From: Nitrospirota bacterium
Lineage (GTDB): Bacteria; JACPQY01
DNA: 64,000 bases
Reading direction: 5' to 3'
Assembly: GCA_016190245.1 (NCBI GenBank)
Contig: JACPQY010000031.1
Coordinates: 5,712 to 69,711 of the forward strand
How positions within the stretch are numbered: position 1 is the first letter of the stretch; every line of letters begins with the position of its first letter. Shown here in pieces: positions 1-64,000 of the stretch. The position numbers were made by a program, and so were the translations under genes. The notes below the pieces were generated by a model. The model was not told where the DNA came from and did not search any database. It was given only the letters and a program-made list of their open reading frames with translations.

Positions 1-67
1 ATCGATCCGAATAAATCTTGAGTTTCAAGCCACTCCCAATCTCCCAGCGCCCCGACGAATCAGGCTC

Positions 68-415
68 TTACAGGACGAGGTAGTTACGCAGCGATTGTTC
101 CAACTCGGATTGTTTGGCAGGTGTAAGTTTGCCGATGGGCGGTCCGATCATCTTGGACTTGTCCACCGTCGTCACTTGGTGCGCCAGTGCTGCGCAGGAC
201 TTGGGAAGACCGCACTCGCCGGCTTGGAATAGGACGACCGTGGGAGACGGCACCTGCCAGCGAGGGGACGTCGTCAGCGGGACGACTGTAGCGCTGGCCC
301 ATCGAGGGTTTGAGGTGAAGGCGTCGTGCGAGACGAGGATGCAAGGCCTGCGGCCCTTCTCCTCCGAGCCGGACCTCGGGGCCAGATCGAGGAAGTAGAT
401 TTCTCCTCTTACCAC
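68..415 (-). CDS. MazF/PemK-family endoribonuclease toxin
   Basis: This 115-residue protein has the MazF/PemK pattern: an N-terminal RGEIYFLDL strand, then GRRPCILVSHD and VVPLTTS near residues 22-50, and a late QVTTVDKSK block before a short helix. Family members are ribosome-independent mRNA interferases held inactive by a cognate antitoxin. The start is GTG at 415, which overlaps the stop of the upstream antitoxin gene by 7 bases, so the two are translationally coupled. The length is normal for the family. Cleavage specificity cannot be read from the sequence. Confidence 0.88.
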   Translation of the reverse strand: MVRGEIYFLDLAPRSGSEEKGRRPCILVSHDAFTSNPRWASATVVPLTTSPRWQVPSPTVVLFQAGECGLPKSCAALAHQVTTVDKSKMIGPPIGKLTPAKQSELEQSLRNYLVL

Positions 416-711
416 TCGGTCTCTTCGAGAAGTTTCCGCGCGGCGTGCGCCGTGGTTTGTCCGACAAGTTTCCGGCTCTGCGGGGCCATCCTCTCCACGT
501 ACTCCCGCATCTCTTCGGCAATTCTTTCCGCCTCGGCCCTACGCAGGTATTCCTCAACAGCCTTTCTCATGATCTGGGCCGTTCTTGCGCCCTGGCGCCT
601 GGCTTCCCTCTCAAGGGCGCGGTGAACGGGCATTGGAATGATTACGTGGAGGTCCTTTCGAGCATCCATTTTCATATCCATGATACTATCCATGGGCACG
701 GATGTTGTCAA
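409..711 (-). CDS. Ribbon-helix-helix antitoxin of the MazF-like toxin
   Basis: This 100-residue protein shows a short beta-strand (DLHVIIP) followed by two helices (VHRALEREARRQG, then TAQIMRKAVEEYLRR), the layout of CopG/MetJ-type DNA-binding antitoxins. The charged C-terminal half is the likely toxin-binding tail. It precedes and overlaps the MazF-like gene, the usual antitoxin-first order, and probably represses its own promoter. Several in-frame ATGs (711, 693, 681, 675, 669) make the start uncertain; a start at 693 or 675 would give a more typical antitoxin length. Confidence 0.75.
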   Translation of the reverse strand: MTTSVPMDSIMDMKMDARKDLHVIIPMPVHRALEREARRQGARTAQIMRKAVEEYLRRAEAERIAEEMREYVERMAPQSRKLVGQTTAHAARKLLEETEW

Positions 712-871
712 CGGTGGCCTTCAACACCGTCGGGCGACCAACCTCCGGGGTCTTGCCCCAAAAGGGGTAAAGCATCTGGACGTGCGGGCACCCTCGCGGG
801 AGATACGACTGGTCAGAGTAGATCTTGAGCTTCACGACCGCGATCCGCCGGCTGCCCGGACGACGCCGCGC

Positions 872-1294
872 CTACTCGAGCAGCCCGAAATGGCGAAGCA
901 CACTTGTGCAGAACTCCCTGAGCTGTCCGCGCTGCTGGTAGTACGAATAAGCGTCTTCGTGGCTGAGCACGCCGTACCGATGAACCAGGACATTCCGGAA
1001 TCCCGCCACCCTCTGCATGAACTCGGAAAGATCTCTCGTTATCACGCCATGTCTCTCCAACGGAGCGAAAAGGTCTCGATAGCGTTCGCCCATGTCCCAA
1101 CCTTGGTCGGACACGACATGGGCAGCCAAGTCGATACAATCTTGCGCCACCTTCTCGAGGCCGAAGAGAATGATGGCCTGTGTCCCGAAATCCTCCTTGA
1201 ACGTGCTCAGTCCCACCTGCCCAAGCTGATCGATGTGTGACAAGAGCTCCCGCACGGATTGACACTTGCGGATGAGAACCTCTTTATCGACCAT
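872..1294 (-). CDS. hepT: HepT-like HEPN ribonuclease toxin (DUF86)
   Basis: The protein contains the HepT signature RX4HXY as R-NVLV-H-R-Y near its C-terminal third, in an all-helical context (VRELLSHIDQLG, DCIDLAAHVVSD). HepT toxins are HEPN RNases neutralised by the MntA nucleotidyltransferase, which modifies the Tyr of this motif. I place the start at the ATG at 1294 (MVDKEVLIRK), which overlaps the 3' end of the upstream mntA gene by 11 bases; an ATG 13 codons further upstream also exists. Gene order mntA then hepT, with overlap, is typical. Confidence 0.88.
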   Translation of the reverse strand: MVDKEVLIRKCQSVRELLSHIDQLGQVGLSTFKEDFGTQAIILFGLEKVAQDCIDLAAHVVSDQGWDMGERYRDLFAPLERHGVITRDLSEFMQRVAGFRNVLVHRYGVLSHEDAYSYYQQRGQLREFCTSVLRHFGLLE

Positions 1295-1718
1295 CGGGCA
1301 TGCGGGCCCATTCCCGAAGTCCGCGCGTAACATGCCTGCTCCAGAACGGCAGGTAGTCCATGGCCTCGATCACCGCCTCTGCACGGAAGCGCCGGTGGGC
1401 AAGCGCATCACCCTCCACGACGAGCCTCCCCTTGCGGAACACCTGCATCCTGAGGAGGTGGGGCGCGCGGTTGAGAACGACCACTTGAGCGTCTCGCTGG
1501 AAGAGACGGGACAAGACCCCCATTTCCTTCACTATGAAGTCGTCGATCTCCAGCCCTTCCAAGCCCTCCAGAAGGAACGCGACATCCACGTCGCTCCTCT
1601 TCGTTGCCCGGCCGCGCGCCCAAGACCCGTACAGATAGACTGCGGTCACCCGCGGATCAGGACCGTACCGTTCCGAGAGGCGCCCCAGTATTCCTTCAAT
1701 CGTGAGGCTGTCCGACAT
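1284..1718 (-). CDS. mntA: MntA-type minimal nucleotidyltransferase antitoxin
   Basis: The gene carries the MNT-domain motif GSX10DXD, seen as YGSWARGRATKRSDVDV, with a third acidic position supplied by the strand DAQVVVLN. In the HepT/MntA system this enzyme AMPylates the toxin and so neutralises it. I use the internal ATG (MSDSLTIEGI) at 1718. The reading frame continues to 1787, but the extra 23 residues have no family resemblance. It sits directly upstream of hepT with overlapping ends. Confidence 0.87.
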   Translation of the reverse strand: MSDSLTIEGILGRLSERYGPDPRVTAVYLYGSWARGRATKRSDVDVAFLLEGLEGLEIDDFIVKEMGVLSRLFQRDAQVVVLNRAPHLLRMQVFRKGRLVVEGDALAHRRFRAEAVIEAMDYLPFWSRHVTRGLREWARMPDGR

Positions 1719-1811
1719 CGCATCTATTGTAGGCCGACCGGCTGCATCTTCCAACCGACTGTCTCGTGGGCACCGTCGGGCAACCACCTGCGAGGATTGA
1801 CGTCATGAGTG

Positions 1812-2636
1812 TCACTTCCGCCTCGCCCCGCGCCGCTTCAACACGTACAGGGCTGTGGCGCCCTCCAGACGGTGCGGCCGTTCGGAGAAATAGGCCACGA
1901 CGTGGTCCAGCCACTCCACGAACGGCTCCACCCGCGAGTTGTCCAGCTTCGCGTCGCGCAGGGCGTTCGTCAGCCGCTTCCGAAGGTCCGCCAGCATGAG
2001 AGGCCCGCTCCCCCGAGAGTGGTCAAAGGTCCGCACCCGCACGAGCCGGAGCGAGGTGCCTGCCACCCATCGCTCGATATCGAAGGGCGAGATGAAATGC
2101 AGGTCGGAGAGCGACATGGGGACACGCAGCAGCATGTTGAGGGCCATCCAGATGAAGCCGCGGATGTTGAGGAAACAGGGGCAGGTTAGAATCAGGCTCC
2201 CCCCGGGCGAGAGCCGACGCGCCAGCGCCGCGATCGTTCCGCGGGGGTCGTCCGTGTGCTCGAGCGTTCCGCACGACACGATGACGTCGGCCCTACCTTT
2301 CCAGTTGGCGAGATCCATGCACCGGAAGCTCAGATTGGGGGCCTGGTGTGAGAGTTGCGCCTGCCTAATCGCGGACTCGGCGTAGTCAATCCCCACGACG
2401 TCCCTCGCGCCTGCGCGCGCGATGAGAAAGGCCAGCGTACCCGTACCGCACCCCACGTCCAGGACACGCTTCCCCCTCCACCGGGTGGAGGCCAGCACCA
2501 CCTCGTTTGTCTCGCTGACGTTCTTTCCGCGTACGAACTTGCTGAAGAACTTCTCTTCGCCCTTTTCGTAGACGCCCTCGTATAGCTCCTTGAGCGCGCG
2601 ATTTCCCTTGCCGGGGCTTCCCACGGAAACCTTCAC
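1812..2636 (-). CDS. Class I SAM-dependent methyltransferase
   Basis: A Rossmann-type methyltransferase of about 274 residues. Motif I is VLDVGCGTGTLAF, motif II is VVGIDYAE, and a post-II segment SCGTLEHTDDP is followed by LSPGGSLILTCP. The arrangement resembles the UbiE/COQ5-like methyltransferases common in polysaccharide loci. The start is a GTG at 2636 that overlaps the TGA of the preceding dehydrogenase gene (GTGA), replacing a longer frame from 2654. It is the last gene of the minus-strand glycan operon. The substrate is unknown; a sugar or lipid-linked intermediate is likely from context. Confidence 0.85.
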   Translation of the reverse strand: MKVSVGSPGKGNRALKELYEGVYEKGEEKFFSKFVRGKNVSETNEVVLASTRWRGKRVLDVGCGTGTLAFLIARAGARDVVGIDYAESAIRQAQLSHQAPNLSFRCMDLANWKGRADVIVSCGTLEHTDDPRGTIAALARRLSPGGSLILTCPCFLNIRGFIWMALNMLLRVPMSLSDLHFISPFDIERWVAGTSLRLVRVRTFDHSRGSGPLMLADLRKRLTNALRDAKLDNSRVEPFVEWLDHVVAYFSERPHRLEGATALYVLKRRGARRK

Positions 2637-3625
2637 GACCCACGCTCCGCCCACTGTCTGAATTCGCCGATCACGAACAGATCGGTCCTCTCCATCGCTT
2701 CCGCCGTGGCTCCTCCAAGGTGAGGCGTGACAAGGAGGTTGGGGTGCGATCGGGCATACTGGACGAGGGGGTGATTCGCCGAGATGCCCTTTCTTTCGCC
2801 GATCAGCACATCCAGCGCCGCGCCGGCGAGATGGCCCGATCGGAGCGATCTCAGAAGCGCCTGTTCGTCCACGATCTCACCCCGCGACGTGTTGATGAGA
2901 ACGGATCCCTTCGGGAGCTGCCTGAACTCCGCCTCCCCCACCGCTCCGGCCGTTCTCGCGTTGAGCGGCAGATGAAGCGTGAGCACGTCGGACCGCGCGA
3001 GGAGGCTCCGCAGAGAGCGCGCGCGTCGGACGTAGCCGGGCACGGAACCGGGATGGGGGTCGTAGGCCGCGACGCGCATTCCAAATGCTCGACCGTAGCG
3101 AGCCATCATTCGGCCAAGTCTTCCAAAGCCGAGGATACCCAACCCCAGACCGGACAGCTCGCGCCCGAAGAAGGGGGACTGTCGCCACTCCGCCCGTTTC
3201 ACGGACGAACAAGCTTGCGGGATCCTGCGCACCAGGGAAAGGAGCAGACCAAACGCATGCTCCGCGGTGCTTGTGACGTTGCGGAGCAGGGGAGGATGGT
3301 GGTGCAGACTGAACACCCTGACGCCGCGGTGTGCGGCCGCGTCCACGCCGATGTGGTCCACACCCGTGGTGGGTGACACGATGGCTCTCAACCGGGGCGA
3401 GGACAGGATCAGGCCGGGCGGCACGCTTCGCTGCCAACGAATCATGACCGCATCGAAGGCGGGGGCCGCAGCCTCGAACCGCCGCTGCTCCATGCTCTCG
3501 GCGAACAGGTGCCCGGTACGCCGGGCCATTTGCAGCCCTGCGCGGCTGAAGTTCTCGGGTTCGGGGCACAGAATCCGTAGCGTGCGCAATGTCCCCTGTG
3601 TGGACCAGCAGGGCGATGAAGTCAA
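2633..3625 (-). CDS. D-isomer-specific 2-hydroxyacid dehydrogenase
   Basis: The protein has the NAD-binding motif GLGILGFGRLGRMMARYGRAF near residues 160-180 and the substrate-domain signature LINTSRGEIVDEQALLRSL. This places it in the phosphoglycerate dehydrogenase/D-lactate dehydrogenase superfamily, in which an Arg-Glu-His triad reduces a 2-keto acid. The C-terminal ACT domain of SerA is absent, so it is not a standard SerA. It lies between a B12-radical SAM gene and a methyltransferase in the glycan operon and may make or oxidise an acidic side group. The start is uncertain: TTG at 3625 or TTG at 3589, with no ATG near the conserved N-terminus. Confidence 0.85.
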   Translation of the reverse strand: MTSSPCWSTQGTLRTLRILCPEPENFSRAGLQMARRTGHLFAESMEQRRFEAAAPAFDAVMIRWQRSVPPGLILSSPRLRAIVSPTTGVDHIGVDAAAHRGVRVFSLHHHPPLLRNVTSTAEHAFGLLLSLVRRIPQACSSVKRAEWRQSPFFGRELSGLGLGILGFGRLGRMMARYGRAFGMRVAAYDPHPGSVPGYVRRARSLRSLLARSDVLTLHLPLNARTAGAVGEAEFRQLPKGSVLINTSRGEIVDEQALLRSLRSGHLAGAALDVLIGERKGISANHPLVQYARSHPNLLVTPHLGGATAEAMERTDLFVIGEFRQWAERGS

Positions 3626-3683
3626 GTTCCCCGTCGGTCGAGGGAGGCGAACCGGCGGAGCGGGACCATCCTGGCGAGTCGGC

Positions 3684-5240
3684 TCAGAGGATGCCCCTGG
3701 CGGCTTCGGCCAGGTCGTCCTCGATCTTGGCCTTGGGGCTGGACCAGAACGTTCGAACGTACTCTTCGCTCAACTTGGCGTGCAGATCCGGATCGAGTTC
3801 GGCCCGAAAGATCTCCGGCCATCGGCCCCTTGGAAATTTCACGTACATGGCAAACACCGTGCGGAGCCGCGAGATGTCCTCCACGCTCCACTGAGGCATC
3901 CTGAGAAGGCTGTCGTCGGCATTGCTCACCGTGCAGACCACGTCGGGCGAAATGAGACCTTTCTCCTCCGCGTACCGTCGGAGCTCCGTTCCGTGGAAAG
4001 GAACGAAAACGGAACAGCTCAGGTTGTCGGTCTTGAAATGCCGGTTCATCTCGATCGTATCGAAAGCGAGGGCGCGGGTCTCGTCCGGAAAGCCGATCAT
4101 GTTGTTGACACTGAAGGTGATATCCAGGCCGGCGGGGATCTGCATGATTCGGATGGCGTCCTCGTTCCGGTAGGGTCTTCGGACGATCTCGCGGCGGAAA
4201 GCCTCGTTCCCATGTTCCAGGCCGAAGGTCATCCGATCCAGACCAACGTCCTTCAGTCTTTTCAACCTGCGCTCGGTGATGGTCTCGATTCTGGTCTGGC
4301 ACCAGAAGGGCAGCTTGATATCGGAGTACATGTCGCAGAATTCATCGAATTCCCTGTCGCTCCAAGCCAGAAACGTGTCGGCCCAGAAGTAGATGTACTC
4401 GACCTTCCACTGCCTCACGTGGCTTTCGATCTCCTGCTTCACGAGGTCCATTCGCTTCTTTCTGAAGTACGAGATCCTTCCTCCGTAGAGAACATTCTGC
4501 GAGGGGGAATTGCAGAAAGCGCATGGATACGGGCATCCCCTGTGGGTCTCGACGGGAAGCAGGCGCCGGATCTTCCCTCCCATCGGCCGATAAAAGCGCT
4601 TTTCTCCGAACAGTCCGATGTCCGTTACGGGAGGCAGCCGGTTGATGTCGACCGGCTTCGAGATGGGGTTCTTCCGGACCGTCCCGTCGCGCTGCTTGAT
4701 CCAAAGATTGGTGACGTCGGAGTAGTCGCGGCCGGAGGCAAGCCGATCGGCCAAGTCAGCGATGGCGTTCTCGCCCTCCCCCACACACACCATGTCCACT
4801 TCCTCAAAGCCGAGAGCCAGGTGCGGCGCAAAGGTGGGGAAGACACCGCCAAAAATCGTCGGAATCCCGCGGTGTCTAACGGCTCTGGCGAGAGCTATCC
4901 CGCGGCGAAACGTCGTTTCGGTGCAGGAGACGGCGATCAAGTCGGGACTGAATGAATCTACGGCGGACACAAGATCTTCAACGGCCGATCGCGTCGACTT
5001 CCGGAAGTGGAGGTCGTCATCATCCGCGTCTCGGAAGGGCCTGAAATTGAGGCTCCTGGCCTTCTTCTCATCCACGTCATCAATGGCGATTTCATCATCG
5101 AACTTGTAGAACGTCGTATCGAAGAGCGAGGTCCGATGCCCTGCGTCCTTTAGGATCTGAGAAAGGACGGCAATCGAGGGGGGAACCGTGCTCATGCCCC
5201 TCTCGTTGGGATAAAGAAAGAGTACCCGGGCGCTTCCCAC
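3684..5240 (-). CDS. B12-binding domain radical SAM protein
   Basis: A 518-residue enzyme. The first about 170 residues form a cobalamin-binding Rossmann-like domain (LYPNERG, then PPSIAVLSQILKDAGH and CVGEGENAIADL). A radical SAM core follows, with the cluster motif CPYPCAFC (CX3CX2C) near residues 236-243. This architecture is shared with BchE/HpnP-type cobalamin-dependent radical SAM enzymes, which often methylate unreactive carbons or remodel rings. The start is GTG at 5240. It is separated from neuA by a hairpin-rich 198-bp gap but lies in the same direction as the glycan operon. Its substrate cannot be inferred. Confidence 0.86.
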   Translation of the reverse strand: MGSARVLFLYPNERGMSTVPPSIAVLSQILKDAGHRTSLFDTTFYKFDDEIAIDDVDEKKARSLNFRPFRDADDDDLHFRKSTRSAVEDLVSAVDSFSPDLIAVSCTETTFRRGIALARAVRHRGIPTIFGGVFPTFAPHLALGFEEVDMVCVGEGENAIADLADRLASGRDYSDVTNLWIKQRDGTVRKNPISKPVDINRLPPVTDIGLFGEKRFYRPMGGKIRRLLPVETHRGCPYPCAFCNSPSQNVLYGGRISYFRKKRMDLVKQEIESHVRQWKVEYIYFWADTFLAWSDREFDEFCDMYSDIKLPFWCQTRIETITERRLKRLKDVGLDRMTFGLEHGNEAFRREIVRRPYRNEDAIRIMQIPAGLDITFSVNNMIGFPDETRALAFDTIEMNRHFKTDNLSCSVFVPFHGTELRRYAEEKGLISPDVVCTVSNADDSLLRMPQWSVEDISRLRTVFAMYVKFPRGRWPEIFRAELDPDLHAKLSEEYVRTFWSSPKAKIEDDLAEAARGIL

Positions 5241-5266
5241 GGCTTCTCTCTAGTCCCGCGTTGAGG

Positions 5267-5390
5267 AATTCTTGGAGCAGATTGTCACCGACGCGGGACC
5301 ATCGGAACGATGTTTGCTTCCGCAAACATCGTTCCGAAAGTACCATGTTGGAGGCACCGATCTGTTCCAAGAATTAGTCCACATGGTACT
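5267..5390. repeat. Nested inverted repeats between neuA and the radical SAM gene
   Basis: Three pairings are visible. A perfect 16-bp stem (5302-5317 with 5322-5337, 4-nt loop ttcc) sits inside an outer 15/16-matching inverted repeat (5267-5282 with 5360-5375). A third 10-bp pair (5339-5348 with 5381-5390) overlaps the outer arm and would compete with it. No coding sequence is apparent. It could be a palindromic mobile repeat of MITE or REP type, or a transcript-processing or attenuation structure acting between the two genes. Confidence 0.7.
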
Positions 5391-5438
5391 AGTGATCCGG
5401 CGGCTCAGCCGGGAGGTGCAACAGCATGGACGTCAACG

Positions 5439-6164
5439 TCATGAGGCAGGCTCCGCGCGAGTGTGTCCTCGACGGGTGATGATGAAGTACTCTGCGAGAT
5501 AGAGGTCCTCGATGGAATCAATGTTGATGGCACGATCGGGGGACACGATCTGGGCGCGGCAGTCGGCGCCCACGAGGGTGTTTTGGTCCATGACAACGGT
5601 CCGTTTGGAGACGTAGAGCGCTCCGCTGCGGATGTAGACGGGAGGCAGCTCCTGGCGGGGACGCATGTCCTCGATACCCTGGTCCACGAAGTTGACGAGA
5701 CGGTTCTCGTCCACGATCTTCTTCATTCTGTATGGATGATAGCCCCCCACATCCACCACGCTGACGACGGAATCGGCGCCGGAGTCCATCAGCAACTGAA
5801 TCCCCGCGTCGATATCCGCCGCTGTGCGGAGCGGGGAGGTGGGTTGGAGCATGACGATGATCTCGTAGGGCGCTCCGGCCCGCCGCTCCATTTCGCGGAC
5901 GGCGTGTTGGACCACGGGCAGGGAGCGGGCCGCGTCCGTGGCCAGCTCGGTGGGGCGCAGGAAGGGCACGGGCACGCCCAGGTCCCGCGAGATCTTGGCG
6001 ATCTCCTCGTCTTCGGTCGAGACGACAATATCCGCGAGGAGTCGAGATCCTTTCGCCGCCTCGATGGTGTAGGCCATCAGGGGTTTGCCGGCGAGCGGGA
6101 CAAGGTTCTTCCGAGGGATGCCTTTCGATCCCCCACGGGCCGGAATGACGCCCAGGATACGCAT
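5439..6164 (-). CDS. neuA: CMP-nonulosonate cytidylyltransferase (NeuA-like)
   Basis: The N-terminal nucleotide-binding loop is IPARGGSKGIPRKNL (residues 7-21), followed by VVSTEDEEIA and the LQPTSPLRTA segment typical of acylneuraminate cytidylyltransferases; NIDSIEDLYLAEY closes the domain. The enzyme activates a nine-carbon sialic-type acid with CTP. It lies 4 bp downstream of neuB, so the pair would make and activate a nonulosonic acid. Length (241 residues) is normal for the single-domain form. Whether the sugar is Neu5Ac, legionaminic or pseudaminic acid cannot be decided here. Confidence 0.88.
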   Translation of the reverse strand: MRILGVIPARGGSKGIPRKNLVPLAGKPLMAYTIEAAKGSRLLADIVVSTEDEEIAKISRDLGVPVPFLRPTELATDAARSLPVVQHAVREMERRAGAPYEIIVMLQPTSPLRTAADIDAGIQLLMDSGADSVVSVVDVGGYHPYRMKKIVDENRLVNFVDQGIEDMRPRQELPPVYIRSGALYVSKRTVVMDQNTLVGADCRAQIVSPDRAINIDSIEDLYLAEYFIITRRGHTRAEPAS

Positions 6165-6168
6165 GGGA

Positions 6169-7125
6169 TCAGGCCGGGGGGCCGGTCTCCCAATTGTACA
6201 GAACCTGCCCGGTGGGGAGCCGGGCGGCGAATCGCCCTCGGTAGTAGTCCCGGTTCAAGAGCTCGGCGTGGGTCAGCTCCCGCCGGGCCTGACCGATCAT
6301 AGGGCGATAGTCCCCTACGTGCTCGCGGACCCAAGCTTCGCGATCGCCTTCGCCCCCGTGGGCGAGGCGGCAGAGGGACCGAAGCTGTTCCGGCGTGATC
6401 GAAACGGGGCCGTCCTTTGTGCCGTCCGGAGGCAGGAGGGTGAAATGGCGCTCGATGACATCCGCCCCGAGATGAAGCGCCACGACGGAAGCCTTGATGC
6501 CGTCCCGTTCGGCCAGGGTGTGATCACTGAACCCCACGGAGGAGGTGAGGCGGCGAAGAAACTCCATTCGCGCGAGGTGCAACTGGTCGAGCGGCGTCGG
6601 GTAGATCGTCACGCAATGCAGAAAGGTGAAATCCGCGCCCTGTAAAACCCGCGCGGCCTCCTCGATTTCGTCGTCCCTTGTTGCTCCGGTCGAGACGATG
6701 AGCCGTCTGAAGTGACGCGTCAAGTCCCGAAGCAGGGGGTAACTCGCGCAGTCGTAGCTGGCCACTTTCACAGCCGGCCAGGGGAATCGCGCCACCTCGT
6801 CCACACGTCCTCGCGCAAACACCGTCGTCAAAGGTCGGAGGCCCGCGCGGCCGCACTCCTCAACGTACCAGGCATACTCGCTGGTTGGGAATTCGAGCTT
6901 CTTGAGCCGATCGTATTCCGGCCGGTACGGTCGGCGGATCGCCTCCACCGTTCCGTTCCGCGTCAGCCCCTCTTCGAACTCCGGACGGAAGGTGAGATCG
7001 TCGGCGAACATCGTCTGGATCTTGCCGTAGTCCGCTCCGGCCTCCGCCGCCGCCCAGATCATGTCCTTGAGCAGGGCCTTGTCGCCGTTGTGATTCTGGC
7101 AGAACTCGGCGATGACTAGCGCGAT
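6169..7125 (-). CDS. neuB: N-acetylneuraminate synthase-like enzyme (NeuB)
   Basis: The protein matches the NeuB TIM barrel: IAEFCQNHNGD at the N-terminus, KIQTMFADDL, LTTVFARGRVDEV, IVSTGATRDDEIEEA, LHCVTIYPTP, VGFSDHTLAERDGIKA and the metal-binding region ADVIERHFTL. It condenses phosphoenolpyruvate with an N-acetylated hexosamine. The first ATG is at 7062, which would remove the conserved N-terminal barrel strand and the NHNGD motif. The upstream frame has no ATG, GTG or TTG; ATC at 7125, six bases after a GGGAGG Shine-Dalgarno sequence, is the best placed initiator. The C-terminal SAF antifreeze-like domain appears missing or very short. Confidence 0.85.
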   Translation of the reverse strand: MALVIAEFCQNHNGDKALLKDMIWAAAEAGADYGKIQTMFADDLTFRPEFEEGLTRNGTVEAIRRPYRPEYDRLKKLEFPTSEYAWYVEECGRAGLRPLTTVFARGRVDEVARFPWPAVKVASYDCASYPLLRDLTRHFRRLIVSTGATRDDEIEEAARVLQGADFTFLHCVTIYPTPLDQLHLARMEFLRRLTSSVGFSDHTLAERDGIKASVVALHLGADVIERHFTLLPPDGTKDGPVSITPEQLRSLCRLAHGGEGDREAWVREHVGDYRPMIGQARRELTHAELLNRDYYRGRFAARLPTGQVLYNWETGPPA

Positions 7126-8180
7126 GATGAACCTCCCAGAATAGACAGCAGGTGGCGCGCCGCGGCATCCTCCCCATGACGCTCCAGACCGTCGAAACCC
7201 TTCGCCAAGTCCGAGTAGGGGCCGGCATTCGTCAAGGGCGATCGCTCCGCCTCCTCAAGGTCGCCCAACGAAACGCCCAGGCCCAACTCGATGAGGCGAC
7301 CGCCGTTGTGGGCGACTTCAGGACAGGCATCCGGAAGGACCGCCATGGGTACGCGGGCGAGCACGCAATCCGAGATGGTGCCCAGTCCCGGCCGGACGAT
7401 GGCGAAATCCGCCTCCTCGAGCGATCCCCGTTCGAAATCGAACGGCTGGACGCCGGGCATATCCCTTTCCAGCCCCCGCGCCCATTCGGGAGACGCCAGG
7501 AAACGTGTCCCATTCCCCAGGCAGCTTCGAAGCGCCCTCACAATCTGGGGGCGCACCCCTTCGGCCGCCGTCGCCTTCCCCACTGCGAGCAGAACCCGCC
7601 GAGGGGGACCCCGGCGCGCCTGGATGCGCTCATCGCAGAAGCCGATGAAGCCCACTGGAACCGCTTGTGCCCACTCCCCTGTGGCCGGCATGGCGAAATA
7701 CCGGTTCACGATCATCTCCGGCCGGCGCTCCAGGAGAAGGTGCTCGGCCGACTCACGGTATCTCGCGAGCACGGGGCTCTCCGGAAAAGCCCGATGGAGT
7801 ACGTCCGGCCAGAGAAACGAGCCCGACAGAACAACTCGCTCGCAGTACAGGAGGGGTTCGTGCAAGTTGTCGGACACCACGAGGTCAAATCGGTCGAGCC
7901 CCAGGCCGGCGAGTTCGCGGTGCCAAGTGAGGACCCAGTCGCCATAGAACGACGCGTCGGCTGCCCATCTGACCGGCAGTCGAACGAACTCCACTCTCGC
8001 TCCGTCCCAAGACAACAAGGCACGATATTCCGCCCAGGCGGCCAGCGCCTCCGTCTGCCACCGTTCGCAGAAGAGGTGCACGCGTCCAGCCGGCTCCAGG
8101 GACCGGACCCGGCCGAGTACGCGGATGAGCCGCTTGACGTGTCCGAGGCCGTTGCCGCAGGCGACGGCGGCAATCTTCAT
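7116..8180 (-). CDS. GT-B fold glycosyltransferase (family 28-like)
   Basis: A 354-residue protein beginning MKIAAVACGNGLGHVKR, a glycine-rich loop like that of MurG and other family 28 transferases. The C-terminal donor-binding region is FAIVRPGLGTISDCVLARVP followed by EVAHNGGRLIELG. Similar proteins are found next to nonulosonic-acid genes, where some act as nucleotidases or transferases on UDP-sugars (PseG/LegG-like fold). Its position between neuB and a nucleotide-sugar dehydrogenase fits either UDP removal from an intermediate or transfer of the finished sugar. It overlaps the upstream dehydrogenase gene by 4 bp. Confidence 0.72.
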   Translation of the reverse strand: MKIAAVACGNGLGHVKRLIRVLGRVRSLEPAGRVHLFCERWQTEALAAWAEYRALLSWDGARVEFVRLPVRWAADASFYGDWVLTWHRELAGLGLDRFDLVVSDNLHEPLLYCERVVLSGSFLWPDVLHRAFPESPVLARYRESAEHLLLERRPEMIVNRYFAMPATGEWAQAVPVGFIGFCDERIQARRGPPRRVLLAVGKATAAEGVRPQIVRALRSCLGNGTRFLASPEWARGLERDMPGVQPFDFERGSLEEADFAIVRPGLGTISDCVLARVPMAVLPDACPEVAHNGGRLIELGLGVSLGDLEEAERSPLTNAGPYSDLAKGFDGLERHGEDAAARHLLSILGGSSSR

Positions 8181-9955
8181 CCAGGCCTTGCCCCTGCGCG
8201 GCGGCTCCAGGGCGTGATGTAGCCCAACCCCATGTATCGCACGCCGGGGATCCGCTCGACCTCTTCGGGATCGAAGAAGCTCCAGCCATCGAAGATCACG
8301 GCCGGCCGCCTCATGCTCCGTGCAAGTCCGTAGATGTCGATCGTGGAGAAGCTGCGATGGTTGTTCATGAAGACCACGGCATCACTCGCCGAGAACCCTG
8401 CGGGGATCCTCCGGTACCGCGCACCCGTGCTCTCGACGACCTCTTTCGGGATCAGGGCGTCGTACCCGTAGACCGCCCGGACCCGCGGGCGCAGCGCCCG
8501 GATGAAATCGAGGGTCGGCGAGCCCCGCATGTCCGTCGTTTCCGGCTCCCCCTTGAAGGCAAAGCCGAGGACGAATACCTTGCACGTGGAGGGATTCTTC
8601 CCACACTCCCGAAGAGCCTTCAGGAGCCTCCGCGCCGCCAGAACAGGTGTTCCTTCGTTGATTTTCCGCCCGAGGCGGGGAAGGCTCGCCAGACCGTTTC
8701 GCCGCGCGCCGTTCGCCAGAAGGTAGGGGTCCTTCGTGAGACACGTCCCGCCCACGCCCGGGCTCGGCAGCGGGATGGGATTGCGCGGGTAGCCGATGTT
8801 CGCAGCCCGGATGATCCTCGCTGCGTTCAAGTTGTGGGTTTCGCAGAGGGCGGAAACTTCATTCGCGAAGGCGAACGAAAGGTCCCTGAAGGTGTTGTTG
8901 ATAAGTTTGACGAATTCCGCTTCTTCGAGTGAGTTCATCCGGACGATGTTGGGGCTGAGTTTCGAGAAAACCCTCGAGGCGGTCTCCACGCTCCAGTCGT
9001 TGATCCCCCCGATGACCTGCGGGAGCGTGTGGAGCTCCTCCAAGACCCGCCCCATCATGACGCGCTCCGGGGCGTGAGCGACGCCGATATCCTTGCCCAC
9101 CCGCAGACCCGTGGCCCGCTCCACTTCCTTCTTCACCAAGGTCCGGCACGTGCCGACGGGCACGGTAGACCGCACGATCAGGAGGTCTCCGGTCTTCAGA
9201 AGATTCGCTGTACTCGCGAGCGCGGAGCGCAGGTGGGACAGGTCCGCGCGACCCTTTCTGGCCGGCGTGTTGACGCAGACGAGGAAGATGCGGCAGGAGG
9301 CCAGCTCCCCGGCGGAGCGCGCGATGCGGAACGTCTTTCTGCCCAGTTGTGCGCGGAGGAGCGCGGCCACGCCCTGCTCGTGGAAGTGCGGACGCCCGAG
9401 GGCGAGTGACCTCCGGACGCCGGGATCCCGTTCCCAGCCGACAACGTTGAGCCCGGACTCGGCCAGCGCGACGGCCACGCAGAGGCCCACATGGCCGAGC
9501 CCGATCACGCCGATCTTTTCCCAATACGACGAGTGCGTCAGAATCAAACGGTCAACATCCAGGAGGGCGAGGACGCGCCGACGCCCATCAACGAGGACGG
9601 CATGTCTGATGGTGCGCTGGCGGCCGCTCGCCCGGATCTGGCGCTGGATCTCGGCCAGCGCTCCGCTGGGGGGAAGGCTCGCAGGAATCGCGACGGGTCT
9701 GCGCGTCATGACAGTCGTTACCGGCGACCTCATCGTCCGCCCTCGAAGGAGAGCGTCGCGAACGTCGCCGTCCGTGATCACACCCTCGAGCCTCCGCTGC
9801 TCATCCACCACCAGGCACAGGCCGGGCGGGAGACCATGGTGGCGGGCACCCTCCATCACGGCCATCGCTTGGGAGAGGCCGGCTCGGCGCGAGAGCACAA
9901 GCCTATCGACGGATCTCGCGAACAGGATGTCGGGCGGGTACTCAGGAATGGACAT
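8177..9955 (-). CDS. CBS-pair / nucleotide-sugar dehydrogenase fusion
   Basis: Residues about 10-135 form two CBS motifs (VDEQRRLEGVITDGDVRDAL, then VLVDGRRRVLALLDVDRL). From about 148 a complete UDP-glucose/UDP-ManNAc dehydrogenase follows: Rossmann loop GVIGLGHVGLCVAVAL, CVNTPARKG, the central KLINNTFRDLSFAFANE helix, and the catalytic Cys near residue 403 in GVGGTCLTKD. It should oxidise C6 of a nucleotide hexosamine to a uronate. CBS pairs usually bind adenine nucleotides, so the activity may be nucleotide-gated. CBS domains in nonulosonate loci are more familiar on nucleotidyltransferases. Both halves are in one uninterrupted frame of 592 residues. Confidence 0.88.
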   Translation of the reverse strand: MSIPEYPPDILFARSVDRLVLSRRAGLSQAMAVMEGARHHGLPPGLCLVVDEQRRLEGVITDGDVRDALLRGRTMRSPVTTVMTRRPVAIPASLPPSGALAEIQRQIRASGRQRTIRHAVLVDGRRRVLALLDVDRLILTHSSYWEKIGVIGLGHVGLCVAVALAESGLNVVGWERDPGVRRSLALGRPHFHEQGVAALLRAQLGRKTFRIARSAGELASCRIFLVCVNTPARKGRADLSHLRSALASTANLLKTGDLLIVRSTVPVGTCRTLVKKEVERATGLRVGKDIGVAHAPERVMMGRVLEELHTLPQVIGGINDWSVETASRVFSKLSPNIVRMNSLEEAEFVKLINNTFRDLSFAFANEVSALCETHNLNAARIIRAANIGYPRNPIPLPSPGVGGTCLTKDPYLLANGARRNGLASLPRLGRKINEGTPVLAARRLLKALRECGKNPSTCKVFVLGFAFKGEPETTDMRGSPTLDFIRALRPRVRAVYGYDALIPKEVVESTGARYRRIPAGFSASDAVVFMNNHRSFSTIDIYGLARSMRRPAVIFDGWSFFDPEEVERIPGVRYMGLGYITPWSRRAGARPG

Positions 9956-11258
9956 GGCGGGAAGGAGACGGCGTGATCTCGCTCCAAGGGTAGTCGAAGC
10001 GGAAGAAGCCCGTTCCCCACCTCATGTGGAAGGGGTTGTCACCGGGCTCGACATGGGGCTCAATCTGGACCTGGATCGCAGGGTTGACCACATCCTCCTT
10101 CTGGCCTCCGACGAAAAGATACAGGGCCACCGTGTAGACTCCTGCCTTCAGATGGTTTGGATGAAGATCCGTGGAGATGGCGTACTCTCCCATCGAAAGC
10201 GGCCGGTTCCGTTGCCCCGATGGCGAGACGAAGAGAGAACTTCCGCCATCGACGGTCCGGATGTTGCATGCCAGCTCGACGCTGCTCAGGGCGTGCAGGC
10301 ACCTGAAGCCGACTTCCACCCGGATAGGCTCGCCCTCGAGGAAGACGGCGGTCGGCCGGCCCTCCTTGTTCAGCGTTTTCACCCAAGTGAGGGAGGCCGC
10401 ATCGCGACGTCCTGCCGTGTGAGGAGCGCTGTCCAACGCGCACCAGCCCGGGTTGGCCTGGGAGTCCGTCAACTTCGCGAGATACGCCCTGACCACCGAC
10501 TCGGTGTTCCCCATGTCCGCCACCTGCCCGCCGTCCAGCCACATGCAGGTTCGAGTTAGATTCATGATGGCGGCCATGTTATGGCTGACGAACAGAACCG
10601 TCCGGCCCTCCGTGGCCACATCGTTCATCTTCCCCAGGCACTTCTTCTGAAAGGCCGCGTCCCCCACGGCGAGCACCTCGTCCACCAGTAGGATATCCGG
10701 CTCCAGGTGGGCCGCGACCGCGAAGGCCAGGCGGACGTACATGCCGCTCGAGTAGCGTTTCACGGGTGTATCGATGAACTTCTCGACCTCGGCAAACGCG
10801 GCGATCGCCTCCAACTTGGCACCGATCTCCCGGCGCCGCATTCCGAGGATCGCGCCGCTCATGTAAATGTTCTCCCGGCCCGACAGCTCCGGGTGGAAGC
10901 CGGTGCCCACCTCCAGCAAGGAGCCGACGCGCCCCCGAATCTCGACCCTCCCCTCCGTCGGCATGGTGATCCCCGAGAGGATTCGAAGCAGGGTGGTCTT
11001 GCCTGCCCCGTTTCGGCCGATGATGCCGACAGCCTCACCACACCGAATGTCGAACGAGACGTCCCTCAGCGCCCAGATTCTCGGCGGACCCGTCAGGTGT
11101 CCGTTTCCTCCAGGATGAGGGCGTCGCCAGCGCCCGGCCGCACGAAAGGGGAAGGCGACGAGATCCGCCAAGCTGTCGCGCAACGCCTTGTACCGCTCCC
11201 GCGGCGCGATGACGTATTGCTTGCCCAGGTTGTGAGCATGAATCACGGTTTCGGCCAT
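9942..11258 (-). CDS. wzt: Polysaccharide ABC exporter ATPase with carbohydrate-binding C-domain
   Basis: Walker A is GRNGAGKTT (about residue 78), the signature is RYSSGMYVRLAFAVA and Walker B is ILLVDEVLAVGD. After residue about 260 comes a beta-rich Wzt-type C-terminal domain (VEVGFRCLHALSS, AISTDLHPNHLKAGVYTVALY), which in O-antigen exporters recognises the modified non-reducing end of the glycan. The start is the ATG at 11258 (MAETVIHAHN). The partner permease Wzm is not next to it and is not in this window. It is the first gene of the minus-strand operon and diverges from a glycosyltransferase at 11381. Confidence 0.9.
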   Translation of the reverse strand: MAETVIHAHNLGKQYVIAPRERYKALRDSLADLVAFPFRAAGRWRRPHPGGNGHLTGPPRIWALRDVSFDIRCGEAVGIIGRNGAGKTTLLRILSGITMPTEGRVEIRGRVGSLLEVGTGFHPELSGRENIYMSGAILGMRRREIGAKLEAIAAFAEVEKFIDTPVKRYSSGMYVRLAFAVAAHLEPDILLVDEVLAVGDAAFQKKCLGKMNDVATEGRTVLFVSHNMAAIMNLTRTCMWLDGGQVADMGNTESVVRAYLAKLTDSQANPGWCALDSAPHTAGRRDAASLTWVKTLNKEGRPTAVFLEGEPIRVEVGFRCLHALSSVELACNIRTVDGGSSLFVSPSGQRNRPLSMGEYAISTDLHPNHLKAGVYTVALYLFVGGQKEDVVNPAIQVQIEPHVEPGDNPFHMRWGTGFFRFDYPWSEITPSPSRHVHS

Positions 11259-11380
11259 GCCGGCACCTTCCCTCCGCCGCGGCAAAGGGTAGCGTATCCG
11301 GAACCGTGCCGCAAGCTCGACCCGCGGGGATCGAAGGAAGGAGGCCCCGCCACGTGATACGATGGCCTGCGCCGGAATCC

Positions 11381-12304
11381 ATGAAGTTTACCTTTGTCAT
11401 CCCCTGTTACAACGAGGGCGAAGACGTGCGGCTCGCCCTCGAAAGCTCCCTCCTGCAAAACCACCCGGAGAAGGAAGTCATCGTCGTGGACGACTCCACG
11501 GACGGCACCCGGGCGATCGTGGACTCGTACCGCGAGCGGGGCGTGCGCGTGATCCGGCCGGACGAAAGGCGGGGCTGCTGCGAGGCCCGCAACATCGGCC
11601 TCAAGGCCGCCACGGGTGACGTGGTCGTCTTGTTGAACGCGGACGTTCATCCCCCCCCGAATCTCCTCGCGCATCTGGAACATCACTATGCCCAGGGGGC
11701 CGACTGGGTTATCCTGCGGTCCCTCGTCTCCAACCAAGACACCCTGGTCGGCCGATTCATCCAAGCTCAGGCGGAGCGCATGTATGCCGCACAGGGCGAT
11801 CTCCTGTACTGGTCCGAGGCTTTTTCCTGCCGTCGAGAGGCCGCTCTGGCAGTCGGCGGGATCCCGGACTCCTTTCCCTTGCCGTTCTGCCGGGATTGGT
11901 TTTTCGGGCGCATTCTCGAGGAGCGGGGCTACCGCAAGGTCGTGGATCTCTCCTTCAACGTACCCCACAAGGCCCCGGCAACGCTGAAGGAGTTTTTCAC
12001 GCAGAAGACGCGGGACGGGCGTTTCAGCATCCTCTTTTTCCACTTCCTTCGCCGCCGCTCCATGCCGGCCCTGCTGACGCGCAGCTTGGCGAAGCAAGCG
12101 ATGATCCTCGCCTTGGGCTTGGCCCTCGTTCCATGGGGCCTGCGGGTCGCTCGCCTGCTGCTCGTGTCGCCCAAACGGTGGGCCGATGGAATCGGCTTCG
12201 CAGGATGCGAAGGCGTGTACCGGCTGGGGTACGCGGTGGGAGAATGGCGAGGGATCGCCAGCCTCCTACACCTCACCCTGGCGCGGCGCCATGCCTCCCC
12301 CTGA
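11381..12304 (+). CDS. Family 2 glycosyltransferase
   Basis: A GT-A fold transferase: FVIPCYNEGEDVRLALESSL, EVIVVDDSTDGT, then EARNIGLKAATGDVVVLLNADVHP with the DXD-like metal site (NAD). The C-terminal third has a hydrophobic stretch (MILALGLALVPWGLRVARLLL) that may anchor it to the inner membrane. I chose the ATG at 11381 because the family-typical strand begins there; the frame extends upstream to 11306 without similarity. It diverges from wzt over a 122-bp gap that should hold both promoters. Confidence 0.88.
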   Translation: MKFTFVIPCYNEGEDVRLALESSLLQNHPEKEVIVVDDSTDGTRAIVDSYRERGVRVIRPDERRGCCEARNIGLKAATGDVVVLLNADVHPPPNLLAHLEHHYAQGADWVILRSLVSNQDTLVGRFIQAQAERMYAAQGDLLYWSEAFSCRREAALAVGGIPDSFPLPFCRDWFFGRILEERGYRKVVDLSFNVPHKAPATLKEFFTQKTRDGRFSILFFHFLRRRSMPALLTRSLAKQAMILALGLALVPWGLRVARLLLVSPKRWADGIGFAGCEGVYRLGYAVGEWRGIASLLHLTLARRHASP

Positions 12305-12354
12305 TCGCTCCCACTACATTCGCACCTTTTTCGCGGGCTGAATTCGCTCTACCC

Positions 12355-12422
12355 CACTCCACCTCCCCTTGCAACGGGGAGGAGAGGAATTCCCCTCCTC
12401 GGTAGGGAGGGTTGAGGGGAGG
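12355..12422. repeat. Palindromic intergenic repeat
   Basis: Between the convergent glycosyltransferase genes (gap 12305-12559) is a purine/pyrimidine-rich palindromic element. It has CCTCCCC...GGGGAGG arms, a near-palindrome centred on GAATTC, and a final GGGAGGGTTGAGGGGAGG segment. It resembles dispersed intergenic repeat families. I see no coding frame or U-tract that would make it a clear terminator. The rest of the gap holds nothing I recognise. Confidence 0.5.
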
Positions 12423-12559
12423 TCGACACACACGAGCTTGGTGCAACCACGACAGACGTCAGGCGAATCCATCCGAACCAGCCCCACGATGCAGCGTTGT
12501 CAAACTACCGAGCCCGGCCTGGACTCTTGATCGATCCCGGCACAGGGGGAGTGACGTGC

Positions 12560-13765
12560 CTAATGGGGCGGGAGCCGGGTCGAGAAACCAATCCGCCCGA
12601 GCACGGCCGCCAGGGCGGATCCCAGCGTTGCCAACCCGAACTCCGTGGCCCTCTCGCGGGCACGCCGCCCCATCCGGCCCCGAAGCGGTGGCGACGCCAG
12701 CAAGGTTTCAATCCTGTCCGCGAGGATGTCCGGTCGACGGATGGGCACCACGAAGCCTTCGCGGCCCGAACGAACAACGTCCTCCGCGCCGCTGTTCGGC
12801 GTGGCGACAACAGGCAACCCGAAGGCCATCGCCTCCAGCAACGTGCTGCTGAAACCTTCCTCGATGGACGGGAACAGGTAGACGTCGGCCTCCCGGTAGA
12901 GCCGCCCCATCTCCCCGGGTGGCACGATCCCGACGTGCTCGTAGCAACCGGAGTACTTCCGCAGAAGAGGCCGGAATTCGGGCTCGACCGGGCCCGCGAG
13001 AACCATCCTGACCTGCCCGCTCCTGATCGATCGGACCGCCTCGATGCCGTCATGCACCCCCTTCCGCACGCCGATCGAACCTGCGAAGAGAACGGTCAAC
13101 CTCCGGTGCTTGCGGTTCAACCGGCCGATGGCAGGTGGGACCACGATCCGCGGGGGAAAGCAGATCAGCTTGTCCCGCGGCAGACCCCGCTCCAGGTAGG
13201 TGCTCATGGAGAACCGTGAGTTCGCATACACATGGTCCGACTCGGCGTACTCATTCAGTTCCCTGTCAACCGCCCAAGGCGCGACCGACGCTCCGGGTAG
13301 TCCCACGCGATCACGCTCCTCTTCAAGGATCTGTTTCTGGTGCAGGATGTGGGTAGAGCCGCGGTAGAGAACCGTCTTCATGCCGCGTTCGTGCGCCGAG
13401 CGAATCGTATGGAGAGCAGCCCCGGAACGGGCCACGAGAAGATTCCCTTCGCCGAGTTGGCCGGCCGCCCACCGATCGAAAAGACCCGAGGCGCAACGCT
13501 CCGCGAATAGGACGCGATGGCCGGAGATCCTCTGAGGCGCACGGCCAATCAGGCCGGGCAAGAGAAAACAACGGATCCGATCCTCGGGGAGTTCCTCGCC
13601 ATCCTGCCGCAGAGATGGCAACCAGCCGTATTTCAGCCGATGGTAGTCCGTGACAAGCATCTCGAGCCACCCTCGATCCGCAAGCGCTTGAGCCCACTGA
13701 AACAGCTTGAACTTCCCGAGGGTGCTGACCACGACCGAGGGAGTCCCGAGTTTCACAGGCCGCAT
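12560..13765 (-). CDS. Family 4 glycosyltransferase
   Basis: A GT-B transferase of about 400 residues. The donor-binding half shows LTVLFAGSIGVRKGVHDGIEAV, YREADVYLFPSIEEGFSSTLLEAMAFGLPVVATPNSGAED (EX7E motif) and IRRPDILADRIETLL. These features are diagnostic of family 4 (GPGTF) retaining transferases that use nucleotide-activated sugars. The ATG at 13765 (MRPVKLGTPS) is preferred over the frame start at 13801. It is convergent with the family 2 transferase and probably belongs to the same surface-glycan programme. The acceptor is unknown. Confidence 0.87.
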   Translation of the reverse strand: MRPVKLGTPSVVVSTLGKFKLFQWAQALADRGWLEMLVTDYHRLKYGWLPSLRQDGEELPEDRIRCFLLPGLIGRAPQRISGHRVLFAERCASGLFDRWAAGQLGEGNLLVARSGAALHTIRSAHERGMKTVLYRGSTHILHQKQILEEERDRVGLPGASVAPWAVDRELNEYAESDHVYANSRFSMSTYLERGLPRDKLICFPPRIVVPPAIGRLNRKHRRLTVLFAGSIGVRKGVHDGIEAVRSIRSGQVRMVLAGPVEPEFRPLLRKYSGCYEHVGIVPPGEMGRLYREADVYLFPSIEEGFSSTLLEAMAFGLPVVATPNSGAEDVVRSGREGFVVPIRRPDILADRIETLLASPPLRGRMGRRARERATEFGLATLGSALAAVLGRIGFSTRLPPH

Positions 13766-13909
13766 TCTATCCCGGCCCTCGCGTGCGTGTCGAAGACCCA
13801 CCCCCCGAGGGGACCCGCCGTGTCAACGCAGTCGGGCCTTCCCGCGGGGATGAAGCAGGCCCGCGATGTCTCCCGGGAGGTACTGGGGAGGTGACATCGG
13901 GGCTTTACT

Positions 13910-13939
13910 TAGTTCACTTGTTAGTTTACAAGTGAACTA
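13910..13939 (+). promoter_or_regulatory. Perfect palindromic operator abutting the Phd start codon
   Basis: Eleven-base arms tagttcacttg (13910-13920) and caagtgaacta (13929-13939) are perfectly complementary with an 8-base spacer. The last base of the right arm is the A of the antitoxin ATG. No Shine-Dalgarno sequence fits between. This looks like the site where the antitoxin represses its own operon, with a leaderless or near-leaderless transcript. Confidence 0.7.
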
Positions 13940-14184
13940 TGATCCGCTTGAACATCCACGAGGCCAAGACACACCTCTCGCGCTACCTCAAACGGCTCGC
14001 CAGGGGTGAAACGATCGTGCTGTGCAAGCGCAACATCCCCATTGCCGAAATCAAGCCTCTCCCGAAGCCGCTCAAGAAAAAGCGTCCCATGGGGTCGGCC
14101 AGAGGGAAAATAGAACTGCTCCCTTCATTCTTTGATGAACTTCCGCAAGAAGAACTTGCCTTGTGGTACGGTGAGGGTTCGTGA
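13939..14184 (+). CDS. Phd/YefM-family antitoxin
   Basis: An 81-residue protein with the Phd N-terminal signature MIRLNIHEAKTHLSRYLKRLARGETIVLCKR followed, after one residue, by PIAEIKPL, a small DNA-binding dimer fold. The C-terminal acidic tail (LPSFFDELPQEELALWYG) is the kind of disordered segment that wraps the toxin. It overlaps the downstream PIN toxin by the sequence GTGA. Its start codon is fused to a perfect palindrome, consistent with tight autoregulation. Confidence 0.88.
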   Translation: MIRLNIHEAKTHLSRYLKRLARGETIVLCKRNIPIAEIKPLPKPLKKKRPMGSARGKIELLPSFFDELPQEELALWYGEGS

Positions 14185-14567
14185 GACTTCTGCTCGACAC
14201 CTGTTCGTTCGTCTGGCTGATCACAGCCGCGCCGGATCTGTCGCCTGCCGCACGAGACGCCTGCGAAGACCCCGCGAACGACATCTTCCTGAGTTCTGCT
14301 TCAGTCTGGGAGATCGTCACGAAACATGGATCGGGCAAGATACGACTGGCGGATGCTCCGGACAAGATCATCAGCACCGAACGAAAACGACTCGGAATCG
14401 TGTCGCTGGCCTTGGACGATGAATCCGCCCTGCAAGCCGAGCGCCTCCCCCTCCTCCACAAGGATCCTTTCGACCGCATGCTGATCTGCCAGGCGATCGT
14501 TCACGGCCTGACGATCCTGACGCCCGACGGCCGGATCCGCCAATACCCCGTCCGCACCCTCTGGTAG
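14181..14567 (+). CDS. vapC: PIN-domain toxin (VapC family)
   Basis: A 128-residue PIN nuclease. The first catalytic Asp is in MRLLLDTCSFVWL, the conserved Glu in SSASVWEIVTKHG, and the C-terminal acidic pair in DPFDRMLICQAI and LTPDG. PIN toxins cleave tRNA or rRNA using Mg2+. The start is GTG at 14181, coupled to the antitoxin stop (4-bp overlap). A Phd-type antitoxin paired with a PIN toxin is common. Confidence 0.9.
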   Translation: MRLLLDTCSFVWLITAAPDLSPAARDACEDPANDIFLSSASVWEIVTKHGSGKIRLADAPDKIISTERKRLGIVSLALDDESALQAERLPLLHKDPFDRMLICQAIVHGLTILTPDGRIRQYPVRTLW

Positions 14568-14683
14568 AACCCAGGCAGAAAGCTCTCTTTCGGATCGCAG
14601 AACCAAGTCGGGTTCCCGGATGTGGACGAGAGGTACCCTTTCGTGTACACTATGACCAAATGGGGGGAACACGCAACACGAAC

Positions 14684-14947
14684 ATGGTCAGCGTCAAGCA
14701 GTTGCGACCCTCCCTGCCGCGGATCCTCGCGCGTATTGACAGGAGATTCGAGCGCTTCATCGTCACCCGCCGCGGGCAACCCGTCGCGGTGATGCTGAGC
14801 GTGGACGACTACGAGGCGCTGCTGGAAACGCTCGACATCCTGGCGGACCCCAAGGCCCGGGTGGGAATCCGCCGAGGAGAGGCCGACATCCGCCGAGGCA
14901 AGACCCACCCATGGAAAGAGATCAAGGCATCGATTGGCCGCGTATAG
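14684..14947 (+). CDS. Phd/YefM-family antitoxin of a RelE pair
   Basis: The protein reads MVSVKQLRPSLPRILARIDR, then FIVTRRGQPVAVMLSVDDYEAL, the standard Phd/YefM fold, with a basic C-terminal tail. I use the ATG at 14684, not the upstream in-frame ATG at 14660, because the fold begins there. It overlaps the RelE-like toxin gene by 14 bp. A second Phd-type module directly following the first suggests accretion of TA cassettes at this point. Confidence 0.83.
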   Translation: MVSVKQLRPSLPRILARIDRRFERFIVTRRGQPVAVMLSVDDYEALLETLDILADPKARVGIRRGEADIRRGKTHPWKEIKASIGRV

Positions 14948-15200
14948 GGTCGAGCTGTCCGGGCAGGCGGAGCGTGTCGTCCGTCGGATGGCCCGGCGAG
15001 AACCATTGCTCTACCGGCGCGTGGCAGGGGCGCTGGACGACTTGGCACACGATCCGCACGCGGGCAAACCCCTGAAAGGACGACTCGCGGGCCGGTACTC
15101 CCATCGGGTTGGACCCTATCGAATCATCTACGTCCTCCGACGAGCGAAGTTGCTCGTTCTGGTCATCGACATCGGCCATCGGCGTGAGATCTACCGATGA
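14934..15200 (+). CDS. RelE/ParE-superfamily toxin
   Basis: An 88-residue protein with the RelE fold: YRVELSGQAERVVRRM, ALDDLAHDPHAGKPLKGRLAG, YSHRVGPYRIIYVLRR and VLVIDIGHRREIYR. The conserved Arg and Tyr of the GPYRIIYV and HRREIYR segments suit a ribosome-dependent mRNA endonuclease. The start codon is TTG at 14934, inside the antitoxin gene. Length and gene order are standard. Confidence 0.88.
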   Translation: MAAYRVELSGQAERVVRRMARREPLLYRRVAGALDDLAHDPHAGKPLKGRLAGRYSHRVGPYRIIYVLRRAKLLVLVIDIGHRREIYR

Positions 15201-15231
15201 GAGAATCCACCCTGGAAAGTTGACGGCCGGC

Positions 15232-15507
15232 ATGTCCGGATCCTCTGCGAAAACTCGAGATGCCTCCGGGGCATCTGCGGCTCACGCCGAGTGCGAGCCC
15301 TCCGCGGCCGAGCGGGAGGAGTGGATCCGGGATTTCGAGGCGGCCGGGCAGTGGTCACTTGACCGGCGGCTCGACAACGCGTTCATCCGAACCTACAAGC
15401 CGGTTTTGGATGACGTTTTCTTCCGCGCGTTCACCTCGGTGGAGGCCTACAGGCGCTGGTGCGAGACGGCCGTGCCCTCCTGGCTCGGATATGGCCGAAG
15501 CGTTTGA
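15232..15507 (+). CDS. Small hypothetical protein upstream of a nucleotidyltransferase remnant
   Basis: A 91-residue frame starting at ATG 15232. The first about 25 residues are low-complexity (Ala/Ser/Glu), followed by a helical segment EWIRDFEAAGQWSLDRRL and YKPVLDDVFFRAFTSVEAYRRWCE. I do not recognise a named family. Its 3' end overlaps the next short frame (15491) by 17 bp, suggesting they were co-translated. It may be the partner of a decayed nucleotidyltransferase TA pair. Moderate confidence that it is a real gene. Confidence 0.45.
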   Translation: MSGSSAKTRDASGASAAHAECEPSAAEREEWIRDFEAAGQWSLDRRLDNAFIRTYKPVLDDVFFRAFTSVEAYRRWCETAVPSWLGYGRSV

Positions 15508-15685
15508 CTCCAGGCGAGTTCGACATCTCGCCGACGCCTTCCGGAAACACGGCGTTCGCTACCTCATCATTGACGACGTCATCCGCAGCAAGGAAGCCGC
15601 GGGCCGGGTGCACGACCGGGAGGTCCTGCCCCGGCTCAAGGCCTTCCGCGACTGGTGGCTCCAGCGCCAAAAGGAAGGCTCGTGA
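15491..15685 (+). pseudogene. Remnant of an AbiEii-like nucleotidyltransferase
   Basis: This 64-residue frame joins RHLADAFRKHGVRYLI, like the N-terminal strand-helix of minimal nucleotidyltransferases, directly to DDVIRSKEAAGRVHDREVLP, like the C-terminal substrate-site helix of the same family. The catalytic middle (GS and DXD motifs), normally about 80-100 residues, is absent. The simplest reading is an internal deletion that kept the frame. Call rests on short motif resemblance, so it is tentative. Confidence 0.4.
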
Positions 15686-15753
15686 GGCCGATCGGCACGC
15701 CCGCCCCACGATCGACCTCCCGACTTCCCGGCTTCCCGACCTCTCGCTGAATC

Positions 15754-17712
15754 ATGTGCGGCATTGCAGGCGTCTGGAACTTCCGGAAGAAGCCGGTGGA
15801 CCGCACCCGGTTGCGTCGCATGACCGATTCGCTCTCTCATCGCGGACCGGATGCGGAAGGCTTTCACTTCGACGATCGGCTCGGCATCGGCCTCGGACAC
15901 CGCCGACTCTCGATCATTGACCTCACCGAGCAGGCCAATCAACCCATGTGCGATGCAGCGGGGGAACTGTGGATCGTCTTCAACGGAGAGATCTACAACT
16001 ACGTCGAACTCCGCGAGGAGCTCGGGGCAAAGGGCCAGGTGTTCCGGACGCAGTCGGACACAGAGGTCATCCTTGCGGCATACCGGGAGCATGGGATGGA
16101 TTTCCTGGGCAGGCTGCGCGGCATGTTCGCCATGGCCTTGTTCGACACGCGCCGTCCGAGATTGATCCTCGCCCGCGATCGGATCGGGAAGAAGCCCTTG
16201 TACTTCGCGCGAAGCGGAGATGCGTTTCTTTTCGCCTCCGAACCCAAGGCGATCCTGGCGAGCGGCCTAATCGGGCGCTCCCCCGATTTCGAGGGCCTGG
16301 CCCAGTACCTCACGCTCGGTTTTGCCGCGCCCCCGCGCACGGGGTTCCGGGAAATTCGGAAGCTTCCACCCGCCGGCGTGATGACGATCGAAGCGAACGG
16401 CGAGAGCGGTGTCCACACCTATTGGAGCCTCAACTTCCACGAAAAGGAGCCCCACACGACGGACGAGTGGGAAGAGATCGTCCGCCATGAGATCCGGGAG
16501 GCGGTCCGACTGCGGCTTCGCAGCGACGTGCCGTTGGGGGTGTTCCTCAGCGGCGGCATCGATTCCAGCGCCGTGGCCGCCCTCGCAGCCGACCAGACGA
16601 ACCGGTTGCGAACGTTCACCGTGGGATTTCGGGAGACGGAATGGGACGAGAGGCGGTACGCGCGGATCGTGGCCGAGCGCCTGGGCACCGATCATCACGA
16701 ACTCGTTGTGGAGCCCAAACCCCTCGAGATCCTACCCGCCGTTCTGAACCACTACGAGGATCCCATCGCAGATGCCTCTGTGATCCCCACGCTCTACGTG
16801 GCGAAGATCGCCCGCCCCGAGGTGACGGTGGTCTTGAACGGCGATGGGGGCGACGAGATCTTCGGCGGCTACCGCGGCTATCAGGTTTTTCATGCGGCCC
16901 AGTGGCTGAGGCGGGTACCGGGATCGGCCCTGCTCGGGCACCTAGCCCCCCTCGTCCCGGATGCTCCCCGCGGGAGTTTGCCGTCCCGGGTGAAACGGGT
17001 CCTTGAGCTGGCCGGCGACGCCCATCGGATGACGCTGGAGCGATACTCCGCCGGCACCATGCAGCCGGAGGACGCCGCCGCCTTGCTCGGTCCCGCCTGG
17101 CCCGACTCCACCCTGCAGCCCGCATGGGAGATCCTCGAAGCCGCCGCCGATGCCTCGCGCCCGCTGAGGGGCGTGGATCGCCTCCTGCATCAGAATCTCA
17201 CCGTCGGTCTGCCCGGGGGGCTCATGGTCAAGATGGATCGGGCATCCATGGCCCATTCCCTCGAGGCCCGTTCGCCACTTCTGGACCACGTGCTGGTCGA
17301 GCGCCTGGCCAGGATGCCCCACAACCTCAAGCTTCACGGCCTCACCACCAAGTACGTTCTCAAGCGGGCCCTCCGGGGTCTTGTGCCGGACGTGATCCTT
17401 CGCCGGAGCAAGATGGGCTTCGGGGTCCCTCTCGGCGCGTGGTTTCGCGGCGAGTTGAGGCCACTCCTCGAACGGCGGCTGGGTGAGGGGCGCCTGATCG
17501 CAGGGGGGGTCTTGGCCCGTGCCCCGGTGTGCGGACTCATTCGCGAACACGTGGAGGGTCGTGCCGATCATTGGCCCAAACTGTGGACGCTTCTGTTCCT
17601 GGAACTCTGGTGGCGGACATGGGTGGAGCAGGAACGGATCGAGACCCTGATGGACCAAGCCCCTGCACCGCATCGGGGAATCGAGGCCACCAACCCCTCT
17701 GGAAATCCATGA
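15754..17712 (+). CDS. asnB: Asparagine synthase (glutamine-hydrolysing)
   Basis: A 652-residue class II amidotransferase. The mature nucleophile is Cys2 in MCGIAGVWNF. The glutaminase half contains LSHRGPDAEG, GHRRLSIIDL and NGEIYNY. The synthetase half has the PP-loop FLSGGIDSSAVAAL (about residue 265) and NGDGGDEIFGGYRGY. It transfers ammonia from glutamine to a carboxylate; copies in glycan loci often amidate uronic acids, which would fit the nucleotide-sugar dehydrogenase upstream. The stop overlaps the next gene (ATGA). A C-terminal fragment of a second copy lies 0.8 kb downstream. Confidence 0.94.
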   Translation: MCGIAGVWNFRKKPVDRTRLRRMTDSLSHRGPDAEGFHFDDRLGIGLGHRRLSIIDLTEQANQPMCDAAGELWIVFNGEIYNYVELREELGAKGQVFRTQSDTEVILAAYREHGMDFLGRLRGMFAMALFDTRRPRLILARDRIGKKPLYFARSGDAFLFASEPKAILASGLIGRSPDFEGLAQYLTLGFAAPPRTGFREIRKLPPAGVMTIEANGESGVHTYWSLNFHEKEPHTTDEWEEIVRHEIREAVRLRLRSDVPLGVFLSGGIDSSAVAALAADQTNRLRTFTVGFRETEWDERRYARIVAERLGTDHHELVVEPKPLEILPAVLNHYEDPIADASVIPTLYVAKIARPEVTVVLNGDGGDEIFGGYRGYQVFHAAQWLRRVPGSALLGHLAPLVPDAPRGSLPSRVKRVLELAGDAHRMTLERYSAGTMQPEDAAALLGPAWPDSTLQPAWEILEAAADASRPLRGVDRLLHQNLTVGLPGGLMVKMDRASMAHSLEARSPLLDHVLVERLARMPHNLKLHGLTTKYVLKRALRGLVPDVILRRSKMGFGVPLGAWFRGELRPLLERRLGEGRLIAGGVLARAPVCGLIREHVEGRADHWPKLWTLLFLELWWRTWVEQERIETLMDQAPAPHRGIEATNPSGNP

Positions 17713-18476
17713 CCTCCCGAATGCGCACGCGCCTGGCGATGGCCCTGCGTAGTTTCCTTCCGAACCGGGCCGTCCAAGTCCGCCACCGGGAAGGGGTCCG
17801 GATGTGGATCAACCTTCGGCGGCAACTGGGGCTGGCGGTGCGCGGTGCCCAACGGTACGAGCCGGCCAACGTCGCCCGGCTCCGATCTCTCGTCGCCCGA
17901 GACGCGGTCGTGTACGACGTGGGTGCCCAAGTGGGCTTCTATGCCATGCTCTTCTCGGTCTGGGTGGGTCCGGCCGGGACTGTCTGCGCCTTCGAGCCGG
18001 ACCCCGAGAATCTCGACCTCCTGCGCAGGAATGCGAGGTCCGCGCCGGGGGGACCGATCATGACAGTGGATGCGGCGGTAGCAGACACCTCCGCCGAGAC
18101 GGATTTCCTCGTCGACTCGGTCACCGGCGCAACCGGCACACTCCGCGTCGGCGGAGTCGAGAATTCGCTGGCCCATCTCTGGGCACGGCGCCCGCCGGAT
18201 CGCATCCGGGTCCGCACGATCAGCCTGGACGACTTTGTCTATGCCCGGAGAAATCCTCCGCCGACGCTCGTGAAAATCGACGTGGAAGGGTGTGACGATC
18301 TCGTGGTGGCGGGCATGTCCCGCCTGCTGGACGACATCCGACCCCGCCTCTTCATCGAAGGCCCGCGCCGGCAGGGATCGACCGTGCAAACTCTGCAATC
18401 GCGGCGATACCGAATCGAGGCGTGCGAGGTGAGCCGGGATGGCTCACCCTATGTCCTGATCGCACACCCCGAGTAG
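17709..18476 (+). CDS. FkbM-family methyltransferase
   Basis: A 255-residue protein with VVYDVGAQVGFYAMLFS (SAM motif I), CAFEPDPENLDLLRRN, and the FkbM signature VKIDVEGCDDLVVAG near the C-terminus. FkbM enzymes O-methylate sugars or polyketides. The ATG at 17709 overlaps the asnB stop by 4 bp, so it is probably translated with asnB. A second FkbM gene lies at 19020, on the far side of the asnB remnant and tRNA. Confidence 0.88.
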   Translation: MTSRMRTRLAMALRSFLPNRAVQVRHREGVRMWINLRRQLGLAVRGAQRYEPANVARLRSLVARDAVVYDVGAQVGFYAMLFSVWVGPAGTVCAFEPDPENLDLLRRNARSAPGGPIMTVDAAVADTSAETDFLVDSVTGATGTLRVGGVENSLAHLWARRPPDRIRVRTISLDDFVYARRNPPPTLVKIDVEGCDDLVVAGMSRLLDDIRPRLFIEGPRRQGSTVQTLQSRRYRIEACEVSRDGSPYVLIAHPE

Positions 18477-18487
18477 GGGCCGTGCAT

Positions 18488-18700
18488 GCCACAGGGGAAA
18501 GGCCGCTACTGGAGAGAGGATGGGGGAGAGGTCACGTGGTCTCCGACCACTTGACCGCCGAACCCGCTCGACGGTTCATGGTGGAGCTGGTCTCCGGCGG
18601 CTCGGACCACTGGCCGCGCCTGTGGACCCTCCTGAACCTCGAGCTGTGGTGGCGTTGCTGGGTGGACCAGGAGCCGATCAATGAGGTCGTGAACTCCTGA
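18488..18700 (+). pseudogene. C-terminal remnant of a second asparagine synthase
   Basis: The translated segment RPLLERGWGRGHV...GSDHWPRLWTLLNLELWWRCW aligns without gaps to the last about 60 residues of the intact asnB (RPLLERRLGEGRL...RADHWPKLWTLLFLELWWRTW). It begins in mid-domain and lacks everything upstream, so it cannot be functional. It marks an earlier tandem asnB copy that was mostly deleted. Confidence 0.8.
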
Positions 18701-18825
18701 CCTTGGCCCAGGGTCTTTACGATTCACCACCTACGATTCGCGATTCACTCCGCCCGGTCGGGCGGCGCGCTCGGCGCGGGCGTGTCCCGCACCCATCCCC
18801 ACCGGCTGCCTCCCTTCGGGAGCGC

Positions 18826-18855
18826 GTGACAGGCGAAGCCGCCTTCGGCTACAAT
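18826..18855 (+). promoter_or_regulatory. Sigma70-type promoter for tRNA-Leu
   Basis: A GTGACA -35 (18826-18831) and a TACAAT -10 (18850-18855) are separated by 18 bp, each one mismatch from consensus. Transcription would begin near 18862, about 30 bp before the tRNA. Confidence 0.6.
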
Positions 18856-18891
18856 CCCCCCCATTGCACAATCCATCCAAGGATGGGTGCG

Positions 18892-18972
18892 GGGCGCGTG
18901 GCGGAATGGCAGACGCGTACGGCTCAGGACCGTATGGGGCGACCCGTGGAGGTTCAAATCCTCTCGCGCCCA
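18892..18972 (+). tRNA. tRNA-Leu (anticodon CAG)
   Basis: The acceptor stem GGGCGCG pairs perfectly with CGCGCCC before discriminator A. The D arm is GCG...CGC. The anticodon arm is TACGG-CTCAGGA-CCGTA with anticodon CAG. A long variable arm (TGGGGCGACCCG) marks a class II tRNA. The T arm is GGAGG-TTCAAAT-CCTCT. The 3' CCA is not encoded. It lies between the asnB remnant and the second FkbM gene. Confidence 0.95.
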
Positions 18973-19019
18973 GGTCCGAGCATGAGGAATCCGCTGCTCG
19001 CGGCCCAGTAGGCTGAATC

Positions 19020-19895
19020 ATGAGCATCCTGGACCGGCTCCTCCCGTTTGTGCCCGAAGGCCTGATTCGTCGGGTGTATTCCATGGGACCCTTGGCCCGC
19101 ATCGCCCGTCGGCTGCTTACCCCCGCCCCCTCGGCCGACCCATACCGCTGGGTGACTGTCTCCCACGGGCCTCTCGCCGGCCTCCGGCTGCGCCTGGATC
19201 TCCGGCGCGAGAAGACGTACTGGCTGGGCACCTACGAGCCGGGCGTCGAGGCAGCGCTCACGAATCGGCTCCGTCCCGGCGATACGGCGTTCGACGTCGG
19301 AGCATATGTCGGCTACCTCGCGCTCCTCATGGCCCACTTGGTCGGGCCCGAAGGCCGCGTGGTCGCCTTCGAGGCACATCCGGACGCCCTCAGCCGTTTG
19401 AACGAGCACATCCACGCCAACAAGACACGCCACGTCCGAAGCGTCGGTCTCGCCCTCTCAGACCGCCAGGGCACGGCTTGGATGTCCTCGCCCCCGGGAA
19501 TGGACCCGCGCGAGAACTCGATCCGGCGTGCCGATCAGCCCGCCGGCAAGGTCCGGAGCTCCGCCGGGGCGGTAAGGGTCAGAACCGACACCCTCGATCA
19601 CTGGCTTGCTCGGAATCCCGCGTCTCCTCCCCGGCTCCTCAAAATCGATATTGAAGGCGTCGGCGGACAGGCCCTGGCGGGATCGAGGCACACCCTCAGG
19701 CGGCACCGGCCTGACCTCATTGTGGAGATCCACAGTGCCACGGATGGTGCTTTGGTATGGTCAATCCTGAGTCCACTTCGATATCGGATGACGAACTTGG
19801 AGAACGGCCGTCCGACCCGTGCAGCCCCCTACAACGGACACCTCCTCGCCATCCATCCCGACTACACCCGGCGGGGTGATGGGCGCACGGCGTGA
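19020..19895 (+). CDS. FkbM-family methyltransferase (second copy)
   Basis: A 291-residue FkbM protein: TAFDVGAYVGYLALLMAHL (motif I), VVAFEAHPDALSRLNEHI, and LLKIDIEGVGGQALAGS as the family signature. It differs clearly from the copy at 17709, so it is a paralog and not a recent duplicate. It probably methylates a surface sugar. It starts 47 bp after the tRNA and may depend partly on read-through from it. Confidence 0.87.
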   Translation: MSILDRLLPFVPEGLIRRVYSMGPLARIARRLLTPAPSADPYRWVTVSHGPLAGLRLRLDLRREKTYWLGTYEPGVEAALTNRLRPGDTAFDVGAYVGYLALLMAHLVGPEGRVVAFEAHPDALSRLNEHIHANKTRHVRSVGLALSDRQGTAWMSSPPGMDPRENSIRRADQPAGKVRSSAGAVRVRTDTLDHWLARNPASPPRLLKIDIEGVGGQALAGSRHTLRRHRPDLIVEIHSATDGALVWSILSPLRYRMTNLENGRPTRAAPYNGHLLAIHPDYTRRGDGRTA

Positions 19896-19998
19896 GTTCT
19901 CACCCCCTGCGACGCCATGCCTCCCCGAGCACGCCACCCGGTCTGAACCTGAACGTGGCGGCACGCTTCCGAAAAAAGGTGAGCCGCGGTAATATGTA

Positions 19999-20604
19999 AT
20001 GGTGCCCCTTCCGACCCAGACGGCTTACTGCCCCAGTTGCGGCGGAAACGTCCCCGTGATGACCATTCTCTGGCGGGGCACTGAAACTCCTCGTTGCGGC
20101 AACTGCGGCCTCGTGCTCGCCACCCAGCACGATGAATCCCAGGATGCCGGGCACCAGATGACCTGCGTCGTCTTTGCCGAAGATTCGCCCGGTGTCCGCC
20201 GCGTAATCGCCACCGTCCTCGAAGGCACGAAGATCACCCTCCAGGCCATCCCGTGCGAGAACGGGATGGAATTCATCGCGAAGATGACCGAGCTACTCAA
20301 AGAGAAGAAACACGTCGATCTGGCCATTCTGGACGTCCAGATGCCGATCCTGAGCGGCATTCAGGCCGCGCTTGCGATGCGGGAAATCGAAAAGAAATTC
20401 GTCAGCGCAAAACCCACGCCCATTCTCTTCTTCACCTCCAAGATGATCGACCCGAAGTTCAAGTCCATCCTGGACCAGTGCCGGCCCTCGGCCTACCTGA
20501 ACAAGGGAACGGAGGCCTCTCCCCGCGAACTGGGTCGCCGAATCTATTCCGTCGTCCGGCGACTCGTCTCGGATATGTCTCTGCAAGAAGAGCTGAACCG
20601 CTAG
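19999..20604 (+). CDS. Zinc-ribbon plus receiver-domain response regulator
   Basis: A 201-residue protein. Residues 11-36 form a zinc ribbon (CPSC and CGNC). Residues 56-180 are a CheY-type receiver with all key residues: acidic pair E61-D62, phosphoacceptor D112 in LAILDVQMP, T146 and K169 (YLNKG). There is no output domain after the receiver. Zinc-ribbon receivers occur in gliding and chemosensory pathways of deltaproteobacteria-like bacteria. The cognate kinase is not in this window. Confidence 0.85.
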   Translation: MVPLPTQTAYCPSCGGNVPVMTILWRGTETPRCGNCGLVLATQHDESQDAGHQMTCVVFAEDSPGVRRVIATVLEGTKITLQAIPCENGMEFIAKMTELLKEKKHVDLAILDVQMPILSGIQAALAMREIEKKFVSAKPTPILFFTSKMIDPKFKSILDQCRPSAYLNKGTEASPRELGRRIYSVVRRLVSDMSLQEELNR

Positions 20605-20612
20605 AGCCGGCT

Positions 20613-20837
20613 TCAACCGGCGACGTGGACGCGCCGGTCCCGCTTGTGGTCCTTGATCTCCTGGTCCATCTCGGCCACAACGTCCACAAGCATGCGGACA
20701 TCGGACCTCAGAGCCCTCATGTGAGCCCTGAGTGATGCAAGCTGGCTCCTCATCGACGCAAACTGGCGGTCCATCGCATCGAAGCGACCAAGCATCTGCG
20801 CGCGGAGCCGACTCAGAGTCAGTCGCCCATTCCTCAC
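20613..20837 (-). CDS. Short coiled-coil protein
   Basis: A 74-residue frame, strongly helical with regular heptads (MLGRFDAMDRQFASMRSQL, then LVDVVAEMDQEIKDHK). It ends 8 bp from the convergent response-regulator gene. A TTGACA-like -35 lies upstream on this strand, with only a weak -10. I do not recognise a family; similar short coiled-coil proteins occur next to TA genes. Real gene status is plausible, not certain. Confidence 0.45.
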   Translation of the reverse strand: MRNGRLTLSRLRAQMLGRFDAMDRQFASMRSQLASLRAHMRALRSDVRMLVDVVAEMDQEIKDHKRDRRVHVAG

Positions 20838-20936
20838 GCGCGCACGCTAGCGCGCCTCCCCCGAGCATGTCAAGTCCCACCGGCGCGCGAGCCTTCGGTT
20901 TCCCATCGCGGCAGGCGTGCGCTACCATCATGCGCC

Positions 20937-23045
20937 ATGGCCCGATTCTGCATCACCACGCCCATCTACTACGTCAACGACGTGCCCCACATCGGGCACG
21001 CCTATACCACCATCGCCGCGGACATCCTCGCCCGATACCATCGCATGCTCGGCGACGATGTCTTCTTCCTCACGGGAACGGACGAGCACGGCAAGAAAGT
21101 CGAGCAGGCCGCCGCCGCCCAGGGGCGGACACCTCGGGACCTTGCGGACAGCGTCCACGGCCGCTTCCGCGATCTCTGGCGGACGCTCAACATCTCGAAC
21201 GACGACTTCATCCGAACCACCGAGGATCGCCATCGCCGAACCGTCCACGACTTCTGGTCCCGCGCCAAGGCCGCGAAGGACATCTTCCTCGGCGATTACG
21301 AGGGCTGGTACTGCACCCCCTGCGAGACGTTCTGGACGGAGAAGGAGCTGATTCCCGAAAGTAGGCCGGCATCGGAGTTGGAAAATGCCGGCACGCTCAT
21401 GGAGGGTCCGGTGGATCCCACCGGAGAGATCTCCTTGCCCGAGCGACAAGAGACGATCTGGCGCTGCCCCACCTGCCGCCGCCCCACCGAAAAACTCCGC
21501 CAGCCGAGCTACTTCTTCAACCTTTCCGGCCGTTGGAAGTACCTCGTCGAGCACTTCGAGCAGCATCCCGACGCGATCCAACCATCATCGCGTCGCAACG
21601 AGATCTTGGCCTTTCTGCGCGGCGAAGATCTCCGAGACCTGAGCATCAGCCGCACCGACTTCCAGTGGGGCATCCCCGTCCCGGACGACTCCCGGCACGT
21701 CATCTACGTCTGGTTCGACGCCCTCGTGAACTACCTCACGGCCACACACTACTCGCCCGGTCGAGAGGACTTCTGGCCCGCCTCCATCCATCTCGTCGGG
21801 AAAGACATCCTCCGCTTCCACACCGTCTACTGGTTCGCCTTCCTGAAATCCGCCGGCTTCCCCCCCCCCGAACGCGTCTTCGCGCACGGGTGGTGGACGG
21901 TGGATGGGCAGAAGATGAGCAAGTCCCTCGGTAACGTGGTGGACCCTTTCGAGGTGGCGCAGAAGTACGGCACCGATCCCTTCCGCTATTTCCTTTTCCG
22001 CGAGGTGCCCTTCGGCCAGGACGGCAACTACTCGAACCGGCTCCTCGAAGCGCGGATCAACGGTGACCTCGCGAACGACCTCGGCAACCTCCTCAGCCGG
22101 GTGGTGCAAGTGGCCTCCAAGCATTTCCTGGATAGCCGCATCCCCGCCTCCACGACGCACGATCCATCCACGCTCGGCCAGGACGGCACGCTCCTCCTCG
22201 TTCGGCGGGAGCAGGTCAAGAAGGCGTACCTCGACGCGCTGGGCCGAATCGAGCTCCAGGCCGCCCTCGAGGCCGTCTGGGATCTGGTCCGCGAGGCCAA
22301 CGGCTACGTGGACCGTTCCCGGCCGTGGGAGCATCGGGGGACGCCGCGCGGGACCGCGTCCCTCCTCGAACTTCTCGAATCGCTCCGCTTCGCGGGCGTG
22401 CTTCTCCAGCCGTTCATGCCCGGCATCTCAAACCGAATCCTTCACCAAATCCTTGGGCGGGAGATTTTCGGTTCCTCGAGCCGGCCATCGGAACCGGAAA
22501 CCGCCGACCTCGACCGACCCTACCCCTTCACGAAAGGGTGTAGCATTGTGAAAGGGGCGCACTTGGTGGAGAGGCTGGACCTGGCATCGGCAGTCGGGAG
22601 TCGAGAGTCGGGAGGCGTCCCAGCGGCGAAGATGGAGCAGGGTGGAACGCTGCCCAAACAAGCTGGAGTTCCCACAAAGGAGGCGAAGGTGACCGAGACG
22701 ACATCAAACACGATTACGACAAGCACGATCACGATCGACGAATTCAGGAAGATGGACCTCCGCTCGGCCACGATCCTGGAGGCAGAAGAGGTCCCGGGCT
22801 CGAAAAGGCTCGTGAAGCTGAAGGTGGATCTCGGAGGCGAGTCGAGGCAGGTCGTGGCGGGAATTCGCCACGTCTACACGCCGGCGGAGCTCCCGGGAAA
22901 GAAGGTCGTCCTAGTGGCCAACCTCGCGCCGGCCAAGATCATGGGCGTCGAGTCGCAGGGGATGGTGCTCGCCGCCACGGACGGGGACACGCTTTCGCTC
23001 CTCTCGTTCGACCGGGATGTGGGTCCGGGCCGGAAAGTGAAATAG
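20937..23045 (+). CDS. metG: Methionyl-tRNA synthetase with C-terminal tRNA-binding domain
   Basis: The class I catalytic core has an exact HIGH motif at residues 18-21 (VPHIGHAYTT) and KMSKS near residue 325 (DGQKMSKSLGN). Zinc-knuckle cysteines appear in CTPCETFW and CPTCRRP. The anticodon-binding helical domain follows. Residues about 595-702 are an EMAP-II/Trbp111-like domain (IDEFRKMDLRSATILEAEEV, ending in VESQGMVLAA). The linker before this domain (about 535-590) is low-complexity Thr/Ser/Gly-rich. It is essential for charging tRNA-Met. Confidence 0.96.
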   Translation: MARFCITTPIYYVNDVPHIGHAYTTIAADILARYHRMLGDDVFFLTGTDEHGKKVEQAAAAQGRTPRDLADSVHGRFRDLWRTLNISNDDFIRTTEDRHRRTVHDFWSRAKAAKDIFLGDYEGWYCTPCETFWTEKELIPESRPASELENAGTLMEGPVDPTGEISLPERQETIWRCPTCRRPTEKLRQPSYFFNLSGRWKYLVEHFEQHPDAIQPSSRRNEILAFLRGEDLRDLSISRTDFQWGIPVPDDSRHVIYVWFDALVNYLTATHYSPGREDFWPASIHLVGKDILRFHTVYWFAFLKSAGFPPPERVFAHGWWTVDGQKMSKSLGNVVDPFEVAQKYGTDPFRYFLFREVPFGQDGNYSNRLLEARINGDLANDLGNLLSRVVQVASKHFLDSRIPASTTHDPSTLGQDGTLLLVRREQVKKAYLDALGRIELQAALEAVWDLVREANGYVDRSRPWEHRGTPRGTASLLELLESLRFAGVLLQPFMPGISNRILHQILGREIFGSSSRPSEPETADLDRPYPFTKGCSIVKGAHLVERLDLASAVGSRESGGVPAAKMEQGGTLPKQAGVPTKEAKVTETTSNTITTSTITIDEFRKMDLRSATILEAEEVPGSKRLVKLKVDLGGESRQVVAGIRHVYTPAELPGKKVVLVANLAPAKIMGVESQGMVLAATDGDTLSLLSFDRDVGPGRKVK

Positions 23046-23048
23046 CCG

Positions 23049-24575
23049 ATGAGTGATGGGTTCTCCTCACCCGCCCTTCGGACACCCTCCCCGCCTGTCC
23101 AGTCCGCCACGGCGGACGGACGGGCAGGTCCCGCGAGCGGGAGAGTGGAGGGTGAGGGCCTGGCGGACTCGCACTGCCACCTCGCCATGCTGGCCCTCGG
23201 GGAACGAGCGGCGGCCCTCGAACGCGCCCACGCCGCGGGTGTCGGGCTGTTGATCCTCCCCGGCACGACACTGGCCGACAGCGTCGAGGGCATCGCACTC
23301 GCCCGAGCCGGTGATGGCCTGTTCGCGACCGTTGGGATCCATCCGCACGAGGCGAAGGACGCATCGGACAACTTCGAGACCCAACTCGATCAACTCGCCG
23401 GAGAACCGAAGGTGCGAGCGATCGGGGAAATCGGCCTCGACTATCACTACGATCACTCTCCCCGGCCGGTTCAGCACGATGTTTTCACGCGCCAGATCGC
23501 CGTGGCCCGCCGTCTCAAGCTGCCCATCGTCGTCCACATCCGAGAAGCCTTCCCGGAAGCCGCCGAAATCCTACGGGACGCCTCCGCCCAGGATGCCGGG
23601 GGAGTGATCCACAGTTTCACGGGCTCCTACGAGGATGCCCGGTCGTTTCTGGACCTTGGGTTCGACATTTCCTTCTCCGGAATCCTCACCTTCCCGAAGG
23701 CCGGAGAGTTGCGAGAGGTGGCGCGCAAGATCCCCATCGAGCGAATCCTCGTGGAATCCGACAGTCCCTATCTTGCGCCCGTCCCGCACCGCGGAAAACC
23801 CAACGAACCCGCGTTCGTGAGGCACACGGCGGAGGTCCTCGCGGGTCTCAAGGGCCTCTCCGCCGAAGACGTGGCCCGCATCACCACCGTCAACACCCGC
23901 CGGGCGTTCCGCCTCGGGAACGGCACCGCGGTCGATCTCGCCCCAGGGGACCGCCAGTGGGCCCGCCGGATCGGCCTCGAGCCGCGCCTCGCCTACCGGA
24001 TCCGTGATTCCCTCTACCTGAATATCACCAATAAGTGCACCATCGCATGCACCTTCTGCCCGAAGTTCGAGGACTACATGGTGAAGGGTCATTTCCTGCG
24101 CCTCCCACGCGAACCGCAGGCTTCCGAGATCCTCGAGGCCGTGGCGGATCTCGAGGGGACGCGCGAGGTCGTCTTCTGCGGATACGGCGAGCCCACGCTG
24201 AGGCTGGACGTCCTTCGCGATGTGGCCCGGCACCTCAAGGGGCGCGGCACCCGCGTGCGGCTCAACACGGACGGTCTCGGCTGCCTCGTCCACGGCCGCA
24301 ATATCCTGCCCGAGCTTCAAGGCCTGATCGACTGCGTTTCCGTGAGCCTCAACGCATCGAGCGGGGACGAGTACGCGCGCCTGTGCCCCTCCCACCACGG
24401 GGCCGCCGCCTACGAGGCGGTCAAAGCATTCATCGACGAGGCGAAAAACTGGATCCCCGAAGTGCAAGCCACCGCGGTGACGGTGCCCGGTGTCGATGTC
24501 GAGGCGTGTCGCCGCATCGCCGAAGAGGAATTGGGGGTGCGTTTCAGGGCGCGGGAATTCAACGAGGTAGGTTGA
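23049..24575 (+). CDS. TatD hydrolase / radical SAM fusion
   Basis: Residues about 38-300 form a TatD-type metal-dependent hydrolase: DSHCHL, GIHPHEAKD, GEIGLDYHYD, HSFTG and VESDSPYLAP. A linked radical SAM domain follows (NITNKCTIACTFC, Cys at about 328, 332 and 335; GYGEPTLRLD). TatD-linked radical SAM proteins are a known but uncharacterised architecture. The first about 32 residues are encoded by a palindromic GC-rich repeat, so GTG at 23145 (VEGEGLADSHCH) may be the true start. It lies 3 bp after metG, as tatD often does. Confidence 0.88.
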   Translation: MSDGFSSPALRTPSPPVQSATADGRAGPASGRVEGEGLADSHCHLAMLALGERAAALERAHAAGVGLLILPGTTLADSVEGIALARAGDGLFATVGIHPHEAKDASDNFETQLDQLAGEPKVRAIGEIGLDYHYDHSPRPVQHDVFTRQIAVARRLKLPIVVHIREAFPEAAEILRDASAQDAGGVIHSFTGSYEDARSFLDLGFDISFSGILTFPKAGELREVARKIPIERILVESDSPYLAPVPHRGKPNEPAFVRHTAEVLAGLKGLSAEDVARITTVNTRRAFRLGNGTAVDLAPGDRQWARRIGLEPRLAYRIRDSLYLNITNKCTIACTFCPKFEDYMVKGHFLRLPREPQASEILEAVADLEGTREVVFCGYGEPTLRLDVLRDVARHLKGRGTRVRLNTDGLGCLVHGRNILPELQGLIDCVSVSLNASSGDEYARLCPSHHGAAAYEAVKAFIDEAKNWIPEVQATAVTVPGVDVEACRRIAEEELGVRFRAREFNEVG

Positions 24576-24583
24576 GCGTTCAG

Positions 24584-24611
24584 TTGACCCGTGGGGATTT
24601 CGCACTATACT
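24584..24611 (+). promoter_or_regulatory. Sigma70-type promoter upstream of prs
   Basis: TTGACC (24584-24589) and TATACT (24606-24611) are spaced by 16 bp in the gap after the TatD-radical SAM gene. The predicted start near 24618 would leave a 15-base leader before the prs ATG. Confidence 0.55.
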
Positions 24612-24633
24612 CCATCCGATCGGCGAGCCTGAT

Positions 24634-25587
24634 ATGACGAAACCGATGGACCGCCTGGTCCTGTTCGCGGGCAGTTCCACACCCGCTCTCGCGGAGCGGA
24701 TCGCGCGTTATCTCGGCGTTCCCCTCGGCGACTCCCACGTCACACGGTTCCCTGACGGCGAGATCCAGGTTGAAATCCGTGAGAGCGTGCGGGGGACGGA
24801 TGCGTACATCGTTCAATCCACGTGTCCCCCCGTCAACGAGAACCTGCTCGAACTCATGGTCATGGCCGATGCCCTCAAGCGGGCCAGCGCCGGCCGGATC
24901 ACCGCCGTGATGCCGTACTTCGGATACGCCCGCCAGGACCGTATCGTGGCCCCACGCGCGCCGATCTCCGCGCGGCTCGTGGCGAACCTGCTCACGGCCG
25001 CGGGCATCCAGCACGTGCTCTCGCTCGACCTCCATTCGGGGCAGATCCAAGGCTTCTTCGACATCCCCTGCGACAATCTCTTTGCCACGCCCGTCATCCT
25101 GGACCACATCCGCCGCACCTTCGAGACCCGCGACCTCGTCATCATCTCGCCGGACGCGGGCGGCGTGCAGCGGGCGCGCGTCTACGCCAAGCAACTGGAA
25201 GCGCCGCTGGCCATCGTGGATAAGCGTCGCGAGCGGCCCGGTGAATCCCAGGTCATGCACGTCGTGGGCGATGTGTCGGGCCGCATCGCGCTGCTCCTCG
25301 ACGACATGATCGATACCGCCGGCACGCTCACCCAGGCCGCCCAGGCCATGGTGAACAACGGCGCCAAGGCCGTGTTCGCCTGCGCCACCCACCCGGTCCT
25401 TTCCTACCCCGCCCTGGAGCGCATCGAGGCCTCAGCCCTCCACGAAGTGATCGTGACGGATACGATCCCGCTGCGGGACTCGGCGACCGTCTCCAAGAAG
25501 GTCAAGGTGCTGAGCGTGGCCCCCCTGATCGGCGCGGCCGTCAAGCGCATGCACCTCAACGAATCCCTCAGCGACCTGTACAACTGA
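24634..25587 (+). CDS. prs: Ribose-phosphate pyrophosphokinase
   Basis: A 317-residue PRPP synthase: FAGSSTPALAERIARYLG, RFPDGEIQVEI, YFGYARQDR, LDLHSGQIQGFF, the PRPP-binding loop LLDDMIDTAGTL, and IPLRDSATVSKKVKVLSVA. It makes PRPP from ribose 5-phosphate and ATP. The residue after RQDR is Ile where Lys is usual in the flexible catalytic loop. The gene is followed by rplY, the common prs-ctc arrangement, but pth, which often completes it, is absent. Confidence 0.96.
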   Translation: MTKPMDRLVLFAGSSTPALAERIARYLGVPLGDSHVTRFPDGEIQVEIRESVRGTDAYIVQSTCPPVNENLLELMVMADALKRASAGRITAVMPYFGYARQDRIVAPRAPISARLVANLLTAAGIQHVLSLDLHSGQIQGFFDIPCDNLFATPVILDHIRRTFETRDLVIISPDAGGVQRARVYAKQLEAPLAIVDKRRERPGESQVMHVVGDVSGRIALLLDDMIDTAGTLTQAAQAMVNNGAKAVFACATHPVLSYPALERIEASALHEVIVTDTIPLRDSATVSKKVKVLSVAPLIGAAVKRMHLNESLSDLYN

Positions 25588-25707
25588 CCCGATTCGTGCT
25601 ATGTGCTCCCCGTCGTGATTCCCTACGGCGTTCTGAGATCGCTTCGCACTCTCGACTCGCGTCGAGATTGGCTCGCGATGACGGGCCGATTCTGTCATGG
25701 CGAGGGA

Positions 25708-25731
25708 AGTCCCCGCCGGTCGGCGGGGACT
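25708..25731. repeat. Hairpin within a dispersed intergenic repeat
   Basis: AGTCCCCGCC and GGCGGGGACT pair perfectly over 10 bp with a GGTC loop, inside a longer segment (about 25693-25750) that resembles genome-wide repeats of the type 'tcatggcgaggga...gcggcaatctcgc'. It separates prs and rplY. It has no U-tract. The rest of the 25588-25769 gap shows no gene. Confidence 0.55.
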
Positions 25732-25769
25732 CCGCGGCAATCTCGCTACGGGCAAATCGAGGTCTTGTG

Positions 25770-26573
25770 ATGGCAGCGTTTTCACTGGCTGTGAAGTCAC
25801 GCGAGGGAGACGGGAAGCGCGGGGCGCGCCGGGTCCGCCGGGAAGGGTTCGTGCCGGCGGTCCTCTACGGCCCGGAAACGGCCCCCATCACTCTCTCGGT
25901 GCCGGCCCACGAGCTCTCCCTCCTCCTCAAGAAGGGGGCTTCCTATCACACGCCCATCGAACTCAAGATCGAGGGCAACGGCGCCTCGACCAAGCGTGTG
26001 CTGATCCGCGAGGCCAGGTATCACCCCGTGTGGGGCGATCTCCTGCACATTGATTTCTATCTCATTCCGACGAAGCGGCCCCTCCAGGTGAGCATTCCGC
26101 TGAAGCTGCTGGGTGTCCCCGCAGGGGTGGCCGACGGCGGCGTCATGCAATGTCCCACGCGCCGGTTGCTAGTGTTGTGTTCCGCCGATCGGATTCCGGA
26201 GGTGATCGAGGTGGACGTCTCGGGGGTCGGTAAAGGCCACTCGCTGCATGCGTCGGACGTGAAACTGCCCGAGGGTGTCCGCTGCGTAGAGCGCACGGAC
26301 GTCACCATCGTGACCGTCCTCATGCCGAAGGAAGAGGAGAAGAAGCCGGAGGAAGTGGCAGCAGCGGCACCCGCAGAAGGGGCGCCGGCCGAGGGCGCGG
26401 CCGCGGCGCCGGCGGAGGGCGAAGCCAAGGCGGGCGCAGAGGCGAAGCCTGCAGCCACCGGAAAGGCTGCGGGGAAAGCCGCCGGGAAAGGCCCGGAAAA
26501 GGCGCCGGCCAAGGGGGCCGAGAAACCCGCCGAGAAGGCCGCCGCCAAGCCCGCCGGGAAGGGAAAAGGCTGA
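25770..26573 (+). CDS. rplY: 50S ribosomal protein bL25 (Ctc form) with long Ala/Lys tail
   Basis: The first about 95 residues are the bL25 5S-rRNA-binding domain (FVPAVLYGPE, VLIREARYHPVWGDLLHIDFY), followed by the CTC beta-domain (VSIPLKLLGVPAGVADGG, LPEGVRCVERTDVTIVTVLMP). The last about 75 residues are a low-complexity tail of AAPAEG and then GKAAGK/EKAPAK units, strongly basic at the end and reminiscent of histone H1 tails. The start is ATG at 25770. It protects 5S rRNA in the ribosome; the tail may bind RNA. Confidence 0.92.
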   Translation: MAAFSLAVKSREGDGKRGARRVRREGFVPAVLYGPETAPITLSVPAHELSLLLKKGASYHTPIELKIEGNGASTKRVLIREARYHPVWGDLLHIDFYLIPTKRPLQVSIPLKLLGVPAGVADGGVMQCPTRRLLVLCSADRIPEVIEVDVSGVGKGHSLHASDVKLPEGVRCVERTDVTIVTVLMPKEEEKKPEEVAAAAPAEGAPAEGAAAAPAEGEAKAGAEAKPAATGKAAGKAAGKGPEKAPAKGAEKPAEKAAAKPAGKGKG

Positions 26574-26581
26574 GCTCCTTC

Positions 26582-26608
26582 GTCGAGGGGAGCTTCACCC
26601 CTCTCGAC
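26582..26608. terminator. Hairpin between convergent rplY and a membrane-protein gene
   Basis: GTCGAGGGG pairs with CCCCTCTCGAC, allowing a small bulge, 8 bp after the rplY stop. It sits between two convergent genes and may terminate both. There is no strong U-tract on either side, so the assignment is tentative. Confidence 0.4.
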
Positions 26609-26635
26609 AAAACACAGTTCTCGGACAGAGGGGAG

Positions 26636-27331
26636 TCAGGCCTTGATGAGGCCCAGGACCCACACCCCGTAGCTCACGACGATCCCTCCGAGCCACGCCA
26701 ACGCGCGTCGGCCAATCCAGCGCCCATCTTCACCCAGCGCGTGCCAGAAGAATCCGACGAGACACCCGATCCAACCCCAGAATCCGATCTCGATAACGAT
26801 GCTCCAGAAAACACCCGGCGTGTAGTCGCGTTTGAGAAGCTCGTAGTGTTCGCGCTCGCGCTCCTCGAAACTCTTCCGGCTCTCGTCCTCGCCAAAGGGC
26901 GGCTCGGAGGCCATGAGGGCCGCGATCTTCCGGTCGCACCGGTCCAACCACTCGGCATGGGGCGTGTACGTGCTGCGGATGGCATAGATGGAAGACCTTA
27001 GCCGCTCGTAGACCTGACGGGCGGTTCTCGGTTCGCCGGCACCCTCCAGCATTTCGCCGATCTCCCAGAGACGCCCGAGCGACACGCCCACATGGCGCGC
27101 CCCGGGCACATACCAGCGGGCCGCCCGCTCGTAACGCGCGACCGCCTCTTCCCAGGCCACCAGCCAGGCTTCCCTTGCATCGGCGCCTTCTCCGCGAGCG
27201 ACGGCCTGGGCCGCTTCGTCCGCCGTCTTCGCCTTCCGAAACTCCACCCGCCCCTCGATGTAGACCTTCGCAGCCAGGGCCCCGATTGTGAAAAGAACCA
27301 ACCCGGCGCCGATGGCCAGCTTCCGCTTCAT
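26636..27331 (-). CDS. Membrane protein with three predicted transmembrane segments
   Basis: A 231-residue protein. An N-terminal hydrophobic anchor (LAIGAGLVLFTIGALAA) is followed by a helical periplasmic or cytoplasmic region resembling a short repeat fold (WEEAVARYERAARWYVPG, RLWEIGEMLEGAG). Two C-terminal membrane segments follow (FWSIVIEIGFWGWIGCLVGFF; ALAWLGGIVVSYGVWVLGLI). I do not recognise a family. It is downstream of, and in the same direction as, a 47-residue membrane peptide gene. Confidence 0.65.
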   Translation of the reverse strand: MKRKLAIGAGLVLFTIGALAAKVYIEGRVEFRKAKTADEAAQAVARGEGADAREAWLVAWEEAVARYERAARWYVPGARHVGVSLGRLWEIGEMLEGAGEPRTARQVYERLRSSIYAIRSTYTPHAEWLDRCDRKIAALMASEPPFGEDESRKSFEEREREHYELLKRDYTPGVFWSIVIEIGFWGWIGCLVGFFWHALGEDGRWIGRRALAWLGGIVVSYGVWVLGLIKA

Positions 27332-27419
27332 TCTCCTGTCCCCCTGCGTGTGGATCCCCGCGAGGAATCTCCGGGGATCCCCCTGCCTGCCGCTCGGGTG
27401 GCGACCGAGAGGCCCCGGC

Positions 27420-27563
27420 CTATCTTCGCAGCCAGACGCGAATCAAACCCACGCTCACAACCGCAAGCGCACCCGCCAGAAAATACACGAGGAGCGAAGG
27501 GACCTCCGCCCCCGTCAAGTGCGCGGTCAGGGCATGGGTCAGAACAGACAACATCGTGCTCAT
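27420..27563 (-). CDS. 47-residue membrane peptide
   Basis: A short frame beginning MSTMLSVLTHALTAHL with a single hydrophobic segment (VPSLLVYFLAGALAVVSVGL) and a basic end (VWLRR), so it should sit in the inner membrane with its C-terminus inside. A good Shine-Dalgarno sequence (AGAGAGG) lies six bases before the ATG. It is upstream of the larger membrane protein gene with a small hairpin (27352-27380) between them. No family recognised. Confidence 0.5.
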   Translation of the reverse strand: MSTMLSVLTHALTAHLTGAEVPSLLVYFLAGALAVVSVGLIRVWLRR

Positions 27564-27666
27564 GGCCAACCTCTCTTTTCCTTGACCCTACTTACATCAC
27601 ACTCGAAGGGCGCGCGCAAGGACCTTGATTGACTTCGAGTGGCTTTTCCCCTTAAATGACCAGCGT

Positions 27667-28956
27667 ATGGCGTCCCATTCCACCGTGACGTCCGGCCTCA
27701 AATGCCGGGAGTGCGGCAAGGCGTATCCGGAGGCCCCCGTCCACGTCTGCGAGTTTTGTTTCGGCCCTCTCGAGGTCAGTTACGACTACGCCGCGGCTGC
27801 CAAGACCCTATCGCGGCGGAGCATCGAGCGCCGCCCCCATTCCATGTGGAGATACCATGAACTGCTCCCGCTCCAGGGCGAGCCTCGCGTCGGCACCACC
27901 ACCGGTTTCACACCGCTCGTCCGCGCCAAGAACCTCGGCGACGCGCTGGGCCTGAACCAGGTCTACGTCAAGAACGACGCCGTTTGCTCACCAACCCTCT
28001 CATTCAAAGACCGGGTGGTCTCCGTGGCCCACTCCAAGGCGATCGAGTTCGGTTTCAAGGTCGTCGCCTGCGCGTCCACCGGCAATCTGGCCAACTCCGT
28101 GGCGGCCAACGCGTCTGCCGCCCGCCTCGAGTGCTACGTCTTCATCCCCGCGGATCTCGAACGAGGCAAGGTGCTGGGCACGAGCGTGTATGGGGCCCAC
28201 GTGGTGGGCATCCTGGGCGCCTACGACGAAGTCAACCGGCTGTGCAGCGAGATTGCAGGAAAATACGGATGGGCCTTCGTGAACATCAACATCCGGCCCT
28301 ACTACTCCGAGGGCTCGAAGTCCTTTGGGTTCGAGATTGCCGAGCAACTCGACTGGCGGCTGCCGGACCACGTGGTCGTCCCGATGGCCGGCGGCTCACT
28401 CATCACGAAAATCGGAAAGGCCTTCAAGGAGTTCACCCAACTCGGCCTCGTGAGAAAACATCCCGTGCGCATCCACGGTTCCCAGGCGGCCGGATGCTCG
28501 CCCATCGTCACCGCTATCAAGGATGGAACGACCGTGTTCAAACCGGTCAAGAAGCCGGAGACGATCGCGAAGTCCCTCGCCATCGGAAACCCGGCCGATG
28601 GGTTCTACGCGATGAAGACCATCCGGGAGTCCCATGCGTGGGCCGAGAACCCCACGGATGACGAGATCGTGTGGGGCATGAAGATTCTCGCCCAAACCGA
28701 GGGCATTTTCGGCGAGACGGCCGCCGGTGTCACCGTGGCGGGTGCGCACAGGCTTGCAAAGGCGGGGAAGATCGGGAAGGACGAGGTGGTGGTGATCTCC
28801 GTCACCGGCAACGGGCTCAAGACGCAAGAAGCGATCGCGGAGGCCGTGGACAAGCCGGTCGTGATCCCACCCAGTCTGAGAGAATTCGACGAGGCCCTCA
28901 AGCAAGGCTTGACGCCACCGGATCAGGCCCCAAAGGCCGCGGCGGCGGGAAGGTAG
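27667..28956 (+). CDS. thrC: Threonine synthase (or sulfur-carrier-linked homolog)
   Basis: A 429-residue fold-type II PLP enzyme. It has an N-terminal zinc-ribbon-like segment (CRECGKAY, CEFCFGPLE), PLP Lys in LSFKDRVV, the ASTGNLANS phosphate loop and VVPMAGGSL. Threonine synthase converts O-phosphohomoserine to threonine. The start is the ATG at 27667. The next genes encode a ThiS/MoaD-NIL protein and ATP sulfurylase, so a role in sulfur transfer onto O-phosphohomoserine or a similar acceptor is possible and worth separating from the default annotation. Confidence 0.88.
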   Translation: MASHSTVTSGLKCRECGKAYPEAPVHVCEFCFGPLEVSYDYAAAAKTLSRRSIERRPHSMWRYHELLPLQGEPRVGTTTGFTPLVRAKNLGDALGLNQVYVKNDAVCSPTLSFKDRVVSVAHSKAIEFGFKVVACASTGNLANSVAANASAARLECYVFIPADLERGKVLGTSVYGAHVVGILGAYDEVNRLCSEIAGKYGWAFVNINIRPYYSEGSKSFGFEIAEQLDWRLPDHVVVPMAGGSLITKIGKAFKEFTQLGLVRKHPVRIHGSQAAGCSPIVTAIKDGTTVFKPVKKPETIAKSLAIGNPADGFYAMKTIRESHAWAENPTDDEIVWGMKILAQTEGIFGETAAGVTVAGAHRLAKAGKIGKDEVVVISVTGNGLKTQEAIAEAVDKPVVIPPSLREFDEALKQGLTPPDQAPKAAAAGR

Positions 28957-28973
28957 CAGCGGAGAATTTCGCG

Positions 28974-29486
28974 ATGCCCACGGTACGTATCCCCACCCCG
29001 CTGCGGAAGCTCACGGGCGGCCTCGAGGAGGTCCAGGCGACCGGAGCGAACCTGGGCGAAGTGCTCCAGGCGCTGGAGAAGACCTATCCGGGTTTCAAAG
29101 AAAGGATTTTCGACGAGGCCGGCGAGATCCGGCGGTTCATCAACGTCTTCGTGAATGACGAGGACGTGCGCTTCCTCCAAAATCTCAAGACGCCGGTGAA
29201 AGACGGTGACGAGATCTCCATCCTCCCCGCGATTGCGGGTGGAGGGCCGGACAAGAAACGCGTCTATCTCACCTACCCGCCCCAGCTCGTTCGGGAACCG
29301 ATCATCTACAACGTGGGGCGTAGATTTCATGTCGTGACCAATCTCGGGTCGGCCACGGTCTCGAACGGCATCGGCGTGGTCGCTCTGGAGTTGGAGGGGG
29401 AAAACGGCGAGATCGGGAAGGCCGTCGAGTACCTCCAGGGCCTCGGGATCAAGGTGGATCCGATCGAGCAGAACGTGGTGGAGTGA
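28974..29486 (+). CDS. ThiS/MoaD-type sulfur carrier fused to an NIL domain
   Basis: A 170-residue protein. Residues 1-90 form a ubiquitin-like sulfur carrier (VRIPTPLRKLTGG, FINVFVNDEDVR, GDEISILPAIAGG). Its diglycine at 89-90 is internal and is followed by an NIL ligand-binding domain (RVYLTYPPQLVREPIIYNVG, VEYLQGLGIKVDPI), a fold known to sense methionine or related compounds in transporters and ferredoxins. For thiocarboxylate chemistry the chain would have to be cut after the diglycine. It is 17 bp after thrC and 82 bp before sat. Confidence 0.85.
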   Translation: MPTVRIPTPLRKLTGGLEEVQATGANLGEVLQALEKTYPGFKERIFDEAGEIRRFINVFVNDEDVRFLQNLKTPVKDGDEISILPAIAGGGPDKKRVYLTYPPQLVREPIIYNVGRRFHVVTNLGSATVSNGIGVVALELEGENGEIGKAVEYLQGLGIKVDPIEQNVVE

Positions 29487-29568
29487 GGGGACGGGATTTC
29501 ATCAGGTGACGACCGGATCTCAACCCCCCTCGCTCGCATAGAAATCACCCTTCGCACCAGATTCTCCC

Positions 29569-30804
29569 GTGAAGAACAAGGCGTCCAAGTCTGACCCCCG
29601 CAAGACACGTAAGGCGTCCCGAGGCGGGCCGAAGCCGCCGGGCACCCCTCACGGCGGTCTCCTCGTCCAGCGCCTCGTCACCGGCCGGGAAGCTGAGAGC
29701 GTACGAAGACACAGCGGGCGGCTTCCCAGCCTTCTCCTGAACCCGCGCCAGGCGTCTGACCTCGAGCTCATCTCGTGCGGCGGCTTCAGCCCGCTCACGG
29801 GTTTCATGGGCGAGGCGGACTACCGATCGGTCCTCAAACAGATGAAGATCGAGAGCGGTCTGTTGTGGAGCCTGCCCATCCTCCTCGATGTTCCGAAGGC
29901 GTTTTTCGAGAAGACCAAGCCGAACACCGCCATCGCCCTCGCCGTGCCCCAGGGGGCGCGGACGATCGGAGTGATGGCCGTCCGCGAGAAGTTTGTCCGG
30001 AACCGCGAGGCGGAGGCGGCCGCGGTATTTTCCACGACCGATCCCGCCCACCCGGGCGTGAAGGCCCTCCTCGATTCGAGCGAGTACGTTCTGGCCGGCC
30101 CCGTCACCCTCTTCGAGCCGGTCCCACACGACGACTTCCAGCCCCAACGCCTCGCCCCCGCGCAGACGCGCGAAATCTTCCGCGAGAAGGGATGGAATAC
30201 GATCGTCGCCTTCCAGACGCGCAACCCCATCCACCGTGCCCACGAATATCTCCAGAAGTGCGCCCTCGAGGTGGTGGACGGCCTCCTCCTGCACCCGATT
30301 GTCGGCGAAACCAAGTCCGACGATGTGCCCGCGGAGGTCCGAATGCGGTGTTACGAGGTTTTGCTCGAGAAGTACTATCCGGCCCAGCGGGTCCTCCTCG
30401 CCGTCAACCCGGCCTACATGAGATACGGCGGTCCGCGCGAGGCGGTCTTCCACGCCCTCGTGCGCAAGAACTTCGGCTGCACTCATTTCATTGTCGGCCG
30501 CGACCACGCGGGCGTGGGGAAATTCTACGGGCCGTTCGATGCCCAACACCTGCTGCGCTCCCTCCCGCCCGAGGATCTCGGAATCCAGCCGCTGTATTTC
30601 GATGCCACGTTCTACTGTCGGATCTGCGGGAACTGCGCGTCCGAGAAGACGTGCCCGCACGACGAGAGCGCGCGCCTCAACCTGAGCGGCACGCGCGTTC
30701 GCCAGATGCTCGCCGCGGGAGAGAATTTGCCCGTGGAGTTCAGCCGCCCGGAAGTCGCCGAGATCCTCCGCGAGGCCTACCGAGCCGCCGACGCCGGGGC
30801 CTGA
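29569..30804 (+). CDS. sat: ATP sulfurylase (sulfate adenylyltransferase)
   Basis: A 411-residue enzyme with QTRNPIHRAHE and GRDHAGVGKF (the ATP-binding QXRNPXHXXH and GRDHAG motifs) and the substrate loop GGFSPLTGFMGEADY. A Cys cluster (CRICGNCASEKTCPH) near the C-terminus looks like a structural metal site, as in archaeal and dissimilatory-type Sat proteins. It forms APS from sulfate and ATP. A basic N-terminal extension of about 30 residues precedes the PUA-like domain; the start GTG at 29569 may be too early. No APS kinase or reductase gene is in the window. Confidence 0.94.
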   Translation: MKNKASKSDPRKTRKASRGGPKPPGTPHGGLLVQRLVTGREAESVRRHSGRLPSLLLNPRQASDLELISCGGFSPLTGFMGEADYRSVLKQMKIESGLLWSLPILLDVPKAFFEKTKPNTAIALAVPQGARTIGVMAVREKFVRNREAEAAAVFSTTDPAHPGVKALLDSSEYVLAGPVTLFEPVPHDDFQPQRLAPAQTREIFREKGWNTIVAFQTRNPIHRAHEYLQKCALEVVDGLLLHPIVGETKSDDVPAEVRMRCYEVLLEKYYPAQRVLLAVNPAYMRYGGPREAVFHALVRKNFGCTHFIVGRDHAGVGKFYGPFDAQHLLRSLPPEDLGIQPLYFDATFYCRICGNCASEKTCPHDESARLNLSGTRVRQMLAAGENLPVEFSRPEVAEILREAYRAADAGA

Positions 30805-30920
30805 TCGGGCCAGGCGCCCAAGCCCGGGAGAAACACCAAAGCAAGAGCAGAGCCTTGATTCGCAGGGCCACGTCGAAGTCGAGGTAACCGACTGAAAGGA
30901 TTGCTTCCATGACCCCCGCT

Positions 30921-31000
30921 CCGTCATTCCCGCGCAGGCGGGAATCCAGTCTTGAATCCCGTGATTTTTCCCTGGGTTCCCGCTTTCGCGGGAACGACGA
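30921..31000. repeat. Paired inverted repeats of the common 'cattcccgc-ggcgggaatcc' family
   Basis: Two hairpins, TTCCCGC-gcag-GCGGGAA (30927-30944) and GTTCCCGC-tttc-GCGGGAAC (30976-30995), face each other about 30 bp apart between sat and a TA module. This dispersed intergenic repeat is found in many proteobacteria and is often mistranslated as small proteins. No gene lies here. Confidence 0.75.
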
Positions 31001-31073
31001 GATGTGTGATGTCGCATGACTTTGCCGTGACCGTGCCTTGATTCGGCCCCCCATCGGCCGTAAGCTGCCACCT

Positions 31074-31286
31074 GTGGGCACGCACGTAGTCACACGGAAC
31101 CCCGAGATCATGGGGGGAACGCCTGTGTTCTCCGGGACACGCGTGCCGGTGCAAACCCTCCTGGACTACCTGGAAGCGGGAGACACGATGGACAACTTTC
31201 TCGCCGGCTTCCCGACCGTATCACGTGAGCAGGTGATCGCCTTCCTTGAGGAGGCCAAGAACCGGATGGTGGCGGACGCTGCGTGA
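31074..31286 (+). CDS. DUF433-family antitoxin
   Basis: About 70 residues: VTRNPEIMGGTPVFSGTRVPVQTLLDYLEAG, then FPTVSREQVIAFLEEAKNRM, the DUF433 winged-helix pattern seen in VapB-type antitoxins. The GTG at 31074 starts the conserved fold; an upstream in-frame TTG at 31038 is less likely. The stop overlaps the GTG of the toxin gene (GTGA). It is the antitoxin half of a DUF433/DUF5615 pair, a second example of which is at 54680-55254. Confidence 0.84.
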   Translation: MGTHVVTRNPEIMGGTPVFSGTRVPVQTLLDYLEAGDTMDNFLAGFPTVSREQVIAFLEEAKNRMVADAA

Positions 31287-31603
31287 AGGTTCTCCTCGAT
31301 GAGTGCGTCGATCGACGACTCGCAGGGGAACTGGCAGCACACGAGATCCGCACGGTTCCACAAATGGGCTGGGCGGGCCTGCGCAACGGTGAACTGCTTG
31401 CTCTCGCGCAGGAGAAATTCGACGTGTTCTTGACCTTGGACAGAAACTTGTCATTCCAACAGCCGCTGGCCCGATTCAATGTCGCCGTCATCGTGGTGCA
31501 AGCACCCACGAACCGACTTCAGGACCTCCTGCCCTTGGTCCCGCGGATTCTGAAGGCACTCTCCACCGCGAGGCGGGGCGAAGTCACCTGGGTGGGCGCC
31601 TGA
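31283..31603 (+). CDS. DUF5615 PIN-like toxin
   Basis: A 106-residue PIN-like nuclease: LLDECVDRRLAGELAAHEI (first Asp and Glu), FDVFLTLDRNLSFQQPL (central acidic LD pair) and VIVVQAPTNRLQDLLPL. DUF5615 proteins are the partners of DUF433 antitoxins. The start is GTG at 31283, coupled to the antitoxin stop. It is distinct in sequence from the second copy at 54680. Confidence 0.85.
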   Translation: MKVLLDECVDRRLAGELAAHEIRTVPQMGWAGLRNGELLALAQEKFDVFLTLDRNLSFQQPLARFNVAVIVVQAPTNRLQDLLPLVPRILKALSTARRGEVTWVGA

Positions 31604-31677
31604 GGCAGCAAGCAGCGATACAGACCTCCACCCGTTCGTCAGGCACAGCGGGGGAGGTCTTGAACCCTCCGCGAGGC

Positions 31678-33366
31678 CTACCGAGCCGCCGATGCCGCGG
31701 TCCGCGCCTGAGCGCGGGACCGGCCGGAGGATCGAGCCGGCCTTTTGAGTTTCGGCAGCGCCACGCGGTCCGTCTCGATGGCCCGGCGCGTGGCTCGCAG
31801 CATGTCCTTCAACCTCCCCTCGGGCTCGATGAACTGCCGGGCCGCGGCTGACCAGATCTTTGCCCCCTCCTCCGTGACGCCCACGTAGCTCACGCGCGCA
31901 AGTCGGAAGACCACGCTCTGCCCCTCGTAGATCGGAGGTGGCGGCACATCCCGAACGGCGGACAGAGTGAAGGACCAGCGCGTGAAGAATGCCTGGCTCT
32001 CGGGGGTTGTCAAGAAACGCAGGAGACCGACGGCCGTCTCGACTTCCGCGCGTGAGTGACCCGCGCGGGCCACGCTGAAAAAGAGTGACGGACGGACGAC
32101 CAAGGGGTACGGCCCGGAGGCGAAGGGGGAAGTCTCTCGGGTGATCTCAGGGAGGTGCATGGCCCCCTCGCGAAACGGGAAGAGGCGGCGCCCGTTCACG
32201 ACGGTCGCGTAGAGCTCCATGTCCGCCCGGACCCTGCGGAAATCACCGACGCGGAAGAGGGATTGGGGCCGGCGACTGAAGTAGAAGGGCTTGACGTGCA
32301 GGCTGTCGTACCGGTTCGCATACCAGAGGAAGTAGCGGCTCAATCGCTTCAGGATTCGAAGGGATTCCACGTAAGGCTCGATGCGCTCGTGAAACTTCCC
32401 TCTCTCGATGGCCTCGAGCCAGTCCGCCCCGCTCAGATTCCCATCTCCGTCAGCATCGAGCGCCTCGAACAGCCCCTGCATCACCTGCTCCTGGATGCCC
32501 CGCGCGAAATAGCTCAGGCCCTCCGTGGGGGGGGCGTTGAAGAGCGCGATCGGCCACGTGAAGTCCGCTCGGGCGCAGCGGTCCAACGCGTCCTCGAACT
32601 CGGCCCACGTGCGGATAGGCAGCCGAACGCCGAGACCTTCGAGAACGTCCATGTTGTAGTTGATGGCCGGGGCGGAGTAGTCGATCACGAGGGCGTACGC
32701 GCGTCCGATGTGCGACGTCCGATGTCCAGCGCCGGACGGCCGACGTCGGACGCCCGGGGCCGGCAGGCCCATCGAGCGGAGGGCCTCCGGACGGAAACTC
32801 GTGTGCCAAGGTTTGCCCGTGAAGGGGCTCTCCAGCTCGAGATGCGGGCCAAGGTCCTCGAAACGATCCTGAAGTCCGGGAAAAGTCGAAGGGATGTTCT
32901 CATAGACGAGGGCCGGACGGCCTCGGCGAAACTCGCCGTCGCACTGCTCCACCCACCGGAACACATCGCCCATGCGCGCGGCGAATCGGAAGCGGCGCGT
33001 GTGGAGGCGATTGAATTCGTGGAGGAGGTCCGCCAGCCCCCCCCGCCGGAAGGTCATGGTCCGCCGGTCGAAGTAGCCCGGAAGCTGGCTGTTGTAGATG
33101 TAGCCGCTCAGGTCGGCCAGCCAGACGCGACGGCGACGGCCCCGGAACGGCTTCAGGGGCGGGTAGAGTCGGCGGAGATCCGTGTCGGGGGCGGACGTTC
33201 GGCCCAGCCCCGAGCGCAGAGAGATCAGCTCAGTTGGCCCGTTCCCGGCGGCGTGGATGATCGGGCTCGCAGACTCCCCTCTCAGGCCGCCGCGCGGGCC
33301 TCGGGGGCGACGGATGCTTCCTGAGCCTCGGCCTGCAGTTCGCTCAGGCGCTTGCGCTCGAACCAC
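31678..33366 (-). CDS. Extracellular solute-binding-like protein without a signal peptide
   Basis: The central part resembles family 1 sugar-binding proteins (AINYNMDVLEGLGVRLPIRTWAEFEDAL, and a C-terminal FLTTPESQAFFTRWSF). An EF-hand-like DADGDGNLSGADWLEAI loop lies near residue 300. The first about 60 residues are Arg/Pro-rich with no signal peptide, and the frame runs 85 bp into the upstream DUF115 gene. No ATG starts the recognisable domain. A short palindromic repeat is inserted in frame (about 32698-32760). The 5' end may be lost, making this a decayed gene, or it may be a diverged cytoplasmic relative. Confidence 0.6.
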   Translation of the reverse strand: MVRAQAPERTAGRGSGSIRRPRGPRGGLRGESASPIIHAAGNGPTELISLRSGLGRTSAPDTDLRRLYPPLKPFRGRRRRVWLADLSGYIYNSQLPGYFDRRTMTFRRGGLADLLHEFNRLHTRRFRFAARMGDVFRWVEQCDGEFRRGRPALVYENIPSTFPGLQDRFEDLGPHLELESPFTGKPWHTSFRPEALRSMGLPAPGVRRRPSGAGHRTSHIGRAYALVIDYSAPAINYNMDVLEGLGVRLPIRTWAEFEDALDRCARADFTWPIALFNAPPTEGLSYFARGIQEQVMQGLFEALDADGDGNLSGADWLEAIERGKFHERIEPYVESLRILKRLSRYFLWYANRYDSLHVKPFYFSRRPQSLFRVGDFRRVRADMELYATVVNGRRLFPFREGAMHLPEITRETSPFASGPYPLVVRPSLFFSVARAGHSRAEVETAVGLLRFLTTPESQAFFTRWSFTLSAVRDVPPPPIYEGQSVVFRLARVSYVGVTEEGAKIWSAAARQFIEPEGRLKDMLRATRRAIETDRVALPKLKRPARSSGRSRAQARTAASAAR

Positions 33367-34283
33367 CGACCGATGATCCCCTCACCCGTCAGATTCACAC
33401 AGGTGACGCCGTACTTCTTCAGGAGCCAGGCCCAGGTCTCGACCTTCTTGCAGACCACCAGCATGTCATTGCTCGTCACCGTCAGGTTGCCGTTTACATC
33501 CGAGAGCACCATGTAGGTAGTCTTCGGAAGAACGCGCGCACGCTGGTTGGGATAGAAGAGCCCGCCGGTGAGGGCCATGTCGGCGCCAACAAGCACGATC
33601 TCCCGGCAACCCAGGTAATCACCCAAGTGCAGCACCATGCTCCCCGTGTTGAAGGCGTATTCCAGCTCGGGAAGGCTCAGATCGAGACCCGTGTAGGACG
33701 CCTCGTGGCCGAGCCCTGAGGGCCGGAAATAGAACCGATGGTCCTCATCGAACATCTCATTCATGGTCGGATCGGCCCACTGGGCCACGAGAAGACGGGT
33801 GTCTTTCGGCGGGACCTGCGCGCACGGTTGAGGGACGGGCAGGGACAGCGCCTGCCGTTTCCAGTCGTCGATGTAGTCGCGGCACACGACGCCGTCCGCC
33901 ACCAGCATGAAATCGAGCGGATAGGGGCACCATGCTGCGCCGCGGTTCACACCCACGACGACGTCGTCCGGACGCGGGGGGTGTTCCGCAAGGTTCTTGA
34001 ACACGGAAGGCCCGCTCAGGATGACGTACATCGAGCGACCCGCGCACGAGCCCTTCAACTCACGTAGGGTGTGTTTCACGGTGCGATTGTGCCGGACATT
34101 GTCCCGCCGCTTGTCGAGGTAGGTCGACTTCCAGGCTGCGGGGGGATGGATCTGGTGGGACACCTCCGAGTAACGCCAGTCCCGGCAGACGAAATTCACA
34201 TTGCCGATGCTCATGGCGTTGTAGAGGCGATCTCCCTTGATCTCGCCCATGAACTCGGGTTCCTTGGGGATGCGGATGTTCAT
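33282..34283 (-). CDS. DUF115 / Maf-like glycosyltransferase
   Basis: A 333-residue protein with the DUF115 pattern YVILSGPSVFKNLAEHPPRPDDVVVGVNRG, MLVADGVVCRDYI, and FNTGSMVLHLGDYLGCREIVLVGADMAL. DUF115 includes the flagellin-modifying Maf proteins, which transfer nonulosonic acids. Its position right after flgE and the neuA/neuB genes elsewhere in the window make that role attractive, but this protein is shorter than typical Maf. The ATG at 34283 overlaps the stop of a 36-codon leader frame (ATGA), and the sequence just before it forms a 9-bp hairpin with GGGAG in the loop. Confidence 0.7.
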   Translation of the reverse strand: MNIRIPKEPEFMGEIKGDRLYNAMSIGNVNFVCRDWRYSEVSHQIHPPAAWKSTYLDKRRDNVRHNRTVKHTLRELKGSCAGRSMYVILSGPSVFKNLAEHPPRPDDVVVGVNRGAAWCPYPLDFMLVADGVVCRDYIDDWKRQALSLPVPQPCAQVPPKDTRLLVAQWADPTMNEMFDEDHRFYFRPSGLGHEASYTGLDLSLPELEYAFNTGSMVLHLGDYLGCREIVLVGADMALTGGLFYPNQRARVLPKTTYMVLSDVNGNLTVTSNDMLVVCKKVETWAWLLKKYGVTCVNLTGEGIIGRWFERKRLSELQAEAQEASVAPEARAAA

Positions 34284-34390
34284 CGCGAAGGCCCTCCCGG
34301 CCTTCGCCGTGAATCGTGAATCGTGAATCGTGAAGAGTGGCCGGCCAGCCCGGCCGCGCTGGATACCCTTGTTCTCCCCCGACTGCTCAT
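34280..34390 (-). CDS. 36-residue leader ORF coupled to the DUF115 gene
   Basis: ATG at 34390 follows a strong Shine-Dalgarno sequence (GGAGG, four bases upstream). The frame (MSSRGRTRVSSAAGL...GGPSR) is basic and ends at a TGA that overlaps the ATG of the DUF115 gene. A heptameric repeat (three copies of cgattca) lies inside it. Ribosomes finishing it would melt the hairpin that holds the DUF115 ribosome-binding site. It could be a true translational coupler or a chance frame. Confidence 0.45.
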   Translation of the reverse strand: MSSRGRTRVSSAAGLAGHSSRFTIHDSRRRPGGPSR

Positions 34391-34404
34391 GCTTCCTCCA
34401 TTCG

Positions 34405-34432
34405 CCGGGGCGGCGTTTCAGCGCCGCCCCGG
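34405..34432. terminator. GC-rich hairpin downstream of flgE
   Basis: CCGGGGCGGCG pairs perfectly with CGCCGCCCCGG over 11 bp with a 6-base loop, 45 bp after the flgE stop. The T-run (tttt) is on the plus-strand side, so on the flgE transcript it lacks a U-tract. It may be an mRNA 3'-end stabiliser or partial terminator reducing read-through into the DUF115 gene. Confidence 0.45.
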
Positions 34433-34477
34433 TTTTCCTGTCGCTCCTACTGACCTGCTAGGGTGTTACCTCCCCTG

Positions 34478-37400
34478 TTATCTTACGAGTGAGAGCACGT
34501 CTCCGAGCAGCGTGTCGCTGGTCGTGATGACGCGCGAGTTGGCCTGGAAGGCCCGTTGATTTCTCAGGAGCTGCACGAACTCCGTCGCAAGGTCCACGTT
34601 GCTGAGCTCCAGGGCGCGGGACTGGATCGAGCCGGCGATCCCGGTGTTCGGGTCGTTGATGATCGCGGGGCCCGACTCGAAGGTCTCGGCCCAGAGGTTG
34701 TTGCCCAACGTCCCCAAACCGTGCGGGTTGCGGAAGTTGGCGATCGCCACGCGGGCCAAGGCGAAGGTCTGGCCGTTCGTGTAGAGCCCGTTCACGGTTC
34801 CCGACCGGTCCACCGCGACCCGCAAGAGGGTTCCCGGCGCATACCCGTCCTGGCTCATCGAGTTGACAATGCTCTCCGCATTGAACTGCGTCGTCCCGTC
34901 CAGCCCCGTTCCTGCCTCCTGCGTGGGGGTGCCGAAGTTGAACTTGACACTCTGGTCAGGGTTGGACCCGCTCGCGAAGTCGAAATCCGTGTAGTCGGAG
35001 AACAGACCGTCCAGGAAACCGTACTTCGACATGCCCACTCCGGTGGACTCCGGGTTCTCGGGCGTGACGGAGCTGAAGAGCTTGCCGTCGCCGTCGAACT
35101 TGATGACCCCAGCCGCCTCGATTTCGAGACCGATTCCGACGGCAAACTCACTGGCCAGCGAGTTGGAAGCCGTCCCTGAGGTACTACCGGCCGCCAGGAG
35201 CTTGGTGGACTTGCTCAGGCCGTCGTCGTTGTTCGAGTCTGTCCGGTCGAACCCGAACAGATCGCCAAACCCCACGTCCGTACGGACGCCCGATGAGGTC
35301 GTCTGAACACCGTCAAAGTCGAGTGCGACCGGTTGAGTTGTGCTGTTGTTGGTGAGGGTGAACTTGCCCGTGGTCGAGCTGTAGCTCACCGTCACGTTGA
35401 GCTGGCTGCTGGCCTCGCTGAGCTTGTCCTCCAGATGCTTGGCCAGCTCAGCACCCGTGTAGCTGCCGGCGGTAAGGTTCATGGATTGGTAGGTGTCCCC
35501 GCTCGCGAAGGACTCGCCGGCGTCCGAGCTCTCGACGGCGAACACGAGGGTATTGTTGTTGTCCGTCACCGTGAACCGTTCCGCGTCACCCTGAGAAAGC
35601 CCGGCGAACCATTCCCACCGGCGCACCTGGACCTGTTTGCCGGTGGTGCTGTCGGTGGTCGTCTCCATCGCATCCTTCCGGAAATGAAGCTCGAGGGTGC
35701 GCCCGTTGCCGAGGGAATCGTAGACGACGACCGAAGTGGAGAAGTTCGCCGTGTTGGAGGCGTTCCTCGGGTCGAATCGTCCCGCCACCTCGTCGCTCAC
35801 GCGAGCCGAGCCCGGATCGTAGTCATCGTTGATGCCGTTGATCGTCAGCCCCGCGGCCAGAGAGACGGGACGGGGCCCCGCGTTGTCATCGGTCACAAAA
35901 CCGATGAGCCTCGCGAACTCGTAGACGCGGCCGGGCGAGATCACGCCGCTCGTCTGGCTGCGGGATACGGCTCCCGGGGCCAGGGAGAGATCCGTGGAGC
36001 TGCGCGTGAAACCGAAGAGGGCCGGCACCATCTCATCGGTCTTCAGGACCGACCCGGCACCGCTCGTGGTGTTGATGTTCCAGTCGAGCACGATGCTGGC
36101 TGCGCTGGAGCCTGAATTCCTGAACACGAACTCGCGCGCGCCCTCGTCATAGACGACCTGGATCTGGTTCGCCCCCGTCAGGCCGGAGCCTCGGATCGCG
36201 CTCTGGGCCGCGGCCGCAAGCTCCGTGGGCGTGTAGGTTCCCGTCGCGATCTCGACCCTTTTGGACGTCGAACCGCTGCGGATCACGAGGCCGCTGTTGA
36301 GCGATTGCTCGATCGTCGTGCGATACGTCTGGTACTCCACACTGTTGTAAGGAGCCACATCGCTGTTGACGGTGGTCCCCACGTTGAGGCTGTCGTTTCC
36401 CGTCATTCCGAAAACGCCCTCGGCCGACGTTCGAGCCGCGGCCCAGCCGAGGCGGACGAACGTCGTGCCCGCGCCGAAGCTGTCCAGTTTCATGCTGTAG
36501 CGGCCCGAGATGCTGTCGAAACCGACTGTCCACGCGCCCCCAACCTGGGTTTCAAGCCGGCTCTCGAGGTGGGAGGCCAGGGTCTGAGAGGTGTAGCTGT
36601 TCGTCGCGCCGCCGGGGTTGAGGGAGAGAATCCCGCTTGACGTAACCGCGCCCGTGGTCGTGCTCCCCACGGCGAAACTCAGATAGTTGTTGATGCCGGG
36701 CGTAACGGAGAAGGTGTAGCCGCTGGCATCCGTGGAATTGAGGACGATCTGGAAACGCCCCGCCTCATCGTCGAACGTCACGGCGTAGTCCTGGACGATT
36801 CCGGTCGAGGCTGCCGCCGACTCGAGCGCGGACTCGATCTGCGAGGCGAGCTGGGCCCCGGTGTAGGCGCCGGGTGTGATCGTCGCGGTGACGGTCTTGT
36901 AGACATCCGAGGGATAGCCGACGTTGAGCTGGATAACGTCGTTCTCGCCCTGCACCACGTTGAACCCCGCCACGGTCGAGGTCGAGTCGAGGTTCACGCC
37001 GACTGCCACCTCCGTGGTGGACTTCGGCTGGAGCTCGAAGCGGGTGATCTGAACGTCTTTGGACACACCCATGGACTTGTTTGTCGTGGCATCCACGTTG
37101 AAGCCCTGGAGGCGGTAGCTGTTGGTGTCGATCAGGTATCCGTCTTTGTCGAACCTGAACTGGCCGGCCCGAGTGTAGAAAGTCCCGTTGCCCGAGGTGG
37201 TCTTCTTCACCATAAAGAATCCATTGCCGGAAATGGCCAGGTCGGTGTCCGTCTGCGTGTTCTCGAAGCTCCCCTGGCTGAACTCGTTGACCACGCGGGC
37301 GATGTTGACGCCGCGGCCAGTGCCGAAGATGTTGTCGAACCGGAAGTCGGCCATGAGGTCTTCGAACAGGACCTGGGACCGCTTGAACCCCGACGTGTTG

Positions 37401-37492
37401 ATGTTGGCGATGTTGTTCGAGACAACCGAGAGGCCCCTGCTGTAGGTCGAGAGCGCGGTGGTGCCGATGAAAAACGCTGGAATCCCGATCAT
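34478..37492 (-). CDS. flgE: Giant flagellar hook protein FlgE
   Basis: A 1004-residue hook protein, more than twice the length of the enterobacterial one. The N-terminal rod-type motif is SVVSNNIANINTSGFKRSQ (residues about 23-40), and the C-terminal D0 helix is LATEFVQLLRNQRAFQANSRVITTSD. Between them the surface domain carries at least four copies of a hook-IN-like unit (YTGAQLASQIESAL, YTSQTLASHLESRL, YTPTELAAAAQSAI, YTGAELAKHLEDKL, near residues 205, 297, 418 and 674). It forms the hook that joins motor and filament. The start is fixed by a perfect Shine-Dalgarno sequence. Confidence 0.95.
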   Translation of the reverse strand: MIGIPAFFIGTTALSTYSRGLSVVSNNIANINTSGFKRSQVLFEDLMADFRFDNIFGTGRGVNIARVVNEFSQGSFENTQTDTDLAISGNGFFMVKKTTSGNGTFYTRAGQFRFDKDGYLIDTNSYRLQGFNVDATTNKSMGVSKDVQITRFELQPKSTTEVAVGVNLDSTSTVAGFNVVQGENDVIQLNVGYPSDVYKTVTATITPGAYTGAQLASQIESALESAAASTGIVQDYAVTFDDEAGRFQIVLNSTDASGYTFSVTPGINNYLSFAVGSTTTGAVTSSGILSLNPGGATNSYTSQTLASHLESRLETQVGGAWTVGFDSISGRYSMKLDSFGAGTTFVRLGWAAARTSAEGVFGMTGNDSLNVGTTVNSDVAPYNSVEYQTYRTTIEQSLNSGLVIRSGSTSKRVEIATGTYTPTELAAAAQSAIRGSGLTGANQIQVVYDEGAREFVFRNSGSSAASIVLDWNINTTSGAGSVLKTDEMVPALFGFTRSSTDLSLAPGAVSRSQTSGVISPGRVYEFARLIGFVTDDNAGPRPVSLAAGLTINGINDDYDPGSARVSDEVAGRFDPRNASNTANFSTSVVVYDSLGNGRTLELHFRKDAMETTTDSTTGKQVQVRRWEWFAGLSQGDAERFTVTDNNNTLVFAVESSDAGESFASGDTYQSMNLTAGSYTGAELAKHLEDKLSEASSQLNVTVSYSSTTGKFTLTNNSTTQPVALDFDGVQTTSSGVRTDVGFGDLFGFDRTDSNNDDGLSKSTKLLAAGSTSGTASNSLASEFAVGIGLEIEAAGVIKFDGDGKLFSSVTPENPESTGVGMSKYGFLDGLFSDYTDFDFASGSNPDQSVKFNFGTPTQEAGTGLDGTTQFNAESIVNSMSQDGYAPGTLLRVAVDRSGTVNGLYTNGQTFALARVAIANFRNPHGLGTLGNNLWAETFESGPAIINDPNTGIAGSIQSRALELSNVDLATEFVQLLRNQRAFQANSRVITTSDTLLGDVLSLVR

Positions 37493-37499
37493 TTGCCTG

Positions 37500-37508
37500 T
37501 CACCTCCT
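37500..37508 (-). promoter_or_regulatory. Consensus ribosome-binding site of flgE
   Basis: AGGAGGTGA, a nine-base match to the 16S anti-Shine-Dalgarno sequence, lies seven bases before the flgE ATG. It fixes the start and is fitting for a protein needed in large amounts. Confidence 0.85.
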
Positions 37509-37573
37509 AGTAACCCCTAGATCTACCCCGCTCCATTGCTCCCACTTGTTATTCGGAAATTTCGAGCAAAGCC

Positions 37574-38263
37574 TTAACTTGGCTCACGAATCTCAACAAC
37601 GTCCTCCAGATACAGATCCTTCCCGCCGGCGCTGAGAATGATGGTCCCGTCCTCCAGCCTTACGGATGTGACGGTGCCTTCCATGTACTGCTGGACCGGG
37701 GCCGGGGTCCCATCCAGCAGGTTCGCCTCGAATCGGATGGTGTAGGTGCCGTCCTCCACGGGCTGTCCCTCCGAATCCGTCCCGTCCCAGATGATGTCGT
37801 GGGTGCCGGTGGTCATGTCCTCGGGGTCCGAGATCGTCATCTCGCGGACGGTCTCGCCCGTGTCCGAGGTGATGAAGAGTTTGAGCTCATGGACGTCCTG
37901 CGTCAGATCGTAGGTGATCGTCTCCGGCACGCCCTCTGCCACCTCGATCGTGTCGCCCGTGGCCTTCACGGTCTTGCCGAGCAGGCTGGCCGCCTGGAGG
38001 GTGTTCATCGAGGTGAAGAGATCGCTGACCGACGAGAAACTATCGTTGAGGGTGATGAGCTGTTCGAGCTGGCTGAACTGCGCGAGTTGGCCTGTCATCT
38101 CGGTGTCGGTCATCGGCTGAAGGGGATCCTGGTTTTGGAGCTGCGCGAGGAGGAGTGTAAGGAACTGGGTGCGCTGCTCCTCGTTCTGCGCCTGCTCATC
38201 CTTGACGGGTACGACGGGATCGGGTTCGAATTGCGGGATCCCATCCGGAAGTTCGATCGACAT
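37574..38263 (-). CDS. flgD: Flagellar hook-capping scaffold FlgD
   Basis: A 229-residue protein with the FlgD N-terminal signature RTQFLTLLLAQLQNQDPLQP followed by MTGQLAQFSQLEQLITLNDSF. The C-terminal half is a Fn3/FLG-type beta sandwich (THDIIWDGTDSEGQPVEDGTYTIRF). FlgD caps the growing hook and directs FlgE assembly. It lies between fliK and flgE, the classical order. Confidence 0.95.
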   Translation of the reverse strand: MSIELPDGIPQFEPDPVVPVKDEQAQNEEQRTQFLTLLLAQLQNQDPLQPMTDTEMTGQLAQFSQLEQLITLNDSFSSVSDLFTSMNTLQAASLLGKTVKATGDTIEVAEGVPETITYDLTQDVHELKLFITSDTGETVREMTISDPEDMTTGTHDIIWDGTDSEGQPVEDGTYTIRFEANLLDGTPAPVQQYMEGTVTSVRLEDGTIILSAGGKDLYLEDVVEIREPS

Positions 38264-38290
38264 GTTTTCCCTCCTATCAGCCCTTTCGCA

Positions 38291-39979
38291 TCACGCGAAC
38301 AAGTCCAGTTTCTGGTCCGAGGATGCGGTCACGCCCGTATCCGCGCCCTCGGTTGCTGCCCCATCCGATTCTCCATTCCACCCGCCGGCCGCCTCGCCAC
38401 GGCCCTCGCTCAGCCGCCGCCCTTCGCCATGGCCGCCCGCGGCGTCCTGGGCGAATGCCGAGGTCTGGTTCCAATCCCTCTGATCCACCGAGACCTCCAA
38501 GCCTTCGAGCTTGAGCCCCTGCGCCTGGAAGGCGTCCCGGAGGGCCGGGAGATTGCTGTCGAGGAGATTCTTGACCGACTGGTTCTCGGTATGAATGTTG
38601 ACGCTCACCTGACCCTCACGGGAGCTGATTTCGATGCGCACCCGTCCCAGGAATTCCGGCTTGAGTTGAATCTCGAGCTTCGATTCGTGCCGGCCATTCT
38701 GCAGGCGCGCCTTGTCAACGATCTGATGGATCAGGTCCCGGCCCAGCTCGCCGCGCGACTGGGGAACAGGCGCCTCCGCGTCGGCCGCGGCTGTGGCGTC
38801 ACCGCGCGAGAGCAACACCGATTGGTGGAAGGCCGTCCACGGCTGACCCTGGGTCCCCGCGTCCTGACCGGCCGACCCCTGCGCGGAGCCGAGAAGCGCC
38901 GCCGGTTCCGGTGCGAGCCCGCTGGCCTGCAGGAGGCGAAGATCGGCCGCCGATTTCATGGCCGAATCCCTGTTGCCCTCGGCGAGGAACGTTGAGCCGC
39001 CCTCGCGATAGGCCTCGTTGCTCATCACGCTGAGTTCGGCTTTGAGATTCTCAGGGGACGCGGCTGCCGCCTGGGGCTGGGTTGCACCCGGGTCGGCAAC
39101 ATGACGGAGATTCTGAAGGTTGGCTTGCAGCCCCTTCTGCGTACTCGCCTCGGCGTCCGGCTTGGGTCCACCCTGCCGCGCCATGTTCAAGGCCAGCCGG
39201 CGAAGCCGTTCCAGTTCCGCCGGCGTTGTATCGTCTTCCTGGCCCGCTGCCTCCGCCGCGTCGTCCTCAATCAGAGTGGCCAGGGCCGCATCGTCCGAGT
39301 CGGAAACGAGATCTTCCGTAGACGTCAGCGCGGAGCTACTGGCTCCACCCGCTGGAGGCTCCTCGCCCGCTCCGGCCGCTCCCGCCCGCGGGGCCTGAAG
39401 CTGGGTCTCGCCGTAGGAGGCTTGGCGAACGAGCGCCTGCTGTTCCATCAACGCCGCCTGCTTCTGTTTGAGGAGGGCGGCCAACTCGTCTTGGGAGATC
39501 GCAGCGCCCGCCTGGGTCAGAACAAAACCCCCATCCGTCGCCTGGAGATCGAGGCCGAGGAAGGTCGCAAGCGCCTGGACATCGTCGAGTCGAGGCGAGT
39601 CTTCCGCGACCATGAGCCCCTGGTCCGTCACCTCGATGCCGAGCTGATCCAAAAGCGATTGGAGATCCTCATCCGTGAGTCCCTGCCCGACACTTTGGCC
39701 AAGCAGTTGATCGAGAAGGGCCAGGAGGGTGTTTCCTCCCTCCGAAGCGGCAGAATTTTCCCCTCCTTGGGGCGAACCGCCGACGGCGGTCAGCTCTTCC
39801 GGATTGAGCTGAAGAGCATTGAATATTTTTCCGAGAACTTGGTCGAACGACCCGAAACCAGAAGAAGATTGAGATGGGGAAGCAGCCTGTGTGGCGCCAC
39901 TCGACTCAAGTTTTACGAGGAGCATGTCGAGAGCGGAAATACCTGGCATCGTGCTCAGAGAGCGCAAAGCACGTGCCAC
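38291..39979 (-). CDS. fliK: Flagellar hook-length control protein FliK
   Basis: A 562-residue protein. Its C-terminal domain is the conserved Flg_hook/FliK domain (LKPEFLGRVRIEISSREGQVSV, then NLPALRDAFQAQGLKLEGLEV). The long N-terminal part is Ala/Gln/Gly-rich, as expected of the secreted ruler region. It switches the export apparatus from hook to filament substrates. The start may be GTG at 39979 or the ATG at 39949; neither has a clear Shine-Dalgarno sequence. The upstream gene is an unrelated DUF3179 lipoprotein, only 18 bp away. Confidence 0.9.
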   Translation of the reverse strand: MARALRSLSTMPGISALDMLLVKLESSGATQAASPSQSSSGFGSFDQVLGKIFNALQLNPEELTAVGGSPQGGENSAASEGGNTLLALLDQLLGQSVGQGLTDEDLQSLLDQLGIEVTDQGLMVAEDSPRLDDVQALATFLGLDLQATDGGFVLTQAGAAISQDELAALLKQKQAALMEQQALVRQASYGETQLQAPRAGAAGAGEEPPAGGASSSALTSTEDLVSDSDDAALATLIEDDAAEAAGQEDDTTPAELERLRRLALNMARQGGPKPDAEASTQKGLQANLQNLRHVADPGATQPQAAAASPENLKAELSVMSNEAYREGGSTFLAEGNRDSAMKSAADLRLLQASGLAPEPAALLGSAQGSAGQDAGTQGQPWTAFHQSVLLSRGDATAAADAEAPVPQSRGELGRDLIHQIVDKARLQNGRHESKLEIQLKPEFLGRVRIEISSREGQVSVNIHTENQSVKNLLDSNLPALRDAFQAQGLKLEGLEVSVDQRDWNQTSAFAQDAAGGHGEGRRLSEGRGEAAGGWNGESDGAATEGADTGVTASSDQKLDLFA

Positions 39980-39997
39980 CCCGCGCCGCGCCTGTGA

Positions 39998-41713
39998 CTA
40001 CGGCTGCGTCGGGGCCTTCACTTCGAACGTCGTGCCGGCCCCGTTGACCTCCGCCCTGTACACTCTTACCCATCCGGAGTCCGGCATCCAGAAGATCACG
40101 ATAGGAATCCGGTCTTCACCCACCTCGTCGTTGATGACGACCATTTCGGCGGAGCGCCGGACGCTGAAGGGATGGCCGTCCACATCCTTCGTCACCACCT
40201 CCGGCGGCGGGCTCGCGGTCTGCCCTTCTTCCGCGGGCGGGGGGGGCTCTGCGAGGAGGAGTTTCCTCTGCGCCCTCACGTCTCGCGGGAGATAACCCTT
40301 CTGGCCGCGAGGGTGAACAATCCCGAGAACGGGTTCCTTGTTCCTCACGTACCCTTCCGCGTCCTCCTTGTCCGCGAAGTGCTCGGGCCTGGGGTTGCCG
40401 ATCCGAAAGGTGTCGCGATCGGTCTGGCGGTAGTCCTGGACGCCGTCGGCCGCCCGGTAGGGGTACCGCGTGTAGGCGCGGCGAAACCCCGTCTGAGCGG
40501 AAAGTACACGGGCCTGGGTCTCCCGATCGCCCGTGCGAAACCACTCCTTCCACTTGCCCCACGTGGTGCGAACGGCAGGCACCCCACAACCGGAGACGAG
40601 ACCGGGCTCGGGCGTACGCCGCGGCCCCCGCAGCGCCTGGAATCGAAGGGGGCTCCACCAGTTCTCCTCGAGGCGGTCGTAGAGGATGTGCGTCGAGTTG
40701 AGGAGGTAGCCGGACACGCCGAACGACAGGGCGGCCTCCGCGGAGAGAGCTGAATCGAGCAGCGTGTGGGCATCGGCGAGCGTGCTGTAGGTCACCGCGA
40801 AGCGGCGCCGGAGGCCGTCCTGACCGATGTAGAAGTCGTTGACCACCTCGTGCCACCAGAGGATCTTGAGCGGATAGGCGCGGGGCTCTCCGTTGACCAC
40901 CGCACCGATCACCTCGTCCGCATCCCGCAGATACCAGCCCTTTACCCGAAGCATGTCGGATTCGATCGAAGCCCTCTGGTCCGTGCTGAGAGTGGCCTCG
41001 TCCTTCAGAGGGGCAAGATCGACGGCATCGCAGCAGGGCTCGGCGTCGCAGCACTTGGCCGGGGACTTGGGATCCTCCGCCTTCAGGCAGAGGCGGGACT
41101 CCTCGCGCGGGCGGCATTCCACCCAGAGCGAGTCGCGTTCGTCCTGAGCCACAAGCGAGGGGAGGCAGTCCCGTTCCTCGAAACAGCCGAGGAAGATCGG
41201 GTTGAGCGGACCGGATGCGGGATCATCGGGGTCCGCGGGAACGCGCCCGTCGCCCTCGCCGCCGTGGTCCTTGCCGACGAGGAGCGTCAGGCCCGTGCCG
41301 TAATCGTCTTCCGCCCAAGTGTCGAAGTAGTCGGCGCTTCGACGCCGCTTCTCTTCGTCGCTCGATCGAGACCACAAGTCGGCCGTGGGCCAGACGGTGT
41401 TCCACGCGAACCAGTGGGAGGTGATGGACTGTTCGTAGGGCCTGAGCCGGGCGCCTTGATCGGCCGGCGGTCCCTCAGCGGCCCTCCCCCAGAAATCCCA
41501 GACGGTCCCGGTCGCCTTGTCCAGGGCGGAAAAAGCCACGGCCGGGAGCGGAACGCCCTGACCGACCGAGGCGGCGTCCTCCGCGCAGGACCCGAACGGG
41601 CCGTCGTGGTACGCGCTCGGCCGCGCGGCCCCGCCCCCGCCGCACGCGGAAAGACCCAGAATGGCGAGACAACAGAAAGAAACGGCGGGCACGCGCGACG
41701 GACCGGGAAACAC
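39998..41713 (-). CDS. DUF3179-domain lipoprotein
   Basis: A 571-residue protein with a lipoprotein signal (VSFCCLAILGLSAC, lipobox LSAC) followed by a Gly-rich spacer. The DUF3179 region contains VVNGEPRAYPLKILWWHEVVNDFYIG, VTYSTLADAHTLLDS, and a Cys-rich segment (CCDAEPCCDA). The function of this family is unknown; its members are exported, Cys-containing proteins. It is the first gene upstream of fliK in the same direction, an unusual neighbour for flagellar genes. Confidence 0.82.
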   Translation of the reverse strand: MFPGPSRVPAVSFCCLAILGLSACGGGGAARPSAYHDGPFGSCAEDAASVGQGVPLPAVAFSALDKATGTVWDFWGRAAEGPPADQGARLRPYEQSITSHWFAWNTVWPTADLWSRSSDEEKRRRSADYFDTWAEDDYGTGLTLLVGKDHGGEGDGRVPADPDDPASGPLNPIFLGCFEERDCLPSLVAQDERDSLWVECRPREESRLCLKAEDPKSPAKCCDAEPCCDAVDLAPLKDEATLSTDQRASIESDMLRVKGWYLRDADEVIGAVVNGEPRAYPLKILWWHEVVNDFYIGQDGLRRRFAVTYSTLADAHTLLDSALSAEAALSFGVSGYLLNSTHILYDRLEENWWSPLRFQALRGPRRTPEPGLVSGCGVPAVRTTWGKWKEWFRTGDRETQARVLSAQTGFRRAYTRYPYRAADGVQDYRQTDRDTFRIGNPRPEHFADKEDAEGYVRNKEPVLGIVHPRGQKGYLPRDVRAQRKLLLAEPPPPAEEGQTASPPPEVVTKDVDGHPFSVRRSAEMVVINDEVGEDRIPIVIFWMPDSGWVRVYRAEVNGAGTTFEVKAPTQP

Positions 41714-41758
41714 GGGGCTGGATTATACAGGAAGAATCCCGTAACGTGCCTCTCTCGG

Positions 41759-42718
41759 ATGCGGATCGTGATTTTCGGCGCCGGAGCGATCGGCTCCGCG
41801 ATCGGCGCTCACCTCGCGCCGGAGAACGAGGTCACGCTCGTGGGCCGGCCGGCCCACATGGCGGCCATCCGGCGCGACGGCCTCCGGTTGGAAGGCATCC
41901 TCGGCCGGCGGCGAGTGAGACGGCTGGCGGCCGCGGATTCCCTGCCTCACGGAACGCCGTTTGACGCCGCCTTGGTGACGACAAAATCTTTCGATACAGG
42001 CGCGGCAGCCGACCTACTGCGCTCTCTGTCCCCGACTCCGCGCCTCGTGTGCAGCTTCCAGAACGGCCTTGGAAACGCCGACGTGCTTCGGAAGACGTTC
42101 CCGAGAACGCCTGTCGGGCTTGCGCGCGTGATCTTCGGCGCAAAGATCGTCCGGCCCGGGCGTGTTCGCATCACCGTGTTCGGCGCACCTGTCGAGATCG
42201 GTCCCGATCCCCGGCAGTCCCGCCCCCTCTCGGCGCGAGGCCGGCCACTGCTGATCGCCTTGGCCCGATCGCTGGCGCGCGCAGGCCTGCCCACCGTGTA
42301 CAACCCGGCCGCGTGGAGGGTTCTGTGGATGAAAGTGCTGTACAACGGCGCCCTCAATCCGCTCAGCGCCCTCTTCGGCCGGACCTACGGCGAGGTCTGC
42401 GAGCACCCGGTCACCCGCGCGATCTGCCTGGACACCCTGCGCGAAGGCTTCGCCGTGGCCGAGGCGGAGGGGGCACGGCTTCCGTTCCGGTCGGCCGACT
42501 CCTTCGTCCGCTACTTCCTGAGCCGGATGCTGCCCCCCACTGCAGCCCACCGGGCGTCCATGTACGAAGACTTGGTTTCGGGAAGGCGGACGGAGATCGA
42601 CGCCTTGTGCGGCGAGATCGTGCGTCGTGCCCGCCGCCACGGCCTCCCCACACCGCAGAACCGCCTCCTCTGGTCGGCGATCAAACAGCGCGAGGGAGAA
42701 GGCCGGAACCGCAGGTGA
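41759..42718 (+). CDS. panE: 2-dehydropantoate 2-reductase (ketopantoate reductase family)
   Basis: A 319-residue protein starting MRIVIFGAGAIGSAIGAHLA, the ApbA/PanE NADP-binding loop. It continues with LVTTKSFDTGAAADLL, CSFQNGLGNADVLRKTF and the catalytic-domain helix WRVLWMKVLYNGALNPLSALFG (Lys and Asn of the active site), ending with SMYEDLVSGRRTEIDALCGEI. It reduces ketopantoate to pantoate for CoA biosynthesis. The ATG at 41759 is chosen; the frame runs far upstream antisense to the lipoprotein gene without similarity. It is divergent from that gene. Confidence 0.92.
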   Translation: MRIVIFGAGAIGSAIGAHLAPENEVTLVGRPAHMAAIRRDGLRLEGILGRRRVRRLAAADSLPHGTPFDAALVTTKSFDTGAAADLLRSLSPTPRLVCSFQNGLGNADVLRKTFPRTPVGLARVIFGAKIVRPGRVRITVFGAPVEIGPDPRQSRPLSARGRPLLIALARSLARAGLPTVYNPAAWRVLWMKVLYNGALNPLSALFGRTYGEVCEHPVTRAICLDTLREGFAVAEAEGARLPFRSADSFVRYFLSRMLPPTAAHRASMYEDLVSGRRTEIDALCGEIVRRARRHGLPTPQNRLLWSAIKQREGEGRNRR

Positions 42719-42734
42719 GGGGCGGCGGGGCAGG

Positions 42735-43436
42735 CTACGGCCTGTGCTGGCGAGGAAGCAGATCCGCCAACTCACGCAGGTTTCGAAATACGAAGTCGGG
42801 AGCGGGGCGCACGCGACCCACGGGGCCCCGCTGGATGAGCGCGGTTCTGAGGCCGAGACGGTGGGCCACACCGAGATCGTACTTCACCCCGAAGGCGCAG
42901 TGCAGCACCTCCTCCGGGCGCGCCGCGGCCACCTCCAGCAGCCGGAGAAAGGGCCTGTCGGAGGGCTTGTAGGCCCTCACGTCCTGCGCCGCCACAACGG
43001 CGTTGAAGAAAACGCCGATGGACCCGAGCGTACGTTCGAGCAGATCCCTGTCCATGTTCGAGACCACGGCCAACAGATAGCGCTCCCGGAGCTTTTCCAG
43101 CGAGGGTCGGACGTCTTCGAACGGCCGCCAGTCGCGCAACCCCTTCACCAGCGCAAGCGATTCGCGCGGGGTCACCGCCATTCCTTTCTCGCGCAGGAGG
43201 CGGCGGAAGCTTTCCTTCAACACCTCGCGATAGGACCGGTACGGATCGAGGAGGTCGTACTGGATCTTCTCCCAGCGCCGGAAGAGCCGGCCGGCGTCAG
43301 CCCGGAGGCGCCTCTTCCGCATCGCCCCGGCCAGCGCTTCCCGAATCCCGCTCTCCCAGTCGATCAGCGTCCCGTAGCAATCGAAACTGATCCAGCGGAG
43401 GGCGGGGAAAATGGGTCGGTTGGCAGCCGGGATCAT
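42735..43436 (-). CDS. HAD-superfamily hydrolase (2-haloacid dehalogenase-like)
   Basis: A 233-residue HAD protein. Motif I is ISFDCYGTLIDWESG with nucleophile D19; motif II is LAVVSNMDRDLL; motif III includes VRAYKPSDRPF. Motif IV is weak: where GD/DD is usual there is CAFGVKYDLGVA. The cap domain is helical, as in type II dehalogenase-like members. It probably acts on a small phosphorylated or halogenated compound; the substrate is unknown. It is convergent with panE, 16 bp apart. Confidence 0.85.
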   Translation of the reverse strand: MIPAANRPIFPALRWISFDCYGTLIDWESGIREALAGAMRKRRLRADAGRLFRRWEKIQYDLLDPYRSYREVLKESFRRLLREKGMAVTPRESLALVKGLRDWRPFEDVRPSLEKLRERYLLAVVSNMDRDLLERTLGSIGVFFNAVVAAQDVRAYKPSDRPFLRLLEVAAARPEEVLHCAFGVKYDLGVAHRLGLRTALIQRGPVGRVRPAPDFVFRNLRELADLLPRQHRP

Positions 43437-43528
43437 GGTCCGGGGTCAGGCTTGATTTTGCATTCTGTGCGGTTCCCGGCAAGCGGGGTCGAAGTGTATG
43501 GGTGTGGTGGTTTCCAAGTACGCGATCC

Positions 43529-45523
43529 TCACCGCAACAACACGGCGCACCCCAAGCTCAGGATCGCCATGAGCTTGACGAGGACACCCACCGAGGGAGC
43601 CGCGACCTCTCTCACAAAGGCTCCGGTCTCCTCACAGCCGACCAGATGGCTGAGAAGGAACCCAAGGATCAGAGCGGAGGCGATGGAACCCATCAGCAAG
43701 GCGTTCAACATCTCTGAGTTGGCCAGTCCGAACGCGATCGGTGCTGCAACCGCAAGAAAAGCAGGGAATCTGACCCCTCTCAGCGCAGAACTGGCCAACG
43801 AGTCGGCTCGTCCGTCATCAGCCCCGTTGGCTGGAACCTCCCCTTCGCGCGCGCCTTGGGGAGGCTGAACGGCGACCCTCCCCGGTGTCCCCTGTGCCAG
43901 CAAGCCTGCCCTCCTGAACAGGGAAGAAACTACCAGGATGGGCAGCAGCCCCCCAGCAACCAATGCCGCGAGGCTGCCTGGGCGGGAGGGATCGATCACC
44001 GTCACGGAGACGCTGCTACAGTACGCAAGGACCACCGAGACGGCCGACAGGACGGCTCCTGCCAAGGCGTTCCCACCGGCGTCCTCGCGCGTTCCACCAG
44101 CCGCGGCCACGGCCCGCCTCTTTCCCTCCTGGGGGAGGTCATCCCCGGCCCCGAGCGGCGCGGCGGTCTGGGCGAGCGTTCGAATCGCTGCCGCAGCGCT
44201 CTCGGCAAACCTCAACCCGCTCATGGAAAGAAATCCAATCGCGAGGACAGCGACACCGTACGGCCCCGCCAAACCATGCGCAAGGGCCACGGCCGCGCAG
44301 ACCACCGCCGCGGACCAGAACGTCGGTCGCACCGAGGCCGCTATGGGCCCGAACCGGGGCAGCTCCCACGGTCCCGCAGATCCGCCGTTCGCCACTCGAG
44401 GATATTGTGAGACCCGCGATGCATGCCTCGATGCGATCGTGCTGATCAGCCCCGCTGCCGCGAGGCCCAGGAGCATCGAGGCGAACACCCGGCCTGGTCC
44501 GAATTCGCCCCCTGGGCTCTCGTATTGAGCCGGCATCACCCACCGCGTGAGGGTGAATCCGAAAGCAACCATCAGAACCACCGACACTCCCCGCCCCGTC
44601 CCTGCCGCGGTGCGGGTCGCTTCAACCCGTCCGATCCCCGTGAGGAGGTGCCCCACCACGGAGGCCACAATGCCGGCGCCCGCCAGGACGAGCGGCAGGA
44701 ACACGAGCTCCGGCACGAAGCTCGTCCTCTCCGGGAGCTTCAGCCCGGCCGTGCCGATGAGCATGCAGGCCAAGACGGCGACGGCCTCTGACTGGAACAG
44801 GTCGGCCCCCGCGGCCAGCGTGTTCATGACCCCGCGCGCGACTCGTTCCGAAAGGTCAGCGGCACCCATGGTCAGGGCATCCCGCGCCGCCACTTCCTCC
44901 CCGTGCGGCCATTGGGCTCGCGCGGAAAGGCCGTGCGCCCAAAGTCCGCCGCCCAGACAGACCAAGAACGCCGCGCAGGAGGACCCCAGACCGAACCCCA
45001 CGAGAACCTCAGCGATCCTGCCCAATTCGGGCTGCCCGCCCACCCTGAAAACCATCACGCACAAGCCGAACAAGACACTCAGACCGAGCAAGGCCATCCC
45101 CCCCCAGGTCATGCCGGCAACTCCGCCTCCGATCCACGCCGTTCTCGCGGCCAGGGAAACGTCGCCCCCGGAGGCAGCGCCCCGCCCCAGCGCACCCACC
45201 GCCGCCCTCGCTCCCAACCGTTCCGCCAGAGCCGAGCCGGCGACTCCCACCGCAAAAGCGAAGGCCATGAGGGGATGGCCGACACCCCCCCCCCGGCTGG
45301 AGAGAACGGCCCCCAACAGCACACCCCCCCCCACAAGCCCGACCAGCGCCAGAATCAGTTGCGCACGGCGGAGCCAGACCGACACGGCCGCGCGACCCGC
45401 TGCGGAATGCCCCCCAACCGACGCGCGATCGCGTCCGGGCAGCTCCAAGACAAGCAGCAGGACAAGGGCGTAGCCGAGGGCGAAGACCCCCGAGGCCGCC
45501 GTGAGCCAAGCATACCCCACCAT
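43529..45523 (-). CDS. Catalytically dead membrane pyrophosphatase paralog
   Basis: A 664-residue polytopic protein that follows the M-PPase fold throughout. GFGLGSSCAAFLVCLGGG (about 176), AGADLFQSEAVAVLACMLIG (about 237), LAIGFLSMSGLRFAESAAAAIR (about 435), and a final APSVGVLVKLMAILSLG match the framework of canonical HppA. The catalytic Asp/Lys blocks are gone: no DDPRNPXXIAD, no GDNVGD, no GPXXDNA, no NAGGAWDNAKK and no VVGDTVGDPFKD. It starts 101 bp after the hppA stop on the same strand. The frame is intact, implying selection for some non-catalytic role. Confidence 0.78.
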   Translation of the reverse strand: MVGYAWLTAASGVFALGYALVLLLVLELPGRDRASVGGHSAAGRAAVSVWLRRAQLILALVGLVGGGVLLGAVLSSRGGGVGHPLMAFAFAVGVAGSALAERLGARAAVGALGRGAASGGDVSLAARTAWIGGGVAGMTWGGMALLGLSVLFGLCVMVFRVGGQPELGRIAEVLVGFGLGSSCAAFLVCLGGGLWAHGLSARAQWPHGEEVAARDALTMGAADLSERVARGVMNTLAAGADLFQSEAVAVLACMLIGTAGLKLPERTSFVPELVFLPLVLAGAGIVASVVGHLLTGIGRVEATRTAAGTGRGVSVVLMVAFGFTLTRWVMPAQYESPGGEFGPGRVFASMLLGLAAAGLISTIASRHASRVSQYPRVANGGSAGPWELPRFGPIAASVRPTFWSAAVVCAAVALAHGLAGPYGVAVLAIGFLSMSGLRFAESAAAAIRTLAQTAAPLGAGDDLPQEGKRRAVAAAGGTREDAGGNALAGAVLSAVSVVLAYCSSVSVTVIDPSRPGSLAALVAGGLLPILVVSSLFRRAGLLAQGTPGRVAVQPPQGAREGEVPANGADDGRADSLASSALRGVRFPAFLAVAAPIAFGLANSEMLNALLMGSIASALILGFLLSHLVGCEETGAFVREVAAPSVGVLVKLMAILSLGCAVLLR

Positions 45524-45624
45524 CCGTTCTCGAACCGTCCTACAATCCGGCGAGCCTTGTCAACCGCCGGGACCTGAGAACCGGCCGCTGAAAGCTGGGC
45601 GCCCGCAGAGAGTCGAGGGCAGCC

Positions 45625-48066
45625 TCAGCCGCGCGTCCCTCTGTCCTCGGGAATCCGCATCCCGTAGAAGGACCGGTACACGAAGAAAAGAGCCACGAGG
45701 AAGAAACCGACCGCAATCGCCGTCTTGAGCCCGCCGGAGGGCATGGTGACGGCGATCTCGACGGCGAGAAGACCGAAGAGCGTCGTGAACTTAATCACGG
45801 GGTTCAGCGCCACGGACGACGTGTCCTTGAACGGATCGCCCACCGTATCGCCCACCACCGTGGCCTCGTGCAACGGCGTGTTCTTCTGCCTCAAATCCAC
45901 TTCCACAACTTTCTTCGCGTTGTCCCACGCCCCGCCGGCGTTCGCCATGAAGATCGCCTGGAACAGGCCGAAGAAAGCGAGCGCCACGAGGTAGCCAATG
46001 AAGAAATAGGGGTTGAAGAACGCGAGCGCGAGAGCGAGGCAGAAAATCACAATGAAGATGTTGATCATCCCCTTCTGCGCATAGATCGTGCAGATCTCGA
46101 CGACCCGCTTGCTGTCCTTGATCGAGGCCGTGCTCGCGCCCTCCAGCTTGATGTTCTCCTTGATGTACACCACCGCGCGGTAGGCCCCCGTGACGACGGC
46201 CTGCATGGACGCACCCGTGAACCAGTAGACAACCGCACCGCCCATGATCAAGCCGAGGATAACCTCCCCTTGGACCAGACTGAGCCTCGCCACGACGTCG
46301 CCGAACAGGTGCTCCAGCAGCAGGATGATGCCGAAGACCATCGTGGTTGCGCCCACAACGGCCGTCCCGATCAAGACCGGCTTCGCGGTCGCCTTGAACG
46401 TGTTGCCGGCGCCGTCCCCTTCCTCGAGATACTCCTTGGACCTCTCGAAGTTAACTTCGACCCCGAACTCCTTCTTCACCTCCTGGGCCACGTTGGGCAG
46501 CTTCTCGATCAGCGAGAGCTCGTAGACCGACTGGGCGTTATCCGTGACCGGGCCGAAGCTGTCCACGGCGATCGTCACGGGCCCCATCCCGAGGAACCCG
46601 AACGCCACGAGGCCGAACGCAAAGATCGGCGCGGCGAAGCCGTATTCGGCCGGCATGAGCTCGACGAGGGCGGGATGCTGTGAGGCCGTGTAGGCGATGA
46701 ACATGAGCAGGAGGATCACGAGCCCCTCCCAGAAGGCCGAGAAATTCCCGGCCACGAAGCCCGAGAGGATGTTGAGAGAGGCGCCGCCCTGGCGCGCGGA
46801 CGTGACGACCTCACGCACGTGTCGCGAGTTGGTGCTCGTGAAGATCTTCGTGAACTCGGGGATCAGGGCACCCGCCGCGGTGCCGCAACTGATGATGACC
46901 GCCAGCACCCACCACAGGGGTCCGAAGCCGGAAATGAGAAGGTAGCTCGCCACGAACGTGACGCCGATGGAAATCGCCGACGTGAGCCAGACAAGTCTCG
47001 TGAGCGGCGTCTCGAAGTTGATCTTCGTCTTCCCCCGCGCCCACTGCCGGGTCGCTGCGGAGTTGATGAAGTAGGAAACGAGCGACGTCAGGATCATGAG
47101 GATCCTCATCACGAAGATCCAAATGATGAGCGCGCCGCACATCTCGGGCTTGGCAGCGAGGGCCAGCGCCAGGAAGGCGATCAGCGCCACGCCCGTCACA
47201 CCGTAGGTCTCGAAACCGTCGGCCGTCGGCCCCACGCTGTCGCCCGCGTTGTCCCCCGTGCAATCCGCGATCACGCCGGGGTTCTTGGGATCGTCCTCCG
47301 GCAGGTGAAAGACGATCTTCATGAGGTCGGAGCCGATGTCGGCGATCTTCGTGAAGATCCCGCCGCAGATCCTGAGCACGCTTGCGCCCAGCGACTCACC
47401 GATTGCGAATCCGATGAAGCACGGCCCCGCCAGGTCTTGCGGCAGGAATGTCAGGATGCAGATCATGAAGAACAGCTCCACGCTGACCAAGAGCAGCCCC
47501 ACACTCATCCCGGAACGAAGGGGAATGGCGAGGATATCGAGAGGGTTCTTATAGAGGGAGGCAAACGCCGTTCGCGAATTGGCCACGGTGTTGATCCGGA
47601 TACCGAACCACGCCACGCCGTAGGAACCGAGGATGCCCAGAATCGAACAGGCGAGGATCACGAGAACGTTGTGAAGCGACGCGCCCTGAAGGCCGGCAAA
47701 GTAGTACGTCATGCAAACCGCGATCAAGGCCCAGAGGCCGGCGAGGAACTTCCCCTGCTGTGTGAGATAGGTCTTGCAGGTCTCCCAGATTGTGTTCGAG
47801 ACCTCCTGCATGGCCGGGTGGACCGGGAGGGCCTTCGTCTGAGAGTACTGGATGATCCCGAATACCGCGCCGATCACGCAGATCGCAAGCCCCGCGTACA
47901 TCAGGCCGAGGCCGGAGACGTACCAACCGAACATCTCGAACGTCACCGTGTCCAGCCTCGGGAGGTGAATATCCGCCTCTCCTGCGAGCACCGGTGAGGC
48001 GAAAACCGCGGGGACTAGCCCGCCCGCGATCAGTGATCCGATCCTGCGTAGGCTTGCTTTGAGCAT
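45625..48066 (-). CDS. hppA: Membrane-bound ion-pumping pyrophosphatase
   Basis: An 813-residue M-PPase with a signal-peptide-like N-terminus (LIAGGLVPAVFASPVLA). Substrate-site motifs are present: PEDDPKNPGVIAD and GDNAGDS (about 252-275), GPVTDNAQSVYEL (about 507), NAGGAWDNAKK (about 707) and VVGDTVGDPFKDTS (about 740). The CTGDNAGDSVGPTADGFETY variant belongs to a divergent M-PPase branch. At the site that separates potassium classes the sequence is GNTFKA, with Lys, which suggests a potassium-independent enzyme. It pumps H+ or Na+ using PPi. ATG at 48066 is preferred over the upstream frame. Confidence 0.93.
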   Translation of the reverse strand: MLKASLRRIGSLIAGGLVPAVFASPVLAGEADIHLPRLDTVTFEMFGWYVSGLGLMYAGLAICVIGAVFGIIQYSQTKALPVHPAMQEVSNTIWETCKTYLTQQGKFLAGLWALIAVCMTYYFAGLQGASLHNVLVILACSILGILGSYGVAWFGIRINTVANSRTAFASLYKNPLDILAIPLRSGMSVGLLLVSVELFFMICILTFLPQDLAGPCFIGFAIGESLGASVLRICGGIFTKIADIGSDLMKIVFHLPEDDPKNPGVIADCTGDNAGDSVGPTADGFETYGVTGVALIAFLALALAAKPEMCGALIIWIFVMRILMILTSLVSYFINSAATRQWARGKTKINFETPLTRLVWLTSAISIGVTFVASYLLISGFGPLWWVLAVIISCGTAAGALIPEFTKIFTSTNSRHVREVVTSARQGGASLNILSGFVAGNFSAFWEGLVILLLMFIAYTASQHPALVELMPAEYGFAAPIFAFGLVAFGFLGMGPVTIAVDSFGPVTDNAQSVYELSLIEKLPNVAQEVKKEFGVEVNFERSKEYLEEGDGAGNTFKATAKPVLIGTAVVGATTMVFGIILLLEHLFGDVVARLSLVQGEVILGLIMGGAVVYWFTGASMQAVVTGAYRAVVYIKENIKLEGASTASIKDSKRVVEICTIYAQKGMINIFIVIFCLALALAFFNPYFFIGYLVALAFFGLFQAIFMANAGGAWDNAKKVVEVDLRQKNTPLHEATVVGDTVGDPFKDTSSVALNPVIKFTTLFGLLAVEIAVTMPSGGLKTAIAVGFFLVALFFVYRSFYGMRIPEDRGTRG

Positions 48067-48081
48067 ATTCCTGACCCCCTT

Positions 48082-48118
48082 GTCCGCCTCTGGCGGACTT
48101 GCCCGCCGTGTGGCGGGC
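48082..48118. repeat. Tandem small hairpins in the hppA leader
   Basis: GTCCGCC-tct-GGCGGAC (48082-48098) and GCCCGCC-gtgt-GGCGGGC (48101-48118) are two perfect 7-bp hairpins just upstream of hppA. A related palindrome (gtccgccacggcggac) occurs at 23100-23115 inside the TatD-fusion N-terminus, so they belong to a dispersed repeat. The rest of 48067-48304 shows no gene. Confidence 0.6.
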
Positions 48119-48304
48119 TTGTGTGGCCCCTTCATAGTCTCCGCCCTTTTTCTTGTCAACCTCGAAAACGTCGCGGCGGACTCGCTACCAGGACATCCTT
48201 TCGACACCCGACACGTGGTCGAAGTGATCGTCCCGGCTGAGGATCGGGAGCCGATGCCGGCGTGCCGGGGCGAACGGTTGCACGGGGGCAGCCCGCCGGG
48301 ATCG

Positions 48305-49888
48305 TCAGAGGATCCGCGCCCGGGACCGCAGCGTGGGGCCGCCGTTTCCCAGGCGTTTGGTCTGCATGGGTTGGCCCTTGCCGCAGTTGGGGATCGGGAA
48401 GACTCGGAAGTCGGACCCCACGGCGTCCACGTTCATGAAGAACTCGCGGCTGTCGGCCGTGAGACCGCCGTCGCGATAGAGTTGCCCCAGCTTTCCGTCG
48501 CGGATCTCGTACACCTTGCGCGCGGAAATCCGGAAGTTTTCCCTCGACTCGGAAATGCTCGGGATCTTGTGACCCACCAAGTAGAACCCCCGCTCGACCT
48601 CCGAAAGCATCGCGGCCGGATCGTCGGTCCCCGCCGCGAAGACCGTCGTGGACATCCGGATCAGAGGCACCATCGTGGCTGCCGTGGCCTTGTAGTGACC
48701 GTTCGGAGGCGACGCGATGCCCGCCGCCCCGAGCATGGCGGAGGTCTGACGGCTGTTCATGAAGCCGCTGAAGATCCCGCGATCGATGTGCACAACCCGG
48801 GCCGCAGGCACACCTTCGTCATCGTAGGCATAGTGCCCATAGCCGGGCAGCGACGGATCGGAGTAGGCCGAGAGCTTTTCCGAGGCGATGCGGTCGCCCA
48901 GGTGATGCGCCTTCGGCGAGCCGAAAAGCCAGGTGCGCCCCGCGTAGGCCGTCTCCATCTTGAGCGCGCGGTCGAGCTCCACGGGGTGTCCCACGATCTC
49001 GTGAACGAGGAGGGTGTTGTAGTGCGGGTCCGTCAGGACAACGACCGGCTTTTCGGACGCGGGGACCTTGGGGGCACGGCACAACTCCACCGCGTCCCGC
49101 GCGAGGCCACGGACGAAGGCCAGGAAATCTGGGAGCTTCTCGATGCCGTTGTCCACGCCCTCCCCTATCACTTCCCATCCCAGATTGGAGCCGAGCGTGT
49201 CGTAGATTTCCTGCGTCACCTCCTTCTCTTCGGCGACCACGTAGGCGTTCCCTTCGGTGAGGGCCCAAGCCTGGTCGATACACGCCCCGGCCGCCGAGAG
49301 GAACAACTGACGGCGGAGCGCCGTGGCCGCGGCGGCATGAGTGTACCGCACCGCCGGATCCGTTCCTTGAGCCTCGCGAGAAGCGGCCACCGCCAACTCC
49401 GTCACCTCAGCAAGGCGCACCTCGCGAGGGTCACGGCGGTAGGTCGCAGGGATGTTCGCCTCCGAGACCGGCGCAGGCGCGAGCTCGGTGGACGACAGTG
49501 ACAGCCCCGCCGCACCGAACGACGCGCGCGCCTCGGCCTTCCGCCCCGCATTCTCTCTCGCCCGCCGCCACGCGCGGCCCAGCGCCCGCCGGACCACGCC
49601 GCACGCGTCGGTCCAGTCCGCCGGCCCCAGTCTAACTCCGTAGTACCCCGCCGCCACGGTCCCGCGGAAGGAGCCCGCGCCTCTCGCCAACACCCTCACG
49701 CCCAGGTTGGACTCCGAGTCCTTCTCCGCCATCCGCGCCTCTCCGCACTCGGCCGAGGCCCACTGCGACTCCTCGACTTCGATCCGAACGTCGGCATGCA
49801 CCGTGCCGGTGTGGCGTCGCGCAAACTCTGCGACTGCGGCGCGCAGATCGCTCTTCACGCGATCGATGTCTTCTATTCGTATCGGCAT
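48305..49888 (-). CDS. tldD: TldD/PmbA-family metalloprotease
   Basis: A 527-residue protein carrying the TldD metal motif HEIVGH (HEXXXH, near residue 296) followed by PVELDRALKME, and the C-terminal NSRQTSAMLGAAGI and MNVDAVGSDFRVF regions. TldD/TldE proteases unfold and cleave peptides, for example in peptide-antibiotic maturation and antitoxin degradation. No TldE (PmbA) partner is next to it. The ATG at 49888 starts the conserved domain; the frame extends upstream into a repeat-like gap. It would be an interesting protease for the many antitoxins nearby, but that is speculation. Confidence 0.9.
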   Translation of the reverse strand: MPIRIEDIDRVKSDLRAAVAEFARRHTGTVHADVRIEVEESQWASAECGEARMAEKDSESNLGVRVLARGAGSFRGTVAAGYYGVRLGPADWTDACGVVRRALGRAWRRARENAGRKAEARASFGAAGLSLSSTELAPAPVSEANIPATYRRDPREVRLAEVTELAVAASREAQGTDPAVRYTHAAAATALRRQLFLSAAGACIDQAWALTEGNAYVVAEEKEVTQEIYDTLGSNLGWEVIGEGVDNGIEKLPDFLAFVRGLARDAVELCRAPKVPASEKPVVVLTDPHYNTLLVHEIVGHPVELDRALKMETAYAGRTWLFGSPKAHHLGDRIASEKLSAYSDPSLPGYGHYAYDDEGVPAARVVHIDRGIFSGFMNSRQTSAMLGAAGIASPPNGHYKATAATMVPLIRMSTTVFAAGTDDPAAMLSEVERGFYLVGHKIPSISESRENFRISARKVYEIRDGKLGQLYRDGGLTADSREFFMNVDAVGSDFRVFPIPNCGKGQPMQTKRLGNGGPTLRSRARIL

Positions 49889-49904
49889 GAGGACGCCTCG
49901 TCTA

Positions 49905-50100
49905 TTCAGGTTGAGAGAAGCAACGGAATCACTCCGGTGCGAGATGGCTTCGTCGCCGAGCCTCCTCGCCATGACGAGGAAGGCCATGCTACATGCCGTG
50001 CCATCCGTGGCACGGCGACACCTCATGGCCCCATACCGTCCTCGGCAAGGGGATGTCATTGCGATCCGCCGACTGGCGGAGAAGCCATCTCATGGCTCCG
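49905..50100. repeat. Repeat-like intergenic sequence between tldD and polB
   Basis: The gap contains segments such as 'gagatggcttcgtcgccgagcctcctcgccatgacgagg' and 'gtcattgcgatccgcc...ggagaagccatctcatgg', which are typical of dispersed repeats around 'cgaggaggcgaagc' motifs. They resemble the element between prs and rplY. No coding sequence is evident. Confidence 0.4.
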
Positions 50101-50129
50101 GGGTCCTTCTTGTTAACAATGGACACCGC

Positions 50130-52382
50130 CTATTCCTCTACCGCAACGGGCTCTCCGTCCGGTGTGCGGATGAACGGCTCAAACTTCTCGTAGAGCTCTC
50201 CCAGCTTGCCCAGGTAGTACTCGGTGTTTTCGTCCGGGCGGCGAGGGTCCCATGTGCTCGCGAGCTTGCACGCCTGATGGACCTTGACGTTCCGGCCCGA
50301 CCCCGTCACGTAGTAGGAGATCTGATCCCCGGCCTGGTAGTGCCGCCCCGCGCTGAGGGCCAGCTCGTACGCGGCCGCAATGTTGCGCTTCTTGGCCCGC
50401 ACCTTCTCCTGGTAGTTCTGGGGGGCCTCCTGGAGCGTCTCCGTCTTCATGAACAGCCGTACCGGCACCCGGTGTTCCTTGAAACGGGTCCTGAAATCCT
50501 CCGTGAGTTGGGCCACCGCGTCCCGCCGGCCGTGAAGGAGCAGGAGAAACATCTCCTCCATCCACTGGCGCTGGAAGAGTTCGATCCCGCGCGAACGGAG
50601 GCCCGAGCCTTTCACCAAGAGCTCTTTCTTCTCGTTGAGGAGGGCGTAGTTCTTGATCTTGTAGCTCAGCATCGCCGGGTACCGACCGTCGAGTTCGAGA
50701 CGAATCCCCTCCGGCAGGGCCGCCTCGATGCCGCGAAGAAGCGCCTCCTGCTCCGCGACCGGCATCTTTTCAGGCGGCACGAAGTAGATCCCATCCGTGT
50801 CCACCTCGATCAACCGGCAGCCCGCCTCCTGGAGCCGGGCCATGATGCCCGTGATGGTCTCGCGGCCCCGTTCCGTGACGCGGTTCGCCTGCTCGAAATC
50901 GTTGAAGTGGGCCATCTCGAACCCGAGGTAGCCGTAGAACGAATTGATGAGAATCTTGAACGTAGCTTGAAGGGCGTGGGCGTGCCGGCGGTCGGCCGGA
51001 TCGCGGGCCTCCTGTTCCCGGCGCTTGGCCTGGACGCGGAACTCGCGCAGGTCGCCAAGGAGGCGGGGGAAGACGCCCAACTGGTCCCTCCGCGGCGAGC
51101 ACTCGAACACGAGCATGAGCGAGGGGTACAGGGACGTGATGTCGCAATGCAACACGCCGCGCGCCACTCCATGGAACAGGATGTCCGTGTACCCGCCCTG
51201 GATGGGCTTTGCCGGCTCCGGCAGCGGAACGGAGTACCGGGCCTGAAGGTAGGCCCTGAGAAAGAGCGTGTCGATCTTCGTCGCGTTGCCCCTCAGCATG
51301 GTGTTTTGGAAGCTGAGCGGAAAGATCTGCGCCTGCACGAAGTAGCCCGGGAGCAGAATGTCGCTGATCTTGCGCGTCTCCCGAACGTCGTCCAGGTTGT
51401 ACCGGCGGAGCCGGTCGGGGTCTTCCTTGTAGGCCCTCCCGATATCCTCCGGGGCAAGGTACACGCGGTCCTCTGCCGCCACGCCGAAATGCACCGCCAC
51501 TTCCTTGAGGCCGAAGCTCTCCAGGTCGCGTGTGGCGATGTCGTAGTGCTGAACCAAGATGAACGTATCCACGATGTGCCGGCCATGCACGTCGAAGCGC
51601 GTGTAGCTGATCGCGCGCTCCCCGATCTGCATGCGCGAGGGGTGGCTTTCGAGCGGCCGGCCGCCGCGCCCCCACATGAGCTGAACGCCGTACCGCTTCG
51701 CCCTCGCCTGGACGTACGCGAGATCGAACTTGAAGAGGTTGTGCCCCTCGATCACATCCGGATCCTGGGTGCGGATGCACTCGTTCAGTTCCTCGAGCAT
51801 CTCGGCTTCGGGCTTGTCCCCGAAGATGACGTGCTCCCAGCCGCCGGTCGTGGAGAGGGCGATGGAGATGATCCGATCGCCTTCGCGCTGGGGATTCGGG
51901 AACTCGAAGCCCGCTTCGCAGTACGTCTCGATGTCGATCTGGAGGCGCAGCAGGTCCTCGAACTTGAGCTTCTTGAACTGCGTGCGCCCTGTGGCCATGA
52001 GGTACTGCTGTACGAGATCCGAGACGTAGAGATAGGGCGCGTCGAGGGCCGCCGGCGAACGGGCCGACTTGCGCTGCAGGTGCTTCTTGAGGTTCTCGAG
52101 ACTGAGGGCGCTTTTGAGACGGACTCGCCAGCGCAGGGCGTGATCCCCCGCGAACTCGTCCACGGCCACATCCTCCCGGAATCCGCGAAGCAGGTCCCGG
52201 TCTGCGAGGAGGACGAAGGGCTCGAAGGCGACGACCTCCGTCTCCACCCGATCTCCTTCGCGGCGGAAGATCTCGACGCGCTCGCCGCCGGGCTCGATCT
52301 CGGCGGCTACGATGCCAGGGGTCGGGTCGGCCCCGAAGAGGACGGGGTTTTCATCCCACGATCCCACCTGTCTGCCGGCCAT
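50130..52382 (-). CDS. polB: Family B DNA polymerase (Pol II-like)
   Basis: A 750-residue polymerase. The 3'-5' exonuclease motif I is IDIETYCE (about 150). The polymerase motifs are DITSLYPSL (motif A, about 411), KILINSFYGYLG (motif B, about 474) and VDTDGIYF (motif C, about 526). Exo II is EGHNLFKFDLAYV, and Exo III is YNLDDVRET. It is a complete, short B-family enzyme like those scattered in bacteria and archaea for repair or translesion synthesis. No replication or mobile-element genes flank it. Confidence 0.93.
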   Translation of the reverse strand: MAGRQVGSWDENPVLFGADPTPGIVAAEIEPGGERVEIFRREGDRVETEVVAFEPFVLLADRDLLRGFREDVAVDEFAGDHALRWRVRLKSALSLENLKKHLQRKSARSPAALDAPYLYVSDLVQQYLMATGRTQFKKLKFEDLLRLQIDIETYCEAGFEFPNPQREGDRIISIALSTTGGWEHVIFGDKPEAEMLEELNECIRTQDPDVIEGHNLFKFDLAYVQARAKRYGVQLMWGRGGRPLESHPSRMQIGERAISYTRFDVHGRHIVDTFILVQHYDIATRDLESFGLKEVAVHFGVAAEDRVYLAPEDIGRAYKEDPDRLRRYNLDDVRETRKISDILLPGYFVQAQIFPLSFQNTMLRGNATKIDTLFLRAYLQARYSVPLPEPAKPIQGGYTDILFHGVARGVLHCDITSLYPSLMLVFECSPRRDQLGVFPRLLGDLREFRVQAKRREQEARDPADRRHAHALQATFKILINSFYGYLGFEMAHFNDFEQANRVTERGRETITGIMARLQEAGCRLIEVDTDGIYFVPPEKMPVAEQEALLRGIEAALPEGIRLELDGRYPAMLSYKIKNYALLNEKKELLVKGSGLRSRGIELFQRQWMEEMFLLLLHGRRDAVAQLTEDFRTRFKEHRVPVRLFMKTETLQEAPQNYQEKVRAKKRNIAAAYELALSAGRHYQAGDQISYYVTGSGRNVKVHQACKLASTWDPRRPDENTEYYLGKLGELYEKFEPFIRTPDGEPVAVEE

Positions 52383-52540
52383 CGGAATTCACGCTAGCCA
52401 AGATGCGGGGGCAAGTCAAAGTCCACCCCCGGCGGGAGAGGCACCCATGGGCGGCACTTCAGCTCGTGCGATGCGCCCGGGTTTGACCCCGGGCCGAAGC
52501 CTGTCATAATCGGGCCGCACGTGCCGGCGCATCCGCAATC

Positions 52541-54409
52541 ATGACCGAGCAAGCCAACACCCAGGGAGCCGTTCTTCTCGTCGAAGAAGGGGGCCCGATG
52601 TGGACCAACATGCGGCGCGCCCTCCAAAAGGACGGCTTTTCCCTGCGCAGCGCGACCACGCTGACCGACGCCCTCGACAATCTGCGAAAAGAGGATTTCG
52701 ACATCGTCATCACCGGCCTCAGTTTCCGCGACCGCTCCGGGCTGGACGTCCTGCGGCAGATCAAAGAGGCCGCGCCCCTCTCCGAATTGATCGTCCTCAC
52801 CGATTCCCCCTCGCCGGATCCAAAGTGGGAGGCCCTGAAGCTGGGGGCCTACGACTACCTGACCACGCCGATCGAGGAATTCCAGATACGCGATGTGGCG
52901 CGCAAGGCGCTCATGCACCGCAACCTGCGAGTCAATTTCCGGGAGCCCCCCCCCCCGAATGCGGCCGGCCCCTCGACGCCGGCGGAGACCGACCGGCCAT
53001 CCCCGAGGGGGAGTGCGGGGCGGCCGTCCCCGGCGCAGCCCGCACCGTTCAGTTTCGACCGGGAAGACAGGAAGCTCACCTTCTGGTGGAAAGAGAATGA
53101 GGACTTGACACCCGCCCCGACGGCAGGACGAGGTCCCAGCCTGTCCGAGCCCGCCCCCGAGCCTCCACCGGCGCCTCCCCGGCAACTCCAGCGCATGGAT
53201 GAGAGCCCTGCGGAACCCGAACCCCCTCCCCCCCCCCGGCTCCGGGAGATCCGGCCGCCCGAAGTCCCCGTCTCGTCCCCGTCGGCCCCGCGGCAGGCGG
53301 AGACCGAGCCGACCCCACCCCCTCCTCCGGACATGGTCGAGCTCCAGCAGGAATTGGAAGACCGCCGCCATGAGACCGAGCGATTGCGCGAGCGCGTTCT
53401 GGAACTCGAACCGCTTCTCAATGAGCGGGACCATCTCAGGGCAGAGGTCGAATCCTTGCGGGCGGCAGCATTGCACTCGCAGCCAGTGGAGGGTATGTCT
53501 GCCCCGCCCCCCCCCGAGGCCGAAACGACCGAAGCGTATGCAGTGCCGCCCGTGCCGGCGCCTTCCCTCCGCCACCGCCTCTTCCCGCTCGTCGCAGGCA
53601 TCTCTCTTCTCTCGATTCTTGGGGCCGCCTATTTCGGCGCGGTTGCCCACCAACGCGAGCGGGAAGCCGATGCCGCGGCCCGCCGTATCAAGGAATTGAT
53701 GCAGACCACGGCAGCAGCTCCCACGCCGCCCGAATCGCCCCCGCCGGCGGCCGAGCCAACCTTGGAACCGGCCCCCGTGGAGCCTCCCGATGTCCCCGCC
53801 ACCACGCCCTCCCCCAGCGAGGCACCGGCCACGCCATGGGCCCAAAGACCTCAATCAAGCCCGCTCGGACTGCCCGAAGGACTCGTCATCACCGTCAGGG
53901 CAAGCAACCTCCGGGAAGGGCCGGGCATCCACACTCCCCGCACCGCCCGCCTCCCCGCCGGAACCCTCTTGCAGAAACAATTGGAGGAGGATGAGTGGGC
54001 TCGCGTCCGATCGGAAGACGGCCGCGAGGGATACATGTGGACACCGAACCTCTCGGACAAGGCCGTGCTCGCCGCAGCCACGGGACCCGTCCCGCCCCAG
54101 GCGTTCGAACAGGGTGGTCACTACTACCCTTCGCTCAACGTGCTCATCCGCCCACTGCTCCATGTCACCCTCGAGGATTTCCGATTCCAGGCGGTGTTCA
54201 TGCGCGGCTCGGAGCCTTGGGAATCGGTCGATCTGAGCCTCGGGGGACAGCCCGGCGCGGACGGGAGTTGGGCCCTCGATCTCCTGTGCCCCCGTGGCAT
54301 CCCCAAGGAGCAGGCCGGACCGGATTTTCGCGTCGAGGTGCGCGCCTCTTCCGAGGGCGGCCGGCCCGAAACGCTCGCCTCGTTCCCCCTTTTCAGCGCG
54401 ACTCCCTGA
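52541..54409 (+). CDS. Pseudo-receiver / coiled-coil / transmembrane / SH3b protein
   Basis: A 622-residue chimera. Residues 10-125 are a CheY-like receiver whose phosphoacceptor is Gly59 (IVITGLSFRDRSGLDVL) and whose conserved Lys is Thr109 (YDYLTTP), so it cannot be phosphorylated normally. A Pro-rich spacer, a coiled coil (about 265-310), one transmembrane helix (about 347-370), a second Pro-rich spacer and a bacterial SH3 domain (ITVRASNLREGPGI, about 445-505) follow, then a beta-rich C-terminus. The receiver should be cytoplasmic and the SH3 domain periplasmic, near peptidoglycan. It stands alone on the plus strand. No close family recognised. Confidence 0.75.
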   Translation: MTEQANTQGAVLLVEEGGPMWTNMRRALQKDGFSLRSATTLTDALDNLRKEDFDIVITGLSFRDRSGLDVLRQIKEAAPLSELIVLTDSPSPDPKWEALKLGAYDYLTTPIEEFQIRDVARKALMHRNLRVNFREPPPPNAAGPSTPAETDRPSPRGSAGRPSPAQPAPFSFDREDRKLTFWWKENEDLTPAPTAGRGPSLSEPAPEPPPAPPRQLQRMDESPAEPEPPPPPRLREIRPPEVPVSSPSAPRQAETEPTPPPPPDMVELQQELEDRRHETERLRERVLELEPLLNERDHLRAEVESLRAAALHSQPVEGMSAPPPPEAETTEAYAVPPVPAPSLRHRLFPLVAGISLLSILGAAYFGAVAHQREREADAAARRIKELMQTTAAAPTPPESPPPAAEPTLEPAPVEPPDVPATTPSPSEAPATPWAQRPQSSPLGLPEGLVITVRASNLREGPGIHTPRTARLPAGTLLQKQLEEDEWARVRSEDGREGYMWTPNLSDKAVLAAATGPVPPQAFEQGGHYYPSLNVLIRPLLHVTLEDFRFQAVFMRGSEPWESVDLSLGGQPGADGSWALDLLCPRGIPKEQAGPDFRVEVRASSEGGRPETLASFPLFSATP

Positions 54410-54679
54410 AGCGCTGACGCCACGGCGCACCCGCATCGGTCGGTGCCGCACGTCATTCGCGGGCGCGTGGAGGACCGGCACGGTTGGTCCCCTCACGCTC
54501 GCCGTGTGAACATCGCGCCACTGCGGATCGTCCGCTCCATCGGCTCGACGAGGGCCCGAACCTGGCATGCGCCACCACGAATCTCGTACCGCCGTGAACC
54601 TGCATCCCTGACGAGATGACGAGAATGGCAGTTCTCAACAGCACCCTGCGGGGCGGCGCCAGGAGGGGACGGGACTTTT

Positions 54680-55012
54680 CTATGTCAGGACGAGAAACGC
54701 CGCCACGGTGTCGTCGCCGAAGCGTCGGATGTCATCGAATCGACGTCTCAAGATTCGCTCAATGTTCTGCGTGGAACAGTTCCCTCGCTGAATCCAGATC
54801 ACTTTGGGTGGGGCGCCGGTGAGAATGGACCTCGCGTAGAAGTCGGAGTCTTTGGACACGATCACGTAACGTTCTCTCCTGGCAAAATTCCAAACCTCTT
54901 CGTCCGTGGCCCGTTCCAGCCGAACATCCCTCACGTGTTTGGAATCCCGGAATGTGTCCCGTAGCTTCTCAACAAGTCCCGGTGACAGATTCTGATCGAA
55001 CAGGAGCTTCAG
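54680..55012 (-). CDS. DUF5615 PIN-like toxin (CTG start)
   Basis: About 110 residues. LKLLFDQNLSPGLVEKL carries the first catalytic Asp, ERYVIVSKDSDFY the central acidic pair, and IWIQRGNCSTQNIERIL the late strand. The first ATG/GTG start (GTG, 54934) would delete the catalytic Asp. In frame upstream, CTG at 55012 overlaps the antitoxin TGA as CTGA, mirroring the ATGA/GTGA coupling of other TA pairs, so I use it. It pairs with the DUF433 antitoxin immediately upstream. Confidence 0.8.
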   Translation of the reverse strand: MKLLFDQNLSPGLVEKLRDTFRDSKHVRDVRLERATDEEVWNFARRERYVIVSKDSDFYARSILTGAPPKVIWIQRGNCSTQNIERILRRRFDDIRRFGDDTVAAFLVLT

Positions 55013-55254
55013 GCGGGTAGGCTTGTCAGCTTCCGTTCGCGGTCGGCGGCGAAAGCAAGCACGGCTCGGATGTCTTGCGCCGTCAGGTCCGGAAAGTCTT
55101 TGAGAATCTGATCTTCCGTCATGCCGGAGGCAAGGTAATCGAGGATGTCATAAACCGTGATCCGCAGGCCCCGTATGCAGGGCTTGCCCCCCCTCTTCTC
55201 AGGCTCGATGGTGATATATTTCCTGAAATCCACGGCTTCCGTTTTCCGTTTCAC
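55009..55254 (-). CDS. DUF433-family antitoxin (second copy)
   Basis: An 81-residue protein: YITIEPEKRGGKPCIRGLRITVYDILDYLASGMTEDQIL, then FPDLTAQDIRAVLAFAADRER, a standard DUF433 winged helix. It precedes and overlaps the DUF5615 toxin gene. It is diverged from the copy at 31074, so the two modules were probably acquired separately. It lies just upstream of, and divergent from, the restriction operon. Confidence 0.87.
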   Translation of the reverse strand: MKRKTEAVDFRKYITIEPEKRGGKPCIRGLRITVYDILDYLASGMTEDQILKDFPDLTAQDIRAVLAFAADRERKLTSLPA

Positions 55255-55358
55255 GAGAATAGGATACGACCACCGGTGCGGGAAAGCAATGATAACAGGG
55301 TGGCATTTAGCGGGACCGAAAAACTCCCACCTGAGGAATGGGTAGTGGAGTCACATCA

Positions 55359-57896
55359 GTGAAAGAGGCCGCAGCCCGAATCAAGATCAACCGGCTCCTT
55401 GAAGCCGCGGGCTGGCGATTCTTTCCGGAAGGCAGCGCACCGGCCAACATCCGTTTGGAGCCGAGTGTCACCGTCAACTCGACCGAACTGGATGCGCTCG
55501 GGAACGATTTCGAGAAAACCGGGAAGGGCTTCATCGACTTCCTCCTTCTCGACGCCAAGGGCTTCCCGCTCCTGGTTCTGGAAGCCAAAGCAGAGAGCAA
55601 GAGCCCGCTCGTCGGCAAGGAGCAGACACGCAAGTACGCCCGTTCCCAGAACTGTCGATTCGTCATCCTCTCAAATGGCAACCTCCACTACTTCTGGGAT
55701 TTAGAACGCGGCAACCCGTACATCATTACGTCATTCCCATCGCCTGACTCGGTCATCGGCTACCGCAAGGTAACGCCCAACCCGCAACGCCTGATCGATG
55801 AACTGGTCGGCGAGGACTACATCGTTCTGACGCAACGGCCGAATTACCAATCAGAGGCAGCCTGGGGCAATGAGGCGGAGCGCCCCGGCTACATCCAGGC
55901 GAACAAGCTGCGCTTTCTGCGTCCGTACCAACTCAAAGCGATCCACGCCCTGCAACGCGCGGTCCGAGAGGGGAAGGATCGCTTTCTGTTCGAGATGGCC
56001 ACCGGCACCGGCAAGACCCTCACCGCGGGAGCCGTCATCAGGCTCTTCCTCCGATCTGGAAACGCCCACCGCGTGCTCTTTCTGGTGGACCGCCTCGAAC
56101 TGGAGGATCAGGCCGGCAAGAAGGCCGACTCCCCTCTGCTGCTGTTGGCCGCCGATTTCAAAACGGTGATCTACAAGGAGAACCGGGACGACTGGCGCCG
56201 CGCGGAAATCGTCGTCACCACCGTCCAATCCCTTCTCTTCAACAACAAGTACCAGCGGCTGTTCTCCCCGACCGACTTCGACCTGGTCATCTCGGACGAA
56301 GCACACCGGTCCATCGGCGGCAACGCCCGTGCGGTCTTCGATTATTTCATCGGCTACAAGCTGGGGCTCACCGCCACGCCGCGTGACTACCTCAAGCGGT
56401 TCGATAAGAGCAATCCGTCCACCCGCGATCCGCGCGAAGCCGAACGCCGCCTACTGCTGGATACCTACCGCACCTTCGGTTGCAATAACAGCCAGCCGAC
56501 CTACCGATACTCGCTGCTGGATGGCGTAAAGGACGGTTATCTGATCAATCCCACGGTTGTGGATGCCCGCACCGAGGTCACCACTGAGCTGCTCTCTGAA
56601 GAGGGTTTCGTGGTCACATTCACCGATGACCAAGGCGATGATCAACAGGAAGCCTTCAAGCAGCGCGAGTTCGAAAAACGATTCTTCTCCGATGCCACGA
56701 ACCAGCTCTTCTGCAAGACGTTCCTCGAAAATGCGCTGCGCGATCCCATTAGCGGCGAGATCGGCAAGTCGATCATCTTCGCCGTCAGCCAGAACCACGC
56801 TGCCAAGCTGGCGCAGATCCTCAATCAGATGGCCGACCGCATGTTTCCCGGCAAGTATCAGTCGGACTTCGCTGTCCAAGTCACTTCACAGATTCCCGAT
56901 GCCCAGCAGTTCACCATCAACTTCGCCAACAACAACCTGCTTGGCTCGGCCAACTTCCTGCCCGCTTACAAGACCAGTAAGGCGCGGGTGTGTGTGACCG
57001 TTGGCATGATGACCACCGGGTATGATTGCACGGATATCCTGAACCTCGGCCTCTTCCGTCCCATCTTCTCGCCGACGGATTTTATTCAGATCAAAGGGCG
57101 TGGCACCCGCAAGCACAACTTCCTGGAGCAACTGTTCGACGACAATCTCAAGGACAGCGTCCGGAACCCCGACAAGACGGCATTCAAGCTCTTCGACTTC
57201 TTTGCGAACTGCGAATACTTCGAGGAGAAGTACAACTACGACGAGGTCATCGAGCTCCCCCCGCCCAAAGGAACTGGCGGCGGTGGAGGTGGAGGCCCCG
57301 TGGTTGTGGGCGGCACTTACGAGCACCTGGGCGCCGACATCCTTTCCGAAATCAGGGAAGAGCCCATTGGGCTTGAGGGTATGAAGATCGACCGCATGTT
57401 CTTCGAGAAATTCGAAGACACCGTGCGCAAGAACGACTTCATCGCCAAGGCCGTCGAGACCGGGCAGTGGGATCGCGTGATCGACTATGTAAACCGTGAA
57501 GTTTTCGACAAACCCGAGGAATACTACACCCTCGACAAACTGCGCAAAGCCGCCGTCGTAGACCGCCGTCTAACCCTGCGGGAGATCCTGGCAAAGATCT
57601 TCGGCCTGATTCCGCGCTTCAAGTCCAAGGACGAACTGCTCGAAGAGGAGTTCGCCAAATTCGTCGCCGATTACAAGCCGGACGAGGCCACCGCCATCCC
57701 AGCCATCAAGACCTACTTCAAGGCCTACATCACCAGCGACCGGGTGCGCCACATCATCGAGAGCCGGCAATTCACGGAACTGGCTACCAACCCCGTGTTT
57801 TCCACGCGCGATTTCAAGGCGGTGCCGAAGAAGTACCGCTCGCTCGTCCCGGAATACGTCAAGGACTACGTCTCGCTGAACCAGTTTGCAGCGTAG
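55359..57896 (+). CDS. hsdR: Type I restriction enzyme R subunit (EcoEI-type)
   Basis: About 845 residues. The N-terminal PD-(D/E)XK nuclease shows DFLLLDAKGFPLLVLEAKAES and the QXXXY motif EQTRKYAR. The SF2 motor has Walker A ATGTGKT (about 214), DEAH in VISDEAHRSI (about 312), LGLTATPRDYL and QIKGRGTRKHN. A run of seven Gly (GTGGGGGGGP) forms a linker before the C-terminal EcoEI-R domain. It translocates and cuts unmodified DNA with the M and S subunits. GTG at 55359 is preferred because GGAG lies 8 bases before it; ATG at 55338 is also possible. Confidence 0.93.
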   Translation: MKEAAARIKINRLLEAAGWRFFPEGSAPANIRLEPSVTVNSTELDALGNDFEKTGKGFIDFLLLDAKGFPLLVLEAKAESKSPLVGKEQTRKYARSQNCRFVILSNGNLHYFWDLERGNPYIITSFPSPDSVIGYRKVTPNPQRLIDELVGEDYIVLTQRPNYQSEAAWGNEAERPGYIQANKLRFLRPYQLKAIHALQRAVREGKDRFLFEMATGTGKTLTAGAVIRLFLRSGNAHRVLFLVDRLELEDQAGKKADSPLLLLAADFKTVIYKENRDDWRRAEIVVTTVQSLLFNNKYQRLFSPTDFDLVISDEAHRSIGGNARAVFDYFIGYKLGLTATPRDYLKRFDKSNPSTRDPREAERRLLLDTYRTFGCNNSQPTYRYSLLDGVKDGYLINPTVVDARTEVTTELLSEEGFVVTFTDDQGDDQQEAFKQREFEKRFFSDATNQLFCKTFLENALRDPISGEIGKSIIFAVSQNHAAKLAQILNQMADRMFPGKYQSDFAVQVTSQIPDAQQFTINFANNNLLGSANFLPAYKTSKARVCVTVGMMTTGYDCTDILNLGLFRPIFSPTDFIQIKGRGTRKHNFLEQLFDDNLKDSVRNPDKTAFKLFDFFANCEYFEEKYNYDEVIELPPPKGTGGGGGGGPVVVGGTYEHLGADILSEIREEPIGLEGMKIDRMFFEKFEDTVRKNDFIAKAVETGQWDRVIDYVNREVFDKPEEYYTLDKLRKAAVVDRRLTLREILAKIFGLIPRFKSKDELLEEEFAKFVADYKPDEATAIPAIKTYFKAYITSDRVRHIIESRQFTELATNPVFSTRDFKAVPKKYRSLVPEYVKDYVSLNQFAA

Positions 57897-57904
57897 AAGA
57901 CGAG

Positions 57905-58657
57905 ATGGCGAAGATCAGACCCAGTGGAGGCTACCGCGACCTGCGCAGTTTTCAGATTGCGACCATTATCTACGACGCCACCTACTGGTTCTGCGAGCGC
58001 ATCCTGGAACCGCGGTCTCGGATGAGCGACCAAATGGTGCAGGCGGCGCGCAGCGGACGGCAGAATATCGCCGAAGGCAGCCGCGCATCCGCCACCTCGT
58101 CCCAAACCGAACTCCGGCTGATGAACGTCGCCCGCTCCAGCCTGGAAGAACTCCTCCTGGACTACGAGGATTTTCTGCGGCACCGGCGGCTGCGAATATG
58201 GGCGCCGGATTCAGCGGAGGCTACGGCGGTGCGGAAGATTGGCCAACAGCATCCGACGGATCCGTCTGGTCTGACGGATGAGCAGCGCTACGCGCTCTAC
58301 GCCCCCTGGCTTGATCACGAAGACCCGGCCATTCGCGCGAATGCCTTGCTCTGCCTCATCCACCAGGCAAACTACCTGCTGGACAAGCAAATTGTGGCAC
58401 TGGAAGCGCAGTTCATTCAGGAGGGCGGATACAGCGAGCAATTGGCCACCGCGCGCTTGGAGGAGCGGCGGCGGCGGAAGAAGGCTGATGATCCGTCCGA
58501 TCCGTCGGATCCGACCGATCCGAATGATCTCATTCCCCCATGCCCCAAATGCGGCAAACCCATGGCCCTGCGCACCGCTCAAAAGGGCAAAAGCGCAGGC
58601 AAGCGGTTCTGGGGCTGCTCCGGCTACCCCGAGTGCAAGGGAATCGTGGATTTCTAG
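57905..58657 (+). CDS. Four-helix-bundle protein with C-terminal C4 zinc finger
   Basis: A 250-residue protein. Residues 10-100 match the S23/four-helix-bundle family (YRDLRSFQIATIIYDATYWF, then SGRQNIAEGSRASATSS and RSSLEELLLDYEDF). A helical suffix domain follows (HEDPAIRANALLCLIHQANYLL). An Asp-Pro-Ser-rich hinge leads to a topoisomerase-type zinc finger (CPKCGKPM...FWGCSGYPECKG). It sits between hsdR and hsdM (8 bp after hsdR), so it is probably part of the restriction system, perhaps as a DNA-binding accessory. Its role is unknown. Confidence 0.75.
   Translation: MAKIRPSGGYRDLRSFQIATIIYDATYWFCERILEPRSRMSDQMVQAARSGRQNIAEGSRASATSSQTELRLMNVARSSLEELLLDYEDFLRHRRLRIWAPDSAEATAVRKIGQQHPTDPSGLTDEQRYALYAPWLDHEDPAIRANALLCLIHQANYLLDKQIVALEAQFIQEGGYSEQLATARLEERRRRKKADDPSDPSDPTDPNDLIPPCPKCGKPMALRTAQKGKSAGKRFWGCSGYPECKGIVDF
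58490..58525 (+). repeat. 9-bp tandem repeat coding Asp-Pro-Ser, copy array 1
   Basis: Four tandem copies of a gatccgnnn unit encode DPS-DPS-DPT-DPN in the hinge of the four-helix/zinc-finger protein. A looser related palindrome lies at 58251-58280. Further arrays of the same unit are at 58660-58690, 59303-59329 and 59957-59983. Confidence 0.85.
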
Positions 58658-58659
58658 AT

Positions 58660-58690
58660 GATCCTTCAGATCCGACTGATCCGTCGGATC
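58660..58690 (+). repeat. 9-bp tandem repeat, intergenic array 2
   Basis: Units gatccttca, gatccgact, gatccgtcg and a partial gatc fill most of the 48-bp gap between the four-helix gene stop and the hsdM start, leaving about 15 bp for the hsdM ribosome-binding site. Confidence 0.85.
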
Positions 58691-58705
58691 ACATAGGAAA
58701 AAACC

Positions 58706-60394
58706 ATGCTCGACACCGATACCAAACGCCGCATAGACACCGCCCGCGACATCCTCGTGGGGAAGGTGCCAGACCCCAAGAGCCAGGTCGAACAGATCAC
58801 CATTGCCCTCATCTACAAGTTCATGGACGACATGGACGCCGAGTCCGAAGAGCTGGGTGGCCACCGCAAGTTCTTCGCCGACGGCTTCGCCCGCTACGGA
58901 TGGGCCAAGCTGATGCGATCGGGCCTGGGCGGGCACGAGACCCTGAACCTCTACGCAGAGGCCATCGCCAAGATGCCGGAGAACCCCGGAATCCCGCCGC
59001 TCTTCCGCGACATCTTCAAAAACGCCTACTTGCCGTATCGCGACCCGGAGACCCTGCGCGCCTTCCTGAAGATCATCGACGAGTTCGAGTACGACCACTC
59101 CGAACGCCTGGGCGACGCCTTCGAATACCTGCTCTCCGTGCTCGGCTCGCAGGGCGATGCCGGACAGTTCCGCACGCCACGCCACATCATCGACTTCATC
59201 GTCGCCATCATCGACCCGAAGAAGCACGAGACCGTGCTCGATCCTGCTTGCGGCACCGCGGGGTTCTTGATTTCAAGCTACAAACACATCCTGCGTGCCC
59301 ACGATCCGTCGGATCTGTCGAATCCGTCCGTGAAGCCGCTTACCCCTGATGAACGCGGACGGCTGGCCGCCAACTTCAAGGGCTACGACATCTCCCCCGA
59401 CATGGTGCGCCTTTCGCTGGTGAACCTGTATCTGCACGGCTTCACCGACCCGCATATCTTCGAGTACGATACGCTCACCTCGCAGGACAAATGGAACGAA
59501 TACGCCGACGTGATTCTGGCGAACCCGCCGTTCATGTCGCCGAAGGGCGGCATCAAGCCGCACAACCGCTTCTCGGTGCAGAGCAAGCGCAGCGAAGTGC
59601 TGTTCGTGGACTACATGGCTGAGCACCTGACGCCCGGTGGCCGTGCCGGCATCATCGTGCCCGAGGGCATCATCTTCCAGAGCCAGACCGCCTACACCCA
59701 ACTGCGCAAAATGCTGGTGGAGGAGTACCTCGTCGCGGTCGTGTCGCTGCCCGCCGGTGTGTTCAATCCGTATTCGGGCGTCAAGACTTCGATCCTCATC
59801 CTCGACAAGTCGCTGGCTAAGAAGACCAACACCATCGCATTCTTCAAGATCGAGAACGACGGCTTCGGCTTGGGCGCCCAGCGCCGGCCCGTAATCGGGA
59901 GCCAATTGCCGTCATCCGCCCTCGCCCTCAAGCGTTGGCTCCAAGGGGCCGCGGGCGATCCGTCGGATCCGCCAGATTCGTCCCATTTCCTCGTGGTGCC
60001 GAAAGAGAAGATCGCCGCGAATGGCGATTACAACCTGAGCGGAGAGCGGTATCGGGAGGGAGCGGTATCAGAGACCGTATACCCGCTTGTGCCAGTTGGG
60101 CGATTCATGAAGGATAGTGTGAAGACCGTTGATCCTCGGGCCACTCCCGACGAGATGTTCGAACTTTGGAGCATCCCTGCGTTCGACGCCGGCAAGCCAG
60201 AGTTGCTTCGCGGCGGAGCAGTCGGCTCTCAAAAGAAAGTGGTCGCTCCTGGCGACGTCCTCCTGTCCCGCATCATCCCTCACATTCGCCGTGCATGGAT
60301 CGTTAGGCAGAATGCAGATGGTCGGAGACAAGTTGCTTCGACGGAGTGGATTGTCTTTTCAAGCGATGAAGTTCTGCCCGGATTCCTCCGGTAA
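58706..60394 (+). CDS. hsdM: Type I modification methylase HsdM with first half of a fused HsdS
   Basis: A 562-residue frame. The N-terminal helical HsdM domain is followed by SAM motif I VLDPACGTAGFL (about 177) and catalytic NPPF (about 272, ILANPPFMSPKGG), an N6-adenine methylase. From about residue 425 it runs into a target-recognition domain (YNLSGERYREGAV, VPVGRFMKDSV, VVAPGDVLLSRI), so M and S were fused. It ends at TAA (60392-60394) after VLPGFLR; the next 289 codons continue in the same frame with the rest of HsdS. DPS repeat arrays lie in frame at 59303 and 59957. Confidence 0.88.
   Translation: MLDTDTKRRIDTARDILVGKVPDPKSQVEQITIALIYKFMDDMDAESEELGGHRKFFADGFARYGWAKLMRSGLGGHETLNLYAEAIAKMPENPGIPPLFRDIFKNAYLPYRDPETLRAFLKIIDEFEYDHSERLGDAFEYLLSVLGSQGDAGQFRTPRHIIDFIVAIIDPKKHETVLDPACGTAGFLISSYKHILRAHDPSDLSNPSVKPLTPDERGRLAANFKGYDISPDMVRLSLVNLYLHGFTDPHIFEYDTLTSQDKWNEYADVILANPPFMSPKGGIKPHNRFSVQSKRSEVLFVDYMAEHLTPGGRAGIIVPEGIIFQSQTAYTQLRKMLVEEYLVAVVSLPAGVFNPYSGVKTSILILDKSLAKKTNTIAFFKIENDGFGLGAQRRPVIGSQLPSSALALKRWLQGAAGDPSDPPDSSHFLVVPKEKIAANGDYNLSGERYREGAVSETVYPLVPVGRFMKDSVKTVDPRATPDEMFELWSIPAFDAGKPELLRGGAVGSQKKVVAPGDVLLSRIIPHIRRAWIVRQNADGRRQVASTEWIVFSSDEVLPGFLR
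59303..59329 (+). repeat. 9-bp tandem repeat in hsdM, array 3
   Basis: gatccgtcg, gatctgtcg and aatccgtcc encode DPS-DLS-NPS in a loop of HsdM between motif I and the following strand (RAHDPSDLSNPSVKPL). The array is a multiple of nine bases and keeps the frame. Confidence 0.8.
59957..59983 (+). repeat. 9-bp tandem repeat in hsdM-hsdS junction, array 4
   Basis: gatccgtcg, gatccgcca and gattcgtcc encode DPS-DPP-DSS at the boundary between the methylase domain and the first target-recognition domain. Confidence 0.8.
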
Positions 60395-61264
60395 GTTCTC
60401 GTCTCGGACTTCTTCCATGCGTCGTTCATGCAGACGATTACTGGCGTTGGCGGTTCACTCTCTCGCGCAAATCCGGCGGCGGTGGGGGACATTCACATCC
60501 CCCTGCCACCCCTCGACGTGCAGAAGGAGATCGTGGCGGAGATCAATGGCTACCAGAAAGTCATCGACGGCGCCCGCGCCATCCTCGACCACTACCGCCC
60601 CCACATCCCCATCCACCCCGACTGGCCGATGGTGGAGTTGGGCGAAGTCTGTGAGGCAATAATGACCGGCCCATTCGGCAACGCACTTCACCAGAGCGAT
60701 TACGTCGAAGACGGCATCCCCGTCATCAATCCACAGAACATCGTCGATGGAACGATCAGATGTGATGGCGTGAAAATGGTCTCCCCAGCTACCAGAGACC
60801 GCCTGAAGGAGTTCATCGTTCGCGAAAATGACATCGTCATCGGTCGACGTGGCGAAATGGGGCGATGCGCCGTTGTCCCCACAGAGATGAACGGCTGGCT
60901 CTGTGGCACAGGCTCCTTCGTAATTCGGTTGAAGGAGGAAAGCGATGTGCGATTCGCGTGCTTTCAGATCGCGTCTCCGCGGGTGAAAGCCTACCTCGAA
61001 GAGCAAGCCGTTGGTGTCACGCTGAAGAATCTGAATCAGGGCATCCTATCCGCCCTCAAGATCCCCCTCCCGTCCCTCGCCACGCAGCGAGCCATCGTCG
61101 CCGAGATCGAGGCCGAGCAGGCGCTCGTCGCCGCCAACCGCGAACTGATTGCCCGCTTCGAGAAGAAGATCCAGGCCACCCTCGCCCGCGTCTGGGGCGA
61201 AGACGTACATCTTTCCATCAGTGGCGCGAAAGAAAGTGACAGCACCGGAGAAATGTCCAGATGA
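60395..61264 (+). CDS. hsdS: Remainder of fused specificity subunit HsdS, after an in-frame stop
   Basis: Directly after the TAA the same frame reads VLVSDFFHASFMQTITGVGG and then IHIPLPPLDVQKEIVAEI, the end of the first target-recognition domain and the conserved HsdS spacer helix. A second recognition domain (WPMVELGEVCEAIM...LKIPLPSLATQRAIVAEIE) and a final helix complete HsdS. Translation alone could restart at ATG 60428 (MQTITGVGG), but that would lack half of the first domain. The pair is best explained by one nonsense mutation in a single hsdM-hsdS gene of about 852 codons. It overlaps the next gene by 4 bp. Confidence 0.85.
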   Translation, partial: VLVSDFFHASFMQTITGVGGSLSRANPAAVGDIHIPLPPLDVQKEIVAEINGYQKVIDGARAILDHYRPHIPIHPDWPMVELGEVCEAIMTGPFGNALHQSDYVEDGIPVINPQNIVDGTIRCDGVKMVSPATRDRLKEFIVRENDIVIGRRGEMGRCAVVPTEMNGWLCGTGSFVIRLKEESDVRFACFQIASPRVKAYLEEQAVGVTLKNLNQGILSALKIPLPSLATQRAIVAEIEAEQALVAANRELIARFEKKIQATLARVWGEDVHLSISGAKESDSTGEMSR

Positions 61265-63264
61265 GCAACGTCAACATAAAACGCGCAGTCGAGAACATCC
61301 GGGCCAATACCACGGTTTACACGCCGGTCGTCGAAATGATCGTCAACGCTATCCAGGCCATTGACGAATCCGGCAGGACGGATGGAAGAGTTTCGATCCG
61401 CGCACAGCGGAGCAGCCAGACCGAGCTGGATGACAGTCTTCCGGAGATCAGTAGCTTTGAAGTCGAGGACAACGGCATCGGGTTCACGGACGTACACCGC
61501 AACTCCTTCGACACGCTCTATACCGATCTCTGGATCAAGGAAGGCGGCAAAGGCTTTGGCCGGTTAACCGGCCTCAAGTACTTCGAGGACCTTCACGTCA
61601 AAAGCGTCTATCGGGACGGGAGCGGCTTGAAGGCCCGCAGTGTTTCCATGGGCAAGGACAACGACATCATCGTCCGTGAAAAGGTGACGGCGAGTGAGAA
61701 ACAGGAACCCGGCACGGTGGTGACCCTAAGTGTCTTGAAGAAGGGGCGCTCCTTTGACAAGACACTTCAGACGATTGGCAGAAACCTAGTCGAGCGGCTA
61801 CTTCCGTATTTCATCACGCAGGACTACGTGTGCCCGGAGATCGTACTCTCGGAACATGACGGGAGCGATGCCATCCGCCTGAACGACTTTGTCAGCAATG
61901 AGTTGTCCGCCACGATCCGGGAAATCGCGGTTGAAAGAAAACGCTTCACCCTGAAGGCATTAGACACCGAAGAAGAGTTTCTGGTCCGAGTCTTCAAGCT
62001 CTATGCCCCGAGGAGCCACAAGAGTAGGATCGGTCTCGTCGCGCACAAGAGGGAAGTTGCCGGCTCCGCGATCCACAAGTACATCCCGGAGTTCGAGGAT
62101 GAGTTCTATGAAAAGGACAGCCACGGCGAGATCGACCGCGAGCGCAACTACATCATCAAAGCCTATGTGTTCGGTCCGTACCTCGACCTTAACGTGTCAC
62201 TGGAGCGCGGCGGATTCGAGTTCCAGATGGAAAGCGACCTCATTCTGGGGATAGCCCAGGCCGAGATCGAGCGGGATGCCGCGGCGATCGCCAAAGAGGC
62301 AGTGGGTGCTGACATCACCCTCCGGCAGGAAAAGAAAAAGGAGCGCGTCCAGTCGTACGTGGACGAGGAAGCGCCGTGGCACAAGGCGATGCTGGAGAAG
62401 ATCGACCTGAGCGGGATGCCATACAACCCGACGAACGAAGAGATTGAAACCCGGTTGCAGAAGGAGAAGTTCGCGCAGGAAACCGAGATCAAGAGAGATG
62501 TCGCCAAGCTGCTTGCAGAGAGCAATTTCGATAACGTGAAAGAGAGCGTTCTGGAGATAGTCAGCAAAATCTCGGGCACCAGCAAGAACGACCTGATTCA
62601 CTACATCGCGCTTCGGCGAACAATCATCGACATCTTCGGGAAGAGCCTTGAAGTGAATGATACGGGCGCGTATGCATCCGAGGGCGTGGTTCACGACATC
62701 ATCTTTCCGCGCAAGGGCGACACGGAGGTTACTTCCTTCGATAACCACAATCTTTGGATCGTGGATGAGCGACTGAACTTCACTACCTACGTCTCCTCCG
62801 ACGGGCCGCTAGACGGCAAGAACAACGAGCGCCCGGACCTACTGGTTTACAACAAGCGCGTTCTCTTTCGCGGGGACAATGAAGCGAGCAACCCAATCAC
62901 AATTTTCGAGTTCAAGAAGCCGCAGCGGGACGACTTCGCCAATCCGTCCTCTGAGGAAGACCCGATCCAACAGATCGTGCGTTACGTCAATAGTATCCGC
63001 GACGGGAAATACAAGACTCCCGAAGGGCGCAAGATGCTGGTCGCCGAAAACACCCCGTTCTACGGATATGTCGTCTGCGACCTGACGCACAAGGTCGAAT
63101 CGTGGCTTGAGCGCGAAAAGGATTTCAAGCCAATGCCTGACCGGCTGGGCTGGTTTCAGTGGATGGGCAACATCAATCTGTATGTCGAGGTCATCAGTTG
63201 GGACAAGGTTCTGAAGGACGCGAAGATGCGAAATCAGATTTTCTTCCAGAAGCTCGGAATCTAG
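61261..63264 (+). CDS. GHKL ATPase fused to PD-(D/E)XK nuclease
   Basis: A 667-residue protein. The N-terminal GHKL (Hsp90/histidine-kinase/MutL-like) ATPase has the N box VVEMIVNAIQAID (E25, N29), the G1 box EDNGIGF (D70, G72, G74) and the G2 lid GGKGFG (G95-G100). A long middle region links to a C-terminal RecB/HsdR-like nuclease: RPDLLVYN (Asp about 527), IFEFKKPQ (E-F-K about 550) and QQIVRYV (QXXXY). It lacks kinase phosphotransfer domains. It overlaps hsdS by ATGA, so it is part of the restriction operon. The architecture suggests an ATP-gated DNA nuclease in defence. I know no named system with exactly this composition. Confidence 0.8.
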   Translation: MSNVNIKRAVENIRANTTVYTPVVEMIVNAIQAIDESGRTDGRVSIRAQRSSQTELDDSLPEISSFEVEDNGIGFTDVHRNSFDTLYTDLWIKEGGKGFGRLTGLKYFEDLHVKSVYRDGSGLKARSVSMGKDNDIIVREKVTASEKQEPGTVVTLSVLKKGRSFDKTLQTIGRNLVERLLPYFITQDYVCPEIVLSEHDGSDAIRLNDFVSNELSATIREIAVERKRFTLKALDTEEEFLVRVFKLYAPRSHKSRIGLVAHKREVAGSAIHKYIPEFEDEFYEKDSHGEIDRERNYIIKAYVFGPYLDLNVSLERGGFEFQMESDLILGIAQAEIERDAAAIAKEAVGADITLRQEKKKERVQSYVDEEAPWHKAMLEKIDLSGMPYNPTNEEIETRLQKEKFAQETEIKRDVAKLLAESNFDNVKESVLEIVSKISGTSKNDLIHYIALRRTIIDIFGKSLEVNDTGAYASEGVVHDIIFPRKGDTEVTSFDNHNLWIVDERLNFTTYVSSDGPLDGKNNERPDLLVYNKRVLFRGDNEASNPITIFEFKKPQRDDFANPSSEEDPIQQIVRYVNSIRDGKYKTPEGRKMLVAENTPFYGYVVCDLTHKVESWLEREKDFKPMPDRLGWFQWMGNINLYVEVISWDKVLKDAKMRNQIFFQKLGI

Positions 63265-63272
63265 TGATAGTC

Positions 63273-63833
63273 ATGGAAAATGCCGCCCAACTGGGCAACT
63301 ACCTGCCGATCTCATGTAAGAGCCCGAAGGAGCAGGAGTACATTGCCTTCCTGTGGGATGCCTTCGAGACGAACTACGCCCACGGCAAGTATCAGTTTGC
63401 CTTCCTCGCCTATCACATGCTCACGATGAGCTTCGTCTACTTCAACATCTGGCAGATCAGGCAGACGGAACCCAAGGACTTCGCGAAGGGCCTCATCGGC
63501 TTCGGCAAGGACATCGAGAAGAACCTGCTTGAAGCGACATCGCCCTTCGTCTTCAGCTCCGTGAACGAGCGCAGTATCCTGCGCTTCCTCAAGCTCATTG
63601 GTTGCGACAACGACAAGATCGGCACTTACGCCAAGTTGGTAGACGACCGCAATGACACCGCCCACCCCAACGGCAACATCTTCTTCAGCACCCAGAAGGC
63701 GCTCGACACCAAGATCACCGAGATCCTGCGCGTCGTGGACGAGCGGAGCCTGTCAATGAAAATGAGACAGCCCATGTTCGAGTTTAGTGTTGTGCCTCCT
63801 CGTGGCGACGGGCCTGAGTCTTGGGTGGGTTGA
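63273..63833 (+). CDS. HEPN-like protein, 3' end replaced by IS sequence
   Basis: An all-helical protein with RX4H as R126-NDTA-H131 in KLVDDRNDTAHPNG, typical of HEPN RNase or related domains. It starts at ATG 63273, or at GTG 63264, which touches the stop of the GHKL-nuclease gene, so the two are co-translated. After residue about 160 the sequence switches to the end of an IS3-family element (from about 63751), so the last about 26 residues are IS-encoded and the native C-terminus is lost. The catalytic motif is retained. Confidence 0.7.
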   Translation: MENAAQLGNYLPISCKSPKEQEYIAFLWDAFETNYAHGKYQFAFLAYHMLTMSFVYFNIWQIRQTEPKDFAKGLIGFGKDIEKNLLEATSPFVFSSVNERSILRFLKLIGCDNDKIGTYAKLVDDRNDTAHPNGNIFFSTQKALDTKITEILRVVDERSLSMKMRQPMFEFSVVPPRGDGPESWVG

Positions 63834-64000
63834 TCCACACCTGGGTGGGCGGGGCCGAGGGCTGTGGCACGCCGGCGGGGAAGCGTTCCGGGTGTGCGGC
63901 GTAGGCCGCGACGAGCGCGGTGGCGCGGGCTGCCAGGCGCTCGGTGACGCAGCCGTGGTGGACGTCCTCGGGCGTGAGGAGCCCGAGCCCTGCGTGGTGG
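63751..64000 (-). mobile_element. IS3-family insertion sequence, left part, running off the window
   Basis: The end of the element is inferred at about 63751, where TGTCAATGAAAATGAGACA looks like an IS3-type terminal inverted repeat beginning with TG. It interrupts the HEPN-like gene. The remainder of the element, its other terminus and any target duplication are beyond the right edge. Confidence 0.65.
63784..64000 (-). CDS. IS3-family transposase, C-terminal part
   Basis: On the minus strand the frame entering at the right edge reads HHAGLGLLTPEDVHHG, RATALVAAYAAHPERF and TQVWINPPK, ending at a TAA at 63784-63786. This is the end of the DDE integrase core and tail of IS3-group OrfB proteins. 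The upstream catalytic residues lie outside the window. It overlaps the reading frame of the HEPN-like gene on the opposite strand by 50 bp. Confidence 0.85.
   Translation of the reverse strand, partial: HHAGLGLLTPEDVHHGCVTERLAARATALVAAYAAHPERFPAGVPQPSAPPTQVWINPPKTQARRHEEAQH

Follow-up and report, generated by a model that had tools for sequence, protein, structure and literature searches.

The 64,000-bp stretch of Nitrospirota bacterium DNA analyzed here (the window) includes, at nucleotides 61261-63264 of the plus strand, an intact gene coding for a 667-amino acid GHKL-Shedu (paraMORC3-type) ATPase-nuclease. The gene has 36 full-length relatives in which the catalytic residues are invariant, and its dN/dS is low. 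It is quite probably a self-contained defense nuclease, carried as a cargo gene in a decaying type I restriction-modification (R-M) operon and unrelated to the HEPN gene located next to it. The original prediction had proposed a defense module made of a GHKL ATPase-PD-(D/E)XK nuclease and a HEPN-like protein within a type I restriction operon; the first protein, its probable defensive nature and its location inside the R-M operon stand, and the idea of one system that includes the HEPN protein is not supported.

The operon is located on the plus strand and begins with hsdR (nucleotides 55338-57896), which codes for an intact EcoAI-like type I restriction subunit of 852 amino acids (Pfam ResIII, 8.5e-34; NCBIfam EcoAI family, 2.1e-62). 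Full-length relatives of this protein, 59-85% identical, were found in 10 other genomes among 386 searched. Nucleotides 57905-58657, between hsdR and hsdM, encode an accessory four-helix-bundle protein with a C-terminal zinc ribbon (TIGR04258, 3.9e-20; Zn_ribbon_Top1, 5.2e-9); a relative of this gene is present in locus L066, and there is none between hsdR and hsdMS in L023, L024 and L065. The hsdMS gene encompasses nucleotides 58706-61264 (N6_Mtase, 8.3e-48; Methylase_S, 1.9e-20) and is read here as hsdM (58706-60394) and hsdS (60428-61264) as a result of an in-frame TAA at nucleotides 60392-60394. The type I R-M gene set is thus present in one operon with hsdMS interrupted. In L023, L024, L065, L066 and L067 hsdMS is one unbroken frame of 802-858 amino acids; alignment to L023 showed no stop at the position of the TAA, and L014 is open across this point. 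The ATG of the 61261-63264 gene shares an ATGA with the stop of the hsdS frame. The coupling that had been described is real as an overlap, but what lies upstream corresponds, in close relatives, to the second half of a fused hsdMS and not to a separate hsdS gene.

The N-terminal half of the 667-amino acid protein (residues 1-357, nucleotides 61261-62331) has the features of a GHKL domain followed by an S5-type transducer. An alignment of 37 full-length sequences, consisting of the window protein and its 36 relatives (24-87% identical to it), showed that E25 and N29 of the N box, D70, G72 and G74 of the G1 box, G95, G98 and G100 of the G2 box, and R316 are invariant. The Pfam match to HATPase_c was weak and below the cut-off (E 6e-5). 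A full-length AlphaFold2 model generated from the same alignment (m330d55a8c642, pLDDT 82.5) was compared with known structures, and the top matches to residues 1-357 were Hsp90, MORC2 and SMCHD1, with Z values of about 18 over 276-299 residues and rmsd of 4.0-4.9. In the predicted structure this half of the protein is MORC/Hsp90-like; the fold match to MORC2 and Hsp90 across residues 1-357, together with the invariant R316, places an S5-type transducer after the GHKL domain, and R316 may be its catalytic basic residue. These results bear out the earlier description of a complete GHKL site with N, G1 and G2 boxes. Comparison of the gene with its counterpart in L014 gave a dN of 0.064 and a dS of 0.55 (dN/dS about 0.12), indicating that it is under purifying selection.

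The C-terminal part (residues 436-667, nucleotides 62566-63261) is a Shedu-like PD-(D/E)XK nuclease region. D526, E550 and K552 are invariant in all 37 aligned sequences, and Q571 is found in every row except one, which is gapped at that position, so that the nuclease-like motif set read from the sequence alone was well founded. Pfam showed no named nuclease domain above the cut-off in the protein. As the GHKL domain filled the structure list obtained with the full-length model, in which only GHKL folds were present, the nuclease had to be folded separately (model madf43263c7a6, pLDDT 83.9). Shedu structures occupied ranks 1, 2, 3 and 5 in the VIA-align comparison (8ti9, Z 9.6; 8ps4, 9.2; 8ps5, 9.1; 8ti8, 8.6), with N.BspD6I close behind (Z 8.6) and McrC and FokI lower. 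Foldseek placed McrC and FokI on top with weak E-values, none of them better than 0.01. The modeling that had been suggested as a check of the ATPase and nuclease sites thus recovered both a GHKL-S5 fold and a Shedu-like nuclease fold. Since Z values of 8.6-9.6 are moderate, an independent profile-profile test was carried out using hhalign: the nuclease region matched an eight-member alignment of canonical Shedu proteins at 95.8% (E 7.7e-9, 192 columns) and, as a control, the HsdR_N nuclease domain of type I enzymes at 6.6%. An earlier comparison with one single Shedu sequence was uninformative (0.9%). Taken with the structural matches, these values indicate that the nuclease is Shedu-like. 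SduA_C (PF14082) was absent from the 25 families matched by most of the 37 proteins at E 1 in HMMER, and also from the table of the window protein itself, and the same family matches the canonical Shedu protein of L009 at 1.3e-25; the nuclease therefore represents a divergent Shedu branch whose homology is visible only by profile-profile and structure comparison. Neither a PDB sequence search using the window protein and the 37-member profile, which gave nothing convincing, nor scans of Pfam, NCBIfam, PADLOC and PHROGs, in which neither the GHKL nor the HEPN protein was named decisively, assigned these proteins.

A mechanism can be proposed by analogy to VcSduA, a single-gene antiviral protein from Vibrio cholerae in which the substitutions E27A and K557A lead to loss of phage protection (PMC12137116). 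The N-terminal GHKL-S5 module would bind ATP, and the GHKL dimer would probably close on DNA as a clamp, as suggested by VcSduA and the MutL/MORC clamps. Through a helical linker, the closed module would license the C-terminal Shedu-type PD-(D/E)XK nuclease, which in turn would cut invading DNA. ATP gating, clamp action, the DNA target and the defense function of the window protein are all deduced from VcSduA in this way. Through ATGA coupling the gene would have become inserted at the 3′ end of the hsdR-hsdMS operon, where hsdMS precedes it and an unrelated gene for a putative HEPN RNase follows. We found no support for an involvement of the HEPN protein in this mechanism.

The distribution of the relatives is that of a mobile gene. 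They are sporadic in genomes and were found in 56 plasmid records, one phage and 33 viral-contig loci; a profile search of 290 genomes added one further full-length GHKL-Shedu member, and a search of 60 genomes detected no second copy of the gene. Most are solitary or located 3′ of coupled partners that differ from locus to locus. An AAA_13/SMC-like ATPase gene lies upstream, with an ATGA overlap, of 83-84% identical relatives (L015-L017, L019 and L020), Eco57I-like enzymes precede the gene in L003 and L018, and hsdS does so in the window, L014 and L007. In L009 the upstream gene encodes a canonical Shedu protein, itself located after hsdRMS, and some relatives have no upstream partner. In the tree the window copy groups with that of L014, and partner switches occur inside a shallow clade. 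The solitary relatives and the unrelated nature of the partners indicate that the GHKL-Shedu gene is a portable cargo gene.

The gene that follows has a different history. Nucleotides 63273-63743 of the plus strand retain the first 157 codons of a HEPN gene that would have about 246 when complete (65% identical to L023 and 81% to L065), with the motif RNDTAH encoded by nucleotides 63648-63665. This motif is conserved in the relatives, and the native part has a weak RiboL-PSP-HEPN match below the cut-off (Pfam, E 7e-4). An IS3-family element on the minus strand takes over at nucleotide 63744, and its terminal part fills the rest of the window (to 64000), as shown by a 98% repeat on another contig (C33) and a reverse-strand frame matching IS3-family transposases; the window contig terminates within this element. 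The RX4H HEPN-like protein originally read as extending to nucleotide 63833 is consequently HEPN-like in its native part only, since the last 29 residues of the 63273-63833 frame are insertion sequence. Neither this truncation nor the hsdMS stop had been noticed. The same order of hsdS, GHKL and HEPN genes occurs in only one other locus, L014, where the HEPN gene is a pseudogene, with the 5′ end missing and a TGA within the frame. Both the window, whose assembly consists of 86 contigs, and L014 are draft sequence, and stops that depend on a single base may therefore be erroneous; this is less likely for the IS3 junction and for the deletion in the HEPN gene of L014. The window operon is decaying, with hsdMS carrying a stop and the HEPN gene truncated, but the frames of hsdR and of the GHKL-Shedu gene are still uninterrupted.

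HEPN genes of this kind accompany the R-M genes. In five loci (L023, L024, L065, L066 and L067) they are located directly after hsdR-hsdMS with no GHKL gene: in L023 (Paracoccus plasmid pPZ02), L024 (an IMG/VR contig) and L065 the gene is an intact one of 246 codons, in L066 it is a remnant, and locus L067 runs off its contig. When a full-length HEPN relative was used as query against 386 genomes, matches were found solely in those with the same hsdR family. The hsdR search defined 11 loci, 10 of them with a visible 3′ side, and a HEPN gene or remnant was present in four of these ten, including the window, the L023 and L024 cases being additional. As the majority of hsdR-family loci are without it, the HEPN gene can be considered an optional partner of these R-M genes.

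This pattern makes it highly improbable that the GHKL-nuclease, as sensor or backup nuclease, and the HEPN protein, as suicide effector, are a functional pair working with the type I system. The order hsdS-GHKL-HEPN is kept in the window and L014, together with the ATGA overlap, but these are the only two loci that carry both genes, and the HEPN gene is broken in each, by the IS3-family insertion in one and by 5′ loss and the TGA in the other. No locus was found with both genes intact and adjacent, the recurrence of the pair beside hsdR/hsdM that had been suggested as a check did not go beyond these two cases, and no other locus examined has a HEPN gene of this kind beside a GHKL relative. For the HEPN gene by itself we give about an even chance to a PrrC-like alarm that would be held inactive by the hsdR-hsdMS complex and freed upon R-M inhibition, independently of GHKL-Shedu. 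Such a role, proposed for R-M-linked HEPN clades (PMC3710099), agrees with the location of the gene after hsdMS, although the gene is missing from most hsdR-family loci and truncated here. A PrrC-like alarm is, by inference from that work, the likely mechanism of the HEPN protein, and it is compatible with our reading of the GHKL-Shedu gene.

Could the GHKL-Shedu protein instead be an R-M accessory nuclease that cooperates with the type I enzyme and, for instance, recognizes DNA-bound HsdMS or HsdR? The ATGA overlap with hsdS seen both in the window and in L014, the hsdRMS genes adjoining the GHKL gene on Salinivibrio and Vibrio plasmids, and the published paraMORC/R-M neighborhoods would fit. 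However, the 83-84% identical relatives are coupled to the AAA_13 ATPase instead, many others are solitary, and VcSduA is active alone in E. coli (PMC12137116), all of which render this role unlikely. That the entire operon is a dead relic, in which only chance has kept the GHKL-Shedu frame open, is suggested by the presence of the hsdMS stop and the HEPN truncation within the same operon, but is very hard to reconcile with 667 open codons, intact catalytic residues, the dN/dS against L014 and an intact hsdR. A self-contained cargo nuclease remains our preferred explanation. It leaves room for a more speculative extension, for which the odds are rather low: the 3′ end of this hsdR-hsdMS family could be a swappable slot for backup effectors, in which the arrival of GHKL-Shedu made the HEPN alarm dispensable and hence led to its decay. 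The occupants found after hsdMS are HEPN, GHKL-Shedu, Gabija (L084), or a cytosine methylase accompanied by another GHKL protein (L080), and other genes are found on the 3′ side of further hsdR-family loci.

GHKL-Shedu proteins have been validated recently and are still poorly understood, and they appear here as the product of a portable gene coupled to several unrelated partners, one of them a type I R-M operon. The 36 full-length relatives and their invariant residues are a resource for mechanistic work, and two genes that resembled one system can be told apart, the HEPN gene being one that accompanies hsdR-hsdMS in some loci.

Several known systems share features with these proteins. The R-M-linked HEPN RNases for which PrrC/RloC-like logic was proposed (PMC3710099) are, as here, located directly behind R-M genes and have the RX4H motif; the window HEPN protein differs in being standalone without an ABC ATPase, in its weak RiboL-PSP-HEPN similarity and in its truncation. 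The ATPase modules of MORC, SMCHD1 and Hsp90 have in common with the window protein the predicted fold of residues 1-357, but lack the Shedu-type nuclease. Canonical Shedu SduA (PDB 8ti8, 8ps4) shares the nuclease domain by profile and structure, and has the SduA N-terminal region where the window protein has the GHKL-S5 module and no Pfam SduA_C match. VcSduA, described in 2025 and assigned to type I-D Shedu (PMC12137116), is like the window protein a single chain with an N-terminal GHKL ATPase and a C-terminal PD-(D/E)XK nuclease, the location of the window copy inside a type I operon being a difference. The VcSduA residues E27 and K557 compare with E27 and K556 in two Vibrionaceae plasmid relatives, from Salinivibrio (L007) and V. 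fluvialis (L009), that are about 30% (30-31%) identical to the window protein; orthology to VcSduA is thus suggested by the shared architecture, by the numbering of the motif residues and by homology of the domains. The paraMORC3 proteins are typified by GHKL, S5 and a C-terminal RE-fold nuclease, and are patchy, mobile, and R-M-linked or standalone (Iyer, Abhiman and Aravind 2008; PMC2292703). Compared by description, their architecture is that of the window protein and no difference was found. The statement that no named system was known does not hold for the first protein, which has the GHKL motifs, the S5-type transducer and a C-terminal RE-fold nuclease with D-ExK, and is a further example of the already described GHKL-Shedu/paraMORC3 type of enzyme.

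In this family of fused methylase-specificity genes (hsdMS), the 3′ side is occupied by a Gabija pair in locus L084, by a cytosine methylase gene and a gene for a 654-amino acid GHKL protein, which matches PADLOC type II REase models, in L080, and by frames called by eye in L082 (an XRE-type regulator and a PIN-like frame) and L086 (a DUF262-like frame). Genes are also inserted at a second place, between hsdR and hsdMS, where the contents vary by genome: it holds a four-helix-bundle/zinc-ribbon gene, KilA-N plus a four-helix bundle, or Fic family genes (window 57905-58657; L066, 8578-9497; L067, 2625-3731; L082, 3630-4211; L083, 3521-4630). Upstream of the window hsdR, on the minus strand, two small frames (54680-55254) resemble by eye a DUF433/DUF5615 toxin-antitoxin pair.

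Comparison with relatives, in which hsdM and hsdS form an uninterrupted fusion, showed that the window gene is broken by an in-frame TAA at 60392-60394. Either the window copy has possibly lost its function or the stop possibly reflects a wrongly assembled base.

Two alphaproteobacterial plasmids, L004 and L023, carry DUF1403 and ScpB genes followed by the GHKL-Shedu gene and an hsdR-hsdMS-HEPN cassette, respectively, both close to TniQ/TniB/Mu-type transposase genes. This shared arrangement suggests a common cargo site.

In several proteobacteria (L015, L016, L017, L019 and L020, 6386-11004) the GHKL-Shedu gene is coupled through ATGA to that of an 872-amino acid AAA_13/SMC-like ATPase, possibly a two-gene variant; the L015 and L017 GHKL proteins are identical. 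In a Vibrio fluvialis plasmid (L009, 7556-10950) a canonical Shedu gene adjoins and overlaps the GHKL-Shedu gene, both located behind hsdRMS.
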